A stretch of 64,000 nt of DNA from Futiania mangrovi. GTDB lineage: Bacteria; Pseudomonadota; Alphaproteobacteria; Futianiales; Futianiaceae. The DNA is taken from the NCBI RefSeq assembly GCF_024158125.1, contig NZ_JAMZFT010000002.1, positions 434,001 through 498,000 of the forward strand, read 5' to 3'. The notes under the pieces were generated by a model. The model worked only from the letters and a program-made list of their open reading frames with translations, ran no database searches and was not told the origin of the DNA. This document shows, piece by piece, positions 1-64,000 of this stretch. A program made the position numbers and the translations under genes. The stretch's first letter is position 1; the number at the start of each line of letters is the position of its first letter.

Positions 1-686
1 AGTGCGGCCTCGAACAGCGCCTGGCCCATGGCGCCCCCGCCAGCGGCCACGACGATCTCGTCCGCGCCGTCCTGCGTCTCGGGCATGCCCTCGCGTGCGA
101 CATAGCCCGTGTAGGTGAGCAGATCGCGCACCTCGGCCGCGGCCGGGTAGCTTGCCTCGAGCGGACTGATGCTCTCGACGCCATGCACCAGCACGGCGTC
201 GAAGAAGGTGCGCGCTGTCTCGATGCTCTGCTCGATCCGCAACGGCTTGGGCGAGGGAATGAGGATGTCGCGGACCGAGGAAACCAGCAGCGGCCGGGGC
301 CGCATCGCGTGGATCCGCTCCACGAAGGGTTCCAGTTCGAACCGCATCTTGTGCCGGCCGAAAGGGAAAAGCTCGGTGATGACAATGTCGGGCCGCGTTT
401 CTTCCAGCGTGTCGAGCAGCGCAGCGGTGCGCCTCTGCTTCCACGCGTCGTCGATGTCGCGGCCTTCCTCGTCGGCAAGCCCCTTGAAGTCCGCGCCCGT
501 GGCGCGCGCCGGGGGAAGCTGGACGAAGCGGGCGCAGCGTACGCCGTGGCCGACGACCGGCAGGCCGCCGGCGACGAAGGTCACCGACAGGCCGATGTCG
601 GTCATCGCTTCGGCCAGCGCCGCGGCGCGGACGTAATGCCCGGTGCCGAGCAGGTGCTGCACATAGATGAGTACGCGTCCGGTCAT
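1..686 (-). CDS. MurG-like predicted glycosyltransferase (3' end outside window)
   Basis: N-terminal 228 codons of a gene that runs off the left edge. It begins MTGRVLIYVQHLLGTGHYVR, the glycine-rich N-terminal Rossmann start of GT-B enzymes of the MurG-like 'predicted glycosyltransferase' group; a second glycine cluster (AAGGGAMGQ) near residue 220 resembles the start of the donor-binding half. It would transfer a sugar from a nucleotide donor in the cytoplasm; donor and acceptor are unknown. The ATG at 686 overlaps the stop of the phosphatase gene upstream (ATGA), so it is the last visible gene of a coupled five-gene operon. Its opening resembles that of the protein at 3727-4989, suggesting paralogues. 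Confidence 0.72.
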   Translation of the reverse strand, partial: MTGRVLIYVQHLLGTGHYVRAAALAEAMTDIGLSVTFVAGGLPVVGHGVRCARFVQLPPARATGADFKGLADEEGRDIDDAWKQRRTAALLDTLEETRPDIVITELFPFGRHKMRFELEPFVERIHAMRPRPLLVSSVRDILIPSPKPLRIEQSIETARTFFDAVLVHGVESISPLEASYPAAAEVRDLLTYTGYVAREGMPETQDGADEIVVAAGGGAMGQALFEAA

Positions 687-1297
687 GCAGGCTGCCTCGG
701 TTCCAGCGGGATATTGGCCTCGACGAGGGAGATCGCGCCATCTGCTTCCAGGCGGAAGAGATGCACCGTCCCGCGTTCCAGGCGGACAGGGGCTTTTTGC
801 GTCATGTCCCAGCCGCTCGCAAGGGCCAGCGCCGCGCGGAGGACTCCCTTGTGGGTGACGACGAAGGCTGTCGCGCGGGCTGCGCCCAGCTCAGCCAGAA
901 GTCCGGAGAGACGTCCCATCACGGCGCGCGGGCGTTCTCCGCCGGGCGGCGAGAGGTCGAGGCCGCGTGCCTCCGCAGCCTTCATCCCTTCGGGATCGGC
1001 AGCACGCAGGTCGGCAAGGCGCTTGCCCTCCCACGCGCCCCAGTCGGTCTCGATCAGGCGGGGATCGGTCTCGATATGGCCGGGCCAGAGCAGGCTTGCC
1101 GTCTCGACGGCGCGGGCCAGCGGGCTCGCAAGGCATCTCTCGGCGGCTGCGATGCGTGCCGGCAGTTGCAGAGACCGCAGCGCGGCGGTCGACGCGGGCG
1201 TCAGCGGTACGTTCTGCCGTCCCTGGATCAGGTTGCGGTCGTTCCATGCGGTCGGGTAGTGTCGCATCAGCGCGATCCAGGCGTCCCTGCCGCTCAT
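683..1297 (-). CDS. Histidine phosphatase (phosphoglycerate mutase-like) family protein
   Basis: 204 residues. The N-terminus has the RHG-family signature in altered form: LMRHYPTAWN followed by a GRQNVPLT stretch, where the usual RHGxT is RHYPT. The second catalytic His lies in VVTHKGVLRAAL near residue 165. The family removes phosphate through a phospho-His intermediate, and several members act on sugar phosphates or nucleotide-sugar precursors. It sits between glycosyltransferase genes with 4-base overlaps on both sides (ATG at 1297 overlaps the upstream stop; its stop overlaps the ATG at 686), so a role in making or trimming a phosphosugar for that locus is inferred. The substrate cannot be read from sequence. 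Confidence 0.85.
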   Translation of the reverse strand: MSGRDAWIALMRHYPTAWNDRNLIQGRQNVPLTPASTAALRSLQLPARIAAAERCLASPLARAVETASLLWPGHIETDPRLIETDWGAWEGKRLADLRAADPEGMKAAEARGLDLSPPGGERPRAVMGRLSGLLAELGAARATAFVVTHKGVLRAALALASGWDMTQKAPVRLERGTVHLFRLEADGAISLVEANIPLEPRQPA

Positions 1298-2415
1298 GCA
1301 GCTCTCCCTTCGGCGCGTGCCGCGGCGAGGCAGGCCGCGATGCATGTGTCGAGACGTTCCGCCGCGCGCGCGATGCTGCGGGTCTCCAGGATCTCCGCCC
1401 GTCCGGCTTCTGCAAGCTTCCGGCGCAGACCGGGGTTTCGGATCAACCCGGCGAGGCCTGCGGCGTAGCCGGCGTCCGTGTCCTCTGTCAGCCTGCCGGT
1501 ATGGCCGTCGGCGATGACCGCCGAAGGACCGGGTCCGGCCAGTGCGACCGGCACGGCGCCCGCCGCCTGCGCTTCCAGGTAGACCATGCCATAGGCCTCG
1601 CCCACACCCGGCCAGGCCAGCAGGTCCGCTTCCAGGTAGTACCGCGGTAGCGCTTCCGGTTCCACGGCGCGCGCGAACCGCACGCGGGCCCCGAGGTCGT
1701 CGAACAGCGCCTCGACCTGCGCGCGGGCCGGTCCGTCGCCGGCGATGGTGAGGTGCCAGTCCTCCGCACCGAGCAGCCGCAGCGCCCCGGCCAGCCGCCG
1801 GTAGCTTGCGAGCTTCGCGCCCTCCCGCATCATGCCCACGGCCAGAAGCCGGGCGGGTTCTCCCTCCGGCCGTGCGGGGCGGTCCCCCAGGAAAGGCGCG
1901 GGGTCGACGAAGGCCGGAAAGACGTGCAGCCGGTCCTCCGGCACGACGCGGCCGAGGCACGCGCTGTCGAGCGGGGTCATCGCCAGCACCGCCGCCGCCT
2001 GCCGCAGGGCGGCAATGACGGCGGTTTCGGAGGGGGTCCAATGGTCGCGGAGGCGCTTGGGCGCGTGGCTCGCCTCCGCGACGATGTAGGGGATGTCCAG
2101 CGCCCGGGCGATGGCGGGGCCGGCCAGGTCCGGCGCGCGGTAGTACAGGTGGTAGGTCAGCCATACCGCGGGCCGCGGCGTGCGCCCGGCCCTGATGTCG
2201 GCCAGCACGCGCGCCGCCTCCGCCGCACCTGCTGCGGCCATGGCGGCCTGATCGCGCGGGTTGCCGTGCCGCAGCCAGGTGCGCAGATGGCTCGGCACCG
2301 TCGCGGTATGGCCGGCGCGTGCGAGGGCGGCGAGCAGCAGCCGCGCCATGGTCCGGTCGCCCGAGGGAACCGGATGGTCCGGGGACTTCATCGGGGCATG
2401 GAAGGCGACGTGCAT
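1294..2415 (-). CDS. Group 1 (GT4-type) glycosyltransferase
   Basis: 373 residues with a GT-B fold. The C-terminal half shows the GT4 pattern: LLAVGMM opening the donor domain, IAGDGPAR, and an E-x7-E type segment (GEAYGMVYLEAQAAG) expected to hold the nucleotide-sugar. The start at 2415 (MHVAFHAPMKSPDHP) is chosen because it overlaps the upstream stop by one base (TGATG) and matches the usual N-terminal strand. The longer reading frame through 3396 runs through the neighbouring gene in another frame and is not a fusion. Likely a cytoplasmic step in surface or storage glycan assembly. Sugar specificity unknown. Confidence 0.85.
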   Translation of the reverse strand: MHVAFHAPMKSPDHPVPSGDRTMARLLLAALARAGHTATVPSHLRTWLRHGNPRDQAAMAAAGAAEAARVLADIRAGRTPRPAVWLTYHLYYRAPDLAGPAIARALDIPYIVAEASHAPKRLRDHWTPSETAVIAALRQAAAVLAMTPLDSACLGRVVPEDRLHVFPAFVDPAPFLGDRPARPEGEPARLLAVGMMREGAKLASYRRLAGALRLLGAEDWHLTIAGDGPARAQVEALFDDLGARVRFARAVEPEALPRYYLEADLLAWPGVGEAYGMVYLEAQAAGAVPVALAGPGPSAVIADGHTGRLTEDTDAGYAAGLAGLIRNPGLRRKLAEAGRAEILETRSIARAAERLDTCIAACLAAARAEGRAA

Positions 2416-3737
2416 CAGTGTCCCGCCGCGGCCCGCGCGGGCAGCGTTTCCGCGAACCGCCTCGCCAGCCGGTCGATCCCCCCCTGCATCGAGAAGTCCG
2501 TGCGCACCCGCGCCTCGCCTGCCGCGCCGAGGCGCCGGGCAAACGCCGGGTCGCCCAGCAGGCGGGCAAGCGCCGCCGAAAGCGCCTCCGGGTCGTCCGG
2601 CGGGACCAGAAGCCCCGTCTCTCCGTCGCGGACCAGTTCCGGTATGGCCGCAACCGCCGTTGCGACGACGGGCACCGCCTGGCTTTGGGCCTCCATCAGA
2701 ACATTGGGCAGGCCGTCGCGGTCGCCGTCCGGCGCGATCCGGCTCGCAAGCACGAAGACGGTGGCCTCCCGCAGGCTCGCCAGCACTTGCGCCTGCGGCT
2801 GCGCTCCGCGCCAGGTGCAGCGCTCCGCGATGCCGAGGCGCTGGACCTGCGCCTTCAGCGGCTTCAGCAGTGGCCCCCCGCCGATGTGGACGAAGCGCCA
2901 GTCGAGCCCTTCGGGCAGGCGCGCCAGCGCATCCAGTACCGTGTCGAGGCCCTTCTTGGCGACGGCGCGGCCGACGCAGACGATTGTTGGCGGCGCTGCC
3001 GGCTGCCGGTCCGGGTGCACGCCGAACCGGGTGAGGTCCAGGCCGTGATAGACGAGGTCGACCGCATCCGGCCCGGGTGCGAGTGCGCGTAGCCGCTCCG
3101 CCCCGTAGGCCGTGCAGGTCGTGCCCCAGGAGGCATCCGCAAGCTTCTCCGCGATCTCCCAGTCGGGCGTCGTCCAGATGTCCTTTGCATGGGCCGAGTA
3201 GGACCAGGTCATACCGCGCATCATGGCCGCATAGCGCGCGACGGAGGCGGGCGTATGCAGGAAATGGACGTGCAGGTGCCGCACGTCGCCGGGAAGCTCC
3301 GCTGCGAGCACGCAGGCCTGCCCGAAGCGCCGGATGCGGTTGCGGGTGCGGTCGCGTGCAAGATCGCGGCGCCATACGCTGAGCGCCTTGCGCCATCCGG
3401 GCAGATAGCCCGCGGCGGCGACGCCCCTCAGCACGCGCAACGGCTCCTCGTGCAGGTATTCGGGCAGGTAAAGGACCGGGGCCTGGATCGCCTCGTGCAC
3501 AGGGTGGATGGCGGGATCGGTCGGATGGCGCAGCGACACGATCCGCTGGTCCAGGCCGAGACGCTGCAACGCAAGGATTTCCTGCGCGATGAAGGTCTCC
3601 GACAGGCGCGGGTAGCCCTTGAGCACAACGGCGACGGCACCGCAGCCGTCGAGCCGGGGCGCGGGCATCGGCGCGGCGTTCCCGCTCGCGGCCCCGTCCG
3701 GTGCGGCTTCAGGTTTGACCGCGGCCCTACTCGCCAT
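2415..3737 (-). CDS. GT4-type glycosyltransferase, WcaL/exopolysaccharide-like
   Basis: 440 residues. After a 30-residue Pro/Ala-rich leader comes VAVVLKGYPRLSETFIAQEI, typical of the acceptor domain of exopolysaccharide GT4 enzymes (WcaL/AmsK type). The donor domain contains VCVGRAVAKKGLDTVL, VHIGGGPLLKPL and the ExxxxxxxE region around LMEAQSQAVPVVATAVAAIPELV. It adds a sugar to a lipid-linked or nascent polysaccharide at the membrane face. The N-terminus overlaps the end of the upstream gene by 11 bases and the stop overlaps the next start, indicating one translationally coupled operon. The leader could be shorter than drawn; no better RBS is visible. Confidence 0.86.
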   Translation of the reverse strand: MASRAAVKPEAAPDGAASGNAAPMPAPRLDGCGAVAVVLKGYPRLSETFIAQEILALQRLGLDQRIVSLRHPTDPAIHPVHEAIQAPVLYLPEYLHEEPLRVLRGVAAAGYLPGWRKALSVWRRDLARDRTRNRIRRFGQACVLAAELPGDVRHLHVHFLHTPASVARYAAMMRGMTWSYSAHAKDIWTTPDWEIAEKLADASWGTTCTAYGAERLRALAPGPDAVDLVYHGLDLTRFGVHPDRQPAAPPTIVCVGRAVAKKGLDTVLDALARLPEGLDWRFVHIGGGPLLKPLKAQVQRLGIAERCTWRGAQPQAQVLASLREATVFVLASRIAPDGDRDGLPNVLMEAQSQAVPVVATAVAAIPELVRDGETGLLVPPDDPEALSAALARLLGDPAFARRLGAAGEARVRTDFSMQGGIDRLARRFAETLPARAAAGH

Positions 3738-4989
3738 GGCCGGCGACCGAGCGCAGGCGTGCAGGTTTCGGACGCCGGCAGTCGAGCCAGGGTTCGATCA
3801 GGCGGTTCACGCTCTCGAAACCATCGAGCAATCCGGGCACGACGGTTTCCGACGGCCGCGGCTGATGCGGCAGCCGGGCCAGGGCCTCCGCCATTCGCGC
3901 CGGGTCGCGCTTCGGTCCGCCCGGTGTCTCCATCCGGCCCTCCAGCGGATCGACAAGCATGTCGACGAGACCCAGTTGCCGGGCCCGGTCGGCGCGGATG
4001 AACTGTTCGAGCCGTGGCGTCGTGCGCGGCACGATGAGCGCACGCTTGTCGAGGGTGAGGATCTCGCAGAACGTGTTGTAGCCGCCCATGGCCACGATCC
4101 CCACCGCATCGGCCAGCAGGTGTTCGATCCGGCTGTCGAAGGTGATCGCCTCGACATTGTCCAGCGCCTCGGCGCGGGCGAAGAACTCCTCCTGCCGGTC
4201 GGCCGCCATGAAGGGGCCCAGCACCAGCAGCGCGGGATGCGGAATCGCCGCGCCCGATTCATAGGCAGACAGGACCCAGTCGATCAGCCCCTCGCCGTCG
4301 CCGCCGCCGCCCGTGGTGACGAGCAGAAAGGGCTCGTTGGTGATCGCCGGGCGCGCCGTGGTCGAGATGTGCTCGGGCAGGGGGCGCGGAAGGTAGCCCG
4401 TGTAGACGATCCGCTGGCGCATTGCCGGCGAAAGGTTCAGGCCCTTCAGCGGCTCGTGGATCTGTGGCAGGCCATAGACCCAGATCTCGTCGTAGAAGGC
4501 TTCGAGCGCGGGAAGCGACTTCTTGCGCTCCCATTCCGGTGCGAGTACCGCAGGCTCGTCCAGCACATCGCGCACGCCGAGAACGATATGGGTGCCCCGC
4601 GCCTTCAGAAGCTTGAGCGTCGGCTCGACCTCGCCGCGCAGGCCGAGCGGTTCCTTGTCGACGATGAAGACGTCTGGGTCGAACACGTCCGCCGTGTGCT
4701 CGATGATCGACTGGCGCAGTGCCACCGTCTCGTCGATGTCGAGATGCAGCGACAGCGAGGTGTATTCGCCGTTCCTGAGCTTGATGACGCCGGGGATCCG
4801 CACGAAGTCGACGCGCGCGCGGAAATCGAAGCTGCCGATGATGGGGGAACCGGACAGGATCAGGACGGAGAGATTCTTGTGCCGCGAGACGAGGTCGTGC
4901 GCAATCGCACGGCACCGGCGCAGATGACCGAGGCCGAACGTGTCATGGCTGTAGATCAGTACACGCGACCCGGTTTCGGCCGAGGGCAT
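3727..4989 (-). CDS. MurG-like predicted glycosyltransferase
   Basis: 420 residues. It opens with RVLIYSHDTFGLGHLRRCRA, the GxGHxxR signature of MurG-like glycosyltransferases, and has a second glycine-rich donor loop (LLVTTGGGGDGEGL) near residue 215 and an AMGGYNTFCEIL segment near residue 300, the 'GGxNT' sugar-nucleotide element of this superfamily. First gene of the five-gene minus-strand operon. The ATG at 4989 follows a strong SD (GGGGGAGAG) by a few bases. It is divergent from the ABC exporter gene, with about 145 bases between the starts. The stop is TAG in a TAG-GGC context that recurs in this window. Confidence 0.85.
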   Translation of the reverse strand: MPSAETGSRVLIYSHDTFGLGHLRRCRAIAHDLVSRHKNLSVLILSGSPIIGSFDFRARVDFVRIPGVIKLRNGEYTSLSLHLDIDETVALRQSIIEHTADVFDPDVFIVDKEPLGLRGEVEPTLKLLKARGTHIVLGVRDVLDEPAVLAPEWERKKSLPALEAFYDEIWVYGLPQIHEPLKGLNLSPAMRQRIVYTGYLPRPLPEHISTTARPAITNEPFLLVTTGGGGDGEGLIDWVLSAYESGAAIPHPALLVLGPFMAADRQEEFFARAEALDNVEAITFDSRIEHLLADAVGIVAMGGYNTFCEILTLDKRALIVPRTTPRLEQFIRADRARQLGLVDMLVDPLEGRMETPGGPKRDPARMAEALARLPHQPRPSETVVPGLLDGFESVNRLIEPWLDCRRPKPARLRSVAGHGE

Positions 4990-5133
4990 ATCTCTCCCCC
5001 AAGGATTGCCTTGGCTCTCTTTGATCGTACTATGGCACGCTTGGCATTGCGGATTCCATAGGTTCGCTCTGGTCCGCGTGTGCGAAGCATGGTTTTCTCG
5101 GCCGAGCGACCGGGGCGAGGGCAGCGCACGGCA

Positions 5134-7911
5134 ATGGACGCCAACCTTTTCAGATATATCTGGCGCCATTCGCGGCTCGACCAGCTCGCCGTCCTCGTCC
5201 TCGTCCTCGTTTCGCTGCCCTTTTATTTCATTTCCCTCGACCTCCCCCGAAACATCGTCAACGAAGCGATCCAGGGCCAGGGTTTCGGTCCGAACGATCC
5301 GACGCAACCCTTCCTGTCGCTGTCATTGCCGCTGCCCGAGGCGCTGGGCGGGACGATCCAGCTGTTCGAGGGCGTTCCGCTGGAGCGCATGCCCTACCTC
5401 TTTGCGCTGAGCGGCATGTTCCTGCTGATGGTCTGCGTCAACGGCTGGTTCAAGTACCGCATCAACACGCACAAGGGCCGGATGGGCGAGCGGATGCTGC
5501 GCCGACTGCGCTTCGACCTGTTCGACCGTATCCTGCGCTTTCCGACCCCGCATTTCCGGAAGGTGAAGCAGGCCGAGCTCGCCACCATGATCAAGGACGA
5601 GGTGGAGCCGCTCGGCGGCTTCATCGGCGAGGCGTTCGCCCAGCCCATCTTCCAGGGCGGCATGGCGCTGACCGGAATGACCTTCATCCTTCTTCAGAGC
5701 TTCTGGCTGGGCCTGGTCGCGGCTGCCATCGTCGGCATCCAGGCCTTCATCATTCCGCGTCTGCGGGCCCCTATCCGCATGCTGGGCCGCCAGCGGCAGC
5801 TTGAGACGCGCCACCTCGCAGGCCGCATCGCGGAGATCGTCGACGGTGTCGTCGAGGTGCACACGAACGATACGTCCGCCTGGGAGCGGGCGGAGATCAC
5901 GCACCGGCTGGGGCGCATCTTCTGGATCCGCTACGAGATCTACCAGCGCAAGTTCTTCGTGAAGTTCCTCAACAACTTCCTGGCGCAGGTCACGCCCTTC
6001 CTGTTCTACGCGATCGGCGGCTATTTCGCGATCCGCGGTCAGCTCGACGTCGGCCAGCTCGTCGCGGTTCTCGTCGCCTACAAGGACTTGCCGCCGCCGA
6101 TCAAGGAGCTGATCGACTGGGACCAGCAGCGCCTCGACAGCCAGGTCAAGTACGAGCAGGTGGTCGAGCAGTTCGACGCCGCCATCGCCGACGCAGAGCT
6201 TCAGGATCCGTCGCGCCAGCGCGACACGCCGCTCGAAGGTCATGTCACCCTGACCCGCGTGACCGCGGCGGACGATTCGATGGACAAGGTGCTCGACGGC
6301 ATCTCCGTCGATCTGCCGCTCGATGCGGCCGTGGCCGTCGTGGGGACGGGCTCCGGTCCCCGCGCGTTCGCACAGGCCGTCGTCCGGCTTCAGCCGCTGC
6401 TGTCCGGCCACATCGAGATCGCGGGCGAGCCGCTTGCCCGCCTGCCCGAAGCCGTGCTCGGCCGCCGCGTCGCGTATGTCGCGCAGGACGCCTTCCTGTT
6501 TCCGGGGACGCTCCGCGACAATCTGCTCTACGCGCTGCGTCACCGGTTCCTCGGCGCCGAGCCTCCGAGTCACGAATGGAAGGCGGAGAAGGCCGAGGCG
6601 CGCCGGGCCGGCAATGCGCCCCTGCCGGTCGAGGGCGACTGGATCGACCTTGCCGAGGCCGGCGTCGACAGCATGGATGCGCTGACCGACCGGATCGTCG
6701 AGGTTCTGCAGACCGTCCAGATCGAGGCGGAGGTGTACCAGCTCGGGCTTCGCGGGCGACTGGAGGGCCGGCTGCAGGAGGATGCCGCCGAGGCGATCCT
6801 GCGCGTGCGGGCCGAGGTGCGGGCCGCCATCGATGCGGACGAGCGGCTGCGCGGGCTGGTCGAGCCATTCGATCCGGCGCGCTACACGCGCAACGCCACG
6901 ATTGCGGAGAACCTTCTGTTCGGCGTGACACGCGACGCCGCCTTTGCACGCGGCGAGGACATCGACGTGCCGGAAGCGGCGGCGCTGCCCGGCAACCGCT
7001 ATCTCCTGTCCGCCCTGCGCGCGCAAGGCCTGGAGGACGATCTGGTCCGCGTGGGCGAGCGGATCGCCGAAACCATGGTCGAGATCTTTGCCGGCCTGCC
7101 GCCGGGCGATCCCTTCTTCGAGCAGTTCAGCTTCATCGCCGCCGAGGATCTCCCGGTATTCGAGCAGATCCTGGTGCGCGTGCGCCGCGACGGCATGGCG
7201 AGCCTGCCCGAGGAATCGCGCCTGCGCCTGCTGTTCCTGTCTTTCGATTATATCGAGCCGCGCCACCGCCTCGGCCTGCTCGACGACGACCTGCGCGGCC
7301 GCATCGTCAGGGCGCGCCACGCAGTGCACGCCGAGTTGCCCGAGGACCTGCGCGGCGCGATCGAGGTCTACGACCCCGACCGCTATACCCAGGCTGCGAG
7401 CCTGATGGACAACATCCTGTTCGGGCGCGTCACGCACGGGCAGAGCGAGGCGCGGCCGCGCATCGATGCACTCGTTTCCGAGATACTGGAGCGGGAAGGT
7501 GTCCGCCGGATCATCGTGGAGGCGGGGCTGGAGACGGAGGCAGGCTACGGCGGCCGCCGCCTGCCCGCCCACCAGCGCCAGCGGCTCGCGCTGGCCCGCG
7601 CCCTGCTCCGCCAGCCCGATCTTCTGATCGTGGACGATGCGCTGGCGGTGGTCGACGCGCGTGTCGAGCGGGAGATCCTGCGGAATGTTCTCGAGTCCCG
7701 AAAGGGCAGGGGTACCATCGTCGTGCTCGGGCGTGTCGATCGCGTGCGGCTGTTCGACCTCGCGCTCGTGTTCGATGGATGCGACCTGGCCGCCTGCGGG
7801 CCGGTGGACGCGCTTGCCGCGGAAGGGCCTCTTGCAACGCTGCTTGGGGGCCGCGGGAGCCAGGAGGAGAGTGACCCAGTGAGTGAGGAGGCAGCCGATG
7901 AGTCTCAATGA
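5134..7911 (+). CDS. ABC exporter with degenerate, greatly expanded nucleotide-binding domain
   Basis: 925 residues; typical half-exporters have about 600. Residues 1-350 look like a type IV exporter membrane domain: six hydrophobic helices and the usual coupling-helix spacing. The NBD is abnormal. The Walker A position reads G404-TGSGPR, so the Lys is Pro409. The Q-loop is intact (VAQDAFLFPGTLRDN). The signature LSGGQ is replaced by LPAHQ (810-814). Walker B is LLIVDD with the catalytic Glu as Asp835. The switch His is missing (VVLGRVDR). Between Q-loop and signature, where about 50 residues are normal, lie about 340 residues with two further copies of the post-Q-loop motif (583-598 and 750-764). 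ATP hydrolysis is therefore doubtful. It overlaps the cNMP-binding gene by 14 bases. The start is chosen at MDANLF; GTG 5080 or ATG 5089 are alternatives. Confidence 0.88.
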   Translation: MDANLFRYIWRHSRLDQLAVLVLVLVSLPFYFISLDLPRNIVNEAIQGQGFGPNDPTQPFLSLSLPLPEALGGTIQLFEGVPLERMPYLFALSGMFLLMVCVNGWFKYRINTHKGRMGERMLRRLRFDLFDRILRFPTPHFRKVKQAELATMIKDEVEPLGGFIGEAFAQPIFQGGMALTGMTFILLQSFWLGLVAAAIVGIQAFIIPRLRAPIRMLGRQRQLETRHLAGRIAEIVDGVVEVHTNDTSAWERAEITHRLGRIFWIRYEIYQRKFFVKFLNNFLAQVTPFLFYAIGGYFAIRGQLDVGQLVAVLVAYKDLPPPIKELIDWDQQRLDSQVKYEQVVEQFDAAIADAELQDPSRQRDTPLEGHVTLTRVTAADDSMDKVLDGISVDLPLDAAVAVVGTGSGPRAFAQAVVRLQPLLSGHIEIAGEPLARLPEAVLGRRVAYVAQDAFLFPGTLRDNLLYALRHRFLGAEPPSHEWKAEKAEARRAGNAPLPVEGDWIDLAEAGVDSMDALTDRIVEVLQTVQIEAEVYQLGLRGRLEGRLQEDAAEAILRVRAEVRAAIDADERLRGLVEPFDPARYTRNATIAENLLFGVTRDAAFARGEDIDVPEAAALPGNRYLLSALRAQGLEDDLVRVGERIAETMVEIFAGLPPGDPFFEQFSFIAAEDLPVFEQILVRVRRDGMASLPEESRLRLLFLSFDYIEPRHRLGLLDDDLRGRIVRARHAVHAELPEDLRGAIEVYDPDRYTQAASLMDNILFGRVTHGQSEARPRIDALVSEILEREGVRRIIVEAGLETEAGYGGRRLPAHQRQRLALARALLRQPDLLIVDDALAVVDARVEREILRNVLESRKGRGTIVVLGRVDRVRLFDLALVFDGCDLAACGPVDALAAEGPLATLLGGRGSQEESDPVSEEAADESQ

Positions 7912-8365
7912 AGAGGTTGAAATCCTCAAGAAGATCCCGCTCTTCCAGAATTTCGAGCCCGCCAAGCTCAAGCTGCTGGCATTTGCCAGCGAGCGCATAC
8001 ATTTCGAGGCGGGTCAGACCGTTTGCCGGCAGGGCGATCCGGGGGATGCTGCCTATGTCATCATCTCGGGCGAGGCAGACATCCTCGTCGACGGGCCCGA
8101 CGGGCCGATCCAGGTGGCCACCGTCCGCGATCACGGCTTCATCGGCGAGATAGCGATCCTGATCGACGTGCCCCGGACTGCGACAATCCGCGCGCATACG
8201 GAGCTTGTGGCACTGCAGATCAAGAAGGATCTTTTCTTTAGGATGGTGCGCGAATATCCGGGTGTCGCGGTCGAGGTCATGCGCGAACTTGCCCAGCGGC
8301 TCGAGCGCACGACCTCCGAGCTTACCCGCGTGCGTGGAGAGTTGAACCGGCTGACGGCAAACTGA
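7898..8365 (+). CDS. Cyclic nucleotide-binding domain protein without DNA-binding domain
   Basis: 155 residues comprising a single CNB domain. The phosphate-binding cassette reads GEIAILIDVPRTATIRA (residues 83-99); the Arg that contacts the cyclic phosphate (Arg93) is present, so cAMP or cGMP binding is plausible. After the domain there is only a short helical tail (residues 125-155, Leu/Arg/Glu-rich, coiled-coil-like) and no HTH, so it is not a Crp-type repressor or activator. ATG 7898 follows GAGGAG by 6 bases and lies inside the end of the ABC exporter gene, implying coupled synthesis. Inference: a regulatory subunit or partner of that exporter. Confidence 0.88.
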   Translation: MSLNEEVEILKKIPLFQNFEPAKLKLLAFASERIHFEAGQTVCRQGDPGDAAYVIISGEADILVDGPDGPIQVATVRDHGFIGEIAILIDVPRTATIRAHTELVALQIKKDLFFRMVREYPGVAVEVMRELAQRLERTTSELTRVRGELNRLTAN

Positions 8366-8405
8366 TCGTGCCGTCTGCTCTTGTACCGTTGAGGAGTATT
8401 AACGT

Positions 8406-8966
8406 ATGCGTCGTCTTGCACACAATCTGATTGCGACGGCTGCAATCTTCGGGGCGCTTGCCGCGGTTCCGGTAAGCATGGCGGTGCCCGCCATTGCCCA
8501 CGACTACACCGCCGGAACGCTGATGATCGACCATCCCTGGGCCCGTCCGGCCATTCCGAACCGCCCCGGCGTGGTGTTCCTGACCGTCAAGAATACCGGC
8601 GAGACGGCAGACCGCCTGATCGCGGCCAGCACGCCGGTTGCCGGAACCGTCGAGATTCACACGCACATCAAGGACGGCGACGTGATGCGCATGGTGCGGA
8701 TCGAGGGGATCGACGTTCCTGCGGGCGGCATGGCTATGCTGCAGCCGGGTGGCGATCACCTGATGCTGTTCGACATCCCGGCGCCCTATGCCGTGGGCGA
8801 CAGTTTCCCGATGACGCTGACCTTCGAGAAGGCCGGCGACGTCGCGGTCGAGGTGCAGGTCGAGATGGGCCAGGATGGTGCCGGCCACTCGATGCACAAC
8901 ATGCCGGCCCACGGCGGCCATGGTCAGGGCCACGGTGCGGCGAAGATGCCGATGAAGACGAACTGA
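8406..8966 (+). CDS. PCu(A)C copper chaperone, periplasmic
   Basis: 186 residues. A Sec signal peptide ends around Ala31 (AVPAIA/H). The mature part holds the copper motif exactly as known for PCuAC proteins: H85-x10-M96-x21-H118-x-M120. The C-terminus carries an extra His/Met-rich tail (HSMHNMPAHGGHGQGHG), which should add Cu binding sites. The family delivers Cu(I) to the CuA/CuB centres of cytochrome c oxidase in the periplasm, often with Sco. No Sco or oxidase gene is adjacent. The ATG at 8406 has a good SD (GAGGAG, 9 bases upstream). Confidence 0.93.
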   Translation: MRRLAHNLIATAAIFGALAAVPVSMAVPAIAHDYTAGTLMIDHPWARPAIPNRPGVVFLTVKNTGETADRLIAASTPVAGTVEIHTHIKDGDVMRMVRIEGIDVPAGGMAMLQPGGDHLMLFDIPAPYAVGDSFPMTLTFEKAGDVAVEVQVEMGQDGAGHSMHNMPAHGGHGQGHGAAKMPMKTN

Positions 8967-8978
8967 GGCTTCGGGCAG

Positions 8979-9776
8979 TCAGAGGGAGAGGGTCGTCAGC
9001 ACCGGGACATGGTCTGACGGCCGCTCCCATCCCCGTACCTGGCGAAGGATCTCGAAGCCCCTGAGCGCCGGTCCGAGGGACTGCGTCGTCCAGATGTGGT
9101 CGAGGCGGCGGCCGCGGTCGCTCTCGGCCCAGTCGCGCGCCCGGTACGACCACCAGGTGTAAAGCTTCTCCGGGTCGGGCCGGTAGTGCCGCGCAACGTC
9201 GATCCAGTCGAGTGTCGTCCGCAGTGTTTCCAGCTTTCCGGTCTCCACGGGCGTATGGCTGACCACGTCGAGCAGCGCCTTGTGCGACCAGACGTCATGC
9301 TCGCCCGGGGCGACGTTGAGATCGCCCACAAGGATCATGTCGCCGTGGGCCTCCCCCGACGCCGGGTCGTACCAGCCCGTCATGCCGTCGAGGTATCCCA
9401 GCTTGTGCGCGAACTTGTCGTTTACCGCCGGATCCGGCACGTCGCCGCCAGCGGGGACGTAATAATTGTGCAGGGTAATGCCGTCGATCCGCGCCGCGAC
9501 GTGGCGCGGCCCGTCGTGATCGTGGAACAGCCGGCGGCCCGCATCCTCGAGCGGGATCCGGGAGCAGATCGCGACGCCGTGGTGCCCCTTCGCACCGTGG
9601 ATGACCTGGTGCCGGAGGCCGAGTGCCGCGAGCTCTGCGCGCGGAAACTTCTCGTCGGACACCTTGGTTTCCTGAAGGCACAGCACGTCGATCGGCCGTT
9701 CCTGGAGCAGGCGCGCGATCTGCGGCAGCCGAAGCCGGACGGAATTGATGTTCCACGTGGCGAGTGTCAGCGGCAT
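8979..9776 (-). CDS. xthA: Exodeoxyribonuclease III (AP endonuclease)
   Basis: 265 residues, the usual family length. Hallmarks of the Mg2+-dependent AP endonuclease/exonuclease fold are in order: LATWNINSVR at the N-terminus, CLQETKV with the metal-binding Glu, the HGVAICSR strand, LVGDLNVAP with catalytic Asp/Asn, RLDHIW, and the terminal SDHVPV. It incises abasic sites and trims 3' blocks in base-excision repair. The start at 9776 gives the canonical N-terminus and has an AGGAG SD. A strong minus-strand terminator hairpin with a T-run lies only about 40 bases upstream of the start, so its promoter arrangement is unusual. Confidence 0.95.
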   Translation of the reverse strand: MPLTLATWNINSVRLRLPQIARLLQERPIDVLCLQETKVSDEKFPRAELAALGLRHQVIHGAKGHHGVAICSRIPLEDAGRRLFHDHDGPRHVAARIDGITLHNYYVPAGGDVPDPAVNDKFAHKLGYLDGMTGWYDPASGEAHGDMILVGDLNVAPGEHDVWSHKALLDVVSHTPVETGKLETLRTTLDWIDVARHYRPDPEKLYTWWSYRARDWAESDRGRRLDHIWTTQSLGPALRGFEILRQVRGWERPSDHVPVLTTLSL

Positions 9777-9810
9777 GAGGCTTCTCCTGCCACGCGCCGG
9801 CGGCCTTCGC

Positions 9811-9848
9811 CAAGTCAAAAAAACGCCCGGAGACTTGATCCGGGCGTT
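9811..9848 (-). terminator. Orphan intrinsic terminator with loop complementary to downstream sequence
   Basis: Perfect 10-bp inverted repeat (9822-9831 with 9839-9848, AACGCCCGGA/TCCGGGCGTT) followed, on the minus strand, by a run of seven T. It lies about 220 bases after the aminotransferase stop and about 40 bases before the xthA start. The loop contains CAAGTC (minus strand), and GACTTG follows directly after the T-run, so loop and 3' flank can pair. Confidence 0.75.
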
Positions 9849-10066
9849 GAGGGTGATCCGGCCCGCGAACGGCGTCAGGGGGACATCGGCCGCTGCTGGC
9901 TTCCGGGGCCTTCGCAGCCTGTCGGGCAGTTCCGTCCGGCAGGGGGAAGGGACGGATTCGCGAGACCTGGAAGCGGTCCGGTGCGCCGGTCGCCGGATAT
10001 GCACGCCAGCCTGCGCCCATGTCCGGCGCGGACAAAGCCCGTATGACTACTCAGGGAGGGCTGGCC
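9849..10066. other. Non-coding spacer between aminotransferase and terminator
   Basis: No convincing reading frame, tRNA or repeat is seen here. It may be a long 3' UTR of the aminotransferase transcript or a small RNA ending at the terminator at 9811-9848. Confidence 0.4.
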
Positions 10067-11491
10067 CTACCGCGGCAGTCCCTGGATTCGCCCGCCCGCG
10101 TAATCGTCGGCACCCGCCAGGATGGCCTTGCGGGCCAGCGCGATCAGCTCGTCCACCTCGGCATGGCTGATGACGAACGGCGGCGACAGGATCAGCGTAT
10201 CGCCGACCGCGCGCATGATCAGCCCGTTGGCTGTCGCATGGTTGCGCACCGCCAGCCCCATGCGGCCCAGCGGATCGAAGAAGCGCCGCGGCTCCGTCTC
10301 CCGCACGAGTTCGATGGCGCCGAGCAGGCCGACACCCCGGATCTCGCCGACGTGCGGCAGGCCGGACAGCGTGCGCAACTGTTCCTGGAAATAAGGGCCG
10401 ATGTCGTCGCGCACCCGTTCGACAAGGCCCTCCCGTTCGATCACCTCGAGATTGGCGAGCGCCACCGCCGCCGTCACCGGGTGCCCCGAATAGGTATAGC
10501 CGTGCGCGACCTCCGTGCCTGCGTTGCGCACCGCATCGGCGACCTTCGGGCCCATGACCGTGGCCGACATGGGCACGTAACCCGAGGTCAGCCCCTTGGC
10601 CATGGTCATGATGTCGGGCTGAATGTCGAACAATTGCGACCCGAACCAGTGCCCGGTGCGCCCGAAGCCGGAGACGACCTCGTCCGCGATCAGCAGGATG
10701 TCGTGCTCGGCGCAGAGGCGCTGAACCTCGGGCCAATAGGTGTCCGGCGGGATCAGCAGGCCGCCCGCGCCCTGGATCGGCTCGGCGATCATGGTCCCGA
10801 TCTTGCCCGGACCCGCGGCCTCTATCGCCTTCTCGATCTGGCGGGCGGCCGTCAGTCCGAACTCATCCGGCGACATGCCGCCCTCGATTCCGGGGCCATA
10901 CCAGTAGGGCGCCATCATCCGCAGCGTCGGTATTACCGGGTTGCCGAACTGCGCGTACATGGGCTCAAGACCGGAGACGCTGGCAGCGGCAAGCGTCACG
11001 CCGTGGTAGGCCCGCACCCGCGCGACGACCCATTGCCGGTTCGGCTCGCCCCGCGCTGTCCAGTAGAACCGGGCCATCTTCAGCGCGGTGTCGTTCGCCT
11101 CCGACCCCGATCCGGCGAACATGACATAGTCGAGCCCTTTGGGCGTCTTCTCGGCGATCCGGGCCGCAAGTTCCGTCGCGTAAGGATGGCTGCACTGGAA
11201 GAAGGTGTTGTAGTAGCTGAGGTCGCGCATGGTCCTGGCCGCGGCCTCGACCAGTTCCTCCCGGCCATACCCGACCTGTACGCACCACAGCCCGGCCATA
11301 CCGTCGAGGTAGCGCCGCCCCTCGGAATCCCAAAGGTAGCACCCCTTGGCGCGGGTGAAGATCCGCGCGCCCTGTGCGGCCAGCGCGGCCTGATCGCTGA
11401 ACGGATGCATGTGGTGGCGCGCGTCGAGTGCGCGCAGACGTGCGGTTTCCTGCGGTGTCAGAACGGTGTCGTTGGGTGGCATGACGGTCAT
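10067..11491 (-). CDS. Class III PLP-dependent aminotransferase (omega-amino acid/diamine-pyruvate type)
   Basis: 474 residues. Class III features in order: GLWCVQVGYG near residue 70, FAGSGSEANDTALK (cofactor phosphate binding), VVARVRAYHGVT, a PIQGAGG segment, LIADEVVSGFGRTG with the PLP Asp, and TMAKGLTSGYVPM with the Schiff-base Lys near residue 288. These features fit the omega-amino acid:pyruvate / putrescine-pyruvate (SpuC-like) subgroup, which moves terminal amino groups to pyruvate. The exact amine is not determinable. ATG 11491 has an AGGAG SD 7 bases upstream; the frame can be extended to 11527 but without an RBS. It stands alone and ends in TAG-GGC. Confidence 0.92.
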   Translation of the reverse strand: MTVMPPNDTVLTPQETARLRALDARHHMHPFSDQAALAAQGARIFTRAKGCYLWDSEGRRYLDGMAGLWCVQVGYGREELVEAAARTMRDLSYYNTFFQCSHPYATELAARIAEKTPKGLDYVMFAGSGSEANDTALKMARFYWTARGEPNRQWVVARVRAYHGVTLAAASVSGLEPMYAQFGNPVIPTLRMMAPYWYGPGIEGGMSPDEFGLTAARQIEKAIEAAGPGKIGTMIAEPIQGAGGLLIPPDTYWPEVQRLCAEHDILLIADEVVSGFGRTGHWFGSQLFDIQPDIMTMAKGLTSGYVPMSATVMGPKVADAVRNAGTEVAHGYTYSGHPVTAAVALANLEVIEREGLVERVRDDIGPYFQEQLRTLSGLPHVGEIRGVGLLGAIELVRETEPRRFFDPLGRMGLAVRNHATANGLIMRAVGDTLILSPPFVISHAEVDELIALARKAILAGADDYAGGRIQGLPR

Positions 11492-11527
11492 CGGTGTCTC
11501 CTGGCCGGGGTGGGGGCGGGCACGCAT

Positions 11528-11720
11528 GGCCCGCGGGCAAGGCGGCGGAGACAGGCGTCAGGGATTGTAGCCGATGCGGGCGCACAGGATCATCAGCACA
11601 CGCTTGGCGCGCACACGCGGAAGGCGATCCCTGAAGAGCCCGTACGACATGCGCGAAAGCATAGCGCAGGCTTTCGCCGCCGCGCCAGACCCTGCCGCGC
11701 CGTGGCGGCTGCCAGGGCGA
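11528..11720. other. Spacer without recognisable gene
   Basis: Between the response regulator stop and the aminotransferase start (both minus strand) I see no conserved reading frame, terminator with T-run, or repeat. Confidence 0.4.
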
Positions 11721-12404
11721 TCAGGGACTGAGCCGGTAGCCGCCTTCTTCCGTGATGAGGAGGCGCGCGTTCGACGGGTCCGTCTCGATCTTCTGGCGCA
11801 GGCGGTAGACGTGGGTCTCCAGCGTGTGCGTCGTGACCGCGGCGTTGTAGCCCCACACCTCCGCCAGCAGCACCTCGCGGCTGACCGGCCGGCCCGCGCG
11901 GTAGAGATAGCGCAGGATGGAGGTCTCCTTGTCGGTCAGGCGGATCTTCTGCTTGCCGTCCTCGGTCACCAGCAGCTTCTGCGCCGGCTTGAAGGTGTAG
12001 GGCCCGATCGGGAAGACAGCGTCCTCGGAGGTTTCGTGCTGGCGCAACTGCGCCCGGATGCGGGCGAGGAGGACAGCGAAGCGAAACGGCTTGGTCACAT
12101 AGTCGTTCGCCCCGGATTCGAGGCCGAGGATCGTGTCCGCATCGGAATCGGCGCCGGTCAGCATGACGATGGGCGCGCGGACGCCCGCCTTGCGCATCAG
12201 CTTGCAGACCTCGCGGCCATCCATGTCCGGAAGGCCTACGTCGAGCAGGATCAGGTCGACGTGGTTCGCCTTCACCCAGGCCAGCGCGTCGTGCCCGCTG
12301 CCGGCCTGGGCGGTGGAGAACTCGTCGTGCAGGTCGAGCTGCTCGGCCAGTTGTTCGCGCAAATTCGCTTCGTCGTCGACCAGAAGCAGCTTGCGTGCCG
12401 TCAT
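11721..12404 (-). CDS. OmpR-family response regulator (orphan)
   Basis: 227 residues. The receiver domain (1-115) has the acidic pair D10-D11, phospho-acceptor D55 (LILLDVGLPD), T83 (MLTGAD) and K105 (TKPF). The C-terminal winged helix (130-227) contains LTDKETSILRYLYRAG and the recognition region TLETHVYRLRQKIE. Such proteins bind tandem repeats in promoters when phosphorylated. No histidine kinase gene is nearby, so the partner is elsewhere. The start at 12404 gives the usual KLLLVDDE N-terminus with a GGGAG SD. A TGT-TATAAT extended -10 on the same strand about 70 bases upstream is a likely promoter. Confidence 0.93.
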   Translation of the reverse strand: MTARKLLLVDDEANLREQLAEQLDLHDEFSTAQAGSGHDALAWVKANHVDLILLDVGLPDMDGREVCKLMRKAGVRAPIVMLTGADSDADTILGLESGANDYVTKPFRFAVLLARIRAQLRQHETSEDAVFPIGPYTFKPAQKLLVTEDGKQKIRLTDKETSILRYLYRAGRPVSREVLLAEVWGYNAAVTTHTLETHVYRLRQKIETDPSNARLLITEEGGYRLSP

Positions 12405-12470
12405 GCCCCGTCGTCTCCCTCGCCCTGACAGCCGTGCGCGCGAGTCATGCGCGCCGTCCAAAGATGATCT

Positions 12471-12479
12471 ATTATAACA
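12471..12479 (-). promoter_or_regulatory. Extended -10 promoter element for the response regulator gene
   Basis: Minus-strand TG-T-TATAAT: an exact -10 hexamer (12476-12471) preceded by the TGn extension. It stands out in this GC-rich DNA. No good -35 is seen, as is common with extended -10 promoters. It would start transcription about 60 bases before the ATG at 12404. Confidence 0.45.
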
Positions 12480-12532
12480 GTTCAGATCGCGCCACGCGGC
12501 GCAGCGCCCCGTGCCCTGAGGATGTTCCGTGC

Positions 12533-13636
12533 ATGAGTGACAGTTTCAAGCCCACCGCGATTGCCCGTGCCGAACGGGCAGGCGCCGACCTGCGGCGCGG
12601 ATTGCCCGCGATCGTCGCGGTTTCGGGGGGTGATTTCCTCGTGCTCGCGGCCGAGAAGGCAGATTCTGCCACGCTTTCACGTTTGCGTGAGCGCACAGGA
12701 CCCCTCTTCCTCGCGCTGACGCCGGAGCGGGCCGACACGCTCAAGATCCGCCGCTACAGCGAAGGCGCAGTGCTGGTTCCCGTGACGCCTGAGACGGGGC
12801 TCGACGACATTGCAGCAGCGGTCGATCCGGCCGACGATCTCGACCATCCGCTGAAGGGGCCCTACCTCGCCGAACGCGATCCGGGCGCCGCGCGGGATGC
12901 TGCCGTGGCGGGCTTCGCGCTGGCCAAGCGCATGCGGCTTCTCCCGGCATTGCTGCTGCAACCCATCGCGCAGGACGATCCGCTGCGCGCCGACCTGCTG
13001 TCGGTCAGTGCCGGCGATGTCGCCGAGGCAGCGCGCGAGGACTGGGAAGGGTTGGAGCGTGTCGTCTCGGCGCGCTTGCCGCTCGATGCGGCGGAGAACG
13101 CGCGGATCGTTGCCTATCGCCCCCACGGCAGCGCCGGGCAGGAGCATTTCGCGATCGTCGTGGGCGACATCGATGCGAGCAAGCCGGTTCTCGTCCGCCT
13201 GCATTCGGAGTGCTTCACCGGCGATCTGCTCGGCTCGCTCAAGTGCGACTGCGGGCCGCAATTGCGCGGCGCGCTGGCCCGGATCGGGCGCGAGGGGGCG
13301 GGCATCGTTCTCTATCTCGCGCAGGAAGGACGCGGCATCGGGCTGCTGAACAAGCTGCGCGCCTATCATCTGCAGGACCAGGGCTTCGACACGGTGGAGG
13401 CGAACGTCCGGTTGGGCTTCGGCATCGACGAGCGGCATTTCGCGCTGGCCGCGCGGATGCTGCGCGATCTGGGCGTCGCTCGGGTGCGGCTTCTGACCAA
13501 CAACCCCGGGAAGGTGGCGGGACTCGAGGCAGAGGGAATCGCGGTCGAGGGGCGCGTGCCGCTGGTCTTCACGCCCAACCCGCACAACGAGGATTATCTG
13601 CGCACCAAGGCGCTGAAGACGGGGCATCTCTTCTGA
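12533..13636 (+). CDS. ribA: GTP cyclohydrolase II with degenerate DHBP-synthase-like N-terminal domain
   Basis: 367 residues. The C-terminal 200 residues are GTP cyclohydrolase II: the zinc cysteines C227, C238 and C240 (CFTGDLLGSLKCDCG), then LAQEGRGIGLLNK and LLTNNPGKV. It opens GTP to the diaminopyrimidine that begins riboflavin synthesis. Residues 1-165 resemble the RibB half of RibBA fusions in length and hydrophobic pattern, but I do not see its acidic catalytic motif, so DHBP synthase activity is unlikely. ATG 12533 is chosen over an upstream in-frame start because the N-terminus matches the domain and GAGG precedes it. The stop overlaps the next start (TGATG). Confidence 0.93.
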   Translation: MSDSFKPTAIARAERAGADLRRGLPAIVAVSGGDFLVLAAEKADSATLSRLRERTGPLFLALTPERADTLKIRRYSEGAVLVPVTPETGLDDIAAAVDPADDLDHPLKGPYLAERDPGAARDAAVAGFALAKRMRLLPALLLQPIAQDDPLRADLLSVSAGDVAEAAREDWEGLERVVSARLPLDAAENARIVAYRPHGSAGQEHFAIVVGDIDASKPVLVRLHSECFTGDLLGSLKCDCGPQLRGALARIGREGAGIVLYLAQEGRGIGLLNKLRAYHLQDQGFDTVEANVRLGFGIDERHFALAARMLRDLGVARVRLLTNNPGKVAGLEAEGIAVEGRVPLVFTPNPHNEDYLRTKALKTGHLF

Positions 13637-14136
13637 TGCGGCTGGTGGTCGCGCCGGATGGGCGTGCACGCTTCGGGTCCTGGGAGATGCGTTGCGCCAT
13701 CGGCCGGGGCGGCGTGGTTGCGGACAAGCACGAGGGCGACGGCGCAACGCCCGCCGGGATCGTGCATCCGGTGGCTGTGCTCTACCGGTCGGGCCGGGTC
13801 ATACCTCCCGCGACGGCTCTGCCGCTCACTCCGATCCGTCCGGGCGACGGCTGGTGCGACGCGCCGGGCGATCCCGCCTACAACGGGCCCGTGCGCCATC
13901 CCTACCGGGCGGGCGCGGAGCACCTCTGGCGCGCCGATCATCTGTACGACCTCGTGGTGGTGACCGACCACAATCGCGACCCGGCCATACCGGGGGCGGG
14001 CAGCGCGGTCTTCCTGCACCTTGCGCGGCCCGGTTACGCGCCGACCGAGGGGTGCATCGCCTTTGCACGCGCGGATCTCAGGCGGCTCGTCTCGCGGCTC
14101 ACGCCGGAGACCGGGATCGAGGTTCTTCCGGGGTAG
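13636..14136 (+). CDS. L,D-transpeptidase (YkuD) family protein
   Basis: 166 residues containing only the YkuD catalytic fold. The catalytic pair is visible: H128 in AVFLHLARPG and C140 in PTEGCIAF. The G-x-G-V/T strands with DGATPAG near residues 35-41 fit the family. Members cross-link peptidoglycan 3-3 or attach proteins to it. No signal peptide is evident, so location is uncertain; some short YkuD proteins lack one. It overlaps ribA by one base, probably a co-transcription arrangement rather than a functional link. It ends in TAG within a TAG-GGC context. Confidence 0.85.
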   Translation: MRLVVAPDGRARFGSWEMRCAIGRGGVVADKHEGDGATPAGIVHPVAVLYRSGRVIPPATALPLTPIRPGDGWCDAPGDPAYNGPVRHPYRAGAEHLWRADHLYDLVVVTDHNRDPAIPGAGSAVFLHLARPGYAPTEGCIAFARADLRRLVSRLTPETGIEVLPG

Positions 14137-14148
14137 GGCGGCGGAGGA

Positions 14149-14520
14149 CTACCGGCCCTCCCGGGTCAGGCCGCGCTCGGCGATCTTCTCCAGATAGGTG
14201 GACCAGAGCCGGTCGCGCTCCCGGTCGAGTTCCAGCAGGTAGTCCCAGCTGAAGATGCCGGTGTCGTGCCCGTCGTCGAACAGGATCCGGATCGCGTAAT
14301 TGCCGACGGGCTCGATGCCGGTGATGCCGACGTTCTTCTTGCCGCCGATCCACTGCCGCTGGCTGGCGCTGTGGCCCTTCACCTCCGCGCTCGGGCTTTC
14401 CACGCGCAGGTATTCGGCGGTGAATTCCCGCTCGACCGTGTCGCTGAACAGGACGACCAAGGCCCGGGATGCCCGGTCATACCGGATCTCTTCGGGGTAG
14501 ATCTCGTCGGTCCCGGTCAT
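14149..14520 (-). CDS. DUF971 domain protein
   Basis: 123 residues, nearly all one DUF971 domain (the domain also found at the N-terminus of gamma-butyrobetaine hydroxylase-like proteins). Typical elements are [17 protein letters not shown], the [13 protein letters not shown] stretch, and [15 protein letters not shown] at the C-terminus. Free-standing copies are linked to Fe-S or cofactor metabolism in some bacteria, but the role is not settled. Its ATG overlaps the stop of the Trm112-like gene (4 bases), so both belong to the cnoX-lon-domain operon. Confidence 0.88.
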
Positions 14521-14720
14521 CGGCCGGCCTCCGTATCCTCCAGGCTTTCCGCCTCGTCCGGCAGAAGGATCGGGATTCCGTCCCGGATCGGGAAGGCGAG
14601 GCCCGCACGCCGGCTGATCAGGCGCTGGCCCTCCCGGTCATACTCGAGCGGCCCCTTGGTGAGCGGGCAGACGAGGATTTCGAGAAGCTTCGGGTCCACC
14701 TGGTGGGTGCGCTCGGTCAT
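14517..14720 (-). CDS. Trm112-like / UPF0434 small protein
   Basis: 67 residues. The core [17 protein letters not shown] and [15 protein letters not shown] are the signature of the Trm112/YcaR family. Eukaryotic Trm112 activates methyltransferases; the bacterial partner is usually unknown. Only one of the usual zinc cysteines is present (C18), as is common in this bacterial subgroup. Overlaps DUF971 downstream. Confidence 0.88.
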
Positions 14721-14732
14721 CGGGCTCCTGTC

Positions 14733-15410
14733 CTAGTTCATGCCGCCGGCGCGGCCTGCGGCGGCGAGTTCGAGAAGGGCCAGAAGGGCGTCGGCCCGCT
14801 CGGTCAGGGTCGGCGCCTGAAGAAGCGCCTGTTTCTCCTGCGGCTCGAAGGGCAGAAGCATCGCCAGCGTGTTCACCAGAGATTCCGCCGGCGCGCCCTC
14901 GATCGAGCCCCAGTCGGCGTCGAGCCGGTTGGCCTGCAGATAGGCGTTCAGCGCCTTCAGGAACCGTGGCCGGTTGGAGATGTCGCCGTCGTCCTCGCCG
15001 AGATCGCGCAGGAAGTCGTCATACTCCGGTACGACCTGGCGGTAGGGCGTGTCGACCGCCAGTTCCCGGCCCAGCCGGAACCGGCACACACCCGTCAGCG
15101 TGATCAGGTAGCGCCCATCGCCCGTTTCGGAAAACTGCGTCAGGCGCCCCAGGCAACCCACCCGATAGAGGTCGGGCGCTTCGGCATCTGCGGCCGGGCA
15201 GGGCGTGGGCTGGACCATGGCGATCACCCGGTCGCCGCCAAGGGCGTCGTTGACCATGGCGAGATAGCGCGGCTCGAAGATGTTGAGCGGCAGTCGCCCG
15301 CGCGGCAGGAGCAGGGCGCCGGTCAATGGAAAGACCGGCACGCGCGCCGGCAGGTCCGCAAGCGTGCGGTAGGCCTCCGTTCGCCGCTGTCCCTGCCGCG
15401 CGCCGCTCAT
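14733..15410 (-). CDS. Lon N-terminal (substrate-binding) domain protein
   Basis: 225 residues, all LON-substrate-binding domain and no ATPase or protease domain. VPVFPLTGALLLPRGRLPLNIFEPRYLAMVNDAL (residues 24-57) is the hallmark; LYRVGCLGRLTQF and a GVCRFRLGREL strand follow. Alphaproteobacteria commonly carry this protein next to the thioredoxin-TPR gene, as here (TGATG overlap at 15410), suggesting a shared proteostasis role. Function not demonstrated to my knowledge. Confidence 0.9.
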   Translation of the reverse strand: MSGARQGQRRTEAYRTLADLPARVPVFPLTGALLLPRGRLPLNIFEPRYLAMVNDALGGDRVIAMVQPTPCPAADAEAPDLYRVGCLGRLTQFSETGDGRYLITLTGVCRFRLGRELAVDTPYRQVVPEYDDFLRDLGEDDGDISNRPRFLKALNAYLQANRLDADWGSIEGAPAESLVNTLAMLLPFEPQEKQALLQAPTLTERADALLALLELAAAGRAGGMN

Positions 15411-16348
15411 CACGCAAACAGGATCGAGGAGAGCCGCATCCGGCCCTTCTGGGTGAGCGGGTCCTTCGGGCCGAACGCCTCGAAGAGTTCCAGCAGCCGC
15501 GTGCGTGCCGCGCCCTCGTTCCATTCCCGGTCGCGCCGGACAATCTCCAGCAGATGGGTCACCGCGTCCTCCCGGTCGCCCAGCGCGAGCAGGGCGGTGG
15601 CGAGGTCGAAGCGCGCCTGGTGATCGTTCGGATCGCGCTCGACCCGGGCCGCCAGGTCGCGCGGATCGCCTGCCTTGTGCGCCTGCTCGGCCAGTTGCAG
15701 CGCGGCTCTCGCCCCCTGGATCGCGGGGTCGTCCGCGGCGTCTTCCGGCGCCGTGTCCAGCATCTCGCGCGCACGGTCGGTCTCGCCGAGCTTCAGGTAG
15801 CACCGCGCAAGCCCGCCGATGGCGCGCAGATTCTTCTGGTCGTGCTGAAGAACGCGGGCAAAGAGCTGGGCGGCCTGCTCCGGCTGGCTTGCCATCGCCG
15901 CTTCGGCCGCATCGAGCGCCTGCTCGACAGGATCGGGGCCGGAGGGGCCGACGAGGCTGTCGATGAACGCCTTCACCTGGCTTTCGGGCAGCGCGCCCAT
16001 GAAACCGTCGACCGGCTGTCCGTTCTGGAAGGCGTACACGGCCGGGATCGACTGGATGCGCATCTGCTGTGCCAGCATCTGGTTCTCGTCGATGTTGATC
16101 TTGACGAGCCGCACCTTGCCGCCCGCCTGCTTGACCGCCTTCTCGAGGACCGGGGTCAACTGCTTGCAGGGGCCGCACCAGGGCGCCCAGAAATCCACGA
16201 GCACGACCGCGTGGCGCGATGCCTCCAGCACGTCGCGCGCAAAGGTCTCGGCGGTCGCGTCCTTGATCAGCGCCGCCTCGCCGGACGCCTCGCCGCCCGG
16301 CCCGCCATCGCGCTGTCCGCTGAAGCCGCCGCCGAATGAGAGTGCCAT
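15410..16348 (-). CDS. cnoX: CnoX-like chaperedoxin (thioredoxin + TPR)
   Basis: 312 residues. The thioredoxin domain (25-130) has an active WCGPC site (W57-C61); residues 140-312 are alpha-helical TPR-like repeats. This is the YbbN/CnoX architecture: a holdase that protects substrates from over-oxidation and hands them to GroEL or DnaK. The WCGPC motif indicates it retains reductase activity, as in the Caulobacter-type protein and unlike E. coli CnoX. First gene of the minus-strand cnoX-lon-domain-Trm112-DUF971 operon. Confidence 0.92.
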   Translation of the reverse strand: MALSFGGGFSGQRDGGPGGEASGEAALIKDATAETFARDVLEASRHAVVLVDFWAPWCGPCKQLTPVLEKAVKQAGGKVRLVKINIDENQMLAQQMRIQSIPAVYAFQNGQPVDGFMGALPESQVKAFIDSLVGPSGPDPVEQALDAAEAAMASQPEQAAQLFARVLQHDQKNLRAIGGLARCYLKLGETDRAREMLDTAPEDAADDPAIQGARAALQLAEQAHKAGDPRDLAARVERDPNDHQARFDLATALLALGDREDAVTHLLEIVRRDREWNEGAARTRLLELFEAFGPKDPLTQKGRMRLSSILFA

Positions 16349-16421
16349 TGCCGTCTCTCCGTATTCCGTTCGTGATGAAAGATGGGGCGCACGGCAGGCC
16401 CTGCCAAGGCGCCCGGGGCGA

Positions 16422-16946
16422 TCAGTCCGTCTCCGCGTCCTTCAGGCTCATGATGTGCGGCGCATGTCCGTTCTCCGCGACGAACCGGACAAGATCGTCA
16501 GCGGACATGGTGAGGGTCGCCTCGTTGTGGAGGGGGTGCACGTTGACGGTACCTTGCGCCAGCAGATCGGCATCGAGCACCAGATCGACAAGCCCCTCCC
16601 TGTCGTTGACCACCGCAAGCGGCGTCACCGAGCCGGGTTTGACGCCCAGCACCTCTTCCAGCAGCTCCGGCTTGCCGAACGAGAGACGGGCAGAGCCGAT
16701 CAGCCGTTCCAGCGCCTTCATGCGGATCGGCCGGTCCTCCAGCGTCGTGACCAGGTAAATGCGGCCCTTCTTGTCCTTGAGGAAGAGGTTTTTCGTGTGC
16801 GCGCCCGGTATATCGCCGCGCAGGGTCTGGCTGTCCTCTACCGTGAACAGCGGCGGATGCCTGTGGTGGGTGACGGTGATGCCGAGACCGGAAAGGCGCG
16901 CGAGAAGCGCCTGCTCGTCGAGGGGGGCGTCCTGTTGCGTGCTCAT
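16422..16946 (-). CDS. Prolyl-tRNA deacylase-like YbaK/PrdX protein (Ala-tRNA-Pro editing)
   Basis: 174 residues of one YbaK/INS-like domain. Diagnostic pieces are HHRHPPLFTVEDSQ, HTKNLFLKDKKGRIYLVT with the catalytic Lys, VTPLAVVNDREG and VNVHPLHNEATLTM. It hydrolyses misacylated tRNA (ProXp-ala/PrdX type, Ala-tRNA-Pro) in the cytoplasm. The match to the family's 160-175 residue free-standing form is good. About 75 bases from cnoX on the same strand; no terminator seen between. Confidence 0.92.
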   Translation of the reverse strand: MSTQQDAPLDEQALLARLSGLGITVTHHRHPPLFTVEDSQTLRGDIPGAHTKNLFLKDKKGRIYLVTTLEDRPIRMKALERLIGSARLSFGKPELLEEVLGVKPGSVTPLAVVNDREGLVDLVLDADLLAQGTVNVHPLHNEATLTMSADDLVRFVAENGHAPHIMSLKDAETD

Positions 16947-17173
16947 CGTCCCTGCTCCAGCCAGCCGTGCCGCCTGCCGCTTTGCCTTGCGGCGCGCGCG
17001 ACCCTAGTGCGCATCGCCGCGGGAGGAAAGAGCCGAGCCCGCGGTGCCTGTTGCGTCCTGCGCCCGCGCAACGCATTTCCTGCGAGAAGGGGCTTGCATG
17101 TCACCGCGCTTTTCGGCATAACCCCGCCTCGCGCCGGGATACTCCACCGGTGCTGGCCGGACAACGGTCTTGA

Positions 17174-17248
17174 GCGGGCGTAGCTCAGGGGTAGAGCACA
17201 ACCTTGCCAAGGTTGGGGTCGTGAGTTCGAATCTCATCGCCCGCTCCA
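17174..17248 (+). tRNA. tRNA-Gly (GCC)
   Basis: 75 nt with all arms: acceptor GCGGGCG/CGCCCGC, D-arm GCTC-AGGGGTA-GAGC, anticodon stem CAACC/GGTTG with loop TTGCCAA (anticodon GCC), T-arm closing TTCGAAT, discriminator T, and encoded CCA at 17246-17248. Followed by an intrinsic terminator. Confidence 0.97.
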
Positions 17249-17269
17249 TTATTCCCGGATCAGGATCGC

Positions 17270-17293
17270 GGGCCGCGCCGACGCGGCCCTTTT
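17270..17293 (+). terminator. Intrinsic terminator after tRNA-Gly
   Basis: Stem GGGCCGCG/CGCGGCCC (17270-17277 with 17282-17289), CCGA loop, then TTTT at 17290-17293. Confidence 0.8.
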
Positions 17294-17411
17294 CATTTCC
17301 GGCGCGCCGGTTTGCCTTTCCGAAACGTCATTCGTGCCTAGATTCCTGCGAATCATGAGATGCTTGGCCTATCCGCGCGCTGTTGCGGGCGGCCAGTGGG
17401 AGAACAGGCGG

Positions 17412-17978
17412 ATGGTCCTTCCGTCCAAGCGGGTGCACCAGGTTGCGGCGTTGCCCTTCGTATGCTTCGGCGACGAGGTGGAAGTGCTGCTCGTGACGTC
17501 GCGCCGGCGCGGACGCTGGGTGCTTCCCAAGGGCTGGACTGCCGCGCGGCTCGGATCGGCGGCGTCTGCGGCGCGGGAGGCGCGCCAGGAAGCGGGCGTC
17601 GTCGGTTCCGTTGCCGAGACCCCGATCGGAAGCTACGCCTATGAGAAGGTCATGCGTCAGGGCTATGCGGTTCCTGCGCATGTTGGCGTCTATCCGCTGC
17701 AGGTCGAGGAACATCGCCTGAAGTGGCGCGAGCGCAAGGAGCGCAAGCTGCGCTGGGTCCGGCTGTCAGAAGCGGCCCAGATGGTGGACGATCCCGAGCT
17801 GCGGGAACTCCTTTCCTCGCTGGTGCCGGATGCGGCCAGGCGCCTGCGCGCGCACATGGATCTCCGCGCGCCCCGGGCTGTCTCGCGGGCTCCGGGCCGC
17901 GGCGCGGTTGCCTCTCTGCTTGACTTTCTGGGTCTGGACGTGACCCCCTCTGCCGGAACGACAACCGGCAGGAAATAG
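17412..17978 (+). CDS. NUDIX hydrolase (DIPP-like)
   Basis: 188 residues from the chosen start. The NUDIX box is recognisable but slightly altered: PKGWTAARLGSAASAAREARQEAGV (about residues 40-64), with REARQEAGV standing for REUXEEXGU. This fits the diadenosine/diphosphoinositol polyphosphate hydrolase-like group, which is short and basic. The substrate is a nucleoside diphosphate derivative; the exact one is unknown. ATG 17412 is preceded by GGGAG. A frame from 17334 adds 26 residues without an obvious SD. The last 45 residues are low-complexity. Confidence 0.85.
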   Translation: MVLPSKRVHQVAALPFVCFGDEVEVLLVTSRRRGRWVLPKGWTAARLGSAASAAREARQEAGVVGSVAETPIGSYAYEKVMRQGYAVPAHVGVYPLQVEEHRLKWRERKERKLRWVRLSEAAQMVDDPELRELLSSLVPDAARRLRAHMDLRAPRAVSRAPGRGAVASLLDFLGLDVTPSAGTTTGRK

Positions 17979-17990
17979 GCGGGGCCTTCC

Positions 17991-19523
17991 TTGAGCACGA
18001 CGCATGGCGAAACGCGGCGCGACAGGGCCCGCGATCCCGGTGACGCATTGAAGAAGCCGTCGCTGGACAAGGATCTCGAGAAACTCGTCCACGTCGAGGC
18101 GGCGACCCGGACACTGGCGGGAAGCTTCGCGGCGCCTGCTCTGGCGCTTCTGTTCCTTGGCTGTTCGGGCGTGCTCGCCGGCGTCTATTCGGGCGTCAGC
18201 ACCGATGCCGCGCTCGTCATCTTCGCCGCGATCCTCGGCGGCTACATGGCGCTGAACATCGGCGCCAACGATGTTGCCAACAATGTCGGACCCGCCGTCG
18301 GCGCCCGTGCGCTGACCATGACCGGTGCCCTTCTGATCGCGGCGGTCTTCGAGAGCGCGGGCGCGCTCCTTGCTGGCGGCGATGTCGTCTCGACCATCTC
18401 CAAGGGGATCATCGACCCGGCGCGGGTTGCGGACAGCCAGACATTCATCTGGGCCATGATGGCGGCCCTTGTCTCCTCCGCGCTGTGGGTCAATCTGGCA
18501 ACCTGGGTCGGGGCGCCCGTGTCGACGACGCACGCGGTCGTCGGCGGTGTCGCGGGGGCCGGGATCGCGGCGGCCGGCTGGAGCCTCGTCAACTGGCCCA
18601 CCATGGGCGCGATCGCTGCCAGCTGGGTGATCTCGCCCGTACTGGGCGGCGTGATCGCCGCGCTCTTCCTCGCCTTCATCAAGGTCAACCTGATCTACCG
18701 GGAGGACAAGATCGCCGCTGCGCGCAAGTGGATCCCGCTGCTGGTGGCGATCATGGCGGGGGCGTTCGCCTGGTACTTGTCGATCAAGGGCTTCCAGAAG
18801 ATCTGGCGGCCGGACACGACGACGATCACGCTTGTCACGATCGGTACCTTCGCGGGTGTCTGGGCGCTCATGCGGCCACTGATCCGGCGGCAGTCGCGGG
18901 GCATGGAGAACCGCAACCAGTCACTGCGCCGGCTGTTCCGGATTCCGCTGATCTTCTCTGCCGCGCTCCTGTCCTTCGCGCACGGGGCGAACGATGTCGC
19001 GAACGCGGTCGCACCGCTGGCTGCCATCCTGCACAGCGTGCAGTTCGGCGACGTGGCGGCCAAGGTGGCGATCCCCATGTGGGTGATGCTGATCGGCGCC
19101 TTCGGCATCAGCCTTGGCCTCTTTCTCTATGGGCCCAAGCTGATCCGGATGGTCGGCGCGCAGATCACCAAGATGAACCCGATGCGCGCGTATTGCGTGG
19201 CCTTGTCGGCGGCGGTCACCGTGATCGTCGCGTCATGGCTCGGCCTGCCGGTCAGCTCGACGCACATTGCGGTCGGCGCGGTGTTCGGCGTGGGTTTCTT
19301 CCGAGAGTACTACACGCGGCGCAGCAAGCGCCGGCGTGAACTGGTGCGCCGCAACTCCGACCCGCTGCCGGACATTCCGGAGGACGAGATGATGAGCCGC
19401 AAGCTCGTGCGCCGGGCCCATTTCCTGACGGTGGTGGCGGCATGGGTGGTGACGGTCCCGGCTTCGGCACTGCTTGCCGCCGTGGTGTTCTGGGGCCTCA
19501 CGACCTTCGTTCCCGCGTTCTGA
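17991..19523 (+). CDS. Inorganic phosphate transporter, PiT/PHO4 family
   Basis: 510 residues, about ten hydrophobic helices. The inverted PHO4 duplication is plain: GANDVANNVGP at residue 91 and GANDVANAVAP at residue 332, each with a partner PVSTTHA / PVSSTHI stretch. It imports phosphate (as a metal-phosphate with H+ or Na+) across the inner membrane. It starts at TTG 17991, twelve bases after the NUDIX stop. A 50-residue charged N-terminal extension and the PxxIPEDEMMSRK loop near residue 460 resemble alphaproteobacterial PitA-like proteins. No PhoU/Pap gene is adjacent. Confidence 0.93.
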   Translation: MSTTHGETRRDRARDPGDALKKPSLDKDLEKLVHVEAATRTLAGSFAAPALALLFLGCSGVLAGVYSGVSTDAALVIFAAILGGYMALNIGANDVANNVGPAVGARALTMTGALLIAAVFESAGALLAGGDVVSTISKGIIDPARVADSQTFIWAMMAALVSSALWVNLATWVGAPVSTTHAVVGGVAGAGIAAAGWSLVNWPTMGAIAASWVISPVLGGVIAALFLAFIKVNLIYREDKIAAARKWIPLLVAIMAGAFAWYLSIKGFQKIWRPDTTTITLVTIGTFAGVWALMRPLIRRQSRGMENRNQSLRRLFRIPLIFSAALLSFAHGANDVANAVAPLAAILHSVQFGDVAAKVAIPMWVMLIGAFGISLGLFLYGPKLIRMVGAQITKMNPMRAYCVALSAAVTVIVASWLGLPVSSTHIAVGAVFGVGFFREYYTRRSKRRRELVRRNSDPLPDIPEDEMMSRKLVRRAHFLTVVAAWVVTVPASALLAAVVFWGLTTFVPAF

Positions 19524-19597
19524 GAGGCTTGCCCACCCGCAATGCCGCGTGCTTCCCTCGACGTCCGGTTCCGTGACAGGGGAGGCAGCGCGCCGCC

Positions 19598-20581
19598 ATG
19601 ATCCGCACCCGCCTGACCGAGCGCTTCGGTCTCGACCACCCGATCGTGTCTGCGCCCATGGCGCTCGTCTCCGGCGGCCGCCTGGCGGCAGCCGTCAGCA
19701 ACGCCGGCGGCCTCGGCCTGATCGGCGGCGGCTATGCCGGGATGCTGGGCGGCGAGCCCGATCTCGGTGCCGAATTCGCAGCCGCGGGCAATGCCCGCGT
19801 CGGGGTCGGGTTCATCGTGTGGGCGCTCGATCGCGCGCCGTCGCTGCTCGACGAGGCGCTGATGCACCGGCCCCGCTGCCTGTTCCTTTCCTTCGGGGAC
19901 GCCCGGCCTTTTGCCCGCAAGGCCGAAGACGCCGGCGTTCCGGTGATCTGCCAGGTGCAGACGCTGGCGCAGGCGGAGGAGGCGCTCGATCTCGGCGCCG
20001 CGGCGGTCGTCGCCCAGGGGACGGAAGCGGGCGGACATGGCGGGCAGCGCGCGACCCTTCCCTTCGTGCCCGAGGTGGCGGACCTCGTGGCACGGCGCGC
20101 GCCCGGGACGCTGGTCCTCGCCGCGGGCGGCATCGGCGACGGGCGGGGGCTGGCGGCGGCGCTGATGCTCGGTGCGGACGGGGCGGTCGTCGGCTCCCGC
20201 TTCTGGGCAAGCCGGGAAGCCCTGACGCCCGACGCGATGGTGGCGCGGGCGCAGGGGGCGTCGGGCGACGACACGGTGCGGACGACCGCCGTGGACGCGC
20301 TGCGCGGGGTCGACTGGCCGGCGCAATATTCCTATCGCATGCTGAAGAACCGCCTGACCGAGGAGTGGGCAGGACGCGAGTCGGAGGCCCGTGCGGCTTT
20401 CGGAAGTCTTCGGGCCGCCTATGACAAGGCGCGGGCCGAAGGCGATCTCGACACCGTCGCAGTGGTGGTGGGCGAAGTTGCGGGCCTGATCGCCGACCGT
20501 CCACCCGCTGCCGCGGTCTTGGCGCGCATGGTCGAGGAGGCGGAAGCGGCCATGCAGGACGGCGCGGCGCGGATCGTCTGA
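19598..20581 (+). CDS. Nitronate monooxygenase-like FMN oxidoreductase (2-nitropropane dioxygenase family)
   Basis: 327 residues with a TIM-barrel fold. Markers: PIVSAPMALVSGGRLAAAVSNAGGLG, VVAQGTEAGGHGG, LAAGGIGDGRGLAAALMLGADGAVVGSRFWAS, the last being the FMN phosphate site. Family members oxidise alkyl nitronates or act as enoyl-ACP-type reductases; specificity is not settled by sequence. About 75 bases after the phosphate transporter on the same strand, probably separate. Confidence 0.9.
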   Translation: MIRTRLTERFGLDHPIVSAPMALVSGGRLAAAVSNAGGLGLIGGGYAGMLGGEPDLGAEFAAAGNARVGVGFIVWALDRAPSLLDEALMHRPRCLFLSFGDARPFARKAEDAGVPVICQVQTLAQAEEALDLGAAAVVAQGTEAGGHGGQRATLPFVPEVADLVARRAPGTLVLAAGGIGDGRGLAAALMLGADGAVVGSRFWASREALTPDAMVARAQGASGDDTVRTTAVDALRGVDWPAQYSYRMLKNRLTEEWAGRESEARAAFGSLRAAYDKARAEGDLDTVAVVVGEVAGLIADRPPAAAVLARMVEEAEAAMQDGAARIV

Positions 20582-20621
20582 CACTGCCTCCGTCCGGGGA
20601 CCGGCGCCTTCGGCCTCCGGC

Positions 20622-21371
20622 TCAGCCGAAAAGGCCCGTAACGCCGCTCCACAGCAGGCGTGCGGCCAGCGCCGTGAGCAGCAGGTTGAGGACCAGGTGG
20701 AAGCGCGCGTCGGCCGTCCGCGTCAGGACCGCGCGGCCTGCGAGCGTTCCCAGGAAGCCCGCGGCAACCATTCCCGCCATCAGCGGGACCCATGGCCCGA
20801 AGGCGAAGCCCAGCACGCCGAACGCTGCGACCTTGACCCCGTGCTGCAGGACCATGCAGGCGGAAAACGTGCCCACATGCGTCATCCGGTCGAGCCGCAG
20901 CGTCTTGACGACGCCCGCCACGAACGGTCCCGTCGCGCCGAAGAACATGGTGAGGAAGCTGGAGATGGCGCCGCCCGCAAGCAGGCCCGCCCGGCCCAGG
21001 TCGGGCGACGGCCCCCAGGCGGAATAGAGCACGAAGGCGGCAAGCCCGATCTGCACGAGTGCGGGCGGGAGGTCGACCGCGACGAGCCCTCCCCCCGCTG
21101 CCCCGGCGACGCTTCCCGCGCCGAATGCGCCCAGAACATCCCAGCGGACGTGGCGCAGCATCAGGAAGAAGCGGCCGACGTTCGAACCGAACTGGACGAC
21201 GCCATGAACCGGGATCAGGGCCGCCGGGGGCATCAGCACGGCCATGACCGCGATGAGGACCACCCCTCCGCCGATGCCGAAGGCCGCCGTGATGAAGGAC
21301 GTCACCGCCGCGAGGCCGACGAGGGCGTAGGCGGCGATCGTACCAAGCTCCGGCGGGACGAGTTCTGGCAT
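20622..21371 (-). CDS. TauE/SafE-family sulfite/organosulfonate exporter-like membrane protein
   Basis: 249 residues, seven to eight hydrophobic helices. Two homologous halves each carry the family's glycine-rich signature (ITAAFGIGGGVVLIAVM near residue 25; ISSFLTMFFGATGPFVAGVVKTL near residue 135). The family moves sulfite, sulfoacetate or similar anions. Start 21371 is chosen because the first helix follows directly; an in-frame extension to 21560 is not protein-like. Convergent with the upstream plus-strand gene. Confidence 0.87.
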   Translation of the reverse strand: MPELVPPELGTIAAYALVGLAAVTSFITAAFGIGGGVVLIAVMAVLMPPAALIPVHGVVQFGSNVGRFFLMLRHVRWDVLGAFGAGSVAGAAGGGLVAVDLPPALVQIGLAAFVLYSAWGPSPDLGRAGLLAGGAISSFLTMFFGATGPFVAGVVKTLRLDRMTHVGTFSACMVLQHGVKVAAFGVLGFAFGPWVPLMAGMVAAGFLGTLAGRAVLTRTADARFHLVLNLLLTALAARLLWSGVTGLFG

Positions 21372-21574
21372 CGCTGGGAACCTTCGCGGCTGTCGGGACC
21401 GGTGCGCCAGACTATCTCCTCCCGCCGGACGGGCGTCCATCGGCGGTCGCGGCCGTTCGGGTATTGCTGTCATGCGCGGTTGGGCTGGCCCCGGACGACA
21501 CACCCCGGCATTGTGGGAGCCGGCAGCGTCACGCGGGCCAACTGCGGAGACAAGAGGCAAGGGATGCGGAACAC

Positions 21575-22642
21575 ATGAGCGAAGGCAGGAAGGCCGTTGT
21601 CGTCGGCGCGCTGGGGGTCATCGGGCGCTATATCGTGGAGCGGCTCGAAGCCGAGGGCGGGTGGGACATCGTCGGACTGTCGCGCCGTCCGGCACCCGAC
21701 CGTCCGGGCGTGCGTCACGTGTCGGTGGACCTGCTGAACGAGGACGACGTCGCCGCAAAGATGAGCGCCTGCGAAGGCGCGACGCACATCTTCTACGCCG
21801 CTTTCCAGGGCGTTGAGGGGCATGCCTCGGGCTATGCGACCAATGTCGCGCCCAACCTCGGCATGCTGGTCAACGCCGTCAGCGCAATCGAGCCTCTGTC
21901 GCCAGCGCTGAAGCGCGTCGTGCTGGTGACGGGCACCAAGACCTATGGCGTGCACCTCGGCCCCTACAAGACGCCGGCGCGCGAGGACGATCCGCGCCAC
22001 ATGCCGCCCAACTATTATTTCGACCAGGTCGACTGGCTGACCGACCGGCAGAGGGGCAAGGCATGGGACTGGGTCGAGCTTCGGCCCCAGACGCTCTGCG
22101 GCTTCGCGCCCGGCACGCCGATGAGCGTGGTGCCCGTGATCGGGGTCTACGCCGCCTTCTGCCGCGAGCTGGGCCTGCCGTTCCGCTTCCCCGGAAAGGC
22201 CGGCGCCTACACCACGATCTACCAGGCGACGGACTCGGCCCATTTCGCCGACGCCTGCCTGTGGGCGGCGACCGAGCCGCGCTGTTCCAACCAGGCGTAC
22301 AACATCACCAATGGCGACTATTTCCGCTGGTGCCACCTGTGGCCGAAGTTCGCCGACTTCTTCGGCCTCGACCATGCGCCGCCGCAGACCATCTCGCTGA
22401 CCCAGATGATGGCGGACAAGGGGCCGCTCTGGGACCGCATCGTTGCGAAGCACGGGCTTCGGCCCTACCGCCTCGATGAGATCGCGGCCTGGCCTTTCGC
22501 GGACTATGTGTTCGGCAGCGACTGGGACGTCATGTCGAACGTCACGAAGTCGCGCCAGCATGGCTTTCATGCAGTCGTCGACAGCGAGGAGATGTTCCTG
22601 CGGCTGTTCGGCAAGTTCCGGGAAGAGAAGATCATCCCCTGA
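21575..22642 (+). CDS. PRISE-type SDR reductase (progesterone 5-beta-reductase/iridoid synthase-like)
   Basis: 355 residues, atypical extended SDR. The NADP-binding turn is VVVGALGVIGRYI (residues 8-20). The PRISE signature in place of YxxxK is PPNYYFDQVDWL near residue 147, holding the catalytic Tyr. WVELRPQTLCGF and YNITNGDYFRW match the family. PRISE enzymes reduce activated C=C bonds of small enones or terpenoids; bacterial substrates are unknown. ATG 21575 has a GAGGCAAGGGA SD region upstream. Divergent from the TauE-like gene. Commonly annotated only as an NAD-dependent epimerase. Confidence 0.88.
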   Translation: MSEGRKAVVVGALGVIGRYIVERLEAEGGWDIVGLSRRPAPDRPGVRHVSVDLLNEDDVAAKMSACEGATHIFYAAFQGVEGHASGYATNVAPNLGMLVNAVSAIEPLSPALKRVVLVTGTKTYGVHLGPYKTPAREDDPRHMPPNYYFDQVDWLTDRQRGKAWDWVELRPQTLCGFAPGTPMSVVPVIGVYAAFCRELGLPFRFPGKAGAYTTIYQATDSAHFADACLWAATEPRCSNQAYNITNGDYFRWCHLWPKFADFFGLDHAPPQTISLTQMMADKGPLWDRIVAKHGLRPYRLDEIAAWPFADYVFGSDWDVMSNVTKSRQHGFHAVVDSEEMFLRLFGKFREEKIIP

Positions 22643-22755
22643 GCGTGGCCGCAGGTGCGGCACTTGAACGGGGCGGCGGGAACCCCATGCTAAGGGCACT
22701 GCGTTGGCACGGGGCGCGCAGGCCGCCGTGCAGCGGGAAAGGAGAGAGCACAGGC

Positions 22756-24351
22756 GTGGACAGGACGGCACATGACGAACCCCTGACGGACACGGGCGAC
22801 CTCGCGCGGGAAGCGCAGCGCGCGAACCTCGACCTTCGCAATGCGACCGAGGCCGACATCGCGGGCATCGTCGCGCTCGCCCGGCGCGTCTATCCGAAGG
22901 AGCCTCCCTACTCGCGCGCCCAGATCCGCGGACAGATCAACGCCTTTCCGGAAGGCCAGTTCGTCGTCACCTACGACGGGGAGGTGGTGGGCTATGCCGC
23001 GACCTTCCTCGTGGCGGAGAAGCTCGCGCTCTCCGACCATACGTGGGACGCGATCACCGGTGGCGGTTTCGCGGCCCGCCACGATCCGGAGGGCGACTGG
23101 CTCTACGGGATGGAGGTCTGCGTCGACAGCAGCCGGCGCCGCCTGCGCATCGGCCAGCGCCTCTACGATGCGCGCAAGCGGCTGGCGCGTGACCTCGACC
23201 TGAAGGGCATCGTCTTCGGCGGCAGGCTGCCGTCCTATGCACGGCGGCGGAAGGCCTATCCCGATCCGCAAGCCTATCTCGACGCCGTCGTGGCGAAGGA
23301 GATCCGCGATCCCGTCGCGTCCTTCCATGTCCGTTCGGGGTTCGAGGCGCTGCGCGTGCTGCGCAACTACAACCCGGCCGACATCGACTCCGGCGGCCAC
23401 GCGAGCCTCATGGTCTGGCGCAACCCCTACTACGATCCGGAGCTGCAGCGCCAGTTCCGTCACCGGCGCGAACCGGGTGTGGCGCGCATCACGACGGTGC
23501 AGTTCCAGGCGCGCGCAGTTGCCACGCCTGACGAGTTCTACCGGAACGTCGAATATTTCGTGGACGTCGCCTCCGACTACGATTCCGACTTCGTGGTGTT
23601 CCCGGAGCTGTTCACGCTGCAGCTTCTCGCCTGCGAGCCGGAGCGGCTGACGCCAGAGCAGGCGATCGAGCGGCTGACCGACTACACCGGGAGCTTCGTG
23701 GAGCGGCTTAACAAGCTCGCCATTTCCTACAACATCAACATCATCGGCGGCTCGCACCCGACGCGCACCGATGACGGCGAGATCCAGAACGTGGCGTACG
23801 TGTTCCTGCGCGACGGATCCGTGCATGCGCAGGAAAAGTTGCACCCGACGCCGGACGAACGGTACTGGTGGAACATCCAGGGCGGCGACCGCATCGACGC
23901 GATCCAGACCGACTGCGGCCCGATCGGCGTGCTGATCTGCTACGACAGCGAGTTCCCGGAGCTTGCCCGCCGCCTCGTCGACCAGGGCGCGCGGATACTG
24001 TTCGTGCCGTTCTGCACCGATACGCGGCAGGGCTATCTGCGCGTGCGTTACTGCTGCCAGGCCCGCGCGGTAGAGAACCAGTGCTATGTCGTGACCTCCG
24101 GCAATGTGGGAAACCTGCCGCACGTCGAGAACATGGACATCCAGTACGCCCAGTCGGGTATCTTCACGCCCTGCGACTTTCCCTTCGCGCGCGACGGCAT
24201 CGCGGCGGAGACGAGCGAGAACGTGGAGATGGTCTCGGTCGCCGACGTCGATCTCGCCAAGCTCTCCTGGGCGCGCACCCACGGCACGGTCCGCAACCTG
24301 GGCGACCGCCGCTTCGACCTCTACCGGACCGTCTGGAAGGAAAAGGAATGA
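22756..24351 (+). CDS. Bifunctional GNAT acetyltransferase / carbon-nitrogen hydrolase
   Basis: 531 residues. Residues 30-230 are a GNAT domain (NATEADIAGIVALARRVYP; LYGMEVCVDSSRRRLRIGQRLYDARKRL as the acetyl-CoA pyrophosphate loop). Residues 240-530 are a nitrilase-superfamily amidase with the full triad: Glu284 (FPELF), Lys361 (EKLHPTPDE) and Cys395 (LICYDSEFPE). The fused pair is a known family with an undefined substrate, probably an N-acylated or amide-bearing small molecule. GTG 22756 is preferred because AGGAG lies about 11 bases upstream; earlier ATGs extend into non-conserved sequence. The stop overlaps the following gene (ATGA). Confidence 0.9.
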   Translation: MDRTAHDEPLTDTGDLAREAQRANLDLRNATEADIAGIVALARRVYPKEPPYSRAQIRGQINAFPEGQFVVTYDGEVVGYAATFLVAEKLALSDHTWDAITGGGFAARHDPEGDWLYGMEVCVDSSRRRLRIGQRLYDARKRLARDLDLKGIVFGGRLPSYARRRKAYPDPQAYLDAVVAKEIRDPVASFHVRSGFEALRVLRNYNPADIDSGGHASLMVWRNPYYDPELQRQFRHRREPGVARITTVQFQARAVATPDEFYRNVEYFVDVASDYDSDFVVFPELFTLQLLACEPERLTPEQAIERLTDYTGSFVERLNKLAISYNINIIGGSHPTRTDDGEIQNVAYVFLRDGSVHAQEKLHPTPDERYWWNIQGGDRIDAIQTDCGPIGVLICYDSEFPELARRLVDQGARILFVPFCTDTRQGYLRVRYCCQARAVENQCYVVTSGNVGNLPHVENMDIQYAQSGIFTPCDFPFARDGIAAETSENVEMVSVADVDLAKLSWARTHGTVRNLGDRRFDLYRTVWKEKE

Positions 24352-25052
24352 CCGGCCCTACCGAAATCCACACCGACGAGACGGTCCCGCCGGGGGCTGC
24401 CAGCCTCGCGGCTACCCGCTTCATCGACGCAGACAACCCGAAGGTCCGGGCCTTCGCGGCAGAGCACGCGGGCGAAGGGACCGACCTCGAACGTGCGATC
24501 CGGCTCTACTATGCCGTGCGCGACGGGATCCGCTACGACCCCTACCGCATCACGCTGACGGCGGAGGGCTTGCGCGGGTCGTCGTGCCTGGAGAAAGGGT
24601 ACGGCTTCTGCATCACGAAGGCGGCGTTCCTTGCCGCCGTCGCACGTGCGGCCGGGATCCCCGCGCGTCTCGGCTTCGCCGACGTGCGCAACCACCTGGC
24701 GACGCCGCGGCTGCTCGAGCTGATGAAGACCGAGACCTTCTACTACCATGGCTATGTCAGCCTCTGGCTCGAGGGCCGCTGGGTGAAGGCGACGCCTGCC
24801 TTCAACATCGAACTGTGCGAGCGCTTCGGCGTCGTGCCGCTGGAATTCGACGGGCGCGAGGATTCCATCATGCACCCGTTCGATACGGCCGGGCGGCGGC
24901 ACATGGAATACCTGAAGGAGCACGGCCTCTTCGAGGATCTGCCCTACGAGGCCATCGTCGAGACGTTCCGCACGCACTACCCGATGCTGGTGGCGGGCCA
25001 GGCGCCTCAGGGCGACTTCCATGCCGAGGCGACCGCCGCCCGCCAGGGCTGA
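24348..25052 (+). CDS. Transglutaminase-like cysteine protease family protein
   Basis: 234 residues, transglutaminase-like core. Catalytic Cys88 (YGFCITKAAFLAAVARAAGIPARLGF) and His134 (YYHGYVSLWLEGRWVKATP) are in place; the third residue position has Asn153 (AFN) where Asp is usual. No signal peptide, so cytoplasmic. The start ATG overlaps the stop of the GNAT/nitrilase gene and has an AAAAGGA SD, so the two are made together. This suggests consecutive steps on one amide or peptide-like substrate (inference). Confidence 0.88.
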   Translation: MTGPTEIHTDETVPPGAASLAATRFIDADNPKVRAFAAEHAGEGTDLERAIRLYYAVRDGIRYDPYRITLTAEGLRGSSCLEKGYGFCITKAAFLAAVARAAGIPARLGFADVRNHLATPRLLELMKTETFYYHGYVSLWLEGRWVKATPAFNIELCERFGVVPLEFDGREDSIMHPFDTAGRRHMEYLKEHGLFEDLPYEAIVETFRTHYPMLVAGQAPQGDFHAEATAARQG

Positions 25053-25078
25053 TGCGCTGGCGTTGCGCGCAAACGATA

Positions 25079-25107
25079 GGGCGCCGGACCTGTACGGCCC
25101 GGCGCCC
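25079..25107 (+). terminator. GC-rich hairpin between convergent genes
   Basis: Arms GGGCGCCGG (25079-25087) and CCGGCGCCC (25099-25107) with an 11-base loop; no T-run follows. Possibly a weak bidirectional terminator. Confidence 0.4.
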
Positions 25108-25122
25108 TCGTCATCCAGGTGG

Positions 25123-25142
25123 GTAGGGCCAGGCAGCCCTAC
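25123..25142 (-). repeat. GTAGGGC/GCCCTAC hairpin containing the BCCT stop codon
   Basis: Inverted repeat GTAGGGC (25123-25129) and GCCCTAC (25136-25142) with a 6-base loop. The TAG stop of the minus-strand BCCT gene lies in one arm. The same arrangement occurs at 32665-32685. Confidence 0.5.
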
Positions 25143-26758
25143 TTTCCGCGAGGCTCGCTCATCAGGCCCTTGACGATCGCATAGCAGGCGAGCAGCAGAA
25201 GCGCCGTGAACGGCAGGCCGGTCGAGACCGCGGCGGCCTGCAGGGATCCCAGTCCCCCGCCGAGCAGCAGGGCAATCGCGACCAGGCCCTCGAACACCGC
25301 CCAGAAGACGCGCTGCGGTACCGGCGCGTCGACCTTTCCGCCGGCCGTGATGGTGTCGATCACCAGCGAGCCGGAGTCCGACGAGGTGACGAAGAACACG
25401 ATCACGAGCACGATGCCGATGATCGAGGTGATCATCGCCAGCGGCAGGGCATCGAGCATCACGAAGAGCTTGAGTTCCAGGTCGGCGTCCGCAACGGCTT
25501 GATAACCGTCGTTGACGATCTGGCTGATCGCCGTGCCGCCGAACGCCGTCATCCAGAACACCGAGACGAGCGACGGGATCAGAAGCACGCAGACGATGAA
25601 CTCCCGCACCGTGCGGCCGCGGCTGACGCGCGCGATGAACATGCCGACGAACGGCGACCAGGAAATCCACCACGCCCAGTAGAAGGACGTCCAGCCTTGC
25701 GAGAAGTTCGCGTCCTCACGCCCGAACGGCATCGAGAGCGCTGGCAGATACTCGGCATAAGCTCCCAGGTTGGCGACGAACCCCGTGAGGATCGCGACCG
25801 TCGGGCCGACCAGCACGACGAAGATCAGCAGCAGCGCCGCCAGCACCATGTTGATCTCCGACAGCCGCTTCACGCCGGCGTCGAGGCCCGCAATGACCGA
25901 GAGCAGGGCGACGCCGGTGATGGCGGTGATGAGGACGACCTTCGAGGCGTCCGATACGGGCACGCCGAACAGGAAATTGAGGCCCGAGTTTGCCTGCTCC
26001 GCGCCGAAGCCGAGCGAGGTCGCAAGGCCGAACAGGGTCGCAAAGACGGCGATCGTGTCGATGACGTGGCCGGTCCAGCCCCACACCCGCTCGCCGAAGA
26101 TGGGATAGAAGATCGACCGGACCGACAGAGGCAGGCCCTTGTTGTAGGCGAAGATGGCGAGCGCGAGCGCCACGATCGCGTAGATCGCCCAGGGATGCAG
26201 CCCCCAGTGGAAGATCGTCGCCGCCATGCCGAGGCGTCGCGCCTCGAGCTCGTTGCCGGCGGCGCCCGCCAGCGGTGCCCAGCTGTCGGGCGAACCCGCG
26301 CCCTCGGCGACCGACGAGGTATAGTGGGAGATCGGCTCCGACACGCCGAAGAACATCAGGCCGATGCCCATGCCCGCCGCGAACAGCATGGCGAACCAGC
26401 CGGTGTAGGAATAGTCGGGCGTCGCCTCCGTGCCGCCGATGCGAACCTTGCCGAGCGGCGAGACGATCAGGATCAGGCAGAGCACGACGAAGATGTTCGC
26501 CGACAGCAGGAAGAACCAGTCGAAGGTCGATGTGATGGCAGGCCTGAGCCAGCCGAAGAAGTCCGCCGCTTCCTGTTGCAGGGCGAGTGTGAACACGACG
26601 AACGCGATGATCGTCAGGCCGGAGATCAGGAAGACCGGGTTGTGGATGTCGAGCCCGAACGGCCCGATCTGCGTCTGGATGTTGTCCTGGCCGACCTCGT
26701 AGTCGGTCTCGATGACGGCAGCCTGCCCTTCCGGGGTAAGGTCCGGTGTATCGGTCAT
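25139..26758 (-). CDS. BCCT-family (betaine/choline/carnitine/DMSP) transporter
   Basis: 539 residues with about twelve hydrophobic helices. Family signatures: GMGIGLMFFGVSEPISHY near residue 132 and the aromatic substrate helix FYWAWWISWSPFVGMFIARVSRGRTVREF near residue 355. It imports quaternary ammonium or sulfonium compounds with Na+ or H+, for osmoprotection or as nutrients. The aromatic box W-x-x-S-F-Y-W-A-W-W is intact. The start at 26758 gives a normal-length cytoplasmic N-terminus; a longer frame to 27148 overlaps the USP gene in another frame. About 80 bases downstream of the USP gene and probably co-transcribed with it. Confidence 0.94.
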   Translation of the reverse strand: MTDTPDLTPEGQAAVIETDYEVGQDNIQTQIGPFGLDIHNPVFLISGLTIIAFVVFTLALQQEAADFFGWLRPAITSTFDWFFLLSANIFVVLCLILIVSPLGKVRIGGTEATPDYSYTGWFAMLFAAGMGIGLMFFGVSEPISHYTSSVAEGAGSPDSWAPLAGAAGNELEARRLGMAATIFHWGLHPWAIYAIVALALAIFAYNKGLPLSVRSIFYPIFGERVWGWTGHVIDTIAVFATLFGLATSLGFGAEQANSGLNFLFGVPVSDASKVVLITAITGVALLSVIAGLDAGVKRLSEINMVLAALLLIFVVLVGPTVAILTGFVANLGAYAEYLPALSMPFGREDANFSQGWTSFYWAWWISWSPFVGMFIARVSRGRTVREFIVCVLLIPSLVSVFWMTAFGGTAISQIVNDGYQAVADADLELKLFVMLDALPLAMITSIIGIVLVIVFFVTSSDSGSLVIDTITAGGKVDAPVPQRVFWAVFEGLVAIALLLGGGLGSLQAAAVSTGLPFTALLLLACYAIVKGLMSEPRGK

Positions 26759-26838
26759 GGGTTTGTCCTCATGTCTGGCGCGCAGATGCCATTGCCGCCG
26801 GGCTCGGCTTGCCGGAGCGCGGGGCGCTGGCGCGCGGA

Positions 26839-27252
26839 TCAGCGGATCACGAATACGGAGCAGCCCGCGTGGGCGGCGAGGTAACCCGCGTTCGACGCGA
26901 AGATGTGATCCGGGACGCCTGGGATGTGCGAGGCCATGACCACGAGATCGGCGTCCAGTTCCTCGATCGCGCCCATCAGGGTCTTGTCGAGGTCGATCGC
27001 CGGGTCGTGGCTGGTGTAGGCCTTCGTCTCGATCTCGATGCCCCGCTGCTTCGACTGATCGGTGCCGAACGCGGCAAGCCTGCTGGCATATTCCGCCGGC
27101 GTATGCGCGACCGGGCTTGCCGCGGCCGCAGTCACGCCGACCAGGCACATCGGGATGTCATAATGTTTGGCAAGATCGGCTGCTGTATTGAGTGCCTTAT
27201 CCAGGCTCTCAATGTGTGTCAGGTCCACGGGGACCATAATTCTTCGGTACAT
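26839..27252 (-). CDS. Universal stress protein (UspA family)
   Basis: 137 residues of one Usp domain: MYRRIMVPVDLT at the start, MASHIPGVPDHIFASNAGYLAAHAGCSVFVIR at the end. The ATP-binding G-2x-G-9x-G-S/T loop is not canonical, so nucleotide binding is uncertain. Its place just upstream of the BCCT gene parallels TeaD, the Usp subunit that regulates the ectoine TRAP transporter. A regulatory role on this transporter is therefore inferred. A GGGAGG SD precedes the ATG. Confidence 0.92.
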   Translation of the reverse strand: MYRRIMVPVDLTHIESLDKALNTAADLAKHYDIPMCLVGVTAAAASPVAHTPAEYASRLAAFGTDQSKQRGIEIETKAYTSHDPAIDLDKTLMGAIEELDADLVVMASHIPGVPDHIFASNAGYLAAHAGCSVFVIR

Positions 27253-27398
27253 AACCCCAACCCCTCCCGTTCCAATATGGATTGGTCATCCTGTCCTTTG
27301 CCTCTGGATGACCTGACCCTATTAGACGGTTGCGGGCCGGGGCAACCCCGCGAGCCCGACAATTCAGGGACATTTACCGACGAGAACTTGCTCAGAGC

Positions 27399-28019
27399 CT
27401 AGCTGAGAGGCGGCATGACGTGGCGGGCGAAGCCCGGCCGGTCCGTCAGGCGTGCGTACCAGGCCTCGAGTTTCGGCAATCGGGGTCGTGGAACGTCGAG
27501 CGCAACGAAGCGGTGCATCACCGGCCCCAGTGCGATGTCGGCGATGGTCAGGCCGGTACCGGCCACGAAGGGGCCGTCGCCGAAAGCGCCCTCCAGCAGT
27601 TCAAGTGCCTGCGCGGCGCCCGACATGGCGGCGGCGACGGCTGCCTTGTCGCGCTTTTCGGGCGGCGTGCGGACCACCTGCAGGATCAGGGTGCGCTGGT
27701 GGGGCTGGACCGTGGACAACTGCCAGTCCATCCACTTGTCGGCAGCGGCGCGCACGCCCGGATCCTCCGGCCAGAGCGACCCGGCGCCATAACGGGCCGC
27801 GAGGTAGCGCACGACCGCGTTCGACTCCCAGACCGTCACGTCGCCGTCCTGAAGCGTTGGTACGAGGCCGTTCGGATTCATTGCCCGGTACTCGGGCGTA
27901 TCGGTTCCGCCATAGGGGCCGCCCACGTCGTGACGCACGATCTCCAGCCCCAGTTCCTCGCAGGTCCAGAGGACCTTCTGCACATTGATCGAATTGGCCC
28001 GTCCCCAAAGCGTGATCAT
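27399..28019 (-). CDS. Glutathione S-transferase
   Basis: 206 residues. An N-terminal thioredoxin-like domain (ITLWGRANSINVQKVLWTCEELGL; NPNGLVPTLQDGD; WESNAVVRYLAARYG with the gamma-glutamyl-binding Ser) is followed by an all-helical domain with GLTIADIALGP. This fits the theta/beta-like bacterial GSTs. The start at 28019 is set by the first strand and a GAGGGA SD. Substrate unknown. The stop is TAG and sits in a small CTCAG/CTGAG hairpin. Confidence 0.92.
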   Translation of the reverse strand: MITLWGRANSINVQKVLWTCEELGLEIVRHDVGGPYGGTDTPEYRAMNPNGLVPTLQDGDVTVWESNAVVRYLAARYGAGSLWPEDPGVRAAADKWMDWQLSTVQPHQRTLILQVVRTPPEKRDKAAVAAAMSGAAQALELLEGAFGDGPFVAGTGLTIADIALGPVMHRFVALDVPRPRLPKLEAWYARLTDRPGFARHVMPPLS

Positions 28020-28228
28020 CGCCGCTGCTCCCTCGTTTTCCGGCTTTGCGGCGGAGAGTAGCACCTCTGGCCCTCTCCCGGGCAAGGGGCTCGACTACCC
28101 TTCCGCGGTCCGCATCGTGAAACCCGCAATGGTTGAATATGGTTTGACTCGAAAAAACCTATGCGCGTACGAGGAGAGGCCGCGGTCGTACAACCGGCGG
28201 CGTCTGGACAAAGGGGGACAAGGGGAAC

Positions 28229-28537
28229 ATGGAAGCCATTCTTCCGATCATCATTCAGCTCGTCACCGGCGCGGTGGGCGGGAACGCCATCGGCGGTGCG
28301 ATCCGCGAGCAGGCACTCGGCATCCTCGGGCGCACCATCGCCGGTGCCGCGGGCGGCGTCGGGGGCGGCTCCCTGCTCGCGATGCTGGCGGGCGGCGGGG
28401 CGGACCCGACGGGCGGTCAGCTTGCCGCGCTTCTGGGCGGTTTCGGCGGCGACCTGGCGGGCGGCGCGGCTGGCGGGGGCCTGCTCGTTGGCATCCTCGG
28501 CACCGTCGTCAAGGCGATGAAGGGCCAGCAGGCCTGA
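28229..28537 (+). CDS. Glycine-zipper hydrophobic small protein
   Basis: 102 residues, more than a quarter glycine, with repeated GxxxG and GG pairs (GAVGGNAIGGAI, GAAGGVGGGSLLAMLAGGG, GGFGGDLAGGAAGGGLLVGILG). No signal-peptide cleavage site or known domain. The pattern suggests membrane insertion through glycine zippers. A purine-rich SD (GGGGGACAAGGGG) precedes the ATG, and a TTGACT near 28144 could be a -35. Divergent from the GST gene. Small genes of this kind occur in alphaproteobacteria, but I know of no assigned function. Confidence 0.65.
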   Translation: MEAILPIIIQLVTGAVGGNAIGGAIREQALGILGRTIAGAAGGVGGGSLLAMLAGGGADPTGGQLAALLGGFGGDLAGGAAGGGLLVGILGTVVKAMKGQQA

Positions 28538-28656
28538 TCCGTCATCTTGCCGCTGGACAGGGGGCGGCACGCCGCGCTCTCCTGACCGGGCTGTGCGCGG
28601 GCACCGGGGGCGGCTGACGCCCCCGCGGCCCGCCGCACCTCGGGAGCGGCGATGCA

Positions 28657-29535
28657 ATGCGACTGACCTTGCTCGGAACGGGCTGCCCCGTCGTCAGCCT
28701 CGACAGGTACGGACCGGCCACGCTGGTCCGTACCGATCGCGCCGCGGTCCTGGTGGACTGCGGCTCCGGCGTGACCCAGCGCCTCGTCGCAGCAGGCTGT
28801 CCGGGGCGCGATCTCGACGCGGTGCTGCTGACGCACCTTCACTCCGACCACCTGGTCGATCTCTACCAGCTCATCGTCTCGTCCTGGCACCAGGGGCGGG
28901 ACCGGCCGCAGCGGGTCTTCGGCCCGCCCGGCACGCGCGCCTATGTGACGGGCCTCATGGACCTCTGGGCGGCCGAGCGTGCGCAGCGCATCGCGCACGA
29001 GGCGCGCCCCTCGACCCGCGGTCTCGAGGTGGAGGTGACGGAAATCGCCGACGGCTGGACGCTCGACCTCGACGGGCTGGAGATCGCCGGTTTCGCCGTC
29101 GACCACAGGCCGGTGCGCCATGCGTTCGGATTTTCCTTCGCGCACGGGGGGAAACGCCTCGTCGTCTCCGGCGACACGCGCCCCTGCCCGGCGCTGGAGG
29201 CTGCGGCCCAGGGCGCCGACCTGCTGGTCAACGAGGTCTTCATCCACCGCGAGATGCCGGTCGTGCCGGGCGTCCGCTCCGCCGAGACGGTTGCGAACGT
29301 CGGTGCCTATCACACCGCCTCGACCGAGGTGGGCAAGCTTGCCGAGCGCGCCGGCGTCCGGCTCCTGGCGCTCACCCACTTCGTGCCGCCCGACTGCGAC
29401 GGACAGGCGCTGCTGGCCGAGGTGGCGGCAGATTTCCGCGGCCCCGTGGTGGTGGGTGAGGACCTGATGACCTTCGACCTCGCGGGCGGCACCCTGTCCT
29501 ACGGGCGTGCGGTGCTGAGCCTTCCGGGCACTTGA
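28657..29535 (+). CDS. Metallo-beta-lactamase-fold hydrolase, RNase Z-like
   Basis: 292 residues. The zinc motif T-HLHSDH (H60, H62, D64, H65) is intact; the third-ligand Asp is in VVSGDTRP near residue 172 and the last His in LALTHFVPPDCDG near residue 247. The layout is that of ribonuclease Z / arylsulfatase-like MBL proteins but without the long exosite arm of true tRNase Z. A general phosphodiesterase or ester hydrolase role is likely; the substrate is open. Confidence 0.87.
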   Translation: MRLTLLGTGCPVVSLDRYGPATLVRTDRAAVLVDCGSGVTQRLVAAGCPGRDLDAVLLTHLHSDHLVDLYQLIVSSWHQGRDRPQRVFGPPGTRAYVTGLMDLWAAERAQRIAHEARPSTRGLEVEVTEIADGWTLDLDGLEIAGFAVDHRPVRHAFGFSFAHGGKRLVVSGDTRPCPALEAAAQGADLLVNEVFIHREMPVVPGVRSAETVANVGAYHTASTEVGKLAERAGVRLLALTHFVPPDCDGQALLAEVAADFRGPVVVGEDLMTFDLAGGTLSYGRAVLSLPGT

Positions 29536-29605
29536 CCCCCGCGCGCCGCCGCCCTCTCATGGCGCGCAATGGACAACACCGGACATGTCGGGGAGGGAAC
29601 GCCGC

Positions 29606-31057
29606 ATGACATCGCCGCAGGTGGTCTTCACGGGGCCGGAATTGTGCCGGCTGACGGCGGTGGAGGTCGTGAACCTGCTGCGCAAGGGCGAGGTAACGCC
29701 CTCGGAGCTGGTCGAGGCGTCGCTCGCCCGGATCGCGGCGGTGGAGCCTGCGGTCAACGCCATCCCGACGGTCTGCGGGGACCGCGCGCGGGAGCAGATC
29801 GGGGGGCTAATCGCGCTGCGCCGGAAGAACGGCGATGCTCCCGGTTGGCTCGGCGGACTGCCCATCGCGATCAAGGACCTGACGCCGGTCAAGGGCGTGC
29901 GCACCACCTGGGGCACGCCGGGCCTCAAGGACTTCGCGCCCGACGCGAGCGATCCGCTGGTGGAGCGCCTCGAGGCCATGGGCGGCCTCGTCATGGGCAA
30001 GACCAACACGCCGGAGATGGGCGCGGGCGGCAACACCTTCAACGCGGTCTTCGGCATGACGCGGAACCCGTGGGACACGAGCCGCAACGCCGGCGGCTCG
30101 TCGGGCGGGGCGGCGGTCTCGCTCGCCACAGGGGAAGTTTGGCTCAGCCACGGCTCGGACCTGGCGGGTTCGCTCCGCACGCCGGCGGCCTATTGCGGGG
30201 TTGTGGGCCTGCGCCCGACCCCGGGCCGGGCGGGCGGTGGGCCTGCGGCCATTGCCTTCAGCACGGAGGGCGTGCAGGGGCCGATGGCGCGTACCGTTCT
30301 CGACACGGCACTCTTCCTCGACGCCATGTCCGGCTTCGATCCGCGTTTGCCCTTGTCCATCGAGGCCCCGGCGACACCGTTCCAGGATGCGGTCGCGCGC
30401 GCGACGCCGAAGGTGCGGATCGCCTATGCGCCGGATCTCAAGGGGTTCGCCCCCGTCGAGGCGGAAATCGAGGAGGTCATGCGCGGCGCGCTGAGGGCGG
30501 TCGAAGGCCTGGGCGCGACGGTCGAGGAAGCGTGTCCGGACCTGACCGGCCTTTACGACACCTACATCACCTTGCGCGCCATGGCCTGGGCCGCCAATGC
30601 CGGCCGGCTGCCAGATGAGGTGCAGCGCCAGTACAAGCGCACGCTTTCAGAAAACATCGACCTCGGCCGGCGTCTGACCGCCGAGCAGATCTACGACGCG
30701 CAGCGCAACCGGTCGGTGCTCTACCGCGCCATGCAGACCTTTCTCGAGGGCTACGACGTTCTGGCCTGCGCCGTGGTCGGCCTCAAGCCCGGTCCTGTGG
30801 AGGAGGAGTACCCCGCGACGGTCGCGGGCAAGCCCGTCGCGGACTATGTCGACTGGCTGCGCTTTTCCTTCCTCGCGACGACCACGGCGCTACCGGCGAT
30901 CTCGGTGCCCGCCGGGTTCACCGCGGACGGTCTGCCGGTCGGCCTGCAGCTCATCGGTCCGCCGCGCGGCGAGGCCAAGGTGCTCGCCGTGGCGAAGATT
31001 ATCGAGGAAGCGGTGGGACTTTCCTCCCGCCTTCCCATCGACCCGATCATCCGCTAA
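29606..31057 (+). CDS. Amidase-signature enzyme
   Basis: 483 residues. The Ser-cisSer-Lys triad is readable: Lys90 (LPIAIKDLTPVKG), cis-Ser165 (NAGGSSGGAA) and nucleophile Ser189 (GSDLAGSLRTPAAYCG). It hydrolyses a carboxamide to the acid and ammonia. ATG 29606 is chosen for its GGAGG SD; a start at 29585 is possible. It lies 58 bases upstream of malonyl-CoA synthetase on the same strand. Malonamidase E2 of Bradyrhizobium belongs to this family, so malonamate is a reasonable candidate substrate (inference from context, not from residues). Confidence 0.9.
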   Translation: MTSPQVVFTGPELCRLTAVEVVNLLRKGEVTPSELVEASLARIAAVEPAVNAIPTVCGDRAREQIGGLIALRRKNGDAPGWLGGLPIAIKDLTPVKGVRTTWGTPGLKDFAPDASDPLVERLEAMGGLVMGKTNTPEMGAGGNTFNAVFGMTRNPWDTSRNAGGSSGGAAVSLATGEVWLSHGSDLAGSLRTPAAYCGVVGLRPTPGRAGGGPAAIAFSTEGVQGPMARTVLDTALFLDAMSGFDPRLPLSIEAPATPFQDAVARATPKVRIAYAPDLKGFAPVEAEIEEVMRGALRAVEGLGATVEEACPDLTGLYDTYITLRAMAWAANAGRLPDEVQRQYKRTLSENIDLGRRLTAEQIYDAQRNRSVLYRAMQTFLEGYDVLACAVVGLKPGPVEEEYPATVAGKPVADYVDWLRFSFLATTTALPAISVPAGFTADGLPVGLQLIGPPRGEAKVLAVAKIIEEAVGLSSRLPIDPIIR

Positions 31058-31115
31058 GGCCGGGCACCGGCCCTGCAAGACGCCTCACACAAGAGCAAGA
31101 AGGAGCGGCCACTCC

Positions 31116-32633
31116 ATGGCGAATGTTCTCTACGATGCGCTGTTCCGTCCCCATGAAGGCAGCGATGCGACATTCCTCATCCTGCCGGATGGGCGGACGG
31201 TCAGCTATGGCGCGTTCCTGAAGACGGCGGGGCGCTTCGCCCATGCCTTGCGCGCCTCCGGCGTCGGCGTCGGGGACCGGGTGGCGGTGCAGGTGAAGAA
31301 GTCGCCCGAGGCGCTCGCCCTCTATGCCGCCTGCGTGGCGGCTGGCGCGATCTTCCTGCCGCTCAACACCGCCTACACGGCGGCGGAGGTCGAGTATTTC
31401 GTGACCGACGCGCAGGCCCGCGCGCTCGTCTGCGACAGCGGCGCGGCTAGCGCGCTCAAGCCAGTTGCCGAGGGGGCAGGCGCCCGCCTTCTGACGCTCG
31501 ACGCCGACGGGTCCGGCACGCTCTCAGACCTCGCCGCGGGCCAGCCCGGCAGCTTCGATGCCGTGGAGCGGGGGCCGGACGACCTCGCGGCCTTCCTCTA
31601 CACCTCCGGCACGACGGGACGGTCGAAGGGCGCGATGCTCACCCACGACAACCTGCTGTCGAACGCGGTGTCGCTGGTCGACTATTGGCGCTTCACGGGC
31701 GAGGACGTGCTGCTGCACGCGCTGCCGATATTCCACACGCACGGGCTCTTCGTCGGCACCAACATCATGCTGCTGGTGGGCGGCAGGATGATCTTCCTGC
31801 CGGGGCCCGACGTCGACGCGCTGATCGCACACTTGCCGCAGGCGACCGCGATGATGGGCGTGCCGACCTTCTACACGCGCCTTCTGGCCGATCCGCGCCT
31901 GACGAAGGACCTCGTCGCGCACATGCGCGTCTTCATCTCCGGCAGTGCGCCGCTGCTCGCGGAGACGCACGTGGAGTTCGAGACCCGCACCGGACACCGG
32001 ATCCTCGAACGCTACGGCATGACCGAAACCAACATGAACACATCGAACCCCTATGAGGGAGAGCGGCGCGCGGGCACCGTCGGATTCCCGCTGCCGGGCG
32101 TGGAGCTGCGCATCTGCGATCCCGAGACGGGGAGCCAAGTGCCCCAGGGCGAGATCGGCGTGATCGAGGTGAAGGGCCGCAACGTCTTCAAGGGCTATTG
32201 GGGCATGCCGGAGAAGACCGCGGCGGAGTTTCGCGCCGACGGCTTCTTCATCACCGGGGACCTCGCGCGAATCGACGAGGACGGCTATGTCCACATCGTC
32301 GGCCGGGCCAAGGACCTCATCATCTCCGGCGGATACAACATCTATCCGAAGGAGGTGGAACTGGCGCTCGACGAGGAGGAGGGCGTCCTCGAATCCGCCG
32401 TGATCGGTGTGCCGCATCCGGATTTCGGAGAGGGCGTCGTGGGCGTCGTCGTGCCGCGCGCGGGCGCCCGGCTCGACGAGGAGCGGCTGCGCGCGTCTCT
32501 CGGTGGCAAGCTCGCCAGATTCAAGCAGCCCAAGCGCATCTTCGTGGTCGACGAACTGCCGCGCAACACCATGGGCAAGGTGCAGAAGAATGCGCTGCGC
32601 GACCGCTTCAAGGATATCTTCAAGGCCGCGTGA
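31116..32633 (+). CDS. matB: Malonyl-CoA synthetase (AMP-forming)
   Basis: 505 residues of the ANL adenylate-forming superfamily. The P-loop is LYTSGTTGRSKG (161-172), followed by ERYGMTETNMNTSNPYEGERRAGTVGFPLPG, GDLARIDEDGYVHIVGRAKDLIISGGYNIYPKEVE, and the C-terminal catalytic Lys in PRNTMGKVQKN. The MTETNMNTSNP stretch is characteristic of MatB, which makes malonyl-CoA from malonate, CoA and ATP. An AAGGAG SD precedes the start. It is convergent with malonyl-CoA decarboxylase, supporting the assignment. Confidence 0.92.
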   Translation: MANVLYDALFRPHEGSDATFLILPDGRTVSYGAFLKTAGRFAHALRASGVGVGDRVAVQVKKSPEALALYAACVAAGAIFLPLNTAYTAAEVEYFVTDAQARALVCDSGAASALKPVAEGAGARLLTLDADGSGTLSDLAAGQPGSFDAVERGPDDLAAFLYTSGTTGRSKGAMLTHDNLLSNAVSLVDYWRFTGEDVLLHALPIFHTHGLFVGTNIMLLVGGRMIFLPGPDVDALIAHLPQATAMMGVPTFYTRLLADPRLTKDLVAHMRVFISGSAPLLAETHVEFETRTGHRILERYGMTETNMNTSNPYEGERRAGTVGFPLPGVELRICDPETGSQVPQGEIGVIEVKGRNVFKGYWGMPEKTAAEFRADGFFITGDLARIDEDGYVHIVGRAKDLIISGGYNIYPKEVELALDEEEGVLESAVIGVPHPDFGEGVVGVVVPRAGARLDEERLRASLGGKLARFKQPKRIFVVDELPRNTMGKVQKNALRDRFKDIFKAA

Positions 32634-32664
32634 CGCGGCGCGTGCAAGAGGAGCAGGGACAGGG

Positions 32665-32685
32665 GTAGGGCTGGGGCGGCCCTAC
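32665..32685 (-). repeat. GTAGGGC/GCCCTAC hairpin containing the malonyl-CoA decarboxylase stop
   Basis: Arms GTAGGGC (32665-32671) and GCCCTAC (32679-32685) with a 7-base loop, between convergent matB and matA. The TAG stop of the minus-strand gene is in the second arm, as at 25123-25142. No T-run. Confidence 0.5.
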
Positions 32686-34046
32686 TCCTGCGCCGTTGCT
32701 GTCTTGCGCAGCGAAAGCGCCTTGAGGTGCCTTGCGATGGCAGGGGCCGCCACCACCTCGCCCTTGTTGGCGAAGATCTCGTGGTTGCGCTCTATGTCCT
32801 TCAGATCGTACAGATAATTTACCATCAGGCCGTGCGATTGCCGGCGTCCCTTCTCCGACAGGTCGGCGCGCCAGTTGATCCGTTCGAGACGTGCGCCATT
32901 GCCGAGGTGGAAGCGCGCGACCGGGTCGATCACCTTGCCGGTAGGGCTGCGCGCGACGAGGAAATAGTGCGAGGCGAGCGCCTGGAGGGCGGGTTTCATT
33001 TCCTTGTCGGCGGCGGGGTCGTCGATCCAGTCGCCTCCCGAGAGGCGTGGAAGGATATCGGCTGCACGCGGCAGGGCGCGCACCGCCTCGCCGCCCTTCG
33101 CGATCTCGCCGTCCAGCCAGCGGCGGAAGCCCGGGACGGGGGAAAGCGTGGCAAAGGTCTTGAGGCTCGGAAACTCCCGCGACAGGTCCTCGACCACCTG
33201 CTTGATGAGGAAATTGCCGAAGGAAATGCCGCGCAGGCCCACCTGCGTGTTCGAGATCGAGTAGAAGATCGCGGTCGTGGCGTGCCCGCCGTCCACCGTC
33301 TCCCGGTCGGTGGCGAGCACGGGTGCGATGGCGTCTGCCATCTCGTCCATCAGGGCCACCTGAACGAAGATCAGCGGCTCGTCGGCCAGCGCCGGGTGGA
33401 AGAAGGCATAGAGCCGCCGGTCGGGCATGTCGATCCGGCGCTTCAGGTCGTCCCAGCCCTGGATCTCGTGCACCGCCTCGTAGCGGATGATCTTTTCCAG
33501 GATCGAGGCGGGCGTATCCCAGTCCATGCGCCTCAGCGTCAGGAAGCCCCGGTTGAACCAGGATGTGAACAGGTACTGGAAGTCGGCGTCGACGGGGTGG
33601 AGGTCGGGCCGGTCGCGCAGGACGGCCAGCAGATCCTCGCGCATGGAGACAAGGGCGGCGGTCCCGCCCGGCGCGAGATTGAGCCGGCGGATCAGCTCGA
33701 GGCGCCGCGGCTCCGACGCGCGTTGCAGCGCGGCTTCGGCCTGTGCGTCGGGACCGTCCGCTGCGAGAAAGCCCTCCGCTGCCGCTGCCAGCCGCTCCCG
33801 GTCGGGGCCGAAGCGCTCGGCGAGCGTCGCGAAGAAGGCCGTGCGCGCCTCCCCTGTCAGCGTGCCATAGCCGCGCAGCACCTCTTGCGCGATGGCGACG
33901 CCCGAGGCCTCGCCCCGGCCCGACAGCAGCGCCTCCGCCAGCTCGACAAGCTGGTCGTGCGTGACGCTCTTGCGGCCCGTGACATCGGCCAGCCAGCGGC
34001 GCCCGTCGCTGAAGGCGCCCAGAAGGTCGCGCAGGAAGGAATTCAT
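32682..34046 (-). CDS. matA: Malonyl-CoA decarboxylase
   Basis: 454 residues. Family marks: an N-terminal helical domain, then FLTLRRMDWDTPASILEKIIRYEAVHEI, RLYAFFHPALADEPLIFVQVAL, TAIFYSISNTQVGLRGISFGNFLIKQV and FATLSPVPGFRRWL, the latter near the active-site Ser/His in known structures. It converts malonyl-CoA to acetyl-CoA and CO2 and, with MatB, allows growth on malonate. The start at 34046 is set by the conserved N-terminus; upstream frame to 34163 is not conserved-looking. Confidence 0.95.
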   Translation of the reverse strand: MNSFLRDLLGAFSDGRRWLADVTGRKSVTHDQLVELAEALLSGRGEASGVAIAQEVLRGYGTLTGEARTAFFATLAERFGPDRERLAAAAEGFLAADGPDAQAEAALQRASEPRRLELIRRLNLAPGGTAALVSMREDLLAVLRDRPDLHPVDADFQYLFTSWFNRGFLTLRRMDWDTPASILEKIIRYEAVHEIQGWDDLKRRIDMPDRRLYAFFHPALADEPLIFVQVALMDEMADAIAPVLATDRETVDGGHATTAIFYSISNTQVGLRGISFGNFLIKQVVEDLSREFPSLKTFATLSPVPGFRRWLDGEIAKGGEAVRALPRAADILPRLSGGDWIDDPAADKEMKPALQALASHYFLVARSPTGKVIDPVARFHLGNGARLERINWRADLSEKGRRQSHGLMVNYLYDLKDIERNHEIFANKGEVVAAPAIARHLKALSLRKTATAQE

Positions 34047-34235
34047 CGGCTTCGCCTCTTCCCGGTGTCTTGGGGCGGCGGACGCGAAGGACACTGGCCC
34101 ACCCATGTCAGGATGTCCGAACGGCCCGGACCGCGAAAGCCCGGGTCGTTTCGGATCCCCCACATGCGCCGGACATGAGAAGGCCGGCGGGGACGTGCAA
34201 GCCCCGGCCGGCCTGTTTGCCGTACTTGGCCTGCG

Positions 34236-35981
34236 TCAGGCGACGCGGTCGCCCTTGCGCACCTGCACCGTGCGGTTGTCGACCGCGGGCAGCATCTTCG
34301 CCGGATCGCGCGTCACCACCACGTCGATGATCGTCGGGCGGTTCCGCTCCGCCATGCCGGCCCGGATCGCGGCGGCGAGGTCGCCGGGCTTCTCTACCCG
34401 GATGCCCTGGCAGTCGAAGCCCTCCACGATCTTCGCATAGTTCGTGTCGCGCAGGTCGCTCGATTGGTAGTTGCCCTCGCCGTACATCAGGTGTTGCAGC
34501 GCCTTGACATAGCCCGAGGCCGCGTTGTTCACGACCATCAGCGTGAAGCCAAGGTTCATGCGCCGCGCGGTCTCCAACTCCCCCAGCGTCATGTTGAAGC
34601 CGCCGTCGCCGGTGATGCCGAACACGGGTCCGTCGTCGCCCAGTGCACGCTTGCCCAGGACCGCCCCCATGCAGCCGGGAAGGCCGTAGCCGATGGAGGC
34701 AAAGCCCCGATCGGGCACGAAGCCGCGGCCCGGCACCTTGGTGTCGTAGAGCAGGCCGCCCCAGTGCGCCGCGAAGCCGCCGTCCGCGATCAGCGCCGCA
34801 TTAGCGGGCAGCAGCGTGTTCAGCTCGTTCAGCATCCGCGCCATGTGCACGGGCGTCTCGTCGGAGGTCAGCCTCTCCTGCACCGAGGCGCGCCATTTCT
34901 CCATGCGCGCGGCCACGTCGGCGATATAGGGCGCGCGGTCGTCGGCGAGACGGGCGGCGTCGGACTGCATCAGGCCCGCTAGCTCCGAGATCGTTTCGCG
35001 CACGTCGCCCCAGAGCGCGAGTTCGGGCACAAGGGTTCGGCCGAACTCCTCCGCGACGATGTCGAGGTGGATGACCCGCGCGGCCGGACCCGGCACCGTG
35101 TAGCGCTTGGTCGCGATCTCGCCCAGCTTGCAGCCGACCACGAACAGGCAGTCCGACTCCGCGATCAGCGTGTTGGCGATCCGGTCGTAACGGCCGAAGA
35201 GACCCGCATTGTTCGGGCTCGTGCAGGCGACCGCGCCCTTGCCGGTCATGGTGTGCGCCACGGGGATGCCCGTCGCCTCCGCGAAGGCCGCAACCGTCGC
35301 CGCCGCACCGCTGATGTGCACGCCCCCGCCGCACAGCATCATCGGGCGCTTCGCCTCCGTCAGCATGCGGGCAGCCCTGGCAAGATCGCCCGCCGCCGGA
35401 CGGCAGCGCAGCGCGGGCGCCGCGACATGGCGGGGATCGGCGGCGAAGTCGGAGGGCGAGAACGAGGTCATGCCGTGGCAGACATCCTCCGGCACGTCGA
35501 CCACCACCGGCCCGGGACGGCCGGAGGTCGCAACGTGGAACGCCCGGCGGATCAGTTCGGGGATGCGGTCGATCTCCTCGATCCGGATCAGCTCCTTGCA
35601 GGCGGGGCGCAGGATCTCGATCTGCCGGGACTCCTGCGTCATGTTCTTCCAGGAGTGCGCCCGGTGGCTGTCGCCGACGATCACCACCATCGGGCTACCG
35701 GCGTTCAGCGCCTCGACAAGGCCGGTCACGAGGTTCGTGGCGCCGGGTCCGAGTGTCGCGTCGCAAAGCCCGACCCGCCCCGTGACCTTGGCGTAGGCGT
35801 CCGCCGCGAACGCGCCCAGCCGCTCGTCGTTGATCAGGCTGTGCTGCAGGCCGAGCCGGCGGGCCGCGTCGTAGAAGGGCAGAAGCTGGAAGCCACCCAT
35901 GCCGAACATCGGTCCCGCCTCGTGGGCGAGCAGCATGCGGACGATAGCCTCGCCGCCGGTCATCTCGTTGGGAAAACTCAC
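34236..35981 (-). CDS. Thiamine-diphosphate enzyme, acetolactate synthase-like
   Basis: 581 residues with the three-domain architecture of TPP decarboxylases/synthases. The N-terminal domain has the activating Glu (NDERLGAFAADAYAKVTG, about residue 50) and GPGATNLVTGLVEALNAGSPMVVIVGD. The central domain has PMMLCGGGVHISGA. The C-terminal domain has GITGDGGFNMTLGELETARRMNLGFTLMVVNN, the TPP/Mg motif. True biosynthetic IlvB features are not decisive, and it sits with a TRAP transporter, so a catabolic 2-oxoacid or sulfoaldehyde-type reaction is more likely (inference). GTG 35981 is preferred (AGAGGA SD); ATG 35963 is the alternative. Confidence 0.88.
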   Translation of the reverse strand: MSFPNEMTGGEAIVRMLLAHEAGPMFGMGGFQLLPFYDAARRLGLQHSLINDERLGAFAADAYAKVTGRVGLCDATLGPGATNLVTGLVEALNAGSPMVVIVGDSHRAHSWKNMTQESRQIEILRPACKELIRIEEIDRIPELIRRAFHVATSGRPGPVVVDVPEDVCHGMTSFSPSDFAADPRHVAAPALRCRPAAGDLARAARMLTEAKRPMMLCGGGVHISGAAATVAAFAEATGIPVAHTMTGKGAVACTSPNNAGLFGRYDRIANTLIAESDCLFVVGCKLGEIATKRYTVPGPAARVIHLDIVAEEFGRTLVPELALWGDVRETISELAGLMQSDAARLADDRAPYIADVAARMEKWRASVQERLTSDETPVHMARMLNELNTLLPANAALIADGGFAAHWGGLLYDTKVPGRGFVPDRGFASIGYGLPGCMGAVLGKRALGDDGPVFGITGDGGFNMTLGELETARRMNLGFTLMVVNNAASGYVKALQHLMYGEGNYQSSDLRDTNYAKIVEGFDCQGIRVEKPGDLAAAIRAGMAERNRPTIIDVVVTRDPAKMLPAVDNRTVQVRKGDRVA

Positions 35982-36013
35982 GTGGGTCGGTCCTCTTCGC
36001 AAGGGAACAAGGG

Positions 36014-37309
36014 TCAGATGCGGTAGCCCAGCGCCTGGGGCAGCCAGAGCGTGATTTCCGGGATCAGGATGACCAGCAGCAGTGCAACGGTCATCGACAG
36101 CACCATCCAGATCACCCAGGGCACGGTCGCCTCGATCGGCACGCGCGCGACGCGGGACGTGACCATCAGGTTGACCGCAACCGGCGGCGTGAACTGGCCG
36201 ATGGCGATGTTCATGGCCATCAGCACGCCGAACCAGGTCAGGTTCCAGTCGAACGTCGTCGCGATCGGGATCAGCAGGGGCAGCGTGATGAGGTAGATCG
36301 AGATGCCGTCCAGCACCATGCCCGCCAGCAGCAGCAGCGCCATCACCAGCAGCAGCACCACGGTGCCGTTCTCGCTCAGCGCAAGGATGGCCGCTGCGGC
36401 CGCGTCGAACCCGCCGAGCGTGGAGCCCGCCCAGGTAAAGAGACCCGCCAGCGAAATGATGATCATGATGACGGCGGACGTCTCGGCACTGTCGACCAGC
36501 AGCCGGTAGATGTCGCGCCAGCCCAGCCGGCGGTAGATCACGATGCCGACGATGAAGCCATAGCCGGCCGCGACCGCGGCTGCCTCGGTCGGCGTGAACA
36601 GGCCGCTGCGCAGGCCGCCCAGGATGATCACCGGCGCCATCAGGGCCGGGATGGCGTTGAACAGGCTCGGCCAGAAGGGTGGACGGACCGTGCTCTCGTT
36701 CGCGCCGAAGTCCTTGCGGCGGCTGATCACGAGGGTCGGCAGGATCACCGCCAGTCCGGCGAGCAGGCCGGGGAAGATGCCCGCCGCGAACAGCGCCCGC
36801 AGGTCCATGCCCGGCACCATGATCGAATAGACGATGAGCGCGATGGAGGGCGGAATGAGGATGGCGGTGGAGGCCGACGCAGCGATCACGCTGGCCGAGA
36901 AGGCCGGCGGATAGCCCGCCTTGCGCATGGCGCCGATCATGATGGTGGCGACCGCGGCGGCGTCCGCCGGGCCCGAGCCCGACATGCCGCCCATGACCAG
37001 GCAGACGAGCGTCGCTACGATGGCCAGCCCGCCGCGCCGGGGGCCGACGATGGATTCGGCCAGCGTCACCAGGTGGCCCGCGACGCCCGAACGCTCGAAG
37101 ACCATGCCGGTCAGGATGAACAGCGGAATGGCGATCAGCGGATACTTCGCGATGGAGGCGTAGGTGTTGGAGCCCACCATCGCCACCATGTCCGGGCTGA
37201 GCCCGATGGCAACGGCCGCAACGCCCGCGAGACCGAGCGCCACCGCGATGGGCGCGCCGACCAGCAGCAGGCCGACGAAGCTCAGCAGCAGGACGAGGTT
37301 GCCGTCCAT
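36014..37309 (-). CDS. TRAP transporter large membrane subunit (DctM-type)
   Basis: 431 residues, about twelve hydrophobic helices. DctM signatures: PLFILTGMVFERSGVAGHLV near residue 60, GGMSGSGPADAAAVATIMIGAMRKAGY near residue 105, IPPSIALIVYSIM, and TPTEAAAVAAGYGFIVG. It forms the Na+-driven channel of a solute-binding-protein-dependent importer with the next two genes. Overlaps the small subunit gene by one base. About 30 bases upstream of the TPP enzyme, in the same operon. Confidence 0.95.
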   Translation of the reverse strand: MDGNLVLLLSFVGLLLVGAPIAVALGLAGVAAVAIGLSPDMVAMVGSNTYASIAKYPLIAIPLFILTGMVFERSGVAGHLVTLAESIVGPRRGGLAIVATLVCLVMGGMSGSGPADAAAVATIMIGAMRKAGYPPAFSASVIAASASTAILIPPSIALIVYSIMVPGMDLRALFAAGIFPGLLAGLAVILPTLVISRRKDFGANESTVRPPFWPSLFNAIPALMAPVIILGGLRSGLFTPTEAAAVAAGYGFIVGIVIYRRLGWRDIYRLLVDSAETSAVIMIIISLAGLFTWAGSTLGGFDAAAAAILALSENGTVVLLLVMALLLLAGMVLDGISIYLITLPLLIPIATTFDWNLTWFGVLMAMNIAIGQFTPPVAVNLMVTSRVARVPIEATVPWVIWMVLSMTVALLLVILIPEITLWLPQALGYRI

Positions 37310-37836
37310 CAGCGGGCCTCCCGCCCACGGCCGGCGCCGAAACGCTGCCAGGCGAACCAGAGGATGCGGACGACGATCCAGGCCGACAGGATCGGCAACC
37401 AGACGGTGTAGATCCAGACCGGATAGCCGAGGCCGGGCGAGGTTTCCTCGAATTCGTAGTTGTCCCAGGCGAGCGTGCCGCCGTGATAGATCACCAGGAG
37501 GAACATCACGATGGACGCGCCGATCGCGATGGCGTCGCACAGCGCGGCGATGCTGCGCGGCATGCGGTCGCGGAAGAAGACGAGGCGCAGGTGCTCGTTA
37601 CGGGCAAAGGCCGCGGTCGCGCCGATGAACGTCATGAACACCAGCAGGAAGACCGAATATTCCTCGGTGAAGGCGAACGAGGTATCGGTGATGTAGCGCA
37701 CGATCACGTTGGCGAAGCTGATCAGGCAGATCAACGCCATGGCCGCGGCGGCCAGCGCCTGGTCGAGGCGGATCAGCGGCACCGGCTTTTCCGGCGCTCC
37801 GTGCGAACCGCTGTCGGGGTGTCCGTGCTCGTTCAC
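37309..37836 (-). CDS. TRAP transporter small membrane subunit (DctQ-type)
   Basis: 175 residues, four hydrophobic helices after a 25-residue hydrophilic, Pro/His-rich N-terminus. RYITDTSFAFTEEYSVFLLVFMTFIGATAAFARNEHLRL is the DctQ signature, and WLPILSAWIVVRIL is the last helix. Partner of DctM; ATG at 37836 and stop overlapping the dctM start. Confidence 0.93.
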   Translation of the reverse strand: MNEHGHPDSGSHGAPEKPVPLIRLDQALAAAAMALICLISFANVIVRYITDTSFAFTEEYSVFLLVFMTFIGATAAFARNEHLRLVFFRDRMPRSIAALCDAIAIGASIVMFLLVIYHGGTLAWDNYEFEETSPGLGYPVWIYTVWLPILSAWIVVRILWFAWQRFGAGRGREAR

Positions 37837-37874
37837 CTCTGGTGGCTCCTGCGGAATGCGGTGGCAAGAGGGGG

Positions 37875-37932
37875 CCGGTCAGGACCGGACGGAAAGGGCG
37901 GTCGGGCGGGCGCCCTCGTCCGGGGCCCGCCC
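37875..37932 (-). promoter_or_regulatory. Two intercistronic stem-loops between dctP-like and dctQ-like genes
   Basis: CCGGT/ACCGG (37875-37888) and GGGCGGGC/GCCCGCCC (37904-37911 with 37925-37932). On the minus strand they follow the binding-protein gene. Such structures commonly stabilise the 5' transcript and keep the binding protein more abundant than the membrane subunits. No T-run. Confidence 0.45.
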
Positions 37933-37945
37933 GCGCCGTGGCCGC

Positions 37946-38971
37946 TCAGCGGTTGGCGACCGACTCCTCGGCCATCTTGACGAGGTCGGCCCCGATCCTG
38001 TCGGTCCAGGCCTCGTAGACGGGGCGAGTCGCATCGACGAAGGCCTGGCGCTCCGCGTCGGTCAGCTCGGTCACCGTGACGCCGAGCGCCTCGATCCCCT
38101 TCACGACGCTGTTGTCGTCACCGGTCAGGCCCTTGCGGGCGATCTCGATGCCGTGGGCGCCCGCCTCGACGGCCGCTTCGCGCAGGATCTTCTGGTCCTC
38201 GGCGGTGAAGGAGTTCCAGACGTCCTTGTTCACCGCGAAGATCAGCGGATCGGCCACATAGTGCCACTGGGTGACGTACTTCTGGCCGACCTCGTGCATC
38301 TTGGCGATGGTGTAGATGGTCAGCGGGTTCTCCTGCCCGTCGACGGCGCCCGTCGTCAGCGCGGGCTTGGCATCGGCCCAGCTCATCTGCGTCGGGTTGG
38401 CGCCGAGCGCGGTGAAGATGTCGTTGAACAGCGGGGAGCCCACGACGCGCATCTTCAGGCCCTTGAGGTCCTCGGGCTTGCGGATCACGCGCTTGGAGTT
38501 GGTCACCTCCCGGAACCCGTTTTCCGCCCAGGCGAGCGGCTCCACGCCCTTCTCGCGCAGGATGTCGAACAGCTTCTCGCCAACCGGGCCCTGCGTCAGC
38601 GCGTCGAGCGCGGCATAGTCCGGCATCAGGAACGGCATGGAGAAGATGTTGAGTTCCTTGATCTGCGGCGACCAGTTGATGGTCGAGCCGATGGCCATGT
38701 CGATCACGCCGCGGCGCATGGCGGTGAATTCCTTGGTCTGGTCGCCGGCAACCAGTTGCACGCCGGGATAGACCTTCATGTTGATGCGGCCGTTCGTGCG
38801 CTCGCGCACCAGCTCGACCCATTTCTCCGCCGCGATGCCCCACGGGAAGGGCGCGGGCACGACGGTCGAGACCTTGTACTCCTCACGATAGGTCTGGGCC
38901 GTGGCGATGCTCGCCGTCGCCATCAGGGCGGCCGCGCCTGCCGCGGCCATCAGTGTCGTCCAGATACGCAT
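37946..38971 (-). CDS. TRAP transporter periplasmic solute-binding protein (DctP-type)
   Basis: 341 residues. A Sec signal peptide ends near residue 25 (SIATA/Q). The mature domain contains VQLVAGDQTKEFTAMRRGVIDMAIGS, LKGLKMRVVGSPLFNDIFTALGANPTQMSWADAKPALTTGAVDGQENPL, the usual DctP core; the Arg in LKMRVVG is the residue that clamps substrate carboxylates. An organic acid is therefore expected. The start has a strong GGAGG SD. Followed at a distance by its membrane subunits and preceded by the E1 dehydrogenase genes. Confidence 0.95.
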   Translation of the reverse strand: MRIWTTLMAAAGAAALMATASIATAQTYREEYKVSTVVPAPFPWGIAAEKWVELVRERTNGRINMKVYPGVQLVAGDQTKEFTAMRRGVIDMAIGSTINWSPQIKELNIFSMPFLMPDYAALDALTQGPVGEKLFDILREKGVEPLAWAENGFREVTNSKRVIRKPEDLKGLKMRVVGSPLFNDIFTALGANPTQMSWADAKPALTTGAVDGQENPLTIYTIAKMHEVGQKYVTQWHYVADPLIFAVNKDVWNSFTAEDQKILREAAVEAGAHGIEIARKGLTGDDNSVVKGIEALGVTVTELTDAERQAFVDATRPVYEAWTDRIGADLVKMAEESVANR

Positions 38972-39038
38972 CTCGTTTCCTCCGATTGCTCGATGCCTGT
39001 GTTCGTTGTGCCGGCTTGTTGTCGGTCTTGGGCTTGCC

Positions 39039-40043
39039 TCAGCCGTCGGCGGCCTCCGGCTGGCCGACCATGCTCCGGGCCGCCGCGACGATGGCCTCCG
39101 GCGTGACCCGCACGCGGTCTTCCAGCGGCGGCGCGTAGGAGATCGGGATCCGCGGCGCCCCCAGACGCCGGACCGGCGCACGCAGATCCCCGTGCAGGGT
39201 TTCCGCGACCGTCGCCGCGATCTCCGCACCGAAGCCGCCCGCGGCGACCGCCTCGTGCACCACGAGCAGGCGGCCGGTCCGCCGCACGCTGGCGAGCACC
39301 GCCTCGCGGTCCCAGGGCCAGATCGTGCGAAGGTCGATGACCTCAGCCGAGATACCCTCCGTGCCGAGCGTCTCGGCCGCCGCCATCGCACCGTGGACCG
39401 CCGCAGACCAGCTCACGATGGTGATGTCGCGGCCCTCGCGCGCAACGCGGGCGCGCCCGAGCTCCACGATGGGATCGCCGTCGACGGGTCCGTCCGGCAC
39501 CTCGCCTTCCAGCGCCCAGAGATCCTTGTGCTCCATGAACACGACCGGGTCGTCGCAGCGGATCGCACCCGCCAGCAGCACGCGCAGGTCCGCAGGCGTC
39601 GCCGGGGTCACGACGACGAGGCCGGGAATGTGCGCGTACCACGCCTCCAGCGACTGCGAATGCTGGGCGGCGGACGAGCGCCACATGCCGATCGGCTCGC
39701 GCACCACCATGGGCACGCGCGACTGGCCGCCGAACATGTAGCGCGCCTTGGCCGCCTGGTTCACAAGCTCGTCGACGGCGCACAGCGCGAAGTCGGAGAA
39801 GCGCATCTCCACCACGGGGCGCGTTCCCATCATCGCCGCGCCGACCGCGGCGCCGAGGATTGCCGCCTCCGAGATCGGGGCATCCGAGATCCGGTCGGGC
39901 CCGAACTCCTCCACCAGGCCCTTGTACTGGGTGAACACGCCGCCGCGGCCCAGATCCTCGCCGACCGCCCAGACCGTCGGGTCGCGGCGCATCTCCTCGG
40001 CCAGCGTCTGCCGCGCGGCGTCGATATAGGTCATCCGTCCCAT
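39039..40043 (-). CDS. 2-oxoacid dehydrogenase E1 component, beta subunit
   Basis: 334 residues. Typical E1-beta text: AVGEDLGRGGVFTQYKGL, RISDAPISEAAILGAAVGAAM, EMRFSDFALCAVDELVNQAAKARYMFGG, and the C-terminal DLRTIWPWDREAVLASVRRTGRLLVVHEAVAAGGFGAEIAA. With the alpha subunit it decarboxylates a 2-oxoacid (or cleaves acetoin) using TPP. It overlaps the alpha gene by one base. ATG 40043 or 40034 are both possible. No E2 or E3 gene is adjacent. Confidence 0.93.
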   Translation of the reverse strand: MGRMTYIDAARQTLAEEMRRDPTVWAVGEDLGRGGVFTQYKGLVEEFGPDRISDAPISEAAILGAAVGAAMMGTRPVVEMRFSDFALCAVDELVNQAAKARYMFGGQSRVPMVVREPIGMWRSSAAQHSQSLEAWYAHIPGLVVVTPATPADLRVLLAGAIRCDDPVVFMEHKDLWALEGEVPDGPVDGDPIVELGRARVAREGRDITIVSWSAAVHGAMAAAETLGTEGISAEVIDLRTIWPWDREAVLASVRRTGRLLVVHEAVAAGGFGAEIAATVAETLHGDLRAPVRRLGAPRIPISYAPPLEDRVRVTPEAIVAAARSMVGQPEAADG

Positions 40044-41059
40044 CAGAAGGCCACCATCCTGGGGTCGCCCACGTCCTGCACGTCGGCATAGGCGAGGTCG
40101 CTGTCGGGCCAGGGCGCTGCCCGGGCCGTGTCGTAGGCCGCGCGCATCTCGCGCTGCGCGGAGTCGGCGATGGCCGCGAGGTCGTCGCCCGCGTAACCCG
40201 CGGTCTCCAGCAGGCCGCGCGCCCGCGCGATCGGGTCGCGCGTCCACGCCTCCGCTACCTCTTCCGCCGTGCGGTAGGGCGCGGGGTCGACCCCGGTATG
40301 GCCGGTCAGGCGGTAGGTCTTGGCGACGAGGAAGCGGGGCTTGCCGCGCCGCACGTCGGCCAGAAGCTCCTTCGTCGCCGCTTCGACCGCCAGCACGTCG
40401 TTGCCGTCGACCTCGGCCGCCGGAATGCCGAGGCTTTCCGCGCGCGCGGCCGGGCCGGGGCCCGCCGTCATGGCCTGGGTCCGGGTCGAGGCGGCGAAGC
40501 CGTTGTCCTCGCACACGAAGAGCACGTTGAGGCCGAACACCTGCGCCCAGTTGAGCCCTTCGAGGAACGGGCCGCGGTTGATCGCGCCGTCACCGAACAG
40601 GCAGGCGACAACCCGGTCCTCGCCCTTCAGCTTTATGGCGTGCGCCGCGCCCGCCGCGATGGTGATGTTCGCGCCCACGACGCCGTTCGCGCCGAGCATG
40701 CCCACCTCGAAGTCGGCGATGTGCATGGAGCCACCCTTGCCGGAGCAGCATCCGCCCGCGCGGCCGAACAGCTCGCACATCATGGCGACCGGATCGGCGC
40801 CCTTGGCCATGGTATGGCCGTGGCCGCGATGGGTGGACAGCAGGATATCGGCCCGGTCCAGCGTGCCGCACACGCCGACCGCCACGGCCTCCTGCCCGAT
40901 GGAGGGATGGATCGCCCCGAGCACCAGCTTGTCGGCTATGGCGCCGACCGCCGCCTCCTCGAAGGCGCGGATCCGGCACATCATGCGGTACTGGTCGAGC
41001 AGCCGCTGCCGGTCGAAGTTTGGCGGTGCGCCCGGGCTTTCGGCAGTCCTCGCGGTCAT
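40043..41059 (-). CDS. 2-oxoacid dehydrogenase E1 component, alpha subunit (AcoA/PdhA-like)
   Basis: 338 residues. The TPP motif is LFGDGAINRGPFLEGLNWAQVFGLNVLFVCEDN (about 163-195). The upstream STHRGHGHTMAKG and CCSGKGGSMHIAD stretches are as in AcoA/PdhA proteins. A stretch YRLTGHTGVDPAPYRT matches the phosphorylation-loop region. Acetoin, pyruvate or branched 2-oxoacid specificity cannot be separated by eye. The ATG overlaps the stop of the IclR gene, so regulator and enzyme are in one operon. Confidence 0.93.
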   Translation of the reverse strand: MTARTAESPGAPPNFDRQRLLDQYRMMCRIRAFEEAAVGAIADKLVLGAIHPSIGQEAVAVGVCGTLDRADILLSTHRGHGHTMAKGADPVAMMCELFGRAGGCCSGKGGSMHIADFEVGMLGANGVVGANITIAAGAAHAIKLKGEDRVVACLFGDGAINRGPFLEGLNWAQVFGLNVLFVCEDNGFAASTRTQAMTAGPGPAARAESLGIPAAEVDGNDVLAVEAATKELLADVRRGKPRFLVAKTYRLTGHTGVDPAPYRTAEEVAEAWTRDPIARARGLLETAGYAGDDLAAIADSAQREMRAAYDTARAAPWPDSDLAYADVQDVGDPRMVAF

Positions 41060-41856
41060 GCGGCTCCCTTCCTCTCCGGCTGAATCCCTTTTCCGCCGCC
41101 GGCCAGCCGGGCCTCCAGCGCGCGGGCTTCTTCCGTGAGCAATGCGACGAGCCAGGCAATCCGGTCAGGGCTCATGCGCTCGTTGATCGCCGCGAGGCTC
41201 AATGCGGCGGCGACCCGCCCCTTGGGGTCGAACACCGGCACACCGACCGCCGCCATTGCCGAGACGATGCGGCCATCATTGTGGGCATGGCCGCGGGCCC
41301 GCGTCTCCGCGGCAAGCTGCAGCAGCGCCTTCGGCGAGAAGCCGGGATAGGCCTCGAGCCGGGCTTCGTTGCCGCGCACCACCTCGGCGATTTCCTCCTC
41401 CGGCAGGAAGGCGAGCAGGGCGAGCGAACCCGCGCCGACGCCGAGCGGGCGCCGGTCGCCCACGTCGAGCGTGAGCGTCTTGATCGGAAAGTCGCCCACC
41501 TGGCGGTCGAGGCAGATGGCCTCGAGCCCCTCGCGGGCCGACAGGAACACGGTGTCCCCCGTCTCTCGCGCCAGCCGCAGCAGCGCCGGGCGGGCAACCT
41601 CCGCGATGTCGTAGCGCGTGGCAAGATGGCCGAGCCGGATCAACTCGTATCCCAGGTGGTACCGGCGGTCGCGGCTGTCCTGGTAGGCGAAACCCGCGTC
41701 TACGAGCGCGGCCAGAAGCCGGTGCGTCGTCGTCTTGCCGAGACCCGCGTCGCGCGCGACGTCGGACAGTCGGCAGCCCGTCACGGGTTGCCCCGCGAGC
41801 AGCTTCAGGATGTCGGCCGCGCGCTGAACCGACTTGACGGACGCTTCCGCCTCCAC
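41056..41856 (-). CDS. IclR-family transcriptional regulator
   Basis: 266 residues. The N-terminal winged helix (5-70) contains SVQRAADILKLLAG, LSDVARDAGLGKTTTHRLLAALVDAGF. The C-terminal effector domain has TVFLSAREGLEAICLDRQVG and AVGVPVFDPKGRVAAALSLA near residue 215. IclR proteins sense small carboxylates or aromatics. It is the first gene of the minus-strand operon and divergent from the GSHGG-repeat gene, with 143 bases between the starts that hold palindromic sites. Confidence 0.95.
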   Translation of the reverse strand: MEAEASVKSVQRAADILKLLAGQPVTGCRLSDVARDAGLGKTTTHRLLAALVDAGFAYQDSRDRRYHLGYELIRLGHLATRYDIAEVARPALLRLARETGDTVFLSAREGLEAICLDRQVGDFPIKTLTLDVGDRRPLGVGAGSLALLAFLPEEEIAEVVRGNEARLEAYPGFSPKALLQLAAETRARGHAHNDGRIVSAMAAVGVPVFDPKGRVAAALSLAAINERMSPDRIAWLVALLTEEARALEARLAGGGKGIQPERKGAA

Positions 41857-41921
41857 GCACCCCTCCCCGTTCGGGTACTTTGCCGATTGCCCGTTGTTCG
41901 GGCCACGGATCTGTTCTTCAT

Positions 41922-41962
41922 TGTTCCGTCCAACGGAATGTGGGAATCCTATTTTCGGAACA
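41922..41962. promoter_or_regulatory. Candidate IclR operator (TTCCG-N5-CGGAA and flanking half-site)
   Basis: TTCCG at 41924-41928 and CGGAA at 41934-41938 form a palindrome with a 5-base spacer. A further CGGAACA at 41956-41962 is the inverse of TGTTCCG at 41922-41928. IclR regulators often bind adjacent palindromes between divergent genes, which is exactly this position. Confidence 0.5.
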
Positions 41963-41999
41963 CTTTGCCGTCAATCGCCTCCATGGTCCCGCCGCCCGC

Positions 42000-42842
42000 A
42001 TGACCGACCGTGATGTCCAGCCAGCCCTACCCGACGGTGTCGTTGCTGCCGACACGATCACCCTGCTGCCGCCAGAGGCCGAGGGCGCCGTCGTCGTTTC
42101 CGGATCGCACGGCGGGGTCTACCCGGGCCAATTGGCGCTGGCTGCGGGCGCGCGGGCCGTGATCCTGAACGATGCAGGCGGGGGGCGCGACGGCGCGGGC
42201 TATGGGTCGCTGGCGCTGTGCCAGGCGGCCGGCGTCGCGGCGGCGGTGGTGGACCACGACACCTGCCGGATCGGCGAAACCGGCGACATGCTGGCCCGCG
42301 GGCGCATCTCGCGGGCGAATGCACTGGCTGCGGCTGCCGGGGTGAGCCCCGGCATGACCTGCCTGGAGGCGGCGCGGCTGCTGACGCACGCCCCGCTCGC
42401 CAGCGGTCCGCGGGCGAAGCCGGGGGAAGAGGCGCGCCGCAACCTCGACCTGCCGGGACCGGGGCGGACCGTCGTGCTCTGCGACTCCGCCTCGCTGGTC
42501 GGGCCGGAGGATGCAGGCCGGATCGTTGTTACGGGATCGCACGGCGGGCTGATCGGCAACAACCCCGCCAAGGCGCTGAAGGCAGACGCCTTTGCCGCCG
42601 TGTTCAACGATGCGGGCATGGGCGCAGACGGCTGGGGCATCACGCGGCTGCCCGTGCTGGACGCGCGCGGCGTTGCAGCCTTCACGGTCGACACGGACAG
42701 TGCGCGGATCGGCGACGCGCTGTCGAGCTTCGAGGACGGCCTCGTCTCGCACGTCAACGCGCGGGCAGCAGCCCTCGGTATTGCCGCCGGTATGGCCGCG
42801 CGCGACGCGATCCTCAAGTTGCGCACCGTGGACGGAACCTGA
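42000..42842 (+). CDS. Unrecognised protein with tandem GSHGG repeats
   Basis: 280 residues, no family that I recognise. It is an internal duplication. Repeat 1 (about 31-128) and repeat 2 (about 176-272) share VV[ST]GSHGG, then NDAG-G-DG-G, then GVAA--VD-D--RIG, then NA-A---G---GM. Conserved His, Asp and Asn suggest an active site or metal site in each half. No signal peptide or membrane helix. ATG 42000 is set by the end of the regulatory region; the frame extends upstream through the operator to 41880 but that part is not protein-like. Divergence from IclR and the TRAP/TPP/E1 operon suggests a role in the same catabolic pathway. It ends 6 bases before the convergent ELM1-like gene. Confidence 0.75.
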   Translation: MTDRDVQPALPDGVVAADTITLLPPEAEGAVVVSGSHGGVYPGQLALAAGARAVILNDAGGGRDGAGYGSLALCQAAGVAAAVVDHDTCRIGETGDMLARGRISRANALAAAAGVSPGMTCLEAARLLTHAPLASGPRAKPGEEARRNLDLPGPGRTVVLCDSASLVGPEDAGRIVVTGSHGGLIGNNPAKALKADAFAAVFNDAGMGADGWGITRLPVLDARGVAAFTVDTDSARIGDALSSFEDGLVSHVNARAAALGIAAGMAARDAILKLRTVDGT

Positions 42843-42848
42843 GCGGCC

Positions 42849-43925
42849 CTACCCGCGCGCCGCCCGATCGAGCTGGGCCAGGATGCCATCGGCCAGCGTG
42901 TCGAGCGGGTTCGCCGTCAGCGGGCGCAGGTCCGTGAGCGCCGCAGACAGGCGCTCGGGATTGGCGGACTTGAGCGGCAACGGCGCCATGAGGCGATCGG
43001 CGGCCAGATCGTCGAGCATCCGCGCCTCGTCAGCCCGCAGGCTTCGCCCCTCGGGCACCAGCGCGACAACCGGGCGCCGGGCGCAGATCGCCTCCACGAT
43101 CATGGACGAGGAATCCTCGGTGCACAGCACTGCGTCGGCCCGGGAGAGCAACCTCAGGATCGAGCCGGGGCCCGCGGTGCGGAAATCCACGAACTCCTCG
43201 ACAAGGGCGGGGTGCCGCAGGGCCGCCTCGGCCAGACGGTCGCTGACCGCTTCGGGCGTGCGCGGCGAATTGGTAACCAGCAGCCGGATGCCCGCCGGCC
43301 ACCCGGTATGGCCGAGCAAACCGAGCAGGCCCTCCCAGTCCGCGTCGTCGAACCGGTGCGCGCCGGAGGGGCCGCCGACCAGCACGGCGATCCTGCGCCC
43401 TTCCTCCGCCGCTGTGCCGGTCCAGGGGCGGGCAGGAGGCATGTCGTCGGGATCGACCGGAGAGGGCTTGAGCGTGATGACATGGTTCGTTCGTCCCTCT
43501 GCCTCGCGGTAGGGCAGGAGTATGGCCGAGAACAGCCGCGGCGGCAGGCCGCGCAGCGTGCCCGCGTACACGTTCGGCACGCGGTAGTGCCGGGCCAGAG
43601 CGACATTGGCAAGACGGGTCGTTCCGCCCGTGCTGATCACGAGGTCCGGCCGGTCGATCCCGTCCGGATCGAGGCTGAAAGATAGGGAGAGCAGGCTCCG
43701 TGCGGAGAGCAGGCCCCTGGCGAACAGCCAGCCCAATGGCCGCGCGAGCTTGCCCCGGCGCAAACGGATCTCCTGCCGGTCGACGGCGAGTGCATGCCGC
43801 CGCGACAGCGCCAGCAGGACAGCCTCGCTCTGCCGGTAGTGCCCGGGCCGGCCGTCCGACAGCAGCAGGATCCGCCAGGGGCGGTCTGCCGGCAGGGCCG
43901 GATTGGGGGCGGTAGGGCCGTTCAT
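42849..43925 (-). CDS. ELM1/GtrOC-like putative glycosyltransferase (DUF1022)
   Basis: 358 residues. WRILLLSDGRPGHYRQSEAVLLAL opens the GT-B-like fold; DLVISTGGTTRLANVALARHY and AVLVGGPSGAHRFDDADW are typical of the ELM1 (mitochondrial-fission-ELM1-like, DUF1022) family, and LCTEDSSSMIVEAICARRPVVAL is the sugar-nucleotide-like loop. Bacterial members are thought to be surface-glycan glycosyltransferases. ATG 43925 has an AAGGA SD; an in-frame ATG at 43994 is less likely. Stop is TAG-GGC. Confidence 0.87.
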   Translation of the reverse strand: MNGPTAPNPALPADRPWRILLLSDGRPGHYRQSEAVLLALSRRHALAVDRQEIRLRRGKLARPLGWLFARGLLSARSLLSLSFSLDPDGIDRPDLVISTGGTTRLANVALARHYRVPNVYAGTLRGLPPRLFSAILLPYREAEGRTNHVITLKPSPVDPDDMPPARPWTGTAAEEGRRIAVLVGGPSGAHRFDDADWEGLLGLLGHTGWPAGIRLLVTNSPRTPEAVSDRLAEAALRHPALVEEFVDFRTAGPGSILRLLSRADAVLCTEDSSSMIVEAICARRPVVALVPEGRSLRADEARMLDDLAADRLMAPLPLKSANPERLSAALTDLRPLTANPLDTLADGILAQLDRAARG

Positions 43926-44010
43926 GGGCGTATCCTTCGCGTTGCCGGCACCGCAAGGGATCCCGTGATACCGATCGATGCCATGTTTCGCCAATGCGGG
44001 GAAGCCGTGT

Positions 44011-44018
44011 AAAGGAGG
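44011..44018 (+). promoter_or_regulatory. Perfect Shine-Dalgarno sequence without a matching start
   Basis: AAAGGAGG at 44011-44018 is a full anti-SD match. The nearest start, TTG 44024, is out of frame with the pyruvyl transferase that begins at 44064, whose own upstream GGAG is weaker. Its role is unclear. Confidence 0.35.
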
Positions 44019-44063
44019 AAGTCTTGGGGGCGGAAATCGCCGCGCGACGGAGATACGAGCGAT

Positions 44064-45098
44064 ATGGCGCAGCTACGCATCCTGCTTGCGAACGACACCT
44101 CGCTGCTGGGTCACTTCGGCTCCGCGCTCGTCGTCCGGCGGCTTGTCGAACTGGCTGGCGACCAGGATGCGTACCTGCAGACCGGCTGGGGCTGGGAGCG
44201 CGTCGAGGCAGAGGAGTTCGCGGCGGACCGCTGGGATGCGGTGATCGTCAACGGCGAGGGCTCGATCCATCACGACAGCGCGACGGCCCGGCGGGTGGCA
44301 CGACTTGCCGTCCGCCTCGCGGAAGCCGGCTTGCCTGCATATCTGGTCAATGCGAGCGAGGAGGCCAATGGGGCGGAGGTGCGCGCGGGTCTCGCTGCCT
44401 TCCGCCGCTGCTATGTGCGCGACCGGGCGAGTGCCGATTCGCTCGCCGATGCAGGGATCGCAGCCGAGGTCGTTCCGGACCTGACGCTCTCCTGGGCAGA
44501 TGCGCCGCGGTGGACCGGCGGCGGGCGGCGGCTCTACGTGACCGATGCGTCGGAAACTAAGACCTCGCGCCGCCTGTTCGACCTCTCGCAAGGCCACGGG
44601 GGCGCACGCTTCGTCAGCCTGCGGACCACGCCGCCCCATGCTGCGGACGGACGCGCCAACCGGCGCCGCCGCGGTCTTTTCTGGAAGCGCCTTCTGGCCC
44701 GCGTCTTGCCGCCGTCGCCATGGGCCGCGCGCTATGCCGATCCGTTCGGCAGCGTCGAAGCGTTCGCGCGAACGCTCGCCGAGGATGCGTCAGGCCTGGT
44801 GGCGGGGCGCTACCACGGTCTTTGCCTCGCCCTGAGGATGCGGATCCCGGTGCTCGCGGTGGCGGGCAACACGTCGAAGAGCGGCGCGCTGCTGGCAGAT
44901 GCGGGGCTGCCCGCACGCGAGATGACGCTCGACCGGCTCGAAGCGGAGGGGCTTCCCGCGCCGGTTCCGATCTACACGGCGGACGAGGAGCGGCACCTCG
45001 ACGCCCTGCTGGCGCATGCCGAACGTGGGGCGCACGACATGATGCAGACGATCGCGGCCGACATCCGCGACATCCGGGGAGCTGGCGCCAGGACATGA
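44064..45098 (+). CDS. Polysaccharide pyruvyl transferase family protein
   Basis: 344 residues. It opens LRILLANDTSLLGHFGSALVVRRL, has VIVNGEGSIHHDS and CYVRDRASADSLADAGI, and ends with GRYHGLCLALRMRIPVLAVAGNTSKSGALL, the conserved RxH...K signature of this family. Enzymes of the family place ketal pyruvate on exopolysaccharides, but several act as sialyl- or other transferases. Divergent from the ELM1-like glycosyltransferase, so a small surface-glycan locus is inferred. Start ATG 44064 follows GGAG at 11 bases; frame is unbroken. Confidence 0.87.
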   Translation: MAQLRILLANDTSLLGHFGSALVVRRLVELAGDQDAYLQTGWGWERVEAEEFAADRWDAVIVNGEGSIHHDSATARRVARLAVRLAEAGLPAYLVNASEEANGAEVRAGLAAFRRCYVRDRASADSLADAGIAAEVVPDLTLSWADAPRWTGGGRRLYVTDASETKTSRRLFDLSQGHGGARFVSLRTTPPHAADGRANRRRRGLFWKRLLARVLPPSPWAARYADPFGSVEAFARTLAEDASGLVAGRYHGLCLALRMRIPVLAVAGNTSKSGALLADAGLPAREMTLDRLEAEGLPAPVPIYTADEERHLDALLAHAERGAHDMMQTIAADIRDIRGAGART

Positions 45099-45133
45099 AA
45101 AAACCCGGCATCCGCGAGGATGCCGGGCTTTCC
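45098..45133 (-). terminator. Bidirectional intrinsic terminator
   Basis: Arms CCCGGCATCC (45104-45113) and GGATGCCGGG (45118-45127), GCGA tetraloop. On the minus strand it is followed by six T (A-run 45098-45103), on the plus strand by CTTTCCC. It ends the cold-shock gene and probably also the pyruvyl transferase gene. Confidence 0.8.
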
Positions 45134-45144
45134 CATTATGCCGT

Positions 45145-45168
45145 TGTCCTGTCCGGACGGACAGGACA
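45145..45168 (-). terminator. Second hairpin downstream of the cold-shock gene
   Basis: Perfect 10-bp stem TGTCCTGTCC/GGACAGGACA (45145-45154 with 45159-45168), GGAC loop, 6 bases after the cold-shock stop on the minus strand. It lacks a T-run and may protect the 3' end. Confidence 0.5.
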
Positions 45169-45174
45169 GGCGCG

Positions 45175-45378
45175 TCACGCCGCCTGCAGGTTGCCCGCAG
45201 AGCTGCGGCCGCGCTCGGTCACGATCTCGTAGGAGACCTTCTGACCTTCGTTCAGCGTCGACATGCCGGCGCGCTCAACCGCGCTGATGTGGACGAACAC
45301 GTCCTTGCCGCCGTCGCTCGGCTCGATGAAGCCGAAACCCTTTTGCGAATTGAACCACTTAACAGTACCCGTTGCCAT
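45175..45378 (-). CDS. Cold-shock domain protein (CspA family)
   Basis: 67 residues, one [23 protein letters not shown] contains RNP1 (KGFGFI), and DVFVHISAV contains RNP2. It binds single-stranded RNA/DNA as a chaperone. ATG 45378 has a GAGGAGG SD 6 bases before it. A promoter-like TTGCAA-N17-TATATG lies 140-175 bases upstream on the same strand, giving the long 5' UTR usual for temperature-responsive csp genes. Two hairpins follow the stop. Confidence 0.95.
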
Positions 45379-45524
45379 CTTGGCCTCCTCAGGTCTCACG
45401 CGCTCGTCGCGCACTGGGGGCGGCAAGCACGCTCATCGCGCAAGCCGCCGATCCGGCTTCCGCGTCGTCTTGAGGGGCCCCGAAGGGCAGGTCGCAAGTG
45501 AAGCTAGAAACTCGAATGAGGAGG

Positions 45525-45553
45525 CATATAGGCCCAGCTGGCGTCTTTTGCAA
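45525..45553 (-). promoter_or_regulatory. Candidate promoter of the cold-shock gene
   Basis: Minus strand: -35 TTGCAA (45553-45548), 17-base spacer, -10 TATATG (45530-45525). It would give a 5' UTR of about 140 nt, in the range of known csp leaders. Confidence 0.45.
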
Positions 45554-45633
45554 TGTCCAACCGGCGACTCTTGCCGTTTGGCATGTGTTGCAGCCGGTGT
45601 GCCGTTGTCGAAATCTACACCTCTGAGGAGAAT

Positions 45634-45666
45634 ATGATCTTTGCGGCGCGCCTGCCGCTGCGGTAG
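45634..45666 (+). CDS. Possible 10-codon leader ORF upstream of gdh
   Basis: ATG 45634 to TAG 45666 encodes MIFAARLPLR, preceded by GAGGAG (45625-45630) at a short 3-base distance. It lies 88 bases before the gdh start. It may be a regulatory leader peptide, or chance. Confidence 0.25.
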   Translation: MIFAARLPLR

Positions 45667-45754
45667 GTTCGCCGCACCGGGACGGCCGCGCCCGCGGGGC
45701 GCCGGTCGGGACACAAGGCCGCAAAGGCTCCAGCCTACGAGCAAGGCACAACTC

Positions 45755-48700
45755 ATGTATCGCAACGACGCAGACCGCATCCGCGAGAAGCTGGACCAGC
45801 TTCGGGCGCTCGCAGAAACCCGTGTGACCGGCAAGGACCGCGCCGATTTCCTCGCCTTCGTGGAGCAGGTGTTCGCCAATGCTCCCGTCGACGACGTGAC
45901 AGAGCCGGGCACCGAGGAACTCTATGGTGCAACCCTGTCGTTGTGGCGGCTGGCGGAGCGGCGCGCACCCGACGAGCCGCGCGTGCGCTTCTACAATCCC
46001 CGGATCGAGGAGCACGGCTGGGAAAGCGGGCACAGCGTGCTGGAGATCGTCAACGACGACATGCCCTTCCTCGTCGATTCGGTAACGCATCACCTGACCG
46101 ACCGCGGGCTGGGGATCCACGCGATCCTTCACCCGATCTTCCGTGTCCGGCGCGGCAAGGACGGCCGCAGGCTCGGGCCGGGCGAACCGGGCGGCGTCGA
46201 GCATGCCGAGTCGGTGATGCAGATCCAGGTGGACCAGATCGGCGATCCGTCACGCATCGCAGAGATCGAGACGGCGATCCGTTCGGTGCTCGCCGATGTG
46301 CGCATGGCCGTGCGCGACTGGCCGGACATGACCGCACGCCTGCGCGAAGCCGCACGCGATCTCGAGGCAGCCACGCCGAAGGATGCCGATCGTGCCGCGG
46401 TCGAGGAATCCGTGGCCTTCCTCGACTGGCTTGCCGACAACCACTTCACGATCCTTGGCTGGCGCGACTACCGGCTGGGCGGCAAGGGCAAGCCGGTCAC
46501 GCCGGTCGAGGGATCCGGACTCGGGCTTATGCGCGATCCCGGCTACAACATCCTGCGCGATGCGGACGGCAATTTCGTGGATTGGGCACCCGAGGCGGAT
46601 GCCTTCATCGCGGACACCTCTCCCCTGCTGATCCTCAAGGCGAACCGCCGCTCGACGGTGCACCGCACGACCCATCTCGACTACATCGGGATCAAGGTCT
46701 ACAGCCGCGAGGGCAAGGTGACGGGCGAGCGCAGGCTGGTGGGCCTGTTCACCGCCGCGGTCTATAACCGCAGCCCGTTCTCCATCCCGCTGCTGCGGCG
46801 GAAGATCGCCAATGTCATCGCGCGCGCCGGCCTGAACCCGGACAGCCACGACGGCAAGGCGCTGGCGAACGTGCTTGAGAACTTCCCGCGCGACGAGCTT
46901 TTCCAGGTGCCGGAGGAGCTTTTGCTCGAGACGGCGCTGGGCGCGCTGCACCTCGAGACGCGGCCGCGCACCAAGGTGTTCGTCCGGCCCGACCGGTTCG
47001 GCCGGTTCATGTCCGCGCTCGTCTTCTTCCCGCGCGAACGCTTCAATACCGATCTGCGCATCCATGTCGGCAAGCTGCTGGCAGAGGCCTATGACGGCCG
47101 GGTGTCGTCCTACTACCCCGCCTATGGGGACGGGCCGCTGGCGCGCGTGCACTACATCATCGCGACCCGGCCTGGCGCGGTGCCGGAGGTCGATGTCGCG
47201 GCGCTGAACGAGCAGGTGCGCGCCGCCACCCGCCTCTGGACCGACGATCTGCACGACGTCCTGGTCGAGCGGCTGGGGGAGGATGCGGGCAACCGCCTGT
47301 TCGACCGGTATGGCCACGGCTTCCCGGCGCACTACCGGGAGGATTATCCCGCCGCGGTCGCCATTGCCGACATCGAGACGATGGAACGCCTTGCGGGGCC
47401 CGCCGACGTCGGCCTGAAGTTCTACCGGCGCCTTGAGGACGACGGATCGATCGTGCGGCTTAAGCTCTATCACCTCGGCGCGCCCTTGCCGCTTTCGGAC
47501 TGCCTGCCCGTTCTCGAGAACATGGGGCTGCGCGTGATGGAGGAGCGGCCCTACGAGGTGGGTCATGCCGGTGGGTGTGTCTACATCCACGACTTCTCGA
47601 TGCTGCCGCGAGAGAGCGAGGAGGTGGACCTCGCCGCGCTTCGGGAGAAGCTGGAGGCGACCTTCGCAGGGGTTTGGGCGGGCCAGCTCGACGACGACCG
47701 CTTCAACCGGCTCGTGCTGCGGGCCGGGATCGACCCTGCCGACATCAACGTGCTCAGGGCCTACGCGAAGTTCCTGCGCCAGACGAACATCCCGTTCAGC
47801 CAGGCCTACATGGAAGATGCGCTCGCCGCGCACCCGGTGATCGCGCGTACGCTGGTCGCGCTGTTCCATGCGCGTTTCGACCCCTCGCTCGGCACAGCGG
47901 CGGACAAACGCCGGGCCGAAAGCGACCGCCTTGCGGCCGAGATCGAGGCGCAGCTCGACGCGGTTTCATCGCTCGACGAGGACCGGATCGTGCGCCGCTT
48001 CCGCAACGCGATCCTGTCCACCTTGCGGACCAACGCCTGGCAAAAGGGGCCGGACGGTCAGACCAGGCCCTACCTGTCGCTCAAGTTCGATTCCGGGCAA
48101 CTCGAGGATCTGCCCCTGCCGCGGCCGTGGCGCGAGATCTTCGTCTATTCCCGCGCGGTCGAGGGTGTTCACCTGCGTGGCGGTCCCGTCGCGCGCGGCG
48201 GCCTGCGCTGGTCCGACCGGAAGGAGGACTACCGCACCGAGATACTCGGTCTCGTCAAGGCGCAGATCGTGAAGAACGCGGTCATCGTTCCGGTCGGCGC
48301 GAAGGGTGGCTTCCTGCCGAAGGCGCTGCCGGTGGGTGCGGGGCGGGAGGAGACGGTCGCGGCCGCGATCGAGGCCTACAAGACCTTCATTTCCGCGCTG
48401 CTCGACATCACGGACAATCTGCGCGGCGAGGAGGTGGTACCGCCGAAGGATGTAGTGCGCTTCGACGATGACGACCCGTATCTCGTGGTCGCCGCCGACA
48501 AGGGCACGGCGACCTTCTCCGACATCGCGAACGGAGTGGCGCGGGAGTATGGCTTCTGGCTCGACGATGCCTTCGCGAGCGGTGGCAGCCAGGGGTACGA
48601 CCACAAGAAGATGGGTATTACCGCCCGCGGTGCGTGGGAGGCGGTGAAGCGGCACTTCCGCGAGATGGGCCACGATACGCAAGCCGAGGCCTTCACTGTG

Positions 48701-50587
48701 GCGGGCGTGGGCGACATGTCCGGCGACGTGTTCGGCAACGGCATGCTGCTCTCGGACAGGATCCGTCTCGTTGCCGCCTTCGATCACCGCGACATCTTCA
48801 TCGATCCCGATCCGGATCCGGCGGCAAGCTTTGCCGAGCGCCAGCGGCTCTTCGCCCTGCCGCGGTCGTCCTGGGCGGATTACGACGGCAAGCTCGTCTC
48901 GAAGGGCGGCGGCGTCTATTCGCGCGGGCTGAAGTCTGTCCCGCTGTCGACCGAGGCGCGCGCGCTCCTTGGCATCCGTTCGGAGAAGCCCGCGCCGCAA
49001 GAGGTCATGCAGGCGATCCTGCGCGCCGATGTGGACCTTCTCTGGTTCGGTGGCATCGGGACTTACATCAAGGCGCGGAGCGAGAGCCACGCCGATGTCG
49101 GCGACCGCGCGAACGACGCGATTCGCGTCGATGCGGAAGGTGTTCGGGCCAAGGTGATCGGCGAGGGGGCCAACCTCGGCCTGACCCAGCGCGGTCGGAT
49201 CGCCTTCGCGCTGAAGGGCGGCCGCATCAATACCGACGCTGTCGACAATTCCGCGGGCGTCGACTGCTCCGACCACGAGGTGAACATCAAGATCGCACTC
49301 GGCCGCGTGGTCGAGGCGGGCGACATGACCGAAAAGCAGCGCAACCTGCTGCTCGCGGACATGACGGACGAGGTGGCGGACCTCGTGCTTGCCACCAACT
49401 ACGACCAGACGCTGGCCATCTCGATGGCGGAGGCGCGCGCACCCCGCCGCCTCGACGTGCACGCGCGCCTGATGCGGACGCTGGAGCGGGAGGGCCGCCT
49501 CGACCGCGAGGTCGAGATGCTGCCCAACGAAGAGGCGCTGCACGACCGGGCCAATGGCGGACGCGGTCTGACCCGGCCGGAAATCGCCGTGCTCATGGCC
49601 TATGCGAAGATCCAGCTTTTCGACGAGTTGTGCGCGTCGGACGCCCCGGACGACGAGGCGCTTGTCCGCTATCTCCTCGACTACATGCCGGCGCCCTTGC
49701 GCTCGACATACCGGGACGCGGTGCTTTCGCACCGTCTGCGGCGCGAGATCATCGCCACGGTGCTCGGCAACGCGATGGTCAACGAGGGCGGGATCACCTT
49801 CGTCCACCGCCTGAAGGAGGAAGCGGGTGCCACGACGGGCGAGATCGCCCGCGCCTTCGTGGTCGCGCGCGAGGTGTTCGGTCTGCCGCAGCTTGCCGCG
49901 GGGGTGAACGCGCTCGACACGAAGGCCGATGCAGGCGCGCAGATCCGTGCGCACCTCGCGATTGCCGACAGCCTGACGATACAGACCCTGTGGCAGTTGC
50001 AGCACGGCCGCACGCGGGAGCCGGTGGCGGATGCGACCGCCTTCTTCAAGGACGATGTCGCGGCGATCGCGGAGGCCCTTCCGGGAATGCTCTCCGAGTT
50101 CGGGCGCGGTGCGCTTGCCGTGCGGGTGGAGCCGCTCGTCGCGGGCGGCCTGCCCGAGGCGCTGGCCCAGCGGATCTGCGGACTGGAGTTCCTGGGCGGT
50201 GCCTGTGACGTGGTGCGCGTCGCCCGTCGACAGCAGCGGGATGTGTCCGACGTCGCCGCGACCTATTTCGCGGCAGGTGCGCGGCTCGGCCTTGACTGGC
50301 TGCGGGCCAGTGCGCGCGACATCGACGTCTCGGACCATTGGGAGCGGATCGCCCTCGGCCGGCTGGTCGCCGATGTGCGCGCGCACCAATCCGCGCTGGC
50401 GGCCCGTTCGCTGGAAGCGGCAAAGGGCAAGGCCGGTGTCGCTGCGGTCGAAGCCTGGGCTTCTGCGAATCCGGAAGTCGTGGACCGGGCCGAGCGCCTG
50501 GTGGAGGAGCTGCGGACCGCAGGCAGCCTCACGCTGGCCAAGATCGCGGTTGCAGCCAGTCAACTGAGGACGCTGATCGCGAACTAG
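45755..50587 (+). CDS. NAD-dependent glutamate dehydrogenase, large (GDH180) class
   Basis: 1,610 residues, the length of the GDH180 family. The N-terminal about 700 residues are ACT-like regulatory modules ([29 protein letters not shown]). The catalytic core follows: [46 protein letters not shown] around residue 850, [17 protein letters not shown] near 990, and [14 protein letters not shown]-like text near 1130. It oxidatively deaminates glutamate to 2-oxoglutarate in catabolism. ATG 45755 is chosen over TTG 45641 because [13 protein letters not shown] begins the conserved helix; its SD (AAGG) is weak. A strong terminator follows. Confidence 0.95.
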
Positions 50588-50618
50588 CCGCACGCGGCGG
50601 TCCGGTCTGCAAACGAGA

Positions 50619-50657
50619 AAGGGCGCGGAGGGATCGGAACCCTCCGCGCCCTTTTTT
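50619..50657 (+). terminator. Strong intrinsic terminator after gdh
   Basis: 14-bp perfect stem AAGGGCGCGGAGGG (50619-50632) / CCCTCCGCGCCCTT (50640-50653) with T-run 50652-50657. It also faces the end of convergent purH. Confidence 0.9.
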
Positions 50658-50674
50658 CTCCTGCTCCACCGCCG

Positions 50675-52249
50675 TCAGTGGCGGAAGTGGCGCATGCCCG
50701 TGAAGACCATTGCGACGCCAGCCTCGTCGGCGGCCGCGATCACCTCTGCGTCGCGGACCGAACCGCCCGGCTGGATGACCGCTGTGGCGCCCGCCTCGAT
50801 CGCGGTCAGGAGCCCGTCCGCAAAGGGGAAGAACGCATCGGAGGCGACCACCGAGCCCCGGGTGAGCGGTTCGGAGAGGCCCGCGGCCTCCGCCGCCTCG
50901 CGCGCCTTGACCGCGGCGATGCGGGCGGCGTCTACCCGGCTCATCTGGCCTGCGCCGATGCCCACGGTCGCGCCGTCCTTGGCATAGACGATGGTGTTGG
51001 ACTTCACGTGCTTTGCAATGCGGAAGGCGAACAGCAGGTCGGCGAGTTCCCGGTCGGTCGGTGCGCGCTTCGTCACGACCTTCAGATCGGCGCGCCCCAC
51101 GCGCCCTGCGTCCCGGTTCTGCAGCAGATAGCCTCCGGCGACGGTGCGCACGGTCATGCCCGCCTGTTCCGGATCCGGCAGGCCGCCGGTCAGCAGCAGG
51201 CGCAGGTTCTTCTTGGCCGCGAAGATCGCGCGTGCCTCTTCATCCGCATCCGGTGCGATGACGACCTCGGTGAAGATACCGGTCATGGCTTCCGCGGCCG
51301 TACGGTCGAGCGGGCGGTTGGCCGCGATGATGCCCCCGAAGGCCGAGACGGGATCGCAGCGCAGCGCCGCCTCATAGGCCGCCACGAGGCTTGCGCCCTG
51401 CGCCACGCCGCACGGGTTCGCGTGCTTGATGATGGCGACGGCGGGCCGCTCGGTCTCAAGCTCGGCCACCAGCTCGAAGGCGGCGTCCGTGTCGTTGATG
51501 TTGTTGTAGGACAGCTCCTTGCCCTGCACCTGCTCCGCCGTCGCGACACCGGGGCGGACCGGGCCGCCGACGTAGAAGCCCGCGGTCTGGTGCGGGTTCT
51601 CGCCATAGCGCAGCCGCGCCTTCAGGTGCCCGCCGACGGCGTGCCAGGGCGGCGTCTCCTCGCCGAGGACGCCGTGGAACCAGGTCTGGATCGCGGCATC
51701 GTAGGCCGCTGTGCGGGCGAAGGCCTTGGCGGCGAGGCGCTTGCGCGTCCCGGGCGTCGTGCCGCCCTGCGTCTTCAGTTCCTCCAGCACGGCCGCGTAG
51801 TCTTCGGGCTCGACGACAACTGTCACGTCGGCGTGGTTCTTGGCCGCGGCGCGGATCATCGCGGGGCCGCCGATGTCGATGTTCTCCACGCAATCGTCGA
51901 ACGGCGCGCCCTTCGCGACGGTCGCCTCGAACGGGTAGAGGTTGACGACCAGCAGGTCGATGCCCTCGATCCCGTGCGCGTCCATCGACGCGCGGTCTTC
52001 GGCGTTCGACCGGCGCGACAGGAGACCGCCATGGACGCGCGGGTGCAGCGTCTTGATGCGGCCGTCCATCATCTCCGGAAAGCCCGTGTAGTCCGAGACG
52101 TCGGTGACGGGTACGCCCGCATCCGCAATCGCGCGCGATGTTCCACCCGTCGACAGCAGCGTGACGCCCGCAGCGTGCAGCGCACGGGCAAGCTCGACGA
52201 GGCCCGTCTTGTCGCTGACGGACAGAAGGGCGCGGCGGATCTGGGTCAT
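50675..52249 (-). CDS. purH: Bifunctional AICAR formyltransferase / IMP cyclohydrolase
   Basis: 524 residues. The IMP cyclohydrolase half (1-195) has [18 protein letters not shown] and [16 protein letters not shown]. The AICAR transformylase half (200-524) has RYGENPHQ, the catalytic KHANPCG (Lys-His) and [11 protein letters not shown]. These are the last two steps to IMP in purine synthesis. ATG 52249 is chosen; a TTG at 52267 is less likely. It follows heparinase II/III and rsmB in the same direction, an order I know from Rhodobacterales. Confidence 0.97.
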
Positions 52250-52304
52250 GGGGGCGGGTCCTGTCAACGGGGCCGGGTCCTGCCGGCGCTGGCAGGCCGA
52301 GGCG

Positions 52305-54002
52305 TCAGGGTTTCGGATCGTCGCGCTTCACGCGCTTGAAGGCCCACTTGATGACGGCCTCATGCCCCTCGGTCAAGCCCGAGAGAACGATCTGCTCGCT
52401 GCGCCGCGGACGACCGCCGGAGCCGAGATAGGCCGTCTCCTCGATGTCGAGCGAGGTGGCGTCGGTCCGCAGCGTCCAGCCCTCGCCCGTCGCCGTCTTG
52501 ATCAGGATCGTGCCGTTCGGAAGGCGGCTGGCCCGCGCGCCGGGATGCAGGTGGAAACGCACCGCCCAGGGTGCTTCCGCACGGCTTGGCTTGCCCTTGC
52601 CTGCCGGCTCGATCCGGTCCTCCCCGCGCAGGTCGTCGCCGTCGTCGGACAGGAAGAGCTTGCGCTCGTGCAGGAAGCCCATGTCCGCATAGCCGCCGTG
52701 CCGCGCGACCACGGCATCGCCCCCCTGCACCGGCATGCGCCGGCCGGTCACGTTCGGCGGGCCGAAGAGCACACCGCCCGCGGCCTTGCCGACCGTGGCG
52801 GAGGGGCGGTCGGCGATGGTGAGCGTGCTGTGCGCGGCGGTCGCCCGCATCGCCTTCTCCCACGCCAGGCCGTGCCCTGCGCCGGTGCCGCAATTGACGA
52901 CGATCCGGGCGCGGCCCGAACTCAGCTCGAAGGAGAGGCAGCCGGCCTGCGCGTCCCGGGCATAGGTGGGGGCAGGCGCGCTTCCCGCGTCGAAGATCAC
53001 GACAGTCCGGCGGGCGGCCATGCGGTAGTACCCGCTATCCTCCCCTTCGGAAGGCGCCCGTTTCGCGCCGTCGACGGCAGCGAGCACATGATCGGCGAGA
53101 CCGTCGGACGCTTCCTGGCCGCCATTGAAGCAGGCAAGGCCCCCATCGCCGTGCCGCATGCGGCGCAGCCAGCCCGCCATGCGTCCCGTGACGTCGGCCA
53201 GGACCTTGCCCGGTGTCACGCCCGCGCTACGCAGATCGCCCTGCAGACCGGCGAGATCGGCCAGCACCCGGGCGTGCGTGACCGGGTTGCGGCTGCGGTG
53301 CCCGCCATCGGCGAAGACATGGCGCGGCAGATCCTCGGCCAGCAGGTCGAGCGCCCAAGGCAGGCGTGCCCGCTCCTCCTCGAGTGCGAGGCAGACATGC
53401 ACGAGCCCGATCAGCGCGTCGAGCCGGCGGGGGCCCTGGGCCATCTTCGGGGCGCGGCGGGCGAGGAAGCGACACTGGCGGGCGATGGCGACCATGGCCT
53501 TCGACCGGGCCAGCGCGTCCGCGCGCTCGAACAGCAGCCGGTAGTGCCGCATCATCGAGACGAGGCGGGCGCCCAGCACGTCCGGGCGCCAGGCGAAATG
53601 GTCGTACCTGCCATACCGTTCGACCCAGCCGTCGAGCAGGATCTGCGCGGCGGTGCTGGCATGGGCGCCCCCGGAGGCGCGCAGGTGGCGGAGCCAGCGG
53701 AAGGAGTGCAGCGCCTCGGCAAACCGTTCCGACGGCAGGGGGACGGCCCAGATCTTCGCGCCCTCGGCGCTGACGGTTTCGGTGCCGAAGACGAATGTGC
53801 CGTTGAGGATCGCGCGCGCCTGGTCGAGCGAGCCGGGGATGAGGTCCTGCGGCGCGAAGGCGACCCGGTCGGGCAGCGGTCCTTTCAGAAGCTGGTCCGA
53901 GACGGCGCTGCGCCAGAAGACATCCTCCGCGCGCGTGCGCAGGGCCCCGAGGGCCCCCGATGGGCGCAGCGAATTGGTGGGCAGCGTCGGCATGGCCGGC
54001 AT
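52305..54002 (-). CDS. Heparinase II/III family protein
   Basis: 565 residues. The N-terminal half is an all-alpha toroid ([48 protein letters not shown]). The C-terminal half is a beta-sandwich with [57 protein letters not shown]. It is the alphaproteobacterial heparinase II/III-like group, presumably a polysaccharide lyase for uronic-acid polymers, substrate unknown. No signal peptide, so its location in the cytoplasm or envelope is unclear. Start may be 54002 or 53993. Confidence 0.9.
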
Positions 54003-54053
54003 GGTAGTCCCGTCGTTGTGAAATCAACAGGCCCCTTGTCGGGGCGCGCGGAC

Positions 54054-55412
54054 CTATCCGGTACGACGGAATCGCGCCGCGAAAAAGCCCTCCAGACCCC
54101 CGGCCCCCTCAAGATCGTGATCGGGCCGCGTGCGCAGCCAGCCCTCGGGCGTCAGCAGGGCCTGTACGCCGCCCACCTCCTCGCCCCGGATCGGGACGGA
54201 AATGAGGCGCGGGTCTTCGGCGAGCCGCGCGGCGCGGGCTTCGCCTTCCTCGGGCTCGAGCGAGCAGGTTGCGAAAACGAGAACACCGCCGGGCGTCAAC
54301 ATTCCGATCGCCGCCTCGGTCAGTTCCGCCTGCAGCGAGACGAGGCTGTCGAGCTGCCGTGCCCGCTTGCTCCACAACACGTCCGGGTGGCGGCCCGCGG
54401 TTCCGGTGGCGAGGCAGGGCGCATCGAGCAGAATGCCGTCGAACCGTACATCCGGCGTCCACGCGCGGACGTCGGCGGCGATCACGTCCGCGGCGAGGCC
54501 GGTACGGGACAGGTTTTCGCGCAGCCGTTCGAGCCGGTCGTCCGAGATGTCGACGGCAGTTACCTCGAGACCCGCAGCGGCCAGTTGCAGTGTCTTGCCA
54601 CCCGGTGCCGCGCACAGGTCCGCGACCCGCGTCCCCGGCGCCACCGCACCGGCAAGCAGCCGGGCCGGCAGGGCCGCAGCCGCCCCCTGGACCCACCAGT
54701 GCCCCTGGGCAAAGCCCGGAAGCGTGTCGATTCGAGTCCCTGTCGCAAGCCGCAGGCTGCCGGTCGCGAGCACCTCTGCGCCCAGCGCGTCTGCCAGCCC
54801 TTTCGTCCCGGCAGGGTCGCGGACGGTGATGTCGAGCGGCGGAACCGATGCAAGTGCGGCTGCCATCGCGCGCGTCGCCTTTTCGCCCCAGCTGGCGGTC
54901 CACCGTTCCCGGATCCAGCCGGGCAGGTTCAGGAGCGGGTCGGCGGGGGCCGGCCGCTCCCGGTCGAGGCGGCGCAGGACGGCGTTCACGAGGCCCGCGA
55001 ACCCGGCGCTTGTCCGGTCGGCGCGAGCCAGCCGCACGGCCTGGTCGACGGCGGCATGGGCTGGCGTGTCGAGAAACAGCAGATCGGCTGCGCCCAGGCG
55101 CAGTATGTCGCGCACGCGGGCCGCCTTGCGCGGCAGGGGCTTTTCCAGCAAGGGGCCGAGCGCGGCGTCGATCTCTCCCAGCCGCCGCAGGCAGCTCGCG
55201 GCCAGCATCCGCGCGAAGCGCCGGTCCTGCGACGGGGTGCCGGCGGGAAGCGCGGCCGCGAGCGCGTCCTCGAGCGGGGCACCGTCCTCGAACACCGCGG
55301 AGAGCGCGTCGAGCACGGCCGCCCGCGCAGGCGAGGCGACAGGCCGGCGGCCGTGTGCCCGCCCGCCGCGCGGGGCGCGGCGGTCAGCGCCAGGGGCCAC
55401 GGGCGCCTGCAA
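54054..55412 (-). CDS. rsmB: 16S rRNA (cytosine-967-C5) methyltransferase
   Basis: 452 residues from TTG 55412. The N-terminal NusB-like domain (30-165) contains [22 protein letters not shown] and [12 protein letters not shown]. The methyltransferase domain has the SAM motif [16 protein letters not shown], the catalytic Cys in [17 protein letters not shown] and the second Cys in [13 protein letters not shown]. The start is unsure: TTG 55412 or GTG 55400 are both weak and overlap the end of htpX by 17-29 bases. Confidence 0.92.
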
Positions 55413-56262
55413 CGCCGTCCATCTGGCCGGCCAGTTCCTTCAGCGCGGCGATGCGGTTTGCCGTGTTGGGGTGGGTGGAGAAGAGATTGTCGACGCGCGC
55501 GCCCGACAGCGGGTTGATGATGAACATGTGCGCTGTCGCCGGGTTGCGCTCGGCCCGCACGTTCTCGACCTGGTGGGCGGCGCGGTCGATCTTTGCAAGC
55601 GCGGATGCGAGCCACATCGGGCGGCCGCAGATTTCCGCCCCCATACGGTCGGCGGAATATTCCCGCGTCCGGCTGATCGCCATCTGGACAAGCATGGCGG
55701 CGAGCGGCGCGAGGATGATCAGCGCGATCGTCCCGATCAGGCCCAGCGGGTTGTTCCGGTTGTCGCCGCCGCCGAAGAACAGGCCGAATTGCGCGAGCAT
55801 GGAGATCGCACCCGCGATCGTCGCCGTGATCGTCATGATCAGCGTGTCGCGGTTCTTCACATGGGCAAGCTCGTGCGCCATGACGCCCGCGACCTCTTCC
55901 GCGGTCAGCATGTCGAGGAGCCCGCGCGTCGCGGCGACGGCCGCGTTCTCCGGGTTGCGGCCCGTGGCGAAGGCATTGGGCTGGGGCGAATCGATCAGGT
56001 AGACCTTGGGCATGGGCAATTCCGCCCGCTCGGCCAGTTGCTCGACGAGGCCGTAGAAGTCCGGCGCTTCGGCGCGCGTGATCTGCCGTGCGCCGTGCAT
56101 GCGCAAGACCATCTTGTCGGCGTTCCAGTACGCGAAGGCATTGGTGCCGAGCGCGACGACGAACGCGATCGCCATGCCGCCCGTACCCCCGATCAGGTAG
56201 CCGACGGCAAGGAACAGGCCGGTCATGGCGGCCAGCAGAAGACCAGTACGGGCGTAGTTCAT
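55384..56262 (-). CDS. htpX: Zinc metalloprotease HtpX
   Basis: 292 residues. Two N-terminal membrane helices, then [21 protein letters not shown], the zinc motif HELAH (130-134, in [15 protein letters not shown]), two further hydrophobic helices and [12 protein letters not shown] with the third ligand Glu. It removes misfolded membrane proteins. The N-terminus [18 protein letters not shown] is the family's usual one. Its 3' end overlaps rsmB. Confidence 0.96.
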
Positions 56263-56365
56263 GGACCGGGTTCTCCCTGAAAGGCGCGCGGGAAACGAGA
56301 CACGTCCGACGGACGAGCCTATATCTGGGCGAACCGGGTGAAAACCGCAATCGGAGAGCGGCGCG

Positions 56366-56560
56366 ATGAGCGGCAAAACCACCGACGAGCAACGCCAGTC
56401 CCGCGTGAAGGAGGCGGCGCGGCGGGCCCTGGCCGAGGCAGAGGCGCGCCGGGCTGCCGATCTGCCGCGCGACCTTCCGCCCGAACAGGGCGGCCCGGAA
56501 GGACCGGAGCCGACCCGCTATGGCGACTGGGAGAAGAAGGGGATCGCCTCCGACTTCTGA
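56366..56560 (+). CDS. DUF1674 / SDHAF4-like succinate dehydrogenase assembly factor
   Basis: 64 residues. The C-terminal 15 residues, [16 protein letters not shown], are the invariant tail of DUF1674/SDHAF4. In eukaryotes SDHAF4 binds flavinylated SdhA. The N-terminal half is an Ala/Arg/Glu helix. Located between htpX and the sterol-desaturase-like gene, convergent with the latter by 12 bases. Confidence 0.9.
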
Positions 56561-56572
56561 GAAGGGCAGGGC

Positions 56573-57499
56573 TCAGGCTGCTGCCTGGCGCCCCGTGGCA
56601 GCGGGTGCAGCGGCAGTACCGGCGTTCGCCTCCCGTGCCCGGCGGAAGGGGTGGACCAGCAGCGTCCACAGGTCGTCCGGATCGTCCATGCGCGCCTCGC
56701 CCAGGCCGAAGGCGATCGCGTCGTTGCCGACCGCGGCGTCTTCCCGCCAGGTGCCGAACACCCGGTCCCACACGGAGAAGATCTGCGCGAAATTGCTGTC
56801 GTAGTCTTCCTGGGCCGCCGAGTGGTGGATGCGGTGGTGGATCGGCGTCACGATGACCAGGCGCAGCAGGGCCTCGAAGCGCGGCGGCAGGGCCATCGAC
56901 CCATGGTGGAAGGTCGAGAAGACGTGGCGCAGCAGGACCGCGACGAGGATCGCGTGCGCCGGCATGCCGAGCGCGACGACGCCCGCGAGATAGGTCAGCA
57001 GGCGGAAGGCGGCTTCCAGCGGATGGCCGCGCAGGACCGAGGTCGCGTCCAGTTCCTCGTCGGAATGGTGCACCTCGTGGATCGCCCAGAGGGTCGGGAC
57101 GCGATGCAGCAGGTAGTGGGCGAGCCAGGCCAGCGCGTCGAGCACGATGATCGTGGCTGCGTACTGCACCCAGACCGGCGCCTCGACGATGTTGAAGAGC
57201 CCGATCCCATGCGCTGCGCAGGCGGCGGCGACCGCGCCCAGGCCGAGCGGGAGGAGCAGCGCGGTAAAGCCGTCGCGGGCCAGCAGAACGCCGATGTTGG
57301 TGCGCCAGCGGCGCCCGGTGCGGGCGGTGCGCTCACGCCAGGGCGCAAGCGATTCCCACGCGCCGATGAGCGTCAGGCAGGCGACGAAGAACGCAATATG
57401 GATGGCCAGCGCGACCGGGTCGACCCCGGCCCGGACCATGACCAGGATGCTGGAAAGGAACAGAACGGCGGCAAATGTGCCGGAAAGAAACCCACGCAT
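56573..57499 (-). CDS. Sterol desaturase/fatty acid hydroxylase superfamily protein
   Basis: 308 residues, about five hydrophobic helices. The di-iron histidine boxes are present: HYLLH (near 150), HEVHHS (near 162), HH in the HVFSTFHHGS segment and HHRIHH near 234. Such enzymes hydroxylate or desaturate lipids in the membrane. The start at 57499 (MRGFLSGTFAAVLFLSS) has an AAGGGG SD; the frame extends to 57607 without support. Confidence 0.9.
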   Translation of the reverse strand: MRGFLSGTFAAVLFLSSILVMVRAGVDPVALAIHIAFFVACLTLIGAWESLAPWRERTARTGRRWRTNIGVLLARDGFTALLLPLGLGAVAAACAAHGIGLFNIVEAPVWVQYAATIIVLDALAWLAHYLLHRVPTLWAIHEVHHSDEELDATSVLRGHPLEAAFRLLTYLAGVVALGMPAHAILVAVLLRHVFSTFHHGSMALPPRFEALLRLVIVTPIHHRIHHSAAQEDYDSNFAQIFSVWDRVFGTWREDAAVGNDAIAFGLGEARMDDPDDLWTLLVHPFRRAREANAGTAAAPAATGRQAAA

Positions 57500-57577
57500 G
57501 TCGATCACCCCTTCAGATATCTCCCATACACCGGAGACGCGATTCGCAGAAGCAAGGGGCGTGCCAGAACGTGCAAC

Positions 57578-57600
57578 GGGACGGCCCGGTAGGGCCGCCC
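57578..57600. repeat. CGGCCC-GGTA-GGGCCG hairpin between acs and the desaturase gene
   Basis: Arms CGGCCC (57582-57587) and GGGCCG (57592-57597) around GGTA; GGG and CCC flank with one bulged A. It contains the GGTAGGGCC word. About 45 bases beyond the acs stop, no T-run. Confidence 0.45.
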
Positions 57601-57641
57601 CGCGCATCCGGCGTTCATGGGACCGCGTTCGGCGGTCGAGA

Positions 57642-59576
57642 TCAACGGTTCTGGCGGTTCTCGATCAGGTCGTCGACGACGCCCGGATCGGCCAGCGTCG
57701 AGGTGTCGCCGAGATTGGAGAACTCGTTCTCCGCGATCTTGCGCAGGATGCGACGCATGATCTTGCCCGAGCGGGTCTTTGGCAGGCCCGGCGCCCACTG
57801 GATGAGGTCGGGAGACGCGATCGGGCCGATTTCCTGGCGCACCCAGTCGCGCAACTCCTTGCGCAGGGCCTCCGTCGGCTCCTCCCCGGCGTTGAGGGTC
57901 ACGTAGCAATAGATACCCTGACCCTTCAGGTCGTGCGGATAGCCGACGACCGCCGCCTCGGCGACCTTCGGATGGGCGACGAGGGCCGATTCGACCTCCG
58001 CCGTGCCCATGCGGTGGCCGGAGACGTTGATCACGTCGTCAACGCGGCCGGTGATCCAGTAATAGCCATCCTCGTCCCGCCGGCAGCCGTCGCCGGTGAA
58101 ATAGGTGTTGGGATAGGCCGAGAAATAGGTCTGCTCGAACCGCTCGTGATCGCCGTAGACCGTGCGCATCTGCCCCGGCCAGCTGTCGAGGATGACGAGG
58201 TTGCCCTCGGCCTTGCCCTCAAGCGTCTTGCCGTCGGCGTCGACCAGCGCCGGGCGGATCCCGAAGAAGGGCCGCGACGCCGAGCCGGGCTTGAGCGGGG
58301 TCGCCCCCGGCAGCGGGGTGATCATGATGCCGCCCGTTTCCGTCTGCCACCAGGTGTCGACGATCGGGCAGCGGCCGTCGCCCACGACCCGGTGGTACCA
58401 GAGCCAGGCTTCCGGATTGATCGGCTCGCCCACCGAGCCCAGCAGGCGCAGGCTCTTGCGGCTCGTCTGCTTCACCAGGTCCTCGCCCGCGCCCATCAGC
58501 GCGCGGATCGCGGTCGGCGCGGTGTAGAAGGTGTTGACCTGGTGCTTGTCGCACACCTTCCAGAAGCGCGCCGCGTCCGGATAGTTCGGCACGCCCTCGA
58601 ACATCAGCGTGGTCGCGCCGTTCGCCAGCGGGCCGTAGACGATGTAGCTGTGGCCGGTGACCCAGCCGACGTCCGCCGTGCACCAGTAGATGTCGCCGTC
58701 CTTGTAGTCGAAGACGTACTGGTGCGTCATCGAGGCGTAGACGAGATAGCCGCCCGAGGTGTGCAGAACCCCCTTGGGCTTTCCAGTGGACCCCGAGGTG
58801 TAGAGGATGAAGAGCGGATCCTCGGCCGAGATTTCCTCCGGCGGGCAGTCGGTGGACGCTGCCGAGACCGCGTCGTGGTACCAGACGTCGCGGCCGTCCT
58901 TCCAGCCGACATTGCCGCCGGTGCGCTTGACGACGAGGACCTTGTCGACGCCGCCGACCTTCTCGATCGCCTTGTCGGTGTTGGCCTTCAGCGGGATCTT
59001 GCGGCCGCCGCGCAAGCCTTCGTCCGCCGTGATCACGAAGGTCGAGGCCGCGTCCTCGATCCGGCCGGCCAGCGCGTCCGGCGAGAATCCTCCGAACACT
59101 ACGGAGTGGACGGCGCCGATCCGCGCGCAGGCCAGCATGGCGTAGGCCGCCTCCGGGATCATGGGCAGGTAGATCGTGACCCGGTCGCCCTTCTTCACGC
59201 CGTTGGCCTTCATGGCATTGGCGAGGCGGCAGACCTGCTCGTGCAGCTCGCGGTAGGTGATCTTCTTGTCGTCGGTCGGCTCGTCGCCTTCCCAGATGAT
59301 CGCGACCTTGTCGGCCTTGTCCTTCAGGTGCCGGTCGATGCAGTTGGCGGAGACGTTGAGCGTGCCGTCCTCGTACCATTTGATCGAGACGTTGCCCGGC
59401 GCGTAGGAGACGTTCTTGACCGTCGTGAAGGGCTTGATCCAGTCGACCCGCTTGCCGTGCTCCTTCCAGAAGCCTTCGGGGTCGGCGACCGAGCGCTCGT
59501 ACATCTCGCGGTACTTGGCGTCGTCCACATAGGCCCGCTTGGCCCACTCGTCGCTCACGGGAAACACGTCGGTCAT
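57642..59576 (-). CDS. acs: Acetyl-CoA synthetase
   Basis: 644 residues. P-loop [15 protein letters not shown], then [54 protein letters not shown], and the C-terminal [11 protein letters not shown] with the acetylatable Lys. [16 protein letters not shown] is the acetate pocket motif including the Trp that limits chain length. It makes acetyl-CoA from acetate and ATP. A GGAGAG SD precedes ATG 59576. Confidence 0.97.
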
Positions 59577-59795
59577 CGGGCGCTCTCCTCTCTGTTTCTC
59601 CGGGGCGTGCGCCGTGGGCCGCGGAAAACCCGCCGGGGGCACGCGCCTCGTTTCTCTTGGCCTGCATCCTATGCCGCCTTCGGGTGCGCTTCTACCCGAC
59701 GGAAGGCTGACATGGACGCCCGGGTTTCCGGTGCTTAAGCCACGCGCCGGGTACTTGTGAAGCCCCCGGTTGCAAAGTTCCCCGCTGAAACAATT
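59577..59795. other. Spacer without recognisable gene
   Basis: About 220 bases upstream of acs. No convincing ORF. The acs promoter should be here on the minus strand, but I cannot pick a clear -35/-10 pair. Confidence 0.4.
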
Positions 59796-60152
59796 TCAGG
59801 GGCGCGCGGATATCCGGACCACGCCGTCTGCCGCCTCGACCGGGACCGGCGTCAGCGCCTTGCCGAGGCAGGGCCCCCTGATGCACACGCCGTCGGCGAC
59901 GCGGAAGAGCGCCCCATGCGTCGCGCACAGGAGATGCTGCTTCTCGCGGTCGAAGAAGCGGTCGGGCACCCAGTCGAGCGGGGTGAAGGCGTGCGGGCAG
60001 GAATTGACGTAACCGCGCAGCACGCCGTCCTTGCGCACGACGAACAGACGCACGAGGTCGGTCCCCTCGCCGAACGCGAAGCCGCGCGCATCCGGGTCGC
60101 CCAGCACATCGAGGGCGCAGAGGGGTGTGCCGGGCGGCGGAAGGGCGCTCAT
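59796..60152 (-). CDS. Rieske [2Fe-2S] protein
   Basis: 118 residues of one Rieske domain. Cluster ligands are C52-P-H54 (NSCPHAFTPLDW) and C76-A-T-H79 (LLCATHGALF). Small ferredoxin-like Rieske proteins carry electrons to oxygenases or act in sensing. Its ATG overlaps the stop of the MFS gene (ATGA). No oxygenase is adjacent. Confidence 0.92.
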   Translation of the reverse strand: MSALPPPGTPLCALDVLGDPDARGFAFGEGTDLVRLFVVRKDGVLRGYVNSCPHAFTPLDWVPDRFFDREKQHLLCATHGALFRVADGVCIRGPCLGKALTPVPVEAADGVVRISARP

Positions 60153-61510
60153 TCCGCCTGCACTTCCTTCAAGCCGCGCGCGATGAACGCCGCGATGAGG
60201 CACATCAGCGCGAAGAGGGCGAGCGTCATGGGCACGCCCGCGGCCTCGGCAATGACGCCGAAGATACCGCCAACCAGCAGCCACGCGCCGATGATCGTGT
60301 TGGAAAGCGCGGTATAGGCCGCCCGCGTCTCTGCCGTGGCCATGTCCACGACATGCGTCGACCGTCCCAGCCGCACGCCCTGGTGCGCGATCATCAGGAC
60401 GAAGAGCAGGACGGGCAGCAGCCAGGCCATACCGGTCATACCGCCGCCGAACACATGGGGCGCGAGGCCGCCGAGCAGCGCCGCCGTCGCGTTTGCGGTT
60501 GCGCCGACGAGGCCGGACAGCATCAGAACCCGCCGGCTCGACCGGTCGGACAGGCGGCCCCAGACATGGGCACTGAGGATGGCGGCGAGGCCGGACGCGA
60601 TCACGAAGGGGCCCAGCGTGCCCAGCGCCTTGCCGCCCGACTGGCCGGCCAGCGCCAGCAGGAAGGGCGGCGAGAGCGCCGTGCCGACCAGAAGCCCGCG
60701 CGTGACGATGAAGCGCACAAGTTGGGGATCCTTGCGCAGAAGGTCCGCCTGCTCCCGCGCCACGGCGAGCGGATTGCCGCCGCCGCCGGTCGCGCCCGGC
60801 ACTTCCTTGAGCGTCGTGAAGACGAGGCCGGCGAGGATCCACGCGACGCCCGCGACGCAGAGCGCGCCCGCGACCACGCCCACGCTCACCGGCAGCAGGC
60901 CGAGCGCGAGGATCGCCCCGAAGGCCAGCACGACAGCCGCCGAGATCGAGGTCGCCGACCCCGTGGCCGCGCCGCGTGTCGCCTTGGAGACCGTCTTGCC
61001 CAGCACGTCCTTGTGGCTGACCGAGCAGGCCGCCCGGGCGACGGAGAAGACGCCGAGCAGGCCGACGATGCTCCAGCCAGCCGCCGCCCCTTCCATGGTC
61101 AGCGCGACGGCGGCCATAGCGAGCACGCACAGGCCCTGGATCGCGCTGCCGACCGCCCACACCCACTTGCGCTGCGGACGCGACCGGATCCAGCCCGCGA
61201 TGGCGAGTTGCGGCAGCAGCGCGCCCGCCTCCCGAACCGGCACCAGGAAACCGACGGCGGCGGCAGGCGCGCCCAGCGCGCCCAGCAGCCAGGCGAGCAC
61301 CAGCTTCGGGTCGGCGAGACCGTCGCCCGCCTTGGTCAGGCCCAGCGCCGCCACTTGCTTGAGGAAGTTGCCCGGCTGGTCGTTGCAGGCGGCCTCCGGA
61401 ATGTCGCGGCAGACCCGGCCCTGCTGCTCGCCGGTCAGGATGTCGTAGAGCGTTTCGCCGAGCGCAGCGGAGCCCCTCGACCCGCTGGCAGGCGCGGTCG
61501 CATCGCTCAT
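60149..61510 (-). CDS. MFS transporter with cysteine-bearing N-terminal extension
   Basis: 453 residues with about eleven to twelve hydrophobic helices and LSDRSSRRVLMLSG at the usual MFS loop. The first 60 residues form a conserved-looking hydrophilic region with Cys34 and Cys42 (GRVCRDIPEAACNDQPGNF), then LTKAGDGLADPKLVLAWLL. This extension is not typical of generic MFS proteins. The substrate is unknown. Overlaps the EVE gene upstream and the Rieske gene downstream, so the three are one operon with gpsA and perhaps tsaD. Confidence 0.88.
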   Translation of the reverse strand: MSDATAPASGSRGSAALGETLYDILTGEQQGRVCRDIPEAACNDQPGNFLKQVAALGLTKAGDGLADPKLVLAWLLGALGAPAAAVGFLVPVREAGALLPQLAIAGWIRSRPQRKWVWAVGSAIQGLCVLAMAAVALTMEGAAAGWSIVGLLGVFSVARAACSVSHKDVLGKTVSKATRGAATGSATSISAAVVLAFGAILALGLLPVSVGVVAGALCVAGVAWILAGLVFTTLKEVPGATGGGGNPLAVAREQADLLRKDPQLVRFIVTRGLLVGTALSPPFLLALAGQSGGKALGTLGPFVIASGLAAILSAHVWGRLSDRSSRRVLMLSGLVGATANATAALLGGLAPHVFGGGMTGMAWLLPVLLFVLMIAHQGVRLGRSTHVVDMATAETRAAYTALSNTIIGAWLLVGGIFGVIAEAAGVPMTLALFALMCLIAAFIARGLKEVQAE

Positions 61511-61947
61511 CCCGCGGGCTCCAGCGTGTCCGGGTCGATGCCGCCCAGCGCGCAGATGTGGGCCCATTCCTCGTGCCGGACCGGCTGCACCGACAGCCGC
61601 ATGGAGGTGACGAGCGCCATTTCCGCGAGCTTGGGGTCCGCCTTGACCTCGGCCAGCGTCACCGGACGCGGCATGTCGGCCAGTGCGCGGATGTCGACGC
61701 ACTGCCAGCGGTCGTCGTCGGTCGTGGGGTCCTGGTGCGCCTCGGCGCAGACCTCGACGATGCCGACGATCTCCTTGCCCTCGTTGGAGTGGTAGAAGAA
61801 CCCGCGGTCGCCGATCTCCATGGCGCGCATGTTGTTGCGCGCAAGATAGTTCCGCACGCCGTCCCAGGTCTCTCCCGCGTCACCCTTGGCCTTCTGCTGG
61901 TCCCAGGACCATTTGAACGGTTCGGATTTGAACAGCCAGTAGCGCAT
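61507..61947 (-). CDS. EVE domain protein
   Basis: 146 residues. MRYWLFKSEPFKWSWDQQ, WDGVRNYLARNNMRAM and GFFYHSNEGKEIVGIVEV are the EVE fold; its family binds modified bases or RNA in a PUA-like pocket. Start 61947 gives the canonical MxYWLFKSEP N-terminus with AAGG upstream; ATG 61968, which overlaps gpsA (ATGA), is the alternative. Confidence 0.92.
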   Translation of the reverse strand: MRYWLFKSEPFKWSWDQQKAKGDAGETWDGVRNYLARNNMRAMEIGDRGFFYHSNEGKEIVGIVEVCAEAHQDPTTDDDRWQCVDIRALADMPRPVTLAEVKADPKLAEMALVTSMRLSVQPVRHEEWAHICALGGIDPDTLEPAG

Positions 61948-61964
61948 GGTCTGCCTTGCCCCCT

Positions 61965-62963
61965 TCATTCGGCCTTCAGCGGACGTGACATGAGGCGCCG
62001 CGCCGCGCTGTCAACGTCCTCCCGGCCCTCGACAATCTGCGCGACGGTCGCGGCCAGAGGCATCTCGACGCCCGCCCGGTCCGCGCGCTCGCAGATGGCG
62101 GCGGCGGTCCACGCGCCTTCCACGGTGCCCCCGGCGCGGTCCGCAGCGCCCGCGGGCGTCTGCCCCTCGCCCAGCGCCAGGCCATACCGGTAGTTCCGCG
62201 ACTGCGTGCTGGTGCAGGTCAGCACCACGTCGCCCAGCCCGGACAGGCCCATGAGCGTCGTCTCCTCTCCGCCCAGCGCGGCGGCAAGACGCCGGATCTC
62301 CGCGAAGCCGCGCGCGGTCAGGGCGGCGCGTGCGCTCTCTCCGAAGCCGCGGCCCATGACGATGCCGCAGGCGATCGCCAGCACGTTCTTCGCCGCCCCG
62401 CCGAGTGCCGCCCCCGTCAGGTCCGGCGACCAGTAGGGCCGGAACGCCGGGCCGCTCAGCGCTTCGCACAGGGCAAGCCCCGTGGTCTCGTCCGGCATGG
62501 CGAGGGTGACCGCCGTTGGCAGCCCGCGTGCCACGTCGGCGGCGAAACTCGGCCCCGTCAGCAGGGCCAGCGGAACCTCGCCCAGCACCTCGCGCGTCGT
62601 CTCGTGCGGCAGGAGGCCCGTGCCGCGCTCCACCCCCTTGGCAGTCAGCACGACGGGCACGTCCGCGCCGAGGTAGGGCCGAAGCTCGCCCGCCACTCCC
62701 CGCCAGCCCTGCGCCGGTACCGCGGCGACGATCAGCCCGGCCCCGGCGGCGTCGCCCAGCCGGCCGGTCGGGCGGATGCGGGGATCGAGCGCGAGGCCCG
62801 GCAGGCGGGCACGGTTCTCACCGTCGCGGGCGAGTGCCGCTGCATGCGCCGGGTCGCGCGTCCACAGGGTCACGGCCCGTCCCCCGCGCGCAATCAGCAG
62901 CGCGAGCGCCGTTCCCCAGGCCCCGGCGCCGAGCACCGCGACTGGCCGATCATCGTTCAGCAT
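61965..62963 (-). CDS. gpsA: Glycerol-3-phosphate dehydrogenase [NAD(P)+]
   Basis: 332 residues. VAVLGAGAWGTALALLIA is the dinucleotide turn; TAKGVERGTGLLPHE, LLTGPSFAADVARGLPTAVTLA, GAAKNVLAIACGIVMGRGFGESARAAL with the catalytic Lys, and SGLGDVVLTCTSTQSRNYRYGLALGEG follow. It makes sn-glycerol-3-phosphate for phospholipids. Lies between tsaD and the EVE gene in the order known from Rhodobacterales. Confidence 0.96.
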   Translation of the reverse strand: MLNDDRPVAVLGAGAWGTALALLIARGGRAVTLWTRDPAHAAALARDGENRARLPGLALDPRIRPTGRLGDAAGAGLIVAAVPAQGWRGVAGELRPYLGADVPVVLTAKGVERGTGLLPHETTREVLGEVPLALLTGPSFAADVARGLPTAVTLAMPDETTGLALCEALSGPAFRPYWSPDLTGAALGGAAKNVLAIACGIVMGRGFGESARAALTARGFAEIRRLAAALGGEETTLMGLSGLGDVVLTCTSTQSRNYRYGLALGEGQTPAGAADRAGGTVEGAWTAAAICERADRAGVEMPLAATVAQIVEGREDVDSAARRLMSRPLKAE

Positions 62964-63066
62964 GGCCTTCCGCCTCGATTCGGACCGCGTTCAGGTCTCG
63001 CGGGGCAGACTAGCGGCGGGGCCGACGGGCGCAAGCCCCCGGCGCGCCGCCGCGCCCGCCTTGCGG

Positions 63067-64000
63067 TCAGGCCTTCACGCCTGCGCCCGGCGCGGGCGGG
63101 GCGTCGGTGTCCAGCGGCCAGCGCGCGCGCGGCGTGACCGTCAGCGGATCGGTGAGGCCGAGGGCCAGCCGCTCGATCCCCGCCCAGGCAATCATCGCGG
63201 CATTGTCGGTACAGAGCCGCAGCGGCGGGGCCACGAAATCGAAGCCTTCCCGCGCGGCGAGCGCCGTCAGTCCCTCGCGCAGCGCGCCATTCGCCGCGAC
63301 GCCGCCGGCGACGACGAAGCCGGCCCTACCGGCCTGACCGGTGAGCGCGCGGAAGGCGGCCATGGCGCGGCGGCTCTTCTCGACCAGCACGTCCACGACC
63401 GCGGCCTGAAACCCCGCGGCGATGTCGGCGACGGGTGCATCGGGGTGTGTCTCGCGCGCGCGCCGCACGGCGGTCTTGAGCCCCGAGAAGGAAAGGTCGC
63501 AGCCCGGCCGGTCGAGCAGCGGACGCGGCAGCGGTATGGCCGCGGGGTCGCCCTCGCGCGCGGCGCGCTCCACGGCGGGTCCGCCGGGATAGCCCAGGCC
63601 CAGAAGCTTCGCGGTCTTGTCGAACGCCTCGCCCGCGGCGTCGTCGATGGTCGTGCCGAGGCGGCGATAGCGCCCAACTCCTTCGACGGCCAGCAGCTGG
63701 CAATGCCCGCCGGAGACGAGCAGCAGAAGATAGGGGAAGGGCGCGTTCCCGGCGATCCGGGGGGAGAGCGCGTGGCCTTCGAGATGGTTCACGGCGACGA
63801 GCGGCTTGCCCGTGGCCGCGGCGATCCCCTTGCCGGTCATCAGGCCGACGATCACGCCGCCGATCAGGCCCGGCCCCGCGGTCGCGGCCACGGCGTCGAG
63901 GGCCTCGTAGCCGACGCCCGCCCTCTCCATCGCTTCCATGACGAGATGGTCGATGTGGCGGACGTGCTGGCGGGCCGCGATCTCCGGCACGACGCCGCCA
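63067..64000 (-). CDS. tsaD: tRNA N6-threonylcarbamoyladenosine synthase subunit TsaD (5' end outside window)
   Basis: C-terminal 311 codons; the gene enters from the right edge, where the frame reads [19 protein letters not shown], an internal TsaD motif. The GTG at 63990 is the Val of VPE, not a start. Other motifs are [11 protein letters not shown] with the metal His, [35 protein letters not shown] and [10 protein letters not shown]. It transfers threonylcarbamoyl to A37 of ANN-decoding tRNAs. Stop 63067; about 100 bases to gpsA. Confidence 0.96.

Follow-up and report, generated by a model that had tools for sequence, protein, structure and literature searches.

How can a protein with the architecture of an ABC exporter persist when all its catalytic motifs deviate from the consensus, and what could it do in that state? 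The question is raised by an open reading frame of Futiania mangrovi in the window studied here, by which we mean the whole analysed stretch of 64,000 nucleotides. In Pfam, the window protein combines PF00664 (E 3.2e-15) and PF00005 (E 8.7e-11, best match at residues 387-487) in one chain, and therefore belongs to the ABC exporter superfamily as defined by a PF00664 transmembrane domain (TMD) plus a PF00005-type NBD. The relevant features are as follows, those within the NBD being placed by alignment.

5134..7911, + strand: coding sequence of the degenerate ABC half-exporter, 925 aa (ORF call; start shared with homologues)
5134..6183, + strand: transmembrane domain, residues 1-350 (PF00664 at residues 89-314)
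6271..6273, + strand: A-loop position D380, a Tyr in normal exporters
6343..6363, + strand: degenerate Walker A GTGSGPR, residues 404-410
6484..6486, + strand: Q-loop Q451, present
7561..7575, + strand: degenerate signature LPAHQ, residues 810-814
7618..7638, + strand: Walker B DLLIVDD, residues 829-835, with D835 in place of the catalytic Glu
7717..7737, + strand: switch region IVVLGRV, residues 862-868, with G866 in place of the His

Because the homologues start at the same Met, the upstream GTG at 5080 is unnecessary. At the equivalent alignment columns, three normal half-exporters of the same genome carry Tyr, GKS, LSGGQ or LSGGE, DE and H; thus, of the four hallmarks of an ATP-driven exporter (Walker A GK[ST], LSGGQ, Walker B D-E and the switch His), these exporters have all four and the window protein has none. 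A preliminary description of this DNA had listed a Walker A lacking Lys, an LPAHQ signature, a Walker B Asp and a missing switch His, and each was found again at the residue level.

The window protein belongs to a widespread family, for which no description was found in the open-access literature. Scanning genome contigs yielded 80 full-length relatives, 45-51% identical, from Rhizobium, Mesorhizobium, Reyranella, Kiloniellales and others; 333 plasmid records hold a member, and by profile search the family is present, mostly as a single copy, in 146 of 387 alphaproteobacterial genomes (90 of 264 genera). Its range outside the Alphaproteobacteria is uncertain: the contig-scan matches include records with beta- and gammaproteobacterial names, among them the isolate Plasticicumulans lactativorans, whereas matches in the phylum draw were confined to Alphaproteobacteria, the class of the window. 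Several genomes (G139, G289, G699 and G722) carry two or three full-length members (L146, L147, L148, L149 and further copies), and the copies looked at in G139 and G289 have a fused cNMP domain and a still more eroded Walker A. In Sinorhizobium meliloti 1021, the pSymB member (L111, record 841723-844123) has a shortened frame owing to a one-base length difference from other S. meliloti strains, which is either a strain-specific frameshift or a sequencing error.

The family alignment, thinned at 80% identity, comprises 99 members, and loss of the ATP site extends through all of it. The SGG signature occurs in none of the 99 and GK[ST] in two; in 81 members, not one of the four motifs (Walker A, signature, Walker B DE, H) is intact, and at most two are intact in any member. 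An Asp takes the place of the A-loop Tyr in 82/99 and a Glu in 10/99. The Q-loop, earlier described as normal, is so in the window protein (Q451), but its Gln is present in merely 19 of the 99 members.

The overall fold, by contrast with these motifs, is predicted to be complete. AlphaFold2 modelled the whole protein confidently (pLDDT 87.8, pTM 0.84), and the NBD core superposed on 237 of the 239 residues of the ComA NBD at 2.1 A (Z 29.3), in an alignment that spans 365-905. Since the model covers nearly all of the ComA NBD, the NBD fold appears complete and the inserted sequence additional. Structure prediction of the NBD, which the preliminary description had suggested as a check, thus yielded a complete ABC exporter; at the coupling positions, the model also has short helices (138-142 and 239-244), and its best structural matches include TM287/288 and TmrAB.

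The insertion itself is real. From the Q-loop to the signature, the normal exporters of the genome have 57 residues and the window protein 360, a net gain of about 303, which makes the earlier figure of about 340 slightly too high. The three NLLFG-like motifs previously placed at about 458, 590 and 755 were recovered, starting at 458, 589 and 756. The expanded region is laid out as follows.

6505..6531, + strand: motif 1, GTLRDNLLY, residues 458-466, at the canonical post-Q-loop position (87/99 members)
6544..7395, + strand: expanded region of the NBD helical subdomain, residues 471-754 (model, hhalign, alignment)
6727..6930, + strand: repeat block A, residues 532-599, ending in motif 2 (hhalign)
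6898..6924, + strand: motif 2, TIAENLLFG, residues 589-597 (99/99 members; alignment)
7255..7431, + strand: repeat block B, residues 708-766, ending in motif 3 (hhalign)
7399..7425, + strand: motif 3, SLMDNILFG, residues 756-764 (96/99 members; alignment)

Blocks A and B matched each other in hhalign with 98.4% probability (E 8.5e-15), and the short helix segments flanking them cross-matched weakly. The layout is that of an NLLFG motif followed by a VLxxxxLxxxxxxxGL helix pair, present three times, with the last copy entering the normal signature helix. The insert alone folded confidently (pLDDT 88.7); it had no confident match to known structures in Foldseek, and its top VIA matches were the helical subdomains of CFTR NBD1, MsRv1273c/72c and IrtA, at Z no higher than 4.8. 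The insert therefore reads as a probable partial tandem duplication of the NBD helical subdomain, a reading that, with structural matches this weak, draws mainly on the hhalign sequence repeat. No Walker-type motif set indicating a second intact ATP site was seen in the expanded domain.

What selection has preserved in this family can be read from the column entropies of the 99-member alignment. The TMD (1.52 bits), the TM6-linker (1.06) and motifs 1, 2 and 3 (1.55, 1.32 and 1.49) are conserved above the catalytic motifs, as Walker A (1.95), the signature (2.08), Walker B (1.89) and the H-loop (2.38) lie at about the level of the remaining NBD, which argues for selection on the TMD and the expanded region rather than on catalysis. 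The catalytic residues drift at background level while the three NLLFG motifs are retained. In other ABC exporters, the NBDs are the most conserved region (PMC7756269). Here it is the membrane domain, above all residues 101-180 and 281-340 (TM6 and linker); the window TMD is 34-65% identical to family TMDs, paralogues lacking the NBD included, and keeps 57-65% identity to distant species, and its conserved acids in the alignment include E119, E156, E158 and E234. The preliminary description had asked whether motif loss is fixed in the clade; it is, as the same losses and the same three motifs are found in 99 members less than 80% identical to one another, a recurrence that, as judged from the alignment, is far beyond chance.

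The membrane domain also occurs on its own. Proteins of 350-430 aa with the same membrane domain and no NBD are encoded on Phaeobacter and Azospirillum plasmids and in other genomes, the TMD identity for two of them being 34 and 39%. Of the five examined, four adjoin copper-resistance genes, with multicopper oxidase, cupredoxin or cytochrome c genes as neighbours, and may represent a separate uncharacterised transporter.

L100:7773-9032: NBD-less paralogue in a copper operon
L101:7773-9077: NBD-less paralogue in a copper operon
L203:6540-7781: NBD-less paralogue in a copper operon
L206:5561-6340: NBD-less paralogue in a copper operon, cut by the contig end

The exception, L205:6068-7111, is an NBD-less protein of 347 aa with no copper context, whose genome encodes a full-length member as well. 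When 241 genomes were searched with a TMD profile (E 1e-45 or better), nearly all matching ORFs measured 870-1130 aa, the short ones being NBD-less or else broken or contig-cut family members (G157, G127, G187), and no intact normal exporter of about 600 aa with the same TMD was seen at that threshold.

What is new here is that the family is linked or fused almost throughout to a cNMP-binding protein. In the window, this gene overlaps the exporter stop by 14 nt.

7898..8365, + strand: cNMP-binding protein, PF00027 at E 5.1e-20 (Pfam)

Its phosphate-binding cassette, GEIAIL...RTA, is intact and was invariant in the four homologues compared, so the window partner has both PF00027 and the cassette (GE...R[ST]A) that define a CRP-type cNMP domain. 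Linkage was counted over 69 non-redundant loci with enough sequence, against 20 random 16-kb loci from related genomes. A cNMP gene lies directly downstream on the same strand in 56 loci and is fused to the exporter C-terminus in 11, giving 67/69 as compared with 0/20 random loci (Fisher p 6e-18); in the remaining two (L179 and L181) none was detectable nearby. The fusions were confirmed by Pfam in L017, L019, L102 and L148, and the fused proteins group in one clade, which has 13 members and support 1.0. Such conserved linkage and fusion point to a regulated exporter-cNMP complex. With the cassette intact, the capacity to bind a ligand appears to have been kept in the partner while the exporter lost its catalytic capacity. 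The ligand need not be a cyclic nucleotide, because the cNMP-fold domain of HetC binds ppGpp (PMC10986499).

Upstream of the exporter, the window holds a run of genes on the opposite strand, most of them encoding glycosyltransferases.

3727..4947, - strand: divergent glycosyltransferase with a weak PF04101 match (GT28 C-terminal) below the curated cut-off (Pfam)
2415..3737, - strand: glycosyltransferase family 4 (GT4), PF00534 (Pfam)
1294..2430, - strand: glycosyltransferase family 4, PF00534 (Pfam)
683..1288, - strand: histidine phosphatase, PF00300 (Pfam)
1..686, - strand: glycosyltransferase with PF04101, running past the window edge (Pfam)
L110:10757-11515: polysaccharide-deacetylase-like gene, outside the window after the glycosyltransferase at 1..686

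An importer and a cyclase also lie beyond the window edge. Among 56 large loci, GT4 genes are near the exporter in 31, as against 0/20 controls (p 3e-6), and histidine phosphatase and deacetylase genes in 15 each (p 0.008). Related gene sets, which include a nucleotide-sugar dehydrogenase, deacetylase or polysaccharide lyase, occur at the Sulfitobacter dubius, R. etli, Mesorhizobium and S. meliloti loci. Recognisable glycosyltransferases are missing from about half of the loci, and therefore a glycan substrate would not be general. Lipid-linked glycan flippases of the PglK or MsbA type combine a glycan operon context with flipping activity; here, the glycosyltransferase context was seen at about half of the loci. 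An association with a cyclase or an importer ATPase looked attractive in the annotated loci and was dropped after the control comparison, since a cyclase is nearby in 14/56 loci versus 2/20 controls (p 0.21, not significant) and linkage of the importer ATPase was likewise not significant against control loci. An oligopeptide-type (Yej-like) ABC importer does lie beside the glycosyltransferases in several loci (L110:4139-10785, L112:3378-9340), with a p of 0.015 for linkage of the importer permease; this placement suggests the re-uptake of a product or fragment. In the window, the gene after the cNMP gene encodes a copper chaperone, PCu(A)C (8406-8966), and recalls the copper context of the NBD-less paralogues; it is found at just 2/69 loci and is thus probably coincidental. 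The cNMP partner and its fusions, the glycosyltransferase context, the NBD-less paralogues and the helical-subdomain origin of the insert had all escaped the preliminary description.

Based on these observations, we tentatively favour, at somewhat short of even confidence, an ATP-independent, signal-gated transporter or flippase of the exporter fold, with a cNMP sensor on the pseudo-NBD and probably a glycan substrate. This membrane protein would have the fold of a type IV ABC exporter, would most likely form a homodimer, and would have abandoned the use of ATP while retaining the membrane domain and a complete, catalytically dead NBD. The partly duplicated helical subdomain of the NBD would provide an enlarged docking surface, the adjacent or fused cNMP protein would most likely bind to the pseudo-NBD, and upon a nucleotide signal it could set the conformation of the membrane domain. 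The result would be a gated transporter or flippase that works independently of ATP, by facilitated or ion-coupled transport, and whose substrate, where the neighbouring glycosyltransferases occur, would probably be an envelope glycan or glycolipid intermediate made by them. The homodimer, the cNMP gating, the lack of ATPase activity, the ligand, the substrate and the energy source are what we infer. The degenerate sites of other exporters still bind ATP (PMC7756269), which counts against an ATP-free reading. It is possible, although doubtful, that a new transporter class is represented here, namely an ATP-independent, second-messenger-gated flippase or channel in which the pseudo-NBD, made larger by duplication of its helical subdomain, is the docking and gating unit for the cNMP sensor, with a side branch that has lost the NBD.

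Alternatively, the protein might transport nothing and act as a scaffold or receptor, organising a membrane glycan-synthesis complex or passing a signal from the periplasm or the membrane on to the cNMP protein. The dead ATP site of every member, the enlarged interaction surface, the near-obligate soluble cNMP partner and the glycosyltransferase neighbours would all agree with such a role, which we nevertheless consider less likely, because the TMD, notably residues 101-180 and 281-340, is the most conserved part and because it occurs alone in copper operons, with neither NBD nor cNMP protein; its survival there suggests that the membrane part itself has a job.

It is improbable that the family supplies one half of a heterodimeric exporter, with the normal half encoded elsewhere in the genome in the manner of TAP1/2 or TM287/288. 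Degenerate NBDs are indeed normal in heterodimeric exporters (PMC7756269), TM287/288 and TmrAB resemble the model, and the genome encodes other half-exporters. However, a half-exporter is nearby in only 1/69 loci versus 1/20 control loci, so that no complementary half is found at the locus. Moreover, one and the same chain carries defects in both Walker A/B and the signature, as a consequence of which neither composite site would be complete even with a normal partner, and a homodimer would have no complete ATP site. In described heterodimers, by contrast, the losses are distributed in a way that preserves one consensus site. The earlier proposal of a regulated, ATP-independent or partner-dependent flippase or scaffold therefore survives in part: the clade-wide loss of the ATP site and the highly conserved membrane domain fit it, and dependence on a half-exporter partner does not hold up.

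A non-canonical but active NTPase, with a new nucleotide site formed by a GK[DE] Walker A, an NE Walker B and the A-loop Asp, is quite improbable. The Walker A Lys is kept in 43/99 members, a Glu follows at Walker B +1 in 33/99, the D-loop Asp is present in 90/99 and the A-loop acid is strongly conserved; against this, the SGG signature is absent from all 99, the Mg-binding S/T has become an acid in most members, the catalytic motifs vary as much as the background, and the window protein has neither the Lys nor the Glu. Finally, a decaying pseudogene or a sequencing error, which the deviation of all catalytic motifs might suggest, is refuted by conservation and has practically no likelihood left, as the 99 non-redundant homologues are intact, the same deviations and expansion occur in intact ORFs across 90/264 genera and 333 plasmid records, and the TMD is 57-65% identical to that of distant species.

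Compared with known systems, the family resembles the type IV half-exporters (MsbA, TM287/288, TmrAB and ComA/PCAT) in its six-TM TMD with coupling helices and its NBD fold (Z 27-29), and differs in that no intact ATP-site set is found in 99 members and, for the window protein, in the Q-loop-signature distance of 360 instead of 57 residues and in the helical-subdomain repeat. SbmA/BacA, a SLiPT, has a proton-driven ABC-type TMD and was proposed to descend from an ABC exporter that lost its NBD (PMC13316013). The window family would share with it an ABC-exporter-type TMD working without ATP. However, SLiPTs are defined by a TMD with neither coupling helices nor an NBD (PMC13316013), whereas the window family is predicted to keep coupling helices and a folded pseudo-NBD and so falls outside this definition; the window protein has no SLiPT match in Pfam, and only the NBD-less paralogues are architecturally similar. 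A further SLiPT trait is proton-coupled transport through a glutamate ladder, of which no conserved form was demonstrated in the window family. A cNMP-fold sensor joined to an exporter is also known from HetC/PCAT, and in HetC this domain is required for function and the ATPase is essential (PMC10986499). HetC, however, has an N-terminal cNMP domain and a peptidase, while the window family has a C-terminal or separate cNMP domain, no peptidase and a presumably dead ATPase. As in CFTR, SUR (ABCC) and TAP, a degenerate NBD may be used for regulation rather than turnover, but those proteins bind ATP and retain some or all of a second site, whereas the half-size window chain has lost both half-sites.

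Heterodimeric and full-length exporters often have a degenerate site, with the deviations distributed across both of the NBDs that form it (PMC7756269), and such a site is known mainly as one of two. The family described here, present in about 38% of the sampled alphaproteobacterial genomes, rhizobia included, is directly testable through its S. meliloti and Rhizobium etli members, and the name ABC transporter ATP-binding protein that annotation pipelines give to its members is probably wrong. Together with its NBD-less paralogues, it might hold possible intermediates on the route proposed for SbmA/BacA, from ABC exporter to secondary transporter. If the favoured, ATP-independent and signal-gated reading is true, the exporter architecture could be uncoupled from ATP and re-coupled to a signal.
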